A stretch of 32,647 nt of DNA from Raineya sp. (GTDB lineage: Bacteria; Bacteroidota; Bacteroidia; Cytophagales; Thermonemataceae): contig JANWZC010000004.1 of NCBI GenBank assembly GCA_025054975.1, positions 1-32,647 of the forward strand, written 5' to 3'. Below, piece after piece: positions 1 through 32,647 of the stretch. Under the pieces are notes generated by a model that saw nothing but the letters and a program-made list of their open reading frames with translations, did no database searches and was not told the origin of the DNA. A program made the position numbers and the translations under genes. Within the stretch, counting starts at the first letter, position 1. Each line of letters begins with the position of its first letter.

Positions 1-537
1 TCTTTGAGTTGGGCATAAAGTTGCTTGATAGTAGTAGCGTTTCTTTCTCCTATCTGATAAGCTAATATTTCATCTGTTTCAGGGGCATACGCATATACTA
101 TCCAACGTTCTTGACTTTTCTGCCCTACATAAGACCATAATTCATCTATTTGAACCTACGATAATGCTTTAATCTCGGCTTTATATCAACTTGAGAGGCT
201 GCTTGCCTAAGCGTACGTAGAACCGTGCTACGGCTCACTCTCAATACTACCTCTATATCTCTTATTCCCTGAACTCCCCAATAACATGCGGATTATCAAA
301 CGCTTGATAGCAGGATTTGCTACGCAATACTTGTAATGACTCTGAAACTGCTTACCACAGTTTTTACACAAAAAGTTTTGTGTCCCGTTTTTTTTACGAC
401 CATTTTTTACTACCTTTGTCCCAAGACAATGAGGACAGTTTACTTTTATCGTTATTTCGCTCATAACGCAAAAGTAAATTCTCATTGTCTATTTCGCAAA
501 ATATTCATCATACATTTTAGACCACAACCGTTGAGGG
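1..537 (-). pseudogene. IS1-family transposase (InsA/InsB-like), frameshifted and truncated by the window edge
   Basis: Minus-strand ATG at 464 encodes MSEITIKVNCPHCLGTKVVKNGRKKNGTQNFLCKNCGKQF (zinc-ribbon InsA N-terminus). HTH part GIRDIEVVLRVSRSTVLRTLRQAASQVDIKPRLKHYRR is in a second frame and InsB-like QIDELWSYVGQKSQERWIVYAYAPETDEILAYQIGERNATTIKQLYAQLKE in a third segment. Two frame changes (about 265-272 and 150-165). Right boundary near 537 is inferred. Confidence 0.8.
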
Positions 538-539
538 CA

Positions 540-1211
540 TTATGCTTTTGATTGTTTTAGCCATTCTTGCATAATAGCTACTCCCGAAGACGTACCAATG
601 CGTTCCGCTCCTGCTTCAATCATAGCCAAAGCAGTAGATAAATCTTTGATACCTCCTGAAGCCTTGATACCAATACTATCGGGGCAAGCCTTTCGCATGA
701 GGCGAATATGCTCTACTTTTGCTCCTGTGGCTGCAAAACCTGTGGAAGTTTTAACAAAATCTGCTCCTGCTTCGGTAGCGATTTTGCAGGCTAACGCAAT
801 TTGTTCGTCTGTCCAATAGGCTGTTTCCAGAATAACCTTCAAGATTTTTTCGCGTTCGTGGGCTAACTTAGCAAGTTGAGCAATTTCAATTTTTACCCAA
901 TCATAAGCCCCTGTGGCAAATGCTGAAAGCGTCATAACCATATCTAATTCATCAGCTCCATCTTGAATAGCTACCTCCATTTCACGGCGTTTGGTGGCAG
1001 TTCTTTCATAACCCAAAGGAAAACCTATTACCGTAACCACCTTTATATCTGTACCTCTCAAATCTCTGTGTGCTTTTTCTACCCAATAAGGTGGCACACA
1101 AACTCCCAAAAACTTATACTCCTTTGCCTCCGCAATGAGTTTATCAATATCATTATACGTTGTAAGCGGTTTAAGGCAAGTGTGTTCTATGTATTGATTG
1201 ATAGGTAGCAT
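540..1211 (-). CDS. deoC: deoxyribose-phosphate aldolase
   Basis: 223 aa; IEHTCLKP start, VIGFPLG, KVILETAYWTDEQI, FVKTSTGF, GIKASGGI motifs typical of DeoC. Confidence 0.95.
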   Translation of the reverse strand: MLPINQYIEHTCLKPLTTYNDIDKLIAEAKEYKFLGVCVPPYWVEKAHRDLRGTDIKVVTVIGFPLGYERTATKRREMEVAIQDGADELDMVMTLSAFATGAYDWVKIEIAQLAKLAHEREKILKVILETAYWTDEQIALACKIATEAGADFVKTSTGFAATGAKVEHIRLMRKACPDSIGIKASGGIKDLSTALAMIEAGAERIGTSSGVAIMQEWLKQSKA

Positions 1212-1218
1212 AATGTTT

Positions 1219-1288
1219 AGATGTTAGACACGAGACACGAGACACAAGATACAAGACACAAGACATAAGATACAGGACGTGAGACACA
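1219..1288. repeat. heptanucleotide tandem repeat (AGACACR), about 10 units, filling the deoC-hisS gap
   Basis: Reads as agatgtt|agacacg|agacacg|agacaca|agataca|agacaca|agacata|agataca|ggacgtg|agacaca. Confidence 0.9.
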
Positions 1289-2668
1289 TTAAAGTTGTTC
1301 TTGGAAGAAGGTTTGCAAATTTTCAATTTTTATACGTTTTTGTTCGCCTGTTTGCATATTTTTGACTGAAATTTCATTATTTTTCATCTCTTCTGAACCT
1401 GCAACCAGCACAAAAGGAATTTGTTTCTTGTCGGCATATTTGAATTGCTTATCTAACTTGGTGCTTTGTGGATAAATTTCAGCTTTGTAGCCTGCATCAC
1501 GCAATTTTTTGAGCAAAGGCAAAACAAATTTTTCACTTTCTTTATCAAAGTTTGTAAAAAGCATTTGTGTGGTACTTTGCGTTTGAGCGGGAAAGAGGTT
1601 TTGTTCTTCCAAAACATCATAAATTCTATCTAATCCAAAGGAAAATCCTACACCTGCCATTCCTTGCAAGCCAAAAGTGCCTGTGAGATTATCGTAACGT
1701 CCTCCTCCGCTGATACTTCCCACTGCCGAATTTTTCACTTTTACCTCAAAGATTGCTCCTGTGTAGTACGAAAGCCCCCGAGCCAAAGTAATATCTACTA
1801 CCACAGGAAACGAAGTTTGACTATCAAAAAGTTGCAAGTACTCAAAAATTTGTTTCAAGTCGGCAATTCCTTCTGAACCTACTGCTGAGTTTTGCAAAAA
1901 ATCCTCTAAAAATTGAATTTTGGCTTCATTATTGGCGGGAACATCAAAAATAGGCTGTAAGGCTTGTATATTGTTTTCGGAAAAACCTCTTTGCAATAAT
2001 TCCTGCTCTACTTTTTCCTTGCCTATTTTATCCAGTTTATCAATAGCCACACACAGTTCATTTTCCTTGCCTTCTGCACCGATTTTTTCTGCAATACCCG
2101 CCAATATCTTGCGATGATTGATTTTAATTTCAAAACCTTGTATGCCCAAACGCTTCCCTAAAACTTCATTCATCATCAAGATAATTTCAGCCTCGCAGAT
2201 GAGTGAATTTGTACCAACAACATCAGCATCGCATTGATAAAACTCGCGGTAACGCCCTTTTTGGGGGGCATCGCCTCGCCATACAGGTTGAATTTGATAC
2301 CTCTTGAAAGGAAATGCTAAATCGTGTTGATTCATTACCACGAAACGAGCAAAAGGTACGGTCAAGTCATAGCGTAAGCCTTTCTCGGCGATTTGTAAGG
2401 CAAAAAGTTTAGAGCCTTTTTTCAAATCCTCGGGCTGAACATTTTTCAAAAAATCTCCTTGATTAAGGATTTTATAAAGTAGTTGGTCTCCCTCTTCACC
2501 ATACTTTCCCATTAGCACCGAAAGATTTTCCATAGCGGGTGTTTCCAAAGGTAAAAAGCCAAATTTTTCAAAAACTTCTTTGATATGCGAAATAATATAG
2601 TTTCTACGCAACATCATAGCAGGGGTATAGTCACGCGTACCACGGGGTAGAGTAGGTTTCTGTTTCAT
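1289..2668 (-). CDS. hisS: histidine--tRNA ligase
   Basis: 459 aa; PRGTRDYTP, GLRYDLTVPFARFV, EFYQCDADVVG, ARGLSYYTGAIFEV, GGGRYDNL class II HisRS motifs. Confidence 0.96.
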   Translation of the reverse strand: MKQKPTLPRGTRDYTPAMMLRRNYIISHIKEVFEKFGFLPLETPAMENLSVLMGKYGEEGDQLLYKILNQGDFLKNVQPEDLKKGSKLFALQIAEKGLRYDLTVPFARFVVMNQHDLAFPFKRYQIQPVWRGDAPQKGRYREFYQCDADVVGTNSLICEAEIILMMNEVLGKRLGIQGFEIKINHRKILAGIAEKIGAEGKENELCVAIDKLDKIGKEKVEQELLQRGFSENNIQALQPIFDVPANNEAKIQFLEDFLQNSAVGSEGIADLKQIFEYLQLFDSQTSFPVVVDITLARGLSYYTGAIFEVKVKNSAVGSISGGGRYDNLTGTFGLQGMAGVGFSFGLDRIYDVLEEQNLFPAQTQSTTQMLFTNFDKESEKFVLPLLKKLRDAGYKAEIYPQSTKLDKQFKYADKKQIPFVLVAGSEEMKNNEISVKNMQTGEQKRIKIENLQTFFQEQL

Positions 2669-2780
2669 GGTATAAGAATGGTTTTCAGAGCTTGCAAATT
2701 ACAAAAAAGTTTTCAAAGCATTTTTCATATTCCAAACTTTCCTTTATTTTTGTATGAACAGAGCAAAAGCAAAAATAGCT

Positions 2781-4334
2781 ATGACAACTGCTACTCAGCA
2801 ACAAACACGCACCGTACATTTTTATTATCCCCCCTTTGTAGTGGATATGTTTTTGCGTTGGCTTTCTATGGGCGTGTATAGAGGAATAGAAGATAACGAC
2901 CAACACAATACTTCAGAATTTATAGTTTTTGCCACTATACAACTTGTAATTACAGCTATAACAACTATTTGGGTATTTGTTCGCTTTCATAACCTTAAAA
3001 ATAACTATGAATTTCTGCGAGAAGGCTATTATGAAGAAAAAGTTTCTTTACTTTCCATTGCATTTCGTATTTTTAATGTACTTTCAGTAACCTATATTTT
3101 ATCAGGAGCTATTCAGGAACAAAGTTTTTATCGTTCCTTTGTGGGAGTACGCCCAGAGTCAGAAGCAGCAGTGTATATTATCGTTTTTTTAGTGTATGCG
3201 GGCATTATTACATATCTATCATTTAGCAGTATTAGCATTCCCAAAGAGCAAGAAAAAGAATTCACCGCTTCCATTCCACTCATTGAGCCTTTTCCTATTG
3301 GAAAGTGGGTAAGGAAACTTACTAAAAAAGATGAAAAAACTCCCCTAATGCCTCCTGAAATTGAAGATAAAAGTCTTTTTATTGATAACTTTGACTACCA
3401 AATAGACCACAACGACCTTGAAATTATCAAGGTAGAAGGTAGATTGCGTAATGAACATTCACGCGTAGAAGCCTACATCTTGGAAAGTGTAATGTTTGGA
3501 GCATTGGCATTTTCAGGATTTCTTTCTATTATTGCTTCTGAAAGGTTCAATCTTACGCTTCAAGAACGGGTTTTCCTTGCAGATACGAATGCCCATATTA
3601 TTCAGAATGTAAAAAGAAAGGAGAGAAAATCTGATGGTACAGAAGTTGTGAAAAGTTACGATGAAACTATTCCTATTGCCGAAGAACCCGATTACCGCTA
3701 CAAAAAAGTAGAACCTCTTTTAGATATCAAAAATCCTAAAAAAGTAATACCCATTGTAAAAAATACCGAAATGCGAGTATTTTGGTCAGAGGCAATAAAT
3801 TTACTCAAAAATATTCTCTTGTTTAAGTTCAATGATGATACCCGCCGAAGTTGGAATAGATTGCTGCAACCTTCTAACCTTATTATGCTTATCTCCATTG
3901 AAACGCTTTTCTGTGCTTTGTTTTTCTTGTCGGTAATTGCTTCACGTTTGCGTTATACCAAAATGACCGAAGAAATTGATAATTTGGTACGTTTAGCTCG
4001 GAATTTCAATGAGAAAGAAGAAGAAGTTCATAATCTTATTTTGCAGGGTTTGGGTGATGAAAGCATACAAGCTAACTTACGTCGTCGTTTGCAGAGTTTA
4101 AGTCTAAAAATCAATCAGTACGTCAGTAGAGCTAACGAACTTATGGAAAAAGCCCGTCCTATACTTGTGTATATGAGTTTGTTTAGAAATTTAGGGGTAA
4201 TCACTTTCATCTTCATTCTTATTACCAGCTGCATTTTCTTTTCCGAAACTTTGGCATTTATCTTTTTGCTTTTCTCCATCATTGCGTATGTGTATGAATA
4301 TGTGGATATTAAACTGCGAATGAAGGGAAGATGA
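2781..4334 (+). CDS. uncharacterised multi-pass membrane protein
   Basis: ORF track start 2754; ATG at 2781 preferred because a TANNTTTG-like element (TATTTTTG, 2745-2752) would place transcription initiation after 2754. About 6-7 hydrophobic segments; no family recognised. Confidence 0.8.
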   Translation: MTTATQQQTRTVHFYYPPFVVDMFLRWLSMGVYRGIEDNDQHNTSEFIVFATIQLVITAITTIWVFVRFHNLKNNYEFLREGYYEEKVSLLSIAFRIFNVLSVTYILSGAIQEQSFYRSFVGVRPESEAAVYIIVFLVYAGIITYLSFSSISIPKEQEKEFTASIPLIEPFPIGKWVRKLTKKDEKTPLMPPEIEDKSLFIDNFDYQIDHNDLEIIKVEGRLRNEHSRVEAYILESVMFGALAFSGFLSIIASERFNLTLQERVFLADTNAHIIQNVKRKERKSDGTEVVKSYDETIPIAEEPDYRYKKVEPLLDIKNPKKVIPIVKNTEMRVFWSEAINLLKNILLFKFNDDTRRSWNRLLQPSNLIMLISIETLFCALFFLSVIASRLRYTKMTEEIDNLVRLARNFNEKEEEVHNLILQGLGDESIQANLRRRLQSLSLKINQYVSRANELMEKARPILVYMSLFRNLGVITFIFILITSCIFFSETLAFIFLLFSIIAYVYEYVDIKLRMKGR

Positions 4335-4406
4335 TATTTTAGGTAAGAGTGTTTAGCATAAAAAGTTTGCACAATTTTTGCTCAAACTTGTGAAAAATGC
4401 AATGCG

Positions 4407-5216
4407 ATGAAAAACTTACCTTTAATTTTACTTTTTTGGGGACTGCTTGGAGGAGTTTTTGCCCAAGAAAAAGAAACTAATCTTTTAGAAACTGACACCA
4501 TTCCCGACCTAAAAATCCGCTTACCCAAAGAAAAAAAGGAACAAAAAGAAAAAAAAGAACCTAAAAATGTTTATTACGGCAAAAAAGTTCGTAAGAGTTT
4601 CATCAAAAAAGTCGGTTCTAGTACTATCACTATTGAGGCTTTTCATTACCTTAAAGTACAAGATAGAGGTTTGGTGAATAAATATATTGAGGAAATCTAT
4701 GCCTTTCACCCCAAAAAAAAGCGAATTATTGTGAGTAATTATGAAAAAATGCCTTGGGACGAGGTAAAAATCTTGCATGGTCCTTACAAAAAAACAGAAA
4801 ATAATAAGGTGGTAGAAGAAGGCTTTTTTTACTTTGGTGTAAAACACGGCAGGTGGGAAAAGTATGGTAAAGATGCCTTAGATAGAGATTTTGTACTCCT
4901 TGAAAAAACTAAATATTATCGTGGTTTCTTGAAAGAGTCTAAAATTTCTTACTATGACGAAATGCAAAAAAAACTCAAAGAAGTTATTCCTATCAAAGAC
5001 GGCAAAAAAGAAGGAACTTATCTTCGCTTCCACCCCAACGGCAATTTAGCCGAAAAAGGTACATATCAGAACGATGTAAAAATTGGCTTATGGGTAGAAT
5101 ATTACCCCAACGGCAGACGCAAAAAAGAAACTATCTACCCACGTGTCTGGTATGATGAAGAAACCGAAGTGCAAATCCGTGAGTATGACGAAAACGGCAG
5201 AATTAAACAAGACTAA
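4407..5216 (+). CDS. secreted MORN-repeat-variant (YwqK-like) protein
   Basis: Signal peptide (MKNLPLILLFWGLLGGVFAQ); C-terminal repeats KEGTYLRFHPNGNLAEKGTYQNDVKIGLWVEYYPNGRRKKETIY. Confidence 0.75.
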   Translation: MKNLPLILLFWGLLGGVFAQEKETNLLETDTIPDLKIRLPKEKKEQKEKKEPKNVYYGKKVRKSFIKKVGSSTITIEAFHYLKVQDRGLVNKYIEEIYAFHPKKKRIIVSNYEKMPWDEVKILHGPYKKTENNKVVEEGFFYFGVKHGRWEKYGKDALDRDFVLLEKTKYYRGFLKESKISYYDEMQKKLKEVIPIKDGKKEGTYLRFHPNGNLAEKGTYQNDVKIGLWVEYYPNGRRKKETIYPRVWYDEETEVQIREYDENGRIKQD

Positions 5217-5319
5217 TCTTGCTTGAGTATCTCGTAAATTTTTCAAATCCTTTCACAAATTCGGCTTTACAAATAATTTTTTTCCTATTTTTACGCCGAG
5301 TTTTCAAAAAGCATTTCTT

Positions 5320-5994
5320 ATGCAAGGATTAAGCTATCACGTAGATATTGTGCTTTGTATTGACGCTACAGGCTCTATGTCGCCGATTATTGACCAAGTC
5401 AAAGCCAATGCCCTCAAATTTTACGATGACCTCACTACCCTAATGAGACAAAAATCCAAACACATTGATAAATTGCGGGTGAAAGTCATTGCTTTTAGGG
5501 ATTACTATGTTGATGGAGATATGGCAATGCAAATTTCACCTTTTTTCACACTGCCTGCCGAAAAATCTGAATTTCAAGACTTTGTAAATAGAATACAAGC
5601 CGATGGCGGTGGCGATGAACCCGAAAATGGTTTAGAAGCCCTCGCATTAGCGATTCAGTCAGATTGGAGTAGAGAAGGAGATAAACGCAGACAAATTATT
5701 GTGCTATGGACAGATGCCAGCACTCACCCTTTGGAACTTAAAGCAGATAGCAAACCCCAAAATTATCCTACGGCTTATATGCCCAAAAACTTTGACGAAC
5801 TCACCGACCTTTGGGATAGCCAAGCCATGAATCGTGCCGCTAAACGTCTTATTTTGTATTCTCCCGACGCTTACGCTTGGACAGACATTGCTAACCACTG
5901 GGAAAATACTATTCAGTACCCTTCCAAAGCAGGTGAGGGATTAAGCGAAATTGATTACCAAACCATTTTAGATGCTATTGCGAATAGTGTTTAG
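5320..5994 (+). CDS. von Willebrand factor type A domain protein
   Basis: MIDAS motif DIVLCIDATGSMSPIID near the N-terminus; VKVIAFRDYY and IIVLWTDAS. Confidence 0.85.
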   Translation: MQGLSYHVDIVLCIDATGSMSPIIDQVKANALKFYDDLTTLMRQKSKHIDKLRVKVIAFRDYYVDGDMAMQISPFFTLPAEKSEFQDFVNRIQADGGGDEPENGLEALALAIQSDWSREGDKRRQIIVLWTDASTHPLELKADSKPQNYPTAYMPKNFDELTDLWDSQAMNRAAKRLILYSPDAYAWTDIANHWENTIQYPSKAGEGLSEIDYQTILDAIANSV

Positions 5995-6086
5995 GGTAGG
6001 AAGTTTGGAGTTTAAGAGTCTAGTATTTTTCGTTCGTTTTTATAGTTGTTTTTCAGATAAATTTTACTTATCAAACTGCTCAAAAA

Positions 6087-9000
6087 ATGGCATATTTTAA
6101 GAAACTTAATAACATACTCGGCTGGATAGTTTTCCTGATAGCAACCTCTGTATATTTGCTCACGCTTGAACCTACTGCAAGTTTTTGGGATTGTGGAGAG
6201 TTTATTGCATGCTCGGCAAAATTACAAGTTCCACACCCACCAGGTACTCCTTTCTTTTTGCTTGTCAATAGAATGTTTGCCATGCTCGCCCCCGATGCCT
6301 CTCAAATAGCCTTTATGGTAAATGTATCTTCGGCATTGTGCAGTGGCTTTACGATACTTTTTCTGTTTTGGTCAATTAGTTTGCTGGCTTTGAAGTTTTT
6401 TAACCAAAACCAACCTAATTTTGAACCTACCAAAGCCCAAACGCATAGTATTATGTGGGCGAGTGCAGTGGGAGCATTGGCTTACACTTTTTCCGATTCA
6501 TTTTGGTTTTCAGCCGTAGAAGCCGAAGTTTATGCGATGTCCTCATTTCTTACAGGCTTCATTTTTTGGGCAATGCTCAAATGGGATAGACTGCAAGATA
6601 TTCGTGCTGAATATCGTTGGCTACTGCTGATAGCTTATCTGATAGGACTTTCCATTGGGGTTCACCCACTCAATTTGCTCACTATTCCTGCCTTGTCAAT
6701 GATTTATTACTTCAAAAAGGCTCAAAAAATAACCATTGAAGGCACTCTTTATGCAATTTTGATAGGTTCAGGAATTTTGCTCTTTCTGATTTGGCTTATT
6801 CCGGGGCTCCCCACTTTTGCGAAAAACGTTGAAGTGTTTTTTGTAAATACTTTGGGCTTGCCTTTCAATTCAGGAATTATTTTCTTGATTTTGGCGATTG
6901 TAGCAGGACTTACTTGGGGTATCTGGTACTCTATCCAAAAGCAAAAACCTTTGCTCAATACCATATTGCTTGGGGTTTCTTTGGTGTTGATAGGATATGC
7001 CTCTTATGGAATCATTTTGATACGTTCTTCCTATAACCCTCCAATTGACGAAAATAACCCCGAAGATTTAGTTTCTTTGATTTCTTATTTGAACCGCGAA
7101 CAATATGGCAGTCGTCCTTTGCTTTTTGGACCCGTTTATACCGAAAAACCTGCGGATTATGTCAATGTTTCTCCCATTTACACCAAAGACAAAGAAAAAG
7201 GCAAATACGTAGTTTATCGCTACAACCGCGAGCCTAAATATGAAGATGATGCACATATGATGTTTTTTCCTCGTCTGTATAGTTCAGACCCTTACCACGT
7301 TTCGCTTTACGAAAGATACCTGGGCTTGGAGAAAGGTGAAAATCCTTCTTTTTTAGATAATTTACGCTTCTTTTTCACGTATCAACTGGGGCATATGTAT
7401 TGGCGTTATTTTGGTTGGAATTTTATTGGTAGAGAAAGTGATATCAAAGATGCAGGTGTATTGCTTTTTGGAAACGATACTAACGCTCCTGATTATATTA
7501 AAAACAATAAAGCTCGTAATCGCTTTTTTGCTGTGCCTTTTATTTTGGGAATGTTAGGACTTGCTTTCAATATTATTCGCAATAAGCAAACTGCAAGTAT
7601 GTTAGGAGTGCTTTTTTTCCTAACAGGAATAGCCCTAGTAATATACCTGAATTCACCGCCCGTGGAACCTCGTGAGCGAGATTATATCTACGTGGGTTCG
7701 TTTTACGTGTTTGCGATTTGGATTGGCTTTGGTATGCTCGCTCTAATTGAACTAATAGAAACGACTTTCTTGCAAAAACAAAAACAAACCCCTCAACTTT
7801 CAGCACTTTCCTACAAAAATCCTGTTTCTTGGGCAGTGGCGGGGTTTCTGGGTGTTTTGTGTGTGTTTCTAATGGCTTGGCAAGGCTGGGATGACCACAA
7901 TCGCTCACGCCGTTATTATTCAGTGGATTCGGCTCGTAATTTGTTAAGTTCTTGCGAACCTAATGCTATTCTCTTCACAGGAGGCGATAATGATACTTTC
8001 CCACTTTGGTACGTGCAAGAAGTAGAAGGCTTCCGTACTGATGTAAGAGTTTGTAATACAAGTCTTTTGGGGACAGACTGGTACATTAGCCAAATGAAGC
8101 AAGCCGCTTACGACTCCGACCCTTTGCCTATCTCTCTTAAAGAAGAACATTACCGAATGGGCATAAATGATGTTGTATTTGTAACCATGCATCCTCTCAT
8201 GCCTAAAAAAGAAGCCAAGCAAGTTTTTGAGGAAGGTGTTGAATTGAAGCAATACATGGATTTGGTAGTGCAAAACAACAAATACACACAAATTCCTGCC
8301 TCTGAGGAAGATGTAGAAAACTTTTTACCTTCCAAACGCCTGCTTTTAGATAACAGCAAAGATATTGACTACATCAAAAATGCAGGATTTTTACCACCAG
8401 GAGCCGATACCTTACTAAAATATCCTATGTATTGGGAATTACCCAAAAACAGAGTAGATAAAGATGAATTTGTTATTTTGAATATCATTGCTAACAATCG
8501 TTGGCGAAGACCTATTTATTTTGCCCCCAAACTCAGTGATGAGGATTATGTTGGCTTGAAAGATTATATGCAAGTTGAGGGCTTGGCATATCGTTTATTG
8601 CCTGTGCCTGTGGGTATGTTTGAAAAAAATAAGGAGTTTTTTGTTAATGCAGATTTGAGCTATGAGCTACTGATGAAAGAAAAGAAACATACCTTCAAAG
8701 GCAAAGAAATTGTGCGGAAAATGTATTGGAGAAATTTAGATGATAGCCGTGTATATTACAACGAAGATTATTTCGGATTTATCTCGCAGGCACGTGAGCA
8801 TATTTACGAAGTTGCACAAACTCTTATTGAGCAGGGCAAAAAAGAAAAAGCCAAAGAATTGATGCTATTTTCGCTGAAAACGATTCCTATTGAAAGTGTT
8901 CCTTATGATGTCAATGTAGCTCAGTTAGTTCCTTTACTTTATGAAGTGGGCGAAAATAACACAGCAGATAAACTCTATAAAACTATCATTGAGCAGGCAA

Positions 9001-9191
9001 AACTTACCGTAGAATATGCGTTGGAGAATTACAGCCTTCGCAATGATTTCAAAATGAGGCAACAAATCCTTATTTTCTATCAATATGCCAAAGATTTGAC
9101 AAAGTATAAGCCCGAGGAAGCTAAAAAATGTCAAGAGTTGTATAAAAAGTATGCTCAAATATTAAATGGAAGTCAAAGAGATGATGAATAA
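6087..9191 (+). CDS. DUF2723-family membrane protein (TMEM260-like, glycosyltransferase-like)
   Basis: 1034 aa; N-terminal LTLEPTASFWDCGEFIACSAKLQVPHPPGTPFFLLVNRMFAML is characteristic of DUF2723; multiple TM segments, soluble C-terminal TPR-like region. Confidence 0.88.
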   Translation: MAYFKKLNNILGWIVFLIATSVYLLTLEPTASFWDCGEFIACSAKLQVPHPPGTPFFLLVNRMFAMLAPDASQIAFMVNVSSALCSGFTILFLFWSISLLALKFFNQNQPNFEPTKAQTHSIMWASAVGALAYTFSDSFWFSAVEAEVYAMSSFLTGFIFWAMLKWDRLQDIRAEYRWLLLIAYLIGLSIGVHPLNLLTIPALSMIYYFKKAQKITIEGTLYAILIGSGILLFLIWLIPGLPTFAKNVEVFFVNTLGLPFNSGIIFLILAIVAGLTWGIWYSIQKQKPLLNTILLGVSLVLIGYASYGIILIRSSYNPPIDENNPEDLVSLISYLNREQYGSRPLLFGPVYTEKPADYVNVSPIYTKDKEKGKYVVYRYNREPKYEDDAHMMFFPRLYSSDPYHVSLYERYLGLEKGENPSFLDNLRFFFTYQLGHMYWRYFGWNFIGRESDIKDAGVLLFGNDTNAPDYIKNNKARNRFFAVPFILGMLGLAFNIIRNKQTASMLGVLFFLTGIALVIYLNSPPVEPRERDYIYVGSFYVFAIWIGFGMLALIELIETTFLQKQKQTPQLSALSYKNPVSWAVAGFLGVLCVFLMAWQGWDDHNRSRRYYSVDSARNLLSSCEPNAILFTGGDNDTFPLWYVQEVEGFRTDVRVCNTSLLGTDWYISQMKQAAYDSDPLPISLKEEHYRMGINDVVFVTMHPLMPKKEAKQVFEEGVELKQYMDLVVQNNKYTQIPASEEDVENFLPSKRLLLDNSKDIDYIKNAGFLPPGADTLLKYPMYWELPKNRVDKDEFVILNIIANNRWRRPIYFAPKLSDEDYVGLKDYMQVEGLAYRLLPVPVGMFEKNKEFFVNADLSYELLMKEKKHTFKGKEIVRKMYWRNLDDSRVYYNEDYFGFISQAREHIYEVAQTLIEQGKKEKAKELMLFSLKTIPIESVPYDVNVAQLVPLLYEVGENNTADKLYKTIIEQAKLTVEYALENYSLRNDFKMRQQILIFYQYAKDLTKYKPEEAKKCQELYKKYAQILNGSQRDDE

Positions 9192-9194
9192 AAT

Positions 9195-9228
9195 AAAACC
9201 TCATTAGCCCACACTAATGAGGTTTTTT
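9195..9228. terminator. bidirectional intrinsic terminator between convergent genes
   Basis: 13-bp perfect stem AAAACCTCATTAG / CTAATGAGGTTTT, loop CCCACA, T-tract on + and A-rich flank serving the - strand. Confidence 0.9.
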
Positions 9229-9244
9229 ATGTGAGTGTATTTTT

Positions 9245-10306
9245 TTACGCTAAATCAATTTTTCGTGTCAGATATACATCTTGTACGGCATTAAGTAGTT
9301 CTACTCCTTCTTTCATAGGTCTTTGGAAGGCTTTGCGTCCCATAATCAAGCCCATACCACCTGCACGCTTGTTGATAACTGCTGTGGTTACGGCTTCTGC
9401 TAAATCTGATGCCCCCTTAGACTCACCTCCTGAATTGATAAGTCCAATTTTACCCATATAGCAATTAGCCACTTGATAACGACATAAATCAATGGGATGG
9501 GAAGAGGTAAGTTCTTCATACATTTTTTTATGAGTTTTACCGAAGTTCAAAGCAGTAAAACCACCATTGTTTTCGGGGAGTTTTTGCTTGATGATATCAG
9601 CTTGAAGAGTTACCCCCAAGTGATTAGCTTGTCCTGTAATATCAGCGGCTACGTGATAATCTACACCATCTTTTTTGAAAGCACTATTGCGAGCATAACA
9701 CCAAAGCACAGTTGCCATACCAAGTTCGTGAGCCATTTCAAAGGCTTCGGCTACCTCAACAATCTGACGAGAAGACTCTTCTGAGCCAAAATAAATAGTA
9801 GCCCCTACGGCAACCGCTCCTAAATTCCAAGCCTCACGCACCGAACCAAACATAATTTGGTCATATTTATTCGGATAGGTGAGGAGTTCATTGTGATTGA
9901 TTTTTACAAGAAAAGGAATTTTGTGAGCATATTTGCGAGACATCAAAGCCAAATTGCCAAAAGTAGTAGCTACGGCACTGCAACCACCTTCAATGGCAAG
10001 TTTGATGATGTTTTCGGGGTCAAAGTAGATAGGATTGGGTGCAAAAGAAGCCCCTGCCGAATGTTCTATGCCTTGATCAACAGGCAGAATGGAAAGATAC
10101 CCTGTGCCTTTGAGCCTACCATGATTGAACATCGCTTGCAGACTACGCAATACCTGCGGACTGCGGTTAGACTTTGCATAAACTTCATCAACAAAGTTTT
10201 TGGAAGGCTTTTGCAAGAGTTTTTTATCAATGGTTTTACACTCGTGATTAAGCAATTTTTCGGCATTAGAGCCAAGAATTTCCACAATTTTGTCGTAAGT
10301 AAGCAT
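9245..10306 (-). CDS. fbaB: class I fructose-bisphosphate aldolase (DhnA/FbaB type)
   Basis: [12 protein letters not shown]...[66 protein letters not shown]. Start at 10306 preferred over ORF-track 10474 (family start; the extension crosses the intergenic region). Confidence 0.9.
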
Positions 10307-10473
10307 AATTTCAAGGGATTTGGTGAAAAATTTTCGCAAATATACAAAGTTCTGCAAAGAGCATAATTGTCTTATTGAATTTTTTCGTTTTTCTTTGGGA
10401 ATTACACATTTGACTATTTGCAAGAAAAAATGAAAATCCTTATTCTTGTGGAATAATACGGCTCTTTGCAACA

Positions 10474-11640
10474 ATGAATTTATACCAAAATCGTTTTCGC
10501 TTTAAGGTTGCTATTATTGTTGTAGCATTTTTGATAGGTTTTGCCTCATTATATTATACGAATACCTTAGTGAGTCAGCTTGTAGAACGTGAAAAAGCTC
10601 AAATTACCTTGTTTAGCAAGGCTTTAAGATATTTGTGGGATAGAGAAAATGAAGAGGGTTCATTAAAGTTTATTCTGGATGAAATTATTCGGGCAAATAC
10701 TTCGGTTCCTACTATTGTTACAGATGAAAATGACAATATCAATAGCAGTCGTAACCTTAACATTGAAGGAATGAATGAAGAAGAAAAACAAATCTATTTG
10801 GAAAAAGAACTTGCCCGCATGAAAGAAGAATTTCCGCCTATCAAGGTCAATTTTGGAAATAACCGCTACAACTTAATTTATTACCGCAGTTCTGACTTGA
10901 TTTACAAACTCAAATATTACCCCTACATACAACTTACTGCCATTGCCATTTTTGGCTTGCTTACTTATTTGGCATTTAGTTATTCTCGCCGTGCTGAACA
11001 AAACCGAGTTTGGGTAGGACTTGCCAAAGAAACTGCTCATCAGTTAGGAACACCTATTTCCTCGCTTTTAGCTTGGATAGAGTATCTGAAAAATAATTCT
11101 CAAATTACAGATGAAATCTTACAAGAAATCAGTAAAGATGTAGGACGCTTGGAGATTATTGCGGCTCGGTTTTCAAATATAGGTTCGCAAACTGCCCTTT
11201 TACACGAAAATATTGCTCAAATCATTGAGGAGATGCTCGCATACTTGCGTCCGCGTATTTCAAGCAAAATTCAACTAGATTACAACAATTTCTTACCTCA
11301 AAAATTTGCAGTACGCTTAAATAAATATTTGTTTGAGTGGGTTTTAGAAAATCTTATCAAAAATTCGGTAGATGCAGGAGCAAATAGGATACTTGTAGAA
11401 ACTCGATTGGCTACCAAAGATAGATTGCTTTACGTTGATGTTAGCGACAATGGCAAGGGAATTCCTATGCGAAAAATAAAACGAGTCTTTGACCCTGGCT
11501 ATACCACTAAAAAAAGAGGTTGGGGATTAGGACTTACCCTTGCCAAACGCATTATTGAAGATTATCATAGAGGTAAAATTTTCGTAAAGTTTTCGGAAGT
11601 AGATAAAGGTACAAAGTTCAGAATTATACTCAAAACTTGA
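10474..11640 (+). CDS. membrane sensor histidine kinase
   Basis: Two TM segments, H-box-like [19 protein letters not shown]-box [18 protein letters not shown] (G1), [12 protein letters not shown] (G2). Confidence 0.87.
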
Positions 11641-11872
11641 TTTCTTTAAGAAGTATCCTCAAAACTTACATTAAACTTTTTTGTTGCCTTAAATGAAAGA
11701 ACAAATCGCTCAAAATTACATTTCTTGATTTTCTTGCAAGTTCTTTCTCTAATTCAACCTATAAGAAGCAGTACAAAAAAGGCTTTTCTACAATCAGTAA
11801 CAAAACTGAAACGTCAAAAGAGGGGATTAAAAATTGCTATCTTCAAAACTGCTTTTCGTTGAGAAATTTGCA

Positions 11873-11906
11873 AAAAAGTTGCCCCATAGAAACTTCTACG
11901 GGGCAA
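11873..11906 (-). terminator. intrinsic terminator of the M43 protease gene
   Basis: TTGCCCC(A)TAGA-AACT-TCTA(C)GGGGCAA hairpin at 11879-11906 (G-U pair in minus-strand RNA) followed on minus strand by C-TTTTTT. Confidence 0.85.
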
Positions 11907-11912
11907 GCAATT

Positions 11913-13925
11913 TTATTGTACGCTCAAACGCTTGACAGCCACCCCTTTATCAGTATGGATTTTGAGTAAGTACATACCTTTTGGCAAACGTTCTACGTTA
12001 AAGCTAACTTCGCTGTTTTGGGTATTTTGCTCTCCTACTACTTGTCCGATAGGGTTGTAAAGCACCAAACGAGCATTCTGCACCTGAATACCTTTCAAAT
12101 CCACTACAAAACTATTTTGAGCGGGGTTCGGGTAAATCATAATCTCACGAGCCAGAGGGGTTTCGTCAAGAGCAGTAACCTTATTTAAGGTAATCGTTCC
12201 AGAAACAGAACCTTCCAATGTTCCTTTTACAGCTTTTACACGATAATTGTACCTTTCTCCTGATACAATAGAAGGATTAGTAGCAAAATTATCATCGTAA
12301 GTAGTGCTATTGGCGGGTAAGGTAGCTATCACTGCGTAAGCACTATTAGGTTCCGTATTTTTTTTGCGTTCAATAACATAATTGTCTTCACTATTAGAGT
12401 TATCATTCCATTTGAGTTTAGCAACATCAGCGGTGGCTAAGTTGGTACCACTACCTGTTGCTCCCAGGAATTGCAAATTGCTCGGAGCTCGTAAACCTAC
12501 ATTGATAGTAAGGATATTACTTTGAGCAGTATTTGTACCGTTGCTAATAGTAAGACGTACTTTGTAAGTTCCTGCTCTGCCAAAGGTAATCGCAGGAGGT
12601 GTAGCACCACTGAAAGTAGCAGGTGAAACGCCTCCTAATCCATCTACATCAAAGTTCCAGTTAAAAGTTGTAGCAGCTGGCACACCTTGAGCTTGATTGA
12701 CTTGTACGAAACCTACGGTTTCTCCTTCTCAAATTTGTGTTTTCTCAGGATAAATAGTAGTGTATAAACCCGTAGGGCGTGTAGGAGCTACTGCCGCAAG
12801 ATTAGCAGGTGTAGTAAGAGAAGTTCTTTGAGGAGAGTTATCCATAATAATTTCCATACGTGCTACTTGGTCTTGGCTAAACATTCCCATGCAAGCATCT
12901 GATGAATAATCCATATAGTTTTCTCTCTGATCTACTACATCTGTGTTACCGTAAGAAGGTTCTAATGTAGAGCAGGTATTATTATTGGTGCAGGCTCCTA
13001 TAGCAGTAGGGCCGCTTTGGTCGGGGGTATCATTGCAATAGTCATCACTATTAGGATTACCGCAGCCCGATACATCTCCCCAAATATGCCTTAAGCCAAG
13101 CCAATGTCCTAATTCATGTGTGGTTGTACGTCCTCTATCGCAATTTGAACAAAGAAGATTTGAGCCTGACACAAAAGGGGGAGAAACAGGGGTGTTGGTA
13201 TCAGGATCCACATTAGAGCCGAAGGCTCTCCAAGTAATAACTACACCATCGGTGGTACTTGTAGCTCCACCTGGATTACCGGGTAGAGAAGTATATGGTG
13301 GAAAAGCGGCATAACCAAAAAGCCCGCTACCTTGAAACTCAACTACCCAAATGTTTAAGTATTTCGTAGGGTCCCAGATAGTTTGAGGTTTGAGAATATT
13401 TTCAGTATTACTACTTGTACCAGGTCCATCCCATTTAGAAATGTTAAAACGAGCTTCTCCATTGATACGTTCAACCCCTGGCTCTGTAAGAAAATTACCA
13501 TTGGGGTCGCGGGTAGCAGGTACAAAAGTAATATTTAAAGAAGCCGCTTTTGGCTGAAAAATAGTTCTTACTACGGTAGAAAAATCTAAATTAGTTTGGT
13601 TAAAGTCTCTGTTGAGAACTCTTATTTGGGACTCTGCTTGAGCGTAGGTAATATTTCGGGTATTGTTCAGAATTTGCCAGCTATTATTATCGTAGATAAT
13701 GTGAATGATTACAGGAATAGTATAAGGACCGCTTCTTTGAGTTATACCTGCTCGGCGTTCAGCTATTTTTTGAGCCATCCAGTTTTCAAATTCCTCTTTT
13801 GTCCTGTAAATCTCAGGATACTTTTCTCGCAACTGCTGTTCGTAAATATGCGAGGCACATTTTTCTTGCCCCATTGCCCCATGAACTCCCCACAAGGCAA
13901 TGCATAAAAGTAGTAGTCTTTTCAT
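11913..13925 (-). pseudogene. M43-family (pappalysin/cytophagalysin-like) secreted metalloprotease with PKD, FN3 and T9SS type A sorting domains, split by an in-frame TGA
   Basis: 12729-13925 encodes signal peptide plus TTHELGHWLGLRHIWG and ENYMDYSSDACMGMFSQDQVARM. 11913-12683 is in the same frame and encodes PKD/FN3 and ...IMIYPNPAQNSFVVDL...LPKGMYLLKIHTDKGVAVKRLSVQ. Only the TGA at 12729-12731 separates them. Confidence 0.85.
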
Positions 13926-13950
13926 AAATCTTTTGCGTTTAGTTATTTTA

Positions 13951-13981
13951 CAAAGTTAGGCATTTTTTAGATAAAAACAAG
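13951..13981 (-). promoter_or_regulatory. Bacteroidota-type promoter for the M43 protease gene
   Basis: Minus strand: (C)TTG-N19-TAACTTTG, about 25 nt upstream of the 13925 start codon. Confidence 0.65.
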
Positions 13982-14067
13982 ATATTTTGTAGAATTTTTA
14001 GAATTTTGTTTGGCTTTTCTGAAATTTCAGCAATATTTGTAAGTTTTTTTTTGCAAACTTCAAAATT

Positions 14068-14757
14068 ATGCTTCATTGCTTTATTCATCAGTATCGTTTG
14101 CAGGTTACGGAAAAAGAATTGAACTACACTTATTATCAAAATATTTTAGATTGCAGTCAAATACCTTTTAGCAATGCTCTACTAAAAGGTTTGAGTGGAA
14201 AAGTCTTGGTTTTTAATGCAGATACCGAAATTTTTTATCAAACAATTCTATTTTTAGACAAGCAGGAAAATATAGCTATTCGTGAAATTACTTTTGTAGT
14301 AGAAAACAAAAAAGAGTTCAAAAAGAATTTGCATAAATATTTCGAGGTAGTTAAGGCTTCAGGGGGGCTAGTAGTTTATCAAGATAAAATTTTGATGATT
14401 TTCAGGCGAGGCAAATGGGATTTGCCCAAAGGCAAAATTGATGAAGGTGAAAAAGCCAAAACCGCTGCTATTCGTGAGGTTGCCGAAGAATGTAATTTGC
14501 AAACTCAAATTCAAGAAAAACTTTGTACTACTTGGCATCACTATTGGATGGGAGGAAAAATGGTAATTAAAAAAACAAAGTGGTATCTAATGACTACCTC
14601 CAATCCAATGGAAGCTCATCCGCAAGCCGAAGAAGATATAGAAGAAATCCGATGGGTTTCGCTTACCGAAGCTCAAAATTTGCTCGCTAATAGCTTCCCG
14701 TCTATTGAATTTGTGATTAGTCAGTATTTTGCTAAACAATCTGCTAATCGGTCTTAA
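14068..14757 (+). CDS. NUDIX hydrolase
   Basis: Nudix box GKIDEGEKAKTAAIREVAEECNL. Confidence 0.92.
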   Translation: MLHCFIHQYRLQVTEKELNYTYYQNILDCSQIPFSNALLKGLSGKVLVFNADTEIFYQTILFLDKQENIAIREITFVVENKKEFKKNLHKYFEVVKASGGLVVYQDKILMIFRRGKWDLPKGKIDEGEKAKTAAIREVAEECNLQTQIQEKLCTTWHHYWMGGKMVIKKTKWYLMTTSNPMEAHPQAEEDIEEIRWVSLTEAQNLLANSFPSIEFVISQYFAKQSANRS

Positions 14758-14834
14758 AAAAGTTTTTTATTTTTCAAAGATATTTCAAGCACGAAATTTG
14801 CTCTACACATTAGGTTAGTAAAAATTGTGCAGAT

Positions 14835-15263
14835 ATGAAACCCTTAGCAAAATATATTCTTACGTTTGGAATTCTGATAATAGGAACTCTGACATTACAG
14901 GCACAAGTTCAGCGAGGGGGTGCAGAAGTGAGAAAAGATATGAACGAAGCCGAAAGCTACTTAAAACACGGAGATGCTCGCAATTTAGCTCGCTTTTTCA
15001 ATGAAACTATAGAAATTAATATTGAAGGCAAAAAACAAAATTATAGCCGCACTCAAGCAGAGTTTGTCATAAAAGATTTTTTCAGCAAAAATCCTCCTAT
15101 TCCTGAAAGTTTTGAAAGTTATCACAAAGGGCAATCAGCAGGATTGAGCTATTCCATTATGAAATATGCCTCCTCCAATGGTAACTACCGAGTTTTCCTG
15201 AAAATCAAAAGCACTCCCCAAGGCAGAAATATTATTGATGCCATTGATTTTACTCGTGAATAA
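14835..15263 (+). CDS. DUF4783-family exported protein
   Basis: Signal peptide plus GDARNLARFFNETIEINIEGKKQNYSRTQAEFVIKDFFSKNPP pattern. Confidence 0.7.
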   Translation: MKPLAKYILTFGILIIGTLTLQAQVQRGGAEVRKDMNEAESYLKHGDARNLARFFNETIEINIEGKKQNYSRTQAEFVIKDFFSKNPPIPESFESYHKGQSAGLSYSIMKYASSNGNYRVFLKIKSTPQGRNIIDAIDFTRE

Positions 15264-15314
15264 TTTTTGTGGTAGTTAGTGGTTTTTGCTTAATTTGCAA
15301 AAATTGCCAATGTT

Positions 15315-15932
15315 ATGTCCAAACTAAATATTTTTATTTTTTCGGGAGTTGCTTTTACCGCCGTGATATTACTAACCTTTTTTTGGTGGAAAAGTCAGAA
15401 CGAAGAAGCACAATTTACTCCTAAACCCAAAGGTTATAACCGAATTCTTTTACCTAAAAACGAGTATCGTCCTTTGCCTGATACTTTTCCTTACACTTTT
15501 GAATACTCCAAAGAAGCTATTATTCGTCCTGACAGCTCACATTTAGCAGAACGTTATTGGATACATGTAATTTACCCCAAGTTAGGCAAATCGGAGATTC
15601 AAATTACTTATAAAAATATCAGCGACAACCCCACTCAAAAACTTGCTGAACTCATTGACGACTCTCATCGTCTTGCTTCCAAACATCTCTACCGAGCCGA
15701 AGCCCTTAAATATTATGAATATAAAAATGCTCAAAACTTACCTGTGCTTGCCATAGGTTTTGAAGGCGAAATTCCCAGCCATTTGCAATTCTATACCACC
15801 GACTCTGTAAAACATTTTTTGCGTGCCGCTATTTATTTCCGTACTGCTAATGATAATGATTCTCTCGCTCCTGTCATTGAGTTTGTCAAACGAGATATGC
15901 TCCGAATGATTGCTACACAAAAGTTCAAATAA
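15315..15932 (+). CDS. gldD: gliding motility lipoprotein GldD-like
   Basis: N-terminal TM segment followed by FTPKPKGYNRILLPKNEYRPLPDTFPYTFEYS, characteristic of GldD. Confidence 0.85.
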   Translation: MSKLNIFIFSGVAFTAVILLTFFWWKSQNEEAQFTPKPKGYNRILLPKNEYRPLPDTFPYTFEYSKEAIIRPDSSHLAERYWIHVIYPKLGKSEIQITYKNISDNPTQKLAELIDDSHRLASKHLYRAEALKYYEYKNAQNLPVLAIGFEGEIPSHLQFYTTDSVKHFLRAAIYFRTANDNDSLAPVIEFVKRDMLRMIATQKFK

Positions 15933-16003
15933 CTGAATTTTCTTACTTAAAATTGTATTTTTCCTTCAAAAATTATAAGTTTGTGATTACAAATTTTTTT
16001 GTT

Positions 16004-17545
16004 ATGATAACTTCGCAAACTTCCATTCAAGAAATTCTTTACCAATTAGGTATCCAACCTGAAAATCCTGCATATAGCACTGGTCAAGAGTGGGCAAAAT
16101 TAGGCAATAGAATCAAGAAAACCATATACTCTCCTATCAATGACGAACCCATTGCTACCGTAGAATTAGCCACCGCACAGGATTATGAAGTAGTTATTCA
16201 AAAAGCCCAAGAAGCATTTAAGGTTTGGCAAAAAGTACCTGCTCCCAAACGTGGAGAAATCGTTAGACAAATTGGGGAAAAATTACGTGCCTACAAAGAA
16301 CCTTTGGGCAAGTTGGTTACTTACGAAATGGGTAAAATTTTGCAAGAAGGCTTAGGGGAAGTGCAAGAAATGATTGATATATGCGATTTTGCGGTAGGTC
16401 TTTCTCGCCAACTTTATGGACTTACCATGCATTCGGAACGTCCTATGCATCGTATGTATGAGCAATGGCATCCGTTGGGAGTAGTAGGGATAATTTCAGC
16501 ATTTAACTTTCCTGTGGCTGTGTGGTCTTGGAATGCCATGATTGCTGCTGTCTGTGGAGATGTATGTGTATGGAAACCTTCTGAAAAAACTCCGCTTACA
16601 GCCATTGCTTGCCAACATATTGTTGCAAAAGTATTACGCGAAAATAACTTACCCGAAGGTATTTTTAGCCTTATTTTGGGAGATGCTTCTGTTGGCGAAC
16701 TTATCAGCAATGACCCTCGTGTGCCTTTGGTTTCAGCGACAGGTTCTACACGTATGGGGAAAAAAGTAGCAGAAGCCGTTGCTAAACGTTTGGGCAAAAC
16801 TATCCTTGAACTTGGTGGAAACAATGCTATCATTATTACCGAGAATGCTAACTTAGAACTGGCTATCCGAGCGGTAGTTTTTGGAGCAGTAGGCACAGCA
16901 GGACAAAGATGTACCACTACACGCCGCCTGATTGTGAATGAAAAAGTATATGAAGAAGTGAAAAATCGTCTATTGAAAATTTATCCTACTTTGCCTATCG
17001 GCAACCCTTTGGATAGCAAAACGCTCGTGGGACCGCTCATTGATAAAGACGCTGTAAGAATGTTCCAGCAGGCTTTGCAGAAAGTTCAACAAGAAGGAGG
17101 AAAGTTATTGGTAGGTGGTGAGGTACTGGAAGGCAAAGGAAATTATGTGAAGCCTGCTATTGTGGAGGCTGAAAATCATTACGAAATGGTGCAAGAAGAA
17201 ACTTTTGCCCCTATTTTGTACCTGATTAAGTATCAAGGCAGTGTAGAAAATGCCATAGCCATTCAGAATGATGTAAAACAGGGACTTTCATCAGCAATTT
17301 TTACAACCAATCTCTTGGAAGCAGAAACGTTCCTTTCTTGTGCAGGCTCGGACTGCGGAATTGCTAACGTGAATATTGGGACATCAGGGGCAGAAATTGG
17401 AGGAGCTTTCGGAGGCGAAAAAGAAACAGGAGGCGGTAGAGAGTCGGGTTCAGATGCTTGGAAAGCCTATATGCGTAGGCAAACCAATACCATCAATTAT
17501 AGCACTGAACTGCCTTTGGCACAAGGAATTAAATTTGATTTTTAA
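16004..17545 (+). CDS. aldehyde dehydrogenase, ALDH7 / L-aminoadipate-semialdehyde dehydrogenase type
   Basis: GVVGIISAFNFPVAVWSWN, LELGGNNAIIITENANLELA, FGAVGTAGQRCTTTRRL, GGEKETGGGRESGSDAWKAYMRRQTNTINYS. Start at 16004 (MITSQTS) preferred over 15953. Confidence 0.9.
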   Translation: MITSQTSIQEILYQLGIQPENPAYSTGQEWAKLGNRIKKTIYSPINDEPIATVELATAQDYEVVIQKAQEAFKVWQKVPAPKRGEIVRQIGEKLRAYKEPLGKLVTYEMGKILQEGLGEVQEMIDICDFAVGLSRQLYGLTMHSERPMHRMYEQWHPLGVVGIISAFNFPVAVWSWNAMIAAVCGDVCVWKPSEKTPLTAIACQHIVAKVLRENNLPEGIFSLILGDASVGELISNDPRVPLVSATGSTRMGKKVAEAVAKRLGKTILELGGNNAIIITENANLELAIRAVVFGAVGTAGQRCTTTRRLIVNEKVYEEVKNRLLKIYPTLPIGNPLDSKTLVGPLIDKDAVRMFQQALQKVQQEGGKLLVGGEVLEGKGNYVKPAIVEAENHYEMVQEETFAPILYLIKYQGSVENAIAIQNDVKQGLSSAIFTTNLLEAETFLSCAGSDCGIANVNIGTSGAEIGGAFGGEKETGGGRESGSDAWKAYMRRQTNTINYSTELPLAQGIKFDF

Positions 17546-17607
17546 GGAAAAGTTTGTTTATTAAAACCTTTTTCATACATTTAGGCACCTTAAATCAATT
17601 ACGAAAT

Positions 17608-18024
17608 ATGGCTACGCAAAAACCTTACAAAGCAATTATGCTCATTGATGACAATGAGATAGACAACTTGATAAACCAAAAAATTATTGAGGCAGCAAAT
17701 ATTTGCGATTACATCTTTACGCATACAGGAGGCAAAAGTGCTATTGAATTTTTGCGTAACATTGAAAAAATTGCACCTATGACAGGTAATCAAGGCTTGC
17801 CTGATTTGATTTTTTTAGATATTGATATGCCCTTGATGGACGGCTTTCAGTTTCTTGATGAATTTGAAACACTTAGTCCCACTACCAAAGAATATTGCAA
17901 AATCGTGATGCTTACTTCTTCTATCAATCCGCAAGATATGAGCAAAGCTAAAAAGTATCAGTACGTAAAAAAATACCTTAACAAGCCACTCTCTCCCGAG
18001 AATTTGAAAACCTTAAATGTATAG
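17608..18024 (+). CDS. single-domain response regulator (CheY-like REC)
   Basis: IMLIDDNEIDNLI, DLIFLDIDMPLMDGFQFL, VMLTSS, KKYLNKPLS. Start at 17608 preferred over 17554. Confidence 0.88.
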   Translation: MATQKPYKAIMLIDDNEIDNLINQKIIEAANICDYIFTHTGGKSAIEFLRNIEKIAPMTGNQGLPDLIFLDIDMPLMDGFQFLDEFETLSPTTKEYCKIVMLTSSINPQDMSKAKKYQYVKKYLNKPLSPENLKTLNV

Positions 18025-18047
18025 CTCAGGTTTTTTTTGAGCTTTTT
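18023..18047 (+). terminator. intrinsic terminator overlapping the response-regulator stop codon
   Basis: AGCTCA-(GGTTTTTTT)-TGAGCT followed by TTTT. Confidence 0.7.
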
Positions 18048-18073
18048 ATTTTGGGGTAAAATCTGTTGTAAGA

Positions 18074-19441
18074 ATGAAAAAAATTGGAGCCATATTGTTT
18101 TTAAGTAGTTTAACTTTTCTTACAACAGCCCAAAATGTTCAGATTTTGAAACAACCTGCCAGTATTAGTATCAAAGCACTTCCCCAACTTAATTCATCTT
18201 TTCGTGAAGTCAATCTGAATATTACTCCAGATGGGAAGTATTTGTTTTTCATGTCTTCGCGTGGCGAAATGCCTTGGTCAAATACTCGTTACTTGCGTTT
18301 CAAGGGCAAGTGGGAAGCCGATGGAGACATTTGGTACTCGCAACGCGTAGGAAAAAATTGGCTTGCTCCCGAGTGTTTGAGCGAAGACATCAATACGAGT
18401 TCAGGAGAAGATGAGCCTAATATTTCTCCTGATGGCAAAACTGTATATTTTCAGAGTTGGAGCAACTGGCGTGAAAATGGTGGTCCTTATTACAAAGCCG
18501 ATAGAATTGGCAATAAAAAATGGGTAAATGTACGAGGATTAGGTGGTGGAATTAACAGCTTTTTCAGAGACAGAGATGAAAACGGACTTGAATTAGCCAC
18601 TGACGGAATGACAATATCTCCTGATGGCAAAACTCTTGTTGTAGCCGTAGGAAAATATGACGGCAATATGGATTTGTACGTTAGTTTCTTGAAAAACGGC
18701 ACTTGGACTTATCCGAAAAAATTATCTATTTCCACAATTTTTGATGAACGTTCTCCTTTCATTGCCGCAGACGGAGAAACTCTTTATTTTGCCTCCAACG
18801 GCTATAAAGGTTTTGGTGGGTTAGATATTTACAAAACGAACCTCAAAGATTTGCTTGCAGGTAAAAATCCCACTATTTACAATGTAGGCTCACCTTTCAA
18901 CACTGCCCAAGATGATTATGGTTTCATTGTAACTTCTGACGGCAAAGAAGCATATTTTATTCGTGATAGTGATATTTATATGGCAGACATCAGCCAATCT
19001 CCCCCTGAAATGAAGCCTAATTACACGTTTATCATCAAGGGTATAGTTCGCAATGCTCGTACCAAAGCCCCATTACGCCGAGAAATCAACTTTTACGAAA
19101 ACAATAGCAATTTTGCCACCGAATGGAGTAAAGCAGGCACAGGTGAGTTAATGATTATTACGCAGAGAAAAATAAACACTTTTGAAACTAAATTTGAAGG
19201 GGATAGTGGTTTCAAAAGTTTTGCAAAAACCTTCAAAGCAAATCCTAATTCCAATGTAGTGGAAATTGTTATTGACCTTGAACCTATCAATCAACCTGTT
19301 ACAGCCAATCCTCCTCCTCAAAAACCAAATGCATACCTTGTGCGTAGGCAAGAAGAGGAAAAACGCAAAAAGCAAGAAGAAATCCGCAGGAAACACGAGC
19401 AAGAAAAATTAAGAAACCAAGAAGCCGCTTGCCGAATGTAA
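18074..19441 (+). CDS. exported PD40 (TolB-like beta-propeller) protein with charged C-terminal tail
   Basis: Repeated NITPDGKYLFFMS, NISPDGKTVYFQS, TISPDGKTLVVAV, FIAADGETLYFAS, FIVTSDGKEAYFI; signal peptide; C-terminal RRQEEEKRKKQEEIRRKHEQEKLRNQ. Confidence 0.87.
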   Translation: MKKIGAILFLSSLTFLTTAQNVQILKQPASISIKALPQLNSSFREVNLNITPDGKYLFFMSSRGEMPWSNTRYLRFKGKWEADGDIWYSQRVGKNWLAPECLSEDINTSSGEDEPNISPDGKTVYFQSWSNWRENGGPYYKADRIGNKKWVNVRGLGGGINSFFRDRDENGLELATDGMTISPDGKTLVVAVGKYDGNMDLYVSFLKNGTWTYPKKLSISTIFDERSPFIAADGETLYFASNGYKGFGGLDIYKTNLKDLLAGKNPTIYNVGSPFNTAQDDYGFIVTSDGKEAYFIRDSDIYMADISQSPPEMKPNYTFIIKGIVRNARTKAPLRREINFYENNSNFATEWSKAGTGELMIITQRKINTFETKFEGDSGFKSFAKTFKANPNSNVVEIVIDLEPINQPVTANPPPQKPNAYLVRRQEEEKRKKQEEIRRKHEQEKLRNQEAACRM

Positions 19442-19456
19442 TTTTTTAGAAAAAGG

Positions 19457-19488
19457 TTTGCACAAAATAATTAAAAACTCTAAATTTG
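19457..19488 (+). promoter_or_regulatory. Bacteroidota-type promoter
   Basis: TTTG (19457-19460)-N20-TAAATTTG (19481-19488), upstream of the TPR gene start at 19510. Confidence 0.7.
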
Positions 19489-19509
19489 CGGTTCAAAATT
19501 TGAAAGCCA

Positions 19510-20280
19510 ATGACAAAAATCAAGCATTTTGAAGAGAAGGCAAAAAAGAAAGCCCAAGAAAAAACTGAAATAACTCCCGTAGAAACTACCGAAGGTAAAG
19601 AAAATATCTTGGAAAATCCTGAAATTGTTTGGGATAAATCAGAGGAGTTTTTAAGGAAAAATCAGAAAACTATTTTAATAGTTTTGGCTGGTCTTTTGGT
19701 AGGAATAGGAGCTTATTTTGGTTGGAGATACTACACAAATGAGCAAGAAAAATCCGCATCTGCTAAACTTTATCCCGCAGAATATTTTTTCCGTAACGAC
19801 TCGCTCAACAAAGTATTAAAAGGCGAAAAAGATAGCAAAGGCAAATGGAAATATTGGTCTGCTCCCAAAGTAGCCGATGAATATCCTCTTACACAATCTG
19901 CTGAGTTAGCACATTTTTATACAGGCATTGCTCTGCTAAAAGAAGGAAAATTCAAAGAAGCTATCAAAGAATTAGAAAAGTTTAGCTCTTCGGATAAAAT
20001 TATTCAAGGGCGTGCCTATTGCCTCATAGGCGATGCTTATATGGAACTCAATCAATTAGATAACGCTATTTCTTATTATCGCAAAGCCGCTTATTATTAC
20101 ACCAATCAATACTATTCACCTATGTATTTGACCAAACTGGCACTTGCCTACGAATTGAAAAATGACTACAAAAATGCAATTGCCGTGTACGATGAAATCA
20201 TCAAAGAGCATTACAATTCCCAAGAAAGAACCAATGCTCAAAAGTATAAAGCTCGTTTAGAGACAATGCAAAGCAAGTAA
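19510..20280 (+). CDS. membrane-anchored tetratricopeptide-repeat protein (YfgM-like topology)
   Basis: Cytosolic N-terminus, one TM (TILIVLAGLLVGIGAYFGWRYY), then TPR-like repeats GRAYCLIGDAYMELNQLDNAISYYRKAAYY and TKLALAYELKNDYKNAIAVYDEIIKE. Confidence 0.82.
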   Translation: MTKIKHFEEKAKKKAQEKTEITPVETTEGKENILENPEIVWDKSEEFLRKNQKTILIVLAGLLVGIGAYFGWRYYTNEQEKSASAKLYPAEYFFRNDSLNKVLKGEKDSKGKWKYWSAPKVADEYPLTQSAELAHFYTGIALLKEGKFKEAIKELEKFSSSDKIIQGRAYCLIGDAYMELNQLDNAISYYRKAAYYYTNQYYSPMYLTKLALAYELKNDYKNAIAVYDEIIKEHYNSQERTNAQKYKARLETMQSK

Positions 20281-20314
20281 ATTTGAAAATTTGAGAAGTT
20301 TGGCGTTAGACCGA

Positions 20315-20411
20315 AAAAAACTTGATTTTAAGCCCCCCTTTTGACATTTTGGCTTGTTGTTCAGCAAGCCGAAATAAGACAAAAGGGGGGCTTAAAGTTA
20401 TTAAGTTTTTT
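20315..20411. terminator. very long intergenic hairpin between convergent genes, probable bidirectional terminator or palindromic repeat
   Basis: TTTAAGCCCCCCTTTTG (20327-20343) / CAAAAGGGGGGCTTAAA (20380-20396) 17-bp perfect stem; inner ATTTTGGCTTG / CAAGCCGAAAT (one U-G); outer AAAAAACTT / AAGTTTTTT. Confidence 0.85.
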
Positions 20412-20429
20412 GAGTATAGTTGAGCAAAC

Positions 20430-22067
20430 CTATACCTGAATTACTCCCACATTATATCTTTTGGTAATGGGAGCATGATTAGCGGCTTCAATGCCCATAG
20501 AAATTACTTTACGAGTGTCTAATGGGTCAATGATACCATCTACCCACAAGCGAGCCGCCGCATAATAGGGTGAGAGTTGATTGTTGTAAATTTCTGTGAT
20601 TTCCTCCAAGAGTTTAGCTTCCTCTTCGGGAGTAATTTTTTGTCCTTTGGCTTCCAGAGTTGCTATGCGAATTTGGAGTAGGGTTTTTGCTGCTGAAGCT
20701 CCACTCATTACAGCAATTTGAGCTGAGGGCCACGCAAAAATCAAACGGGGGTCGTAGGCTTTGCCACACATAGCATAGTTGCCTGCCCCATATGAATTGC
20801 CTATGATGATAGTAAATTTAGGTACAACGCTATTCGCCATAGCATTGACCATTTTAGCTCCGTCTTTGATGATGCCATTATGTTCGGATTTACTGCCTAC
20901 CATAAACCCTGTAACATCTTGCAAAAACACCAAAGGAATTTTCCGTTGATTGCAGTTCATGATAAAACGAGCGGCTTTATCAGCAGAGTCGGAGTAGATA
21001 ACTCCTCCCATTTGCATTTCGCCTTTTTTGGTTTTTACCATTTTGCGTTGATTTGCCACAATACCCACCGCCCAGCCATCTATGCGTGCATATCCGCAAA
21101 GTAAAGTTTTTCCGTATAAAGCCTTGTACTCCTCAAAATCTGAATTATCTACCAAACGTTCAATAATCTCTCGCATGTCATAAGGTTTCACTCTATCGGC
21201 AGGTAAAATGCCATAAATTTCTTTCATATCTTTTTTAGGCATAGCAGGCTCAATTCTATCAAAACCTGCTTTCTCAAAATGTCCGATTTTTTCAAAAATC
21301 TTGCGGATAGCATCCAAACAAGCCTCGTCATTGGGGTATTTGTTATCGGTAACCCCTGAAATTTCTGAATGTGTAGTAGCTCCGCCCAAAGTTTCGTTAT
21401 CTACATCTTCTCCAATCGCTGATTTCACTAAATACGAACCTGCTAAAAATACCGAACCTGTACCCTCTACAATCAAGGCTTCATCGCTCATGATAGGCAA
21501 GTATGCTCCTCCTGCTACACAACTTCCCATAATCGCCGCAATCTGAATAATACCTTCTGAACTCATGACGGCATTATTGCGAAAAATTCTGCCAAAATGC
21601 TCTTTATCGGGAAAAACCTCTGCCTGCATAGGTAAATACACGCCTGCACTATCCACCAAATACACGATAGGCAGGCGATTTTCCATAGCAATCTCTTGGG
21701 CTCGTAAGTTTTTTTTAGCGGTTATCGGAAACCATGCTCCTGCTTTTACGGTGGCATCGTTAGCTACCACAATGCACTGTCTTCCTGCAATGTAGCCAAT
21801 CACTACTACCACCCCTCCCGAAGGGCATCCCCCTTCCTCTTCATACATCCCTTCTCCTACAAAAGCACCTATTTCTAATTGTGGTTTATCTTTATCTAAA
21901 AGGTAATCTATACGCTCACGAGCCGTCATCTTACCTTTGGCTTTGTGAGCGGCTATTCTTTTTTCTCCTCCCCCCAACTTCACTTTTGCCCATTTTGCAT
22001 TGAGTTGTGTAACCCATTGCTTCATCAAATCTTCATTTTTGTTAAATTCTATATCAATTTTACTCAT
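20430..22067 (-). CDS. acyl-CoA carboxylase carboxyltransferase (beta) subunit, methylcrotonyl-/propionyl-CoA carboxylase type
   Basis: GKMTARERIDYLLD, GGCPSGGVVVVIGYIAGRQCIVVANDATVKAGAWFP, LPIVYLVDSAGVYLP, GGATTHSEISGVTD, VTGFMVGSKSEHNGIIKDGAKMVNA. Start 22067 (MSKIDIEF) preferred over 22118. Confidence 0.9.
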   Translation of the reverse strand: MSKIDIEFNKNEDLMKQWVTQLNAKWAKVKLGGGEKRIAAHKAKGKMTARERIDYLLDKDKPQLEIGAFVGEGMYEEEGGCPSGGVVVVIGYIAGRQCIVVANDATVKAGAWFPITAKKNLRAQEIAMENRLPIVYLVDSAGVYLPMQAEVFPDKEHFGRIFRNNAVMSSEGIIQIAAIMGSCVAGGAYLPIMSDEALIVEGTGSVFLAGSYLVKSAIGEDVDNETLGGATTHSEISGVTDNKYPNDEACLDAIRKIFEKIGHFEKAGFDRIEPAMPKKDMKEIYGILPADRVKPYDMREIIERLVDNSDFEEYKALYGKTLLCGYARIDGWAVGIVANQRKMVKTKKGEMQMGGVIYSDSADKAARFIMNCNQRKIPLVFLQDVTGFMVGSKSEHNGIIKDGAKMVNAMANSVVPKFTIIIGNSYGAGNYAMCGKAYDPRLIFAWPSAQIAVMSGASAAKTLLQIRIATLEAKGQKITPEEEAKLLEEITEIYNNQLSPYYAAARLWVDGIIDPLDTRKVISMGIEAANHAPITKRYNVGVIQV

Positions 22068-22179
22068 AGGCGTTGTTTTTTTAAGACCTGCTCTCCTAAC
22101 TTTCATTTTCGCTTTCAATAATACAGAATTTAGCAGTTTTGCAAAAATTTTTTAGGACTTTTCCAAGAAAAAATTGTGC

Positions 22180-23553
22180 CTACTGAATAGTTTTGCGTAT
22201 TCGCCATTCGGAGGGGTAATAGTTATTCACTCGCCCACCAAGATTTTTCAACCAACCTAAACCCAAATTCTGATGTGTTGCCAAATACCAACCTTTTTCG
22301 CCTAATGTAAGATTTAATTCTTGTTTGCTTAAAAATTGTAAAGCCTCTTTGGTAGAAAGTTCAATGCGTGAAATGTTTTGAGAAACACAACTACTCAATG
22401 CCAATTCTGCACTTGGGATAAAGTCTTTGCCCTTGAACTCACCGACTTTTAGGGCTACTTGCTTGATGTACGCATAGCTTGCAAGCTGACTTATCCAAGT
22501 TCTATGCAAGGGATTGAGCATAAAAACTTGATTTTGATAACTAAAAAACTCCTGATTTTCTCCCACAACCCACTGCTGAACTACATTTTTTTGATTTTTA
22601 TCCAATTCTTGAAACAAATCTTTCTTGTACTTACCTATTTGCACAGGACTTACTTTTTTTCGCAAGCAAGCCACAAAAAAGCCTTCTCCTCGTAAAAGAT
22701 GTGGAAAAAAACGATAAGCAAATCTTCCTTTTTCTTGTACTTCTACAATATTCCACTCAGTAGCAATAGGAATTTGCACACTTTGAAGATTAAAGTTTTC
22801 ACAAAGCCAATGCAGATTTTCTTCATTTTCTTTTCGGTTGAAGGTACAAGTGCTGTAAATCAAGTAACCCGAAGGAGCAAGAGCAGGTAAAATATTAGCA
22901 AGAATTTCTTTTTGTCGCTTGGCACAAAACAATACATTCGCCTCCGACCACTCAGCAATAGCTGTACTATCTTTACGAAACATCCCTTCTCCCGAGCAAG
23001 GAGCATCTACCAGGATGATGTCAAAAAAATTTTCTAATTTGCCCAAACTTTCAGGATTACTCTGCGTAACTACATAATTCTTGCTCCCCCAACGAGCTAA
23101 ATTTTCTGCAAGTATCTCTGCTCTATTTTTGATAATCTCGTTGCTTACCAATAGGCTATTTTCATTCATCAGCGAAAGCAAATGAGTGCTTTTGCCTCCT
23201 GGTGCGGCACTCAAATCAAGAATTTTTAAGGGGTTTTGTGATGTTATATGCTTAAAGATTTGCTCCAAAAACATAGATGAAGCCTCTTGCACGTAAAATG
23301 CCCCTGCCCAAAACAAAGGATTTTCCGTAAAAGAAGGTCTTTGCGAAAGGTAGTAACCATCCTCGCACCAAGCTACCGCACACATGGGCGAAAAGGGTAA
23401 ATGATTTAGTTTTTTGAAAGGATTGAGCCTCAATGAAACAATAGGACTTTCTGAAAGGCTACTTAAAAATTTATCTTGATTTTCAGGCAGAAAATCGCTT
23501 ATTCTTTCAAGGAAAGCAGAAGGTAAGAGCTTCATACAAAAGGCTTTCGGCAA
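22180..23553 (-). CDS. RNA (cytosine-5) methyltransferase, RsmF/NOL1-NOP2-sun type
   Basis: FYVQEASSMFLEQI, ILDLSAAPGGKSTHLLSLM, DIILVDAPCSGEGMFRKD, GYLIYSTCTFNRKENEENL. Confidence 0.9.
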   Translation of the reverse strand: MPKAFCMKLLPSAFLERISDFLPENQDKFLSSLSESPIVSLRLNPFKKLNHLPFSPMCAVAWCEDGYYLSQRPSFTENPLFWAGAFYVQEASSMFLEQIFKHITSQNPLKILDLSAAPGGKSTHLLSLMNENSLLVSNEIIKNRAEILAENLARWGSKNYVVTQSNPESLGKLENFFDIILVDAPCSGEGMFRKDSTAIAEWSEANVLFCAKRQKEILANILPALAPSGYLIYSTCTFNRKENEENLHWLCENFNLQSVQIPIATEWNIVEVQEKGRFAYRFFPHLLRGEGFFVACLRKKVSPVQIGKYKKDLFQELDKNQKNVVQQWVVGENQEFFSYQNQVFMLNPLHRTWISQLASYAYIKQVALKVGEFKGKDFIPSAELALSSCVSQNISRIELSTKEALQFLSKQELNLTLGEKGWYLATHQNLGLGWLKNLGGRVNNYYPSEWRIRKTIQ

Positions 23554-23584
23554 AGAAAAAAACTTTCCGCCAAGAAAGCAAAAA

Positions 23585-24670
23585 TCAAGCAGGATTTGCC
23601 ATAGCAGATTGTGTAGAAATATTTTCCGTAACTTTACTGGGAAAGCGTTTAAGCGTAACCCGAAATGTAGAACCCTTATCCACTTTACTCTCTACTTCTA
23701 TATTTCCTTCGTGAGCCTCTACGATTTGCTTAACAATTGCTAATCCTAATCCGCTGCCTCCTTTTTCTTTGGAACGGCTTTTTTCAACTCTATAAAAACG
23801 TTCAAAAATGCGAGTAAGATGTTTTTTCGGAATACCCGTGCCATTATCCTCCACCTCTATGATACAATGGTCTTTGGTTTGTAGGAGCCAAACTTTCACA
23901 AAACCGCCTTCTTTACCATACTTAATGCCATTTTCAACCAAATTGATAAGCACTTGCCTGATTCGGTTTCTATCAGCCCACACGATACACTCGGGGCTGG
24001 TGCGTTCGTCAATTTCAAGGGAAATGTTGCGTTCTACGGCTTTTTCTTCCAATTGCTCAAAAACCTCCTCTAAAACTAAATTTAAGTTGGTTTCCTGGAA
24101 ATGCATTTTAATAATACCTGCCTCCATTTGCGAAAGCGTAATGAGGTCTTGTACAAGGTGGTCAAGTCCTTCAAGGCTTTTGGCGGCTTTTTGCAAGAAT
24201 TTATCACGAACTTCAGGGTCTTCTACGGCTCCGTCAATGAGCGTGTGAATAAAACCTTGTGCGGCAAAAATAGGCGTTTTCAGCTCGTGAGAAACATCAG
24301 CCAAAAACTCTCGGCGAAAAGCCTCTAATTGTGTCAGATAATCAATTTCAGCTTGTTTTTTGGTGGCATATTCGTATAATTCTTCATTGAGTTGTTGTAA
24401 AGGACTTGCCGTGAGTGTAGAAAGTCTGCGACGTGTAAGTTTGAAGTCTTTTTTCTTGATTTTTTCAAAGGAAAGATAAATTTCATTGATTTCCCGAAAA
24501 ACCAAAAACTCCAAAGCCGTAGCTATCAAGAAATAAGAGGAAGCAAAACAAATCAGAAAAACAACAACGAGAATAGTGGATTCAACTTCAAAAAGAGCCG
24601 TAAATGAAGTAGTAATAATGGCTATCAGCAGCGACAAGGAAAAAGGCAATATACGAGATTGCCATTTCAT
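23585..24670 (-). CDS. sensor histidine kinase (PhoR-like)
   Basis: FLADVSHELKTPIFAAQGFIHTLIDG (H-box), NLVENGIKYG, DNGTGIPKKHLTRIFERFYRV, GGSGLGLAIVKQIVEAH. Confidence 0.92.
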   Translation of the reverse strand: MKWQSRILPFSLSLLIAIITTSFTALFEVESTILVVVFLICFASSYFLIATALEFLVFREINEIYLSFEKIKKKDFKLTRRRLSTLTASPLQQLNEELYEYATKKQAEIDYLTQLEAFRREFLADVSHELKTPIFAAQGFIHTLIDGAVEDPEVRDKFLQKAAKSLEGLDHLVQDLITLSQMEAGIIKMHFQETNLNLVLEEVFEQLEEKAVERNISLEIDERTSPECIVWADRNRIRQVLINLVENGIKYGKEGGFVKVWLLQTKDHCIIEVEDNGTGIPKKHLTRIFERFYRVEKSRSKEKGGSGLGLAIVKQIVEAHEGNIEVESKVDKGSTFRVTLKRFPSKVTENISTQSAMANPA

Positions 24671-24675
24671 AAAAG

Positions 24676-25368
24676 TTATTCATTTAATGAGAACTTATAG
24701 CCCACTCCTTTCACGGTTTTAATGTATCCTTCACCAAGTTTTTCACGCAACTTACGCACATGTACATCTACGGTACGAGCCAACACATACACATCGCTTC
24801 CCCAGATTTTTTGTAAAAGTTCCTCACGCGAATACACTCTTTCAGGATTTTGAGCCAAAAAGAAAAGTAATTCAAATTCTTTGCGAGGCATTTCAAAAAC
24901 ATTGCCCCCTTGCGTAATCGTATAACTTCGCTTATCAATAATCAAATCATTGACTTCTAATACTTCATCAGTTTTATTTTTCTTATTTTCACGGCGAAAA
25001 ACCGAAGCAATACGACTCATCAAGGCTCGGGGTTTGATAGGCTTAACAATATAATCATCTGCACCAATATCAAAAGCGGCAATTTCAGAGTATTCCTCTG
25101 AACGGGCTGTCAGGAACATAATGTAAGTATCAGCGATTTCAGGCGTTTCCTTGATGATACGGCTTGCCTCAATGCCATCCATTTGAGGCATCATAATATC
25201 CATTAGTATCAAGTGAGGCTGAAAGGACAAGGCTTTTTCAATAGCTTCTTTGCCATTACTGGCAGTTTTTACTTCATAACCCTCTTTTTTGAGATTATAC
25301 TGCAACATCTCAACAATATCAGGGTCATCGTCAGCAATCAAAACCCTTTGAAGCGTTTTTGTTGCCAT
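24676..25368 (-). CDS. OmpR/PhoB-family response regulator
   Basis: REC domain VLIADDDPDIVEML...LILMDIMMPQMDG...DDYIVKPIKPRAL plus winged helix REELLQKIWGSDVYVLARTVDVHVRKLREKLGEGYIKTVKGVGYKF; adjacent to its kinase. Confidence 0.93.
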   Translation of the reverse strand: MATKTLQRVLIADDDPDIVEMLQYNLKKEGYEVKTASNGKEAIEKALSFQPHLILMDIMMPQMDGIEASRIIKETPEIADTYIMFLTARSEEYSEIAAFDIGADDYIVKPIKPRALMSRIASVFRRENKKNKTDEVLEVNDLIIDKRSYTITQGGNVFEMPRKEFELLFFLAQNPERVYSREELLQKIWGSDVYVLARTVDVHVRKLREKLGEGYIKTVKGVGYKFSLNE

Positions 25369-25553
25369 ACATCAAGAATTTTGTGTAAGCATCCTCAACC
25401 TTTACTAAACCAAATTTTTAATGCAAAATTAAGCAGAAATTTAGAGCTAAAAAAATTTTAGCAAAAACTTCATTATTTGTTGATGAATAGTTAAAATTTG
25501 GCATGTAAGTTTTTTTGTGTTTCTTGCAGATGCGTTACACAATATTATGATAG

Positions 25554-25606
25554 CCCTTTAAGTAACAGAAAACTTGTAGCACCCAAAATGGCGGTACTAT
25601 AAAGGG
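25554..25606. other. intergenic imperfect hairpin adjoining the LysM gene stop codon
   Basis: CCCTTTAAGTA (25554-25564) pairs with TACT-a-TAAAGGG (25595-25606); 11 bp with one bulge. Confidence 0.55.
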
Positions 25607-26746
25607 TCATGGAATATATGAAACTTCCACAGGAATAGCATTTTTCTTAGCTCCGAGTGCTTCAAAAACGTTTTTAGAGACCTTGATAAGCACTTTGCTA
25701 TTACCTGCACTGGGTAATTTGCCTACTATTCTTACAAAAACACTTTCACCATTATTTTCATTTTTGACAGCTACAATTGTACCAATAGGTGCTTCTCGGT
25801 GCAAACCTGTATAGTTACCTGCTTTTTCGTCTTCCATAACTACTGCCATGCCTCTTTCAATTACTTTGCTGTAACCACTAATAGTAATTGTCTGACGAGT
25901 AATTTCAGGGATATCGGCTTCGTTAGCTTCTATGGCGGTTTTATTTTCGCTGTTTTCTCTAACTTCTTGTGAGATATTTTTCTCAGAGTTAGTTTCTACT
26001 TTGGCTTCTGGCTTTTCTTTTTTATAGCCCGAGGGATAAATCTCTAACTTTTGTCCAATTTGCAAACGACTATTTTGGTCAAGGTTGTTCCACTCCAAAA
26101 GTTCCGTAAGTTTGACTTTATACTTTTTGGCAATGCTGTAAGGCGATTCGTCCTCCTTGACAGTGTGAATATGAACTTCCGTAGTCTTAATTTCTTTTTG
26201 CTCAACTTTTTCATTCTTATCTTTTACCTCAACTTTTTGAGTTTTTTCGGTTACTTCTTGGGTTTTAATTTCTTTCAAGTCTTTGTTATCATCAGGAGGG
26301 GCAGTAACCCAAAGTTCTTGTCCAAGTTTAATGTCATTGTTTTCTAATTTGTTCCAAGTTTGCAAATCTTTCACAGAAACGTTGTACTTGCGGGCTATGC
26401 TGTAAAGCGTTTCTTTAGCCTCAACGATGTGTTTGCTAACTTTGGATTTATCCTTTTCTTTGGGGGCAGTAAGAATAGCTTGGTTTTCAAAATCCTTGTA
26501 AGGAATACGCAAAATATCACCAATTCGCAAGTTTTTAGCTTGAGGATTTTCTTTGATAATCTCTTCGGCAGTAGTTTTGTAACGGCGTGCCAATCCAAAC
26601 AAAGTTTCTTTGGGTTCTACTTTGTGAATAATCCAAGCTCTTTTCTTGTTTTTATCAATTTCCAAGCGAAGTGAATCAGTCGGAATAGCCAAAAGTACGT
26701 GAATTAAGCCGAAAGCAAACAAAAAAAACAATGATGTAAGTTTCAT
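25607..26746 (-). CDS. exported protein with three LysM domains and a C-terminal RlpA-like (DPBB) region
   Basis: HKVEPKETLFGLARRYKTTAEEIIKENP, HIVEAKETLYSIARKYNVSVKDLQTWNKL, HTVKEDESPYSIAKKYKVKLTELLEWNNL; C-terminal GTIVAVKNENNGESVFVRIVGKLP...IKVSKNVFEALG. Confidence 0.88.
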   Translation of the reverse strand: MKLTSLFFLFAFGLIHVLLAIPTDSLRLEIDKNKKRAWIIHKVEPKETLFGLARRYKTTAEEIIKENPQAKNLRIGDILRIPYKDFENQAILTAPKEKDKSKVSKHIVEAKETLYSIARKYNVSVKDLQTWNKLENNDIKLGQELWVTAPPDDNKDLKEIKTQEVTEKTQKVEVKDKNEKVEQKEIKTTEVHIHTVKEDESPYSIAKKYKVKLTELLEWNNLDQNSRLQIGQKLEIYPSGYKKEKPEAKVETNSEKNISQEVRENSENKTAIEANEADIPEITRQTITISGYSKVIERGMAVVMEDEKAGNYTGLHREAPIGTIVAVKNENNGESVFVRIVGKLPSAGNSKVLIKVSKNVFEALGAKKNAIPVEVSYIP

Positions 26747-26853
26747 AACATAATTTTTTAGAACAACGATAATGATTCTGAGCAGACACGCAAATTTCGC
26801 TTAAATATCTACATTTTGCCCGAATTACGCAAATTTTTTTCTCAATTTTGAAA

Positions 26854-26884
26854 TTGCTTTTTACAAAATAAAATCGTAGTTTTG
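26854..26884 (+). promoter_or_regulatory. Bacteroidota-type promoter for alanine dehydrogenase
   Basis: TTG (26854-26856)-N20-TAGTTTTG (26877-26884), 27 nt before the ATG at 26911. Confidence 0.6.
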
Positions 26885-26910
26885 TGAATATTTTTTGAAA
26901 AAGCAGGTGT

Positions 26911-28137
26911 ATGGGCAAACAACTCAAATCTTTTGAGTTTGAGCAATTAGCTCAAGAACATTTTTTTTATCCACAAGAGCAACTTGCCGAGGTAGAAAAA
27001 CAAGAACATACTTTTACGATTGGTATTCCCAAAGAAAGTGTTGCTTTTGAAAATCGTATTCCTCTCACTCCCGAAGGAGTAGCTGTTTTGGTAGCTAACG
27101 GACATGAAGTAGTCATAGAAAGTGGTGCAGGTGAAAATGCTCATTTCTACGACCGCGAGTACGGTGAAGCAGGAGCTAAAATTGAATACAACAAAGAAAA
27201 AGTATTTGCTTCGGAAGTAGTCTTGAAGGTAGAAACTCCTACTCTTGAAGAACTTGAAATGATAAAGCCAGGCAAAACACTCATTTCTACCTTGCCTATG
27301 GCGAAAATTTCCAAAGAATTTATTCAAGAACTCAACAAAAAACGAATTACAGGGATAGCTTACGAGTACATTCAAGACAAGTCAGGTGGAATGCCCGTAG
27401 TGAGAGCTATGAGCGAAATTGCAGGTAGCACCGTTATGCTGATTGCCTCGGAGTATTTAAGTTCGGTACATAGAGGGCGTGGGGTACTTTTAGGAGGGAT
27501 TACAGGGGTACCACCTACCAAAGTAGTTATTATTGGGGCTGGCACGGTTGCAGAATATGCGGCTCGTACAGCTTTGGGTTTGGGAGCAGAAATTAAAATT
27601 TTTGATAATCATCTTTACAAGCTACGTAGGCTCAAATATACTTTGGGGCATCAGGTTTATACTTCTACGCTTAATCCGTATATTTTGGCAGAAGCATTGA
27701 GTCGTACAGATGTGGCTATTGGGGCATTACGCCCCGAAGAAGGACGCCCCCAATGCGTTGTAACCGAAGAGATGGTCTCGCAAATGAAGCCTAATTCTGT
27801 TATTATTGACGTTACCATTGACCAAGGTGGTTGTTTTGAAACCTCTGAAATAAGAAATCATCAAAATCCTGTGTTCAAAAAGCACGGGGTAATTCATTAT
27901 TGCGTGCCAAATATCGCTTCGCGTGTAGCTCATACATCCAGTATTGCGTTGAGCAATATTTTTGTTCCTCTTTTGCTTAAAGCCGCTGCCGCAGGAGGTT
28001 TTGAAAAAATGATGCTGGCTAACAAATGGGCTACCAAAGGTGTGTATGCGTACAGAGGTAAAATTACCAACGCCGCTGTAGGCAGAAAGTTAGAAATGCC
28101 TTTTAATGATATTGCTCTGCTTTTGGCAGGATTTTGA
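26911..28137 (+). CDS. ald: alanine dehydrogenase (AlaDH/PNT family)
   Basis: GIPKESVAFENRIPLTPEGVAVLVANGHEVVIESGAGENAHFYDREYGEAGAKI; VVIIGAGTVAEYAARTALGLGAEIKIFDN. Confidence 0.88.
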   Translation: MGKQLKSFEFEQLAQEHFFYPQEQLAEVEKQEHTFTIGIPKESVAFENRIPLTPEGVAVLVANGHEVVIESGAGENAHFYDREYGEAGAKIEYNKEKVFASEVVLKVETPTLEELEMIKPGKTLISTLPMAKISKEFIQELNKKRITGIAYEYIQDKSGGMPVVRAMSEIAGSTVMLIASEYLSSVHRGRGVLLGGITGVPPTKVVIIGAGTVAEYAARTALGLGAEIKIFDNHLYKLRRLKYTLGHQVYTSTLNPYILAEALSRTDVAIGALRPEEGRPQCVVTEEMVSQMKPNSVIIDVTIDQGGCFETSEIRNHQNPVFKKHGVIHYCVPNIASRVAHTSSIALSNIFVPLLLKAAAAGGFEKMMLANKWATKGVYAYRGKITNAAVGRKLEMPFNDIALLLAGF

Positions 28138-28141
28138 TATT

Positions 28142-28183
28142 AGATATTAGACATTAGACACAAGACACAAGACAAGAGACAAA
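28142..28183. repeat. heptanucleotide tandem repeat (AGACACA-like), about 6 units
   Basis: agatatt|agacatt|agacaca|agacaca|agacaag|agacaaa, same motif and strand as the 1219-1288 array. Confidence 0.85.
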
Positions 28184-28227
28184 ATTTTTGGATTTATCGT
28201 AGTTTTACAAAAAAAAAACAAATAGTT

Positions 28228-28896
28228 ATGTTTCCCAAAGATGAATTTAGAAAATTTGCAACTCAACATCTTAACATCAACAGTTTAGTTCTTGATGATT
28301 ACGTAAATACCGTAACCAATCTTACGCCAAATATCATTGAGGAACGCCGTATGAATGCCATTGCTATGGACGTCTTTTCTCGCTTGATGATGGATAGGAT
28401 TATCTTTTTAGGTGTTCCAATTGATGATTATGTTTCTAATATTGTGATAGCTCAATTACTCTTTTTGGAGTCGGTTGATGCCAAAAAAGATATTTTACTT
28501 TACATCAATAGTCCGGGTGGTTCGGTGTATGCTGGATTTGGTATTTATGATACTATGCAGTATGTCAGACCTGATGTAGCTACGATTTGTACAGGGCTTG
28601 CTGCATCTATGGGAGCAGTATTACTTTCGGGAGGTTGCAAGGGTAAGAGAACTGCTCTCAAACACTCTCGCATTATGATTCATCAGCCTCTGGGAGGAGC
28701 AGGTGGAAAAGCATCGGATATTGAAATCAGTGCCAGACACATCTTGGAACTTCGCGATGAACTTTATGAAATTCTTTCAATACATACAGGCAAATCTGTT
28801 GAGCAAATTGCCAAAGACTCTGACAGAGACTACTGGATGCGTGCCGAAGAAGCCCTTGAATATGGCTTAATTGATGAAGTTTTAGTAAGAAAATAA
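28228..28896 (+). CDS. clpP: ATP-dependent Clp protease proteolytic subunit
   Basis: [48 protein letters not shown] (catalytic Ser), [12 protein letters not shown] (catalytic His). Confidence 0.95.
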
Positions 28897-28939
28897 ATAG
28901 ATTTTTCTTAAAATCTGGGTTTTGCTATCCTTTCAATGA

Positions 28940-29012
28940 TTCGGCTCTTGTTATTGAGCATACTTCAACTTGTATTTGGACACAGCTGAAGTACACTCAC
29001 CAACGAGCCGAA
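28940..29012. other. nested long hairpin, candidate structured RNA or palindromic element
   Basis: TTCGGCTCTTG/CAA(c)GAGCCGAA, TGAG/CTCA, TACTTCA/TGAAGTA, CT/AG, TGT/ACA; about 27 bp over 73 nt. Confidence 0.75.
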
Positions 29013-29030
29013 GACAATTCAACAACTAAA

Positions 29031-29052
29031 AAGAGTGTGATAAAACGCTCTT
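29031..29052. other. second short hairpin in the clpP-thiL gap
   Basis: AAGAGTG-(tgataaaa)-CGCTCTT, 7 bp including one G-U. Confidence 0.6.
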
Positions 29053-29222
29053 CAGGTAATTATTTTTCATCTGTTCTTAAAATCTCGTTTTTCAATGCCT
29101 TTTAGAGTTGTTTCAAAACGCAATGATGTTTGAACTTACTTTCCTCTCTCTTAACAAAATATTGTTTATCAAGTTTTTATACAATTTTAAGATTTGAAAA
29201 CTATACAAATCCGAATTTCAAA

Positions 29223-30254
29223 ATGAAACGTACAGAAATTAGCAGTATTGGTGAGTTTGGTTTGATTAAACTTCTTACGGAAAAAACGCAACGTTTTCAC
29301 GCTCAAACAATCAAAGGTGTGGGTGATGATGCAGCAGTTTGGGATACAGGTGAAAAATATTTGGTCTGCTCCACCGATTTACTTATAGAAGGCATACACT
29401 TTGACCTCACCTATATGCCTTTGAAACATTTGGGTTACAAGGCTATCGCTGTCAATATTTCGGATATAGCCGCTATGAATGCCTTGCCTACACAAATTTT
29501 GGTTTCAATAGCAGTGAGCAATCGGTTTTCGGTGGAGGCTTTGCAAGAAATTTACGAGGGCATACATACTGCTTGTCAAAATTACAAGGTGGATTTAGTA
29601 GGTGGAGATACTACTGCCTCACGAAGCGGACTTTTTATTTCGGTGATGGCTTTAGGGGAAGTTGCCAAAGATAAAATCACTTATCGCAATACCGCCCGCA
29701 AAGGTGATATTATTTGTGTTACAGGTGATTTGGGAGCGGCTTATATGGGTTTGCAGGTATTAGAGCGTGAAAAACAGGTATTTCTAGCTAATCCTGACAT
29801 GCAACCCGAATTGGAGGGCAGAGATTATGTAGTGCGTAGGCAATTACGTCCCGAAGCACGTACAGATATCATCTATGAACTGGCTGATTTACAAGTAGTA
29901 CCAACAGCTATGATTGACATTTCTGATGGCTTGGCTTCAGAAATTTTACATCTTTGTACGCAGTCAGGTTTGGGAGCAATGATTTATGAAGATAAATTGC
30001 CTATTGCACAAGAAACCTACGATGCAGCCATCAACGATTTTAATATCTCACCTATCACCGCTGCCCTCAATGGCGGTGAAGATTACGAATTACTTTTCAG
30101 CATTCGGCAAGAAGATTACGAAAAAATCAAATTACACCCTGAAATTAGCACCATTGGCTATTTCACTGAACCTGAAAAACAAGTCCATTTAGTTTTGCGT
30201 TCTGGTAATACTGCTAAAATTCAAGCACAAGGTTGGCAACACTTCAAAGGATGA
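29223..30254 (+). CDS. thiL: thiamine-monophosphate kinase
   Basis: SIGEFGLIKLL, GVGDDAAVWD, DLLIEGIHFDL, VNISDIAAMNALP, VGGDTTAS, MIDISDGLASE, LNGGEDYELLFS. Start 29223 (MKRTEIS) preferred over 29130. Confidence 0.93.
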   Translation: MKRTEISSIGEFGLIKLLTEKTQRFHAQTIKGVGDDAAVWDTGEKYLVCSTDLLIEGIHFDLTYMPLKHLGYKAIAVNISDIAAMNALPTQILVSIAVSNRFSVEALQEIYEGIHTACQNYKVDLVGGDTTASRSGLFISVMALGEVAKDKITYRNTARKGDIICVTGDLGAAYMGLQVLEREKQVFLANPDMQPELEGRDYVVRRQLRPEARTDIIYELADLQVVPTAMIDISDGLASEILHLCTQSGLGAMIYEDKLPIAQETYDAAINDFNISPITAALNGGEDYELLFSIRQEDYEKIKLHPEISTIGYFTEPEKQVHLVLRSGNTAKIQAQGWQHFKG

Positions 30255-30443
30255 AATTAAAGAAAAAAATTACATCACCATCTCTCAAAGTTGTAACAAA
30301 TAGAACAATGTTTCTGTTCTTATTTGTGTAGATTTCAAGAGTATGGCAAAAACCAATAACAAATACCCACTTATTTTTAGACAAAACTTTTTTATTTCTT
30401 GCGTGGCAAATACAAGTTTCAAACCAATTCTTTTGAAAAAATT

Positions 30444-30474
30444 TTTGTAAATTCGTAAAATTTACATAACTTTG
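30444..30474 (+). promoter_or_regulatory. consensus Bacteroidota promoter with no ORF immediately downstream
   Basis: TTTG (30444-30447)-N19-TAACTTTG (30467-30474). Confidence 0.7.
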
Positions 30475-30478
30475 AAGC

Positions 30479-30546
30479 GGAAATAAAGTTTGAGATTTAA
30501 GCTCTACTGAAATGCCCGGAAGTTTCTTGCGGGCTTTTCGTTTTTT
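30479..30546 (+). ncRNA. candidate small RNA of about 65-70 nt
   Basis: Starts just after a consensus promoter and ends in an intrinsic terminator (GCCCG...CGGGC then TTTTCGTTTTTT); no plausible ORF. Confidence 0.5.
30514..30546 (+). terminator. intrinsic terminator of the candidate small RNA
   Basis: GCCCG-(g)AAG-TTT-CTT(g)-CGGGC followed by TTTTCGTTTTTT. Confidence 0.75.
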
Positions 30547-30705
30547 ATGGAAATAAAGAGGATTTCCCTTCTGAACTCTACTGAAATGCGATTTTCGCAA
30601 TAGATTAAGATACCTTTTTATTTGTATTACGCAGGATTTTTCAAAAGGTTTCACAAAAAGTAAAAAAAATTTTGTAACTTGGGCAAAAATATTCCTGCAA
30701 CGCTT

Positions 30706-32647
30706 ATGCAACAACTTTTTACACTTCTATCATACTTTTTTATTTTTTCTTTGTTTGCACAAAGGCAAAACTCTGCTTGTTCTTATCATAGAAATTTGGC
30801 TTGCCATACCAACGAAAGACTGAATTTCTCCCAAGACCTTTACAACAAAATGATGCTTTACGATGTAAAGCAGTATCATTTAAATCTTAACGTAGAAACT
30901 AATACTACTTTCATTTCAGGCAATGTACGTATTTTTGCCCAAGCCAATGCGAACATTACTACTTTTGCCTTTGAGTTGCATCCTAATTATACAATCAGCT
31001 CGGTAGTAGTGAAAAATATCACGCATACAGGCTCGGCTATTACACGCACCAACAACGAAATTCGTGTTAATCTGATAGGTACTATCAACGAAGGAGAATT
31101 TTTTGAAGCAATTATTTATTACAGCGGCAATGGTCCCGTGGATAACAGCAATCCTGATGCAGGATTTTGCCAACGAACTGCCCCCAACGGCAAAAAATAC
31201 ACCTACACCATGAGCCAACCTTATGGCACTGCCGACTGGATGCCTGTCAAACAAATTCTTGCCGACAAAGCCGACTCTGTGAAAGTGTATATTACCACCT
31301 CTGCCACCAATAGAGTAGGTTCGCAAGGAATTTTGAAGCAAGTTGTTAATGTGGGAGGTGGAAAATTGCGTTACGAGTGGGAAAGTAAATATCCCATAGC
31401 CTATTACTTGATTTCCTTTGCCGTAGGCGAATACAGCGATTATGTAGTAAATGCAAATTTCAACTCCAAAACCATTCCCATAATCAATTATTTGTACGAT
31501 AATGCTTCTATTACAGCTAACCAAGCCAACTTGAACCAAACCAAAGCTACTTTGGAAAAATTTTGCGAACTTTTTGGTGAATATCCCTTTGCCAATGAAA
31601 AATACGGACATTGCCAAGTGCCTCACAATTTCTACTTGGAAAATCAAACCATGTCTTCTATGATGGGCTTTCCGAACACTGTGATAGCCCACGAACTCGC
31701 CCATCAATGGTTTGGTAATGCCCTTACGCTTTTCTCTTTTAGTGAAATCGGACTTACCGAAGGTTTTGCAACTTACTCTGAATATTTGTACCGAGAGCAT
31801 TTTGTTAGTTTAAGTTCTGCTCAAAATACCTACAACAGCTGGCGAAATAATGTAATGAGCCAACCTGGTGGTAGTGTATATCTTGCCGACTCGCTCAATA
31901 CTACAGCGATGTTTGATAATCGCTTGATTTATCAAAAAGGAGCTTGCCTTATTCACATGATACGCTATTTGGTGAATAATGACGCTCTTTTCACGCAAGC
32001 AATCAATACTTTTACGAATACCTACAAACATCAAAATGTCAATTACAATCTATTTGCAAGCGTTGTGCAGAATGTTACAGGGGTAAATCTTACGCAAGAT
32101 TTCTTACCGCAATGGTTCAGAGGAGAAGGTTATCCAACTTACAGAATTACTTGGAATTGGAAAGATGGCTTTTTTCATCTTATTTCTGAACAAACTACTT
32201 CAAAGCCTTCGGTTACAACCTTTTTCAAAATGCCTTTTGAGTTGGGCTTAACTGACATCAATGGCAATACCACGATTGTGCGTTTTGCCCAAAATGCAAA
32301 TTTCCAAAAACATAAAATTCCCTTTGCTTCGCAGGTAGTTAGTGTAAGTTTTGACCCTCGTATTTTTTTGGTTGCCAAAAGTACACTTACCTACGACAAT
32401 ACGCTCATTGTAGAAGATACACCACCCCAAATCGTAGAACTTCATCCTGTTCATTTGGCTAATCAAGTAGCCGTAGATAGTCCTTTGGAAATTACTTTTG
32501 ATGAAAATATTTTTGTAGGTTCAGGCAAAATTTGGATAAAAAATGCCGAAAATGATGCCATATTCCACGAATTTAATGCCAATGGAGCAGGTGTAAATGT
32601 AAGCGGTAGGAAGTTGCGTCTCAAAACTCCTCAAAATTTTGCTCCTG
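30706..32647 (+). CDS. M1-family aminopeptidase with C-terminal Ig-like (Big_5/SbsA-like) region, truncated by the window end
   Basis: Open frame from ATG 30706 (MQQLFTLLSYFFIFSLFAQRQNSACSYHRNLACH) to the window end. Zinc motif VIAHELAHQWFGNALT...LTEGFATYSEYLY; LENQTMSSM in the GxMEN region; C-terminal PPQIVELHPVHLANQVAVDSPLEITFDENIFVGSGKIWI. Absent from the ORF track because no stop lies inside the window. Confidence 0.9.
   Translation, partial: MQQLFTLLSYFFIFSLFAQRQNSACSYHRNLACHTNERLNFSQDLYNKMMLYDVKQYHLNLNVETNTTFISGNVRIFAQANANITTFAFELHPNYTISSVVVKNITHTGSAITRTNNEIRVNLIGTINEGEFFEAIIYYSGNGPVDNSNPDAGFCQRTAPNGKKYTYTMSQPYGTADWMPVKQILADKADSVKVYITTSATNRVGSQGILKQVVNVGGGKLRYEWESKYPIAYYLISFAVGEYSDYVVNANFNSKTIPIINYLYDNASITANQANLNQTKATLEKFCELFGEYPFANEKYGHCQVPHNFYLENQTMSSMMGFPNTVIAHELAHQWFGNALTLFSFSEIGLTEGFATYSEYLYREHFVSLSSAQNTYNSWRNNVMSQPGGSVYLADSLNTTAMFDNRLIYQKGACLIHMIRYLVNNDALFTQAINTFTNTYKHQNVNYNLFASVVQNVTGVNLTQDFLPQWFRGEGYPTYRITWNWKDGFFHLISEQTTSKPSVTTFFKMPFELGLTDINGNTTIVRFAQNANFQKHKIPFASQVVSVSFDPRIFLVAKSTLTYDNTLIVEDTPPQIVELHPVHLANQVAVDSPLEITFDENIFVGSGKIWIKNAENDAIFHEFNANGAGVNVSGRKLRLKTPQNFAP

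Follow-up and report, generated by a model that had tools for sequence, protein, structure and literature searches.

A predicted small-RNA gene in Raineya and its old tandem duplicate facing an ECF-type promoter: a possible sRNA-antisense locus

In the genus Raineya, the intergenic region ahead of an M1 metallopeptidase gene, bounded on its other side by thiL (AIRS domains) in the window, very probably carries a small-RNA (sRNA) gene, as predicted from its conserved promoter, transcript region, and terminator (unit 1, or copy 1). Directly behind it lies an old tandem duplicate (copy 2), into which an ECF-type promoter is aimed from the opposite strand. The sRNA, both promoters, and the repeated words are conserved at the sequence level. 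From these features we propose, at roughly even odds, that an sRNA under a housekeeping promoter shares the locus with an antisense antagonist that is cis-encoded, driven by an ECF sigma factor, and descended from the duplicate.

The window, that is, the whole stretch of 32,647 nucleotides that was analysed, is a contig of a 2.73-Mb assembly (G000). When 59 genomes were searched at the nucleotide level, the element turned up in each of the three remaining members of the genus, namely, G001 (an "uncultured Cytophagales" MAG), G002 (Raineya orbicola SPSPC-11), and G003, which together with the window make up the comparison set of four species. R. orbicola has been described as an orange-pigmented hot-spring isolate with a growth optimum near 50°C (PMC5982127). 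The coordinates of all features are collected in Table 1.

Table 1. Features of the locus between thiL and the M1 peptidase gene, in window coordinates.
Feature	Position	Strand	Basis
sRNA promoter TTTG-N19-TAACTTTG	30444..30474	+	Pattern match; kept in four species
Predicted sRNA (copy 1), 68 nt	30479..30546	+	Conservation, covariance model
First stem-loop of the sRNA	30487..30503	+	Folding; an exact 21-base match in G004 includes the stem-loop
14-mer CTCTACTGAAATGC, copy 1	30502..30515	+	Sequence match, folding
Intrinsic terminator, stem 30508-30540 plus T-run	30508..30546	+	Folding; inner stem altered on both sides in G003
Copy 2, GGAAATAAAG (30549-30558) plus CTCTACTGAAATGC (30576-30589)	30549..30589		Minus-strand transcription proposed
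ECF-type promoter TGAAAC-N16-CGTA, aimed into copy 2	30653-30628	-	Exact pattern; orthologous site in all four species
Predicted antisense RNA	30479..30621	-	Inferred from promoter; start near 30621; drawn to end of copy 1

A predicted sRNA gene conserved in four species

The promoter named in the original prediction is borne out. It is predicted to be of the type read by the primary sigma factor of Bacteroidota, and its class (TTTG and TAACTTTG, spacer of 18 to 20) has 6 matches in the window where 1.34 would be expected; none of 100 shuffles reached 6. A TTTG-N19/20-TAnnTTTG promoter stands 35 to 36 bases ahead of the RNA in each of the four species; the G003 version reads TTTG-N20-TATATTTG, with the distance to the RNA unchanged. 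An intrinsic terminator had also been predicted behind the promoter, and folding supports it: the segment 30502-30546 has a free energy of -16.5 kcal/mol (z of -4.1), with no equally stable fold among 200 shuffles. A simple consensus terminator scanner did not list it. Within the fold, the copy-1 14-mer completes the first stem with its opening bases, is single-stranded in the middle, and runs at its end into the terminator stem.

Over its 68 bases, the sRNA shows no difference between the window, G001, and G002 (68/68 identical), compared to an identity to the window of about 80% in the adjacent thiL coding DNA and of 40 to 47% in the upstream intergenic DNA. The G003 sRNA is 87% identical, and the promoter, an exact 39-base core, and the terminator persist; the inner stem of the terminator has changed on both sides with its pairing retained. 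In this species the upstream neighbour differs, being a tatD-like gene on the opposite strand, and the flanks barely align. A covariance model gives copy 1 between 97 and 102 bits in all four species. Because the RNA is kept while its flanks diverge and the neighbour is replaced in G003, unit 1 appears to be an independent RNA gene, and the earlier proposal of an sRNA gene is strongly supported.

The region does not seem to encode a peptide. No ORF in unit 1, or elsewhere at the locus on either strand, is conserved in the four species, in agreement with the original description of unit 1 as free of ORFs. A peptide starting from the ATG that sits at the foot of the terminator stem (30512) was discarded, having frames of unrelated length across the four species; a minus-strand peptide was rejected for lack of conservation among them, and a 156-amino-acid minus-strand ORF across the region was judged spurious, having no counterpart in the relatives. 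Separately, a symmetric A+T-rich hairpin (ACAAATAGAACA...TGTTCTTATTTGT) lies just 3' of thiL in the window (30296-30330). It is possibly a thiL terminator or processing site, and it is not evident in the alignment of the relatives.

Could the whole element instead be a plus-strand leader of the M1 peptidase gene, with the sRNA promoter as its start and the terminator as an attenuator? In favour of such a leader, the peptidase gene is downstream in all four species, even in G003 with its other neighbour changed. However, the peptidase gene has a weak promoter-like box of its own (TAACTTGG and variants) some 20 to 30 bases before its start, in the relatives too, no alternative antiterminator is apparent in single-sequence folds, and the possible relative of the sRNA in G004, described below, is not beside a peptidase gene. 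We regard a peptidase leader as distinctly improbable and an independent sRNA gene as the better reading of unit 1.

Family and distribution of the sRNA

No Rfam family matches the sRNA above the gathering threshold, and nothing credible appears at relaxed thresholds either. Searched with the sRNA model, 292 genomes of the order gave clear matches only in the genus. Order-wide matches with E values of 1e-3 to 1e-2 look like generic terminators, with the exception of one in G004, a genome of the same family and another genus. There, L018 (1507-1567) has 21 exact bases of the first stem, ATAAAGTTTGAGATTTAAGCT, followed by a strong terminator; it is at an unrelated locus, with neither the 14-mer nor a peptidase gene alongside. 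This element is perhaps a distant relative of the sRNA, and by a rough estimate a 21-base match is unlikely to arise by chance among so few family genomes. In a family-wide search with lax filters, G006 gave no match and G007 only one with an E value of about 3, and the best matches in G005 were set aside as generic terminators.

Wider scans gave little. A pattern scan of 391 genomes with three mismatches allowed matched many genomes, and the reversed control matched a similar number; viral contigs had no match to the element. Three Cytophagales records were matched in a scan of GTDB genomes, in which matches in Nostoc and in an archaeon were judged to be due to chance because they lack the 14-mer and the terminator.

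An old tandem duplicate without forward signals

As originally described, both words of unit 1 are repeated exactly in the window, GGAAATAAAG at 30479 and 30549 and CTCTACTGAAATGC at 30502 and 30576. The genome-wide search for the 14-mer that had been recommended returned exactly two occurrences in the assembly, both at this locus, and none of its complement. The comparison with relatives, likewise called for, showed that unit 1 and the tandem second copy recur together in the three other species. The duplicate is old, given that every one of the four species has copy 2.

Copy 2 had been described as having no clear promoter, and this holds for the genus: neither a forward promoter nor a convincing terminator for it was found in any of the four species, and part of its first stem is gone. 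The hairpin TGCGA-TTT-TCGCA that had been assigned to copy 2 is indeed where it had been placed, but it has no U-tail and is not kept in the relatives. What copy 2 does retain, with few changes, are the words AAATAAAG and CTCTACTGAAATGC. Its 14-mer is 79 to 100% identical between species compared to only 23 to 49% for the bases ahead of it, and plain decay would not be expected to retain both words while the intervening bases turn over. The alignment of GGAAATAAAG in copy 2 of the window to the copy-2 word of the relatives is uncertain, making the 14-mer the safer half of the duplicate; this first word may be partly convergent in the window. The view of a "degenerate second copy" is thus right as to a diverged tandem duplicate, but the duplicate is old, retains no more than its two words, and is faced by a conserved ECF-type promoter on the opposite strand, which that view overlooked.

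A simpler account would be two plus-strand sRNAs in tandem, with unit 1 active, unit 2 decaying or reached by read-through, and the minus-strand promoter incidental or serving something else. Tandem duplication of sRNA genes is widespread in bacteria, the origin of copy 2 from copy 1 is plain, and in G003 the sRNA model still gives copy 2 a score of 60.7 bits. The missing forward signals and the partial loss of stem 1 speak against such a pair, as do the unequal conservation of the 14-mer and the bases ahead of it and, as described below, the absence of any word change that would keep a sense copy 2 pairing with a fixed target. We consider tandem plus-strand sRNAs unlikely. A proposed role as an antisense partner seems to fit copy 2 better than plain decay.

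An ECF-type promoter on the opposite strand

The words TGAAAC and CGTA at 30653-30628 have what we take to be the form of an ECF sigma promoter. The pattern TGAAAC-N16-CGTA has constant spacing in all four species, G003 included, and this is its single match in the window. The motif was traced from a second, weaker region match elsewhere in the genome (L009). In the form TGNAACYTT-N13-CGTA, it has 22 matches in the four genomes versus 7 for the reversed control; several of the 22 are inside coding DNA and are probably due to chance. Three sets of orthologous sites exist among the four genomes. In G000, G001, and G002, orthologous motifs lie ahead of a regulator with MerR and B12-binding domains and ahead of a small gene whose downstream neighbour is a photolyase gene. 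A CGT-box ECF motif, SM6, has been described in Flavobacterium psychrophilum (PMC9723704). At 30653-30628, the -35 and -10 elements and the distance between them resemble those of ECF sigma promoters, the TGAAAC/CGTA type included. The putative ECF regulon of Raineya takes in the MerR/B12-domain regulator and the gene upstream of photolyase, and from these genes behind the motif we infer that the ECF signal is light or (photo-)oxidative stress.

Two of these sites have features of their own. The second ECF-type promoter at L009 (own genome, C22; about 1430-1560, minus strand) is also found at L072 in G001 and L085 in G002, and a conserved leader of about 100 bases between this promoter and the MerR/B12 gene ends in an intrinsic terminator, making it a candidate ECF-driven sRNA or attenuated leader. 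At L069, L075, and L076, a conserved gene of about 142 amino acids lies directly behind the ECF-type promoter, upstream of the photolyase gene; the G001 copy of its product has no Pfam match.

Pairing between the sRNA and the predicted antisense RNA

What would a minus-strand RNA from this promoter contain? In the window, its first 75 bases would include the complement of both words. The predicted duplexes between the sRNA and the antisense of copy 2, calculated with the copy-2 part of the antisense alone, have energies of -39.1 (window), -45.3 (G002), -49.4 (G001), and -48.3 (G003) kcal/mol and are stronger in every species than the best among 300 shuffles. The opposite combination is weaker in all four (-35.9, -32.9, -32.1, and -44.9 kcal/mol in the same species order), the gap being due mostly to G-U pairs.

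The substitutions in the words of copy 2 point the same way. They comprise G to A in G002 and G003 (counted once), T to C in G002, and T to C, G to A, and one G to C in G001. Of these five independent changes, four keep the pairing if copy 2 acts as antisense and none if it acts as sense; under a simple AT-biased mutation model, at least four pairing-keeping changes out of five have a P of about 0.014. The test was devised after the changes had been seen and covers five changes in related species under a mutation model of our own choosing, so that the pattern is suggestive of the antisense reading of copy 2.

The roles might also be reversed, with the minus-strand RNA as the regulated partner (a gene leader or an RNA belonging to the ECF regulon) and the plus-strand sRNA as its repressor. 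The pairing sites are identical, and in G003 a minus-strand RNA would meet the tatD-like gene, which lies on its own strand, after no more than about 270 bases. In the other three species, however, thiL is convergent to the predicted minus RNA, which would leave this RNA without a gene to express, and no small ORF on that strand is conserved; role reversal therefore seems quite improbable. For the preferred reading, in which the minus RNA antagonizes the sRNA, the main weakness is that a minus RNA running through copy 1 is already a full antisense, which would make copy 2 redundant. In the folds, the stretch between the copies showed no clear terminator for the minus strand. Either the minus RNA would stop ahead of copy 1, or two sites would be better than one.

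As for mRNA targets, near-complements of the 14-mer (up to two mismatches) in the four genomes yielded no conserved untranslated target site. The sites common to species lie in coding DNA, and those examined are mostly in sense orientation.

Discussion

We propose the following mechanism. The primary sigma factor would start transcription of unit 1 at about 30479, and the transcript would finish at the terminator (30508-30546). Copy 2 would stem from an old tandem duplication; its promoter, its terminator, and part of its first stem would since have been lost, and an ECF sigma factor would read the copy from the opposite strand through the promoter at 30653-30628. The minus RNA would then be the complement of the two conserved words of the sRNA, or of the whole sRNA if it runs through copy 1. 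When the ECF regulon is on, the antisense RNA would pair with the sRNA, either blocking it or triggering its destruction, perhaps by RNase III, and collision of the converging polymerases would have an effect in the same direction. The conserved elements lead us to propose that both strands are transcribed, that the two RNAs pair in the cell, and that the antisense RNA acts on the sRNA. More tentatively, the bases retained in copy 2 may be just those able to pair with copy-1 RNA, and a regulon responding to stress or light would then silence a housekeeping sRNA through its own duplicate read in mirror image.

The closest parallel is CJnc190/CJnc180 of Campylobacter jejuni, where a cis-encoded antisense RNA antagonizes a trans-acting sRNA from one locus (PMC8687705). 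Both loci would combine an sRNA with an antisense antagonist, here as a prediction from sequence; the Campylobacter pair belongs to another phylum, no common descent is claimed, and the tandem-duplicate partner and the ECF-type promoter are features only of the Raineya locus. In Bacteroides thetaiotaomicron, GibS and other intergenic sRNAs are short and have a TAnnTTTG promoter and a Rho-independent terminator (PMC7366714). Compared by description, unit 1 shares the short intergenic RNA, the promoter type, and the Rho-independent terminator, and by these predicted features it is a new member of this broad Bacteroidota class. Rfp18 is a Bacteroidota sRNA conserved throughout the genus Flavobacterium, with proteases linked to it as targets (PMC9723704). 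The likeness, again by description, lies in genus-wide conservation, and the peptidase gene here is a neighbour, a matter of neighbourhood and not of targeting.

The locus adds to Cytophagales a predicted sRNA family that is absent from Rfam. If the proposed antisense role is true, the locus would illustrate a route by which an sRNA antagonist can evolve: the gene is duplicated, the duplicate loses its forward signals, and it gains a reverse promoter. R. orbicola is in culture, so both promoters and the pairing are directly testable in a member of the genus.
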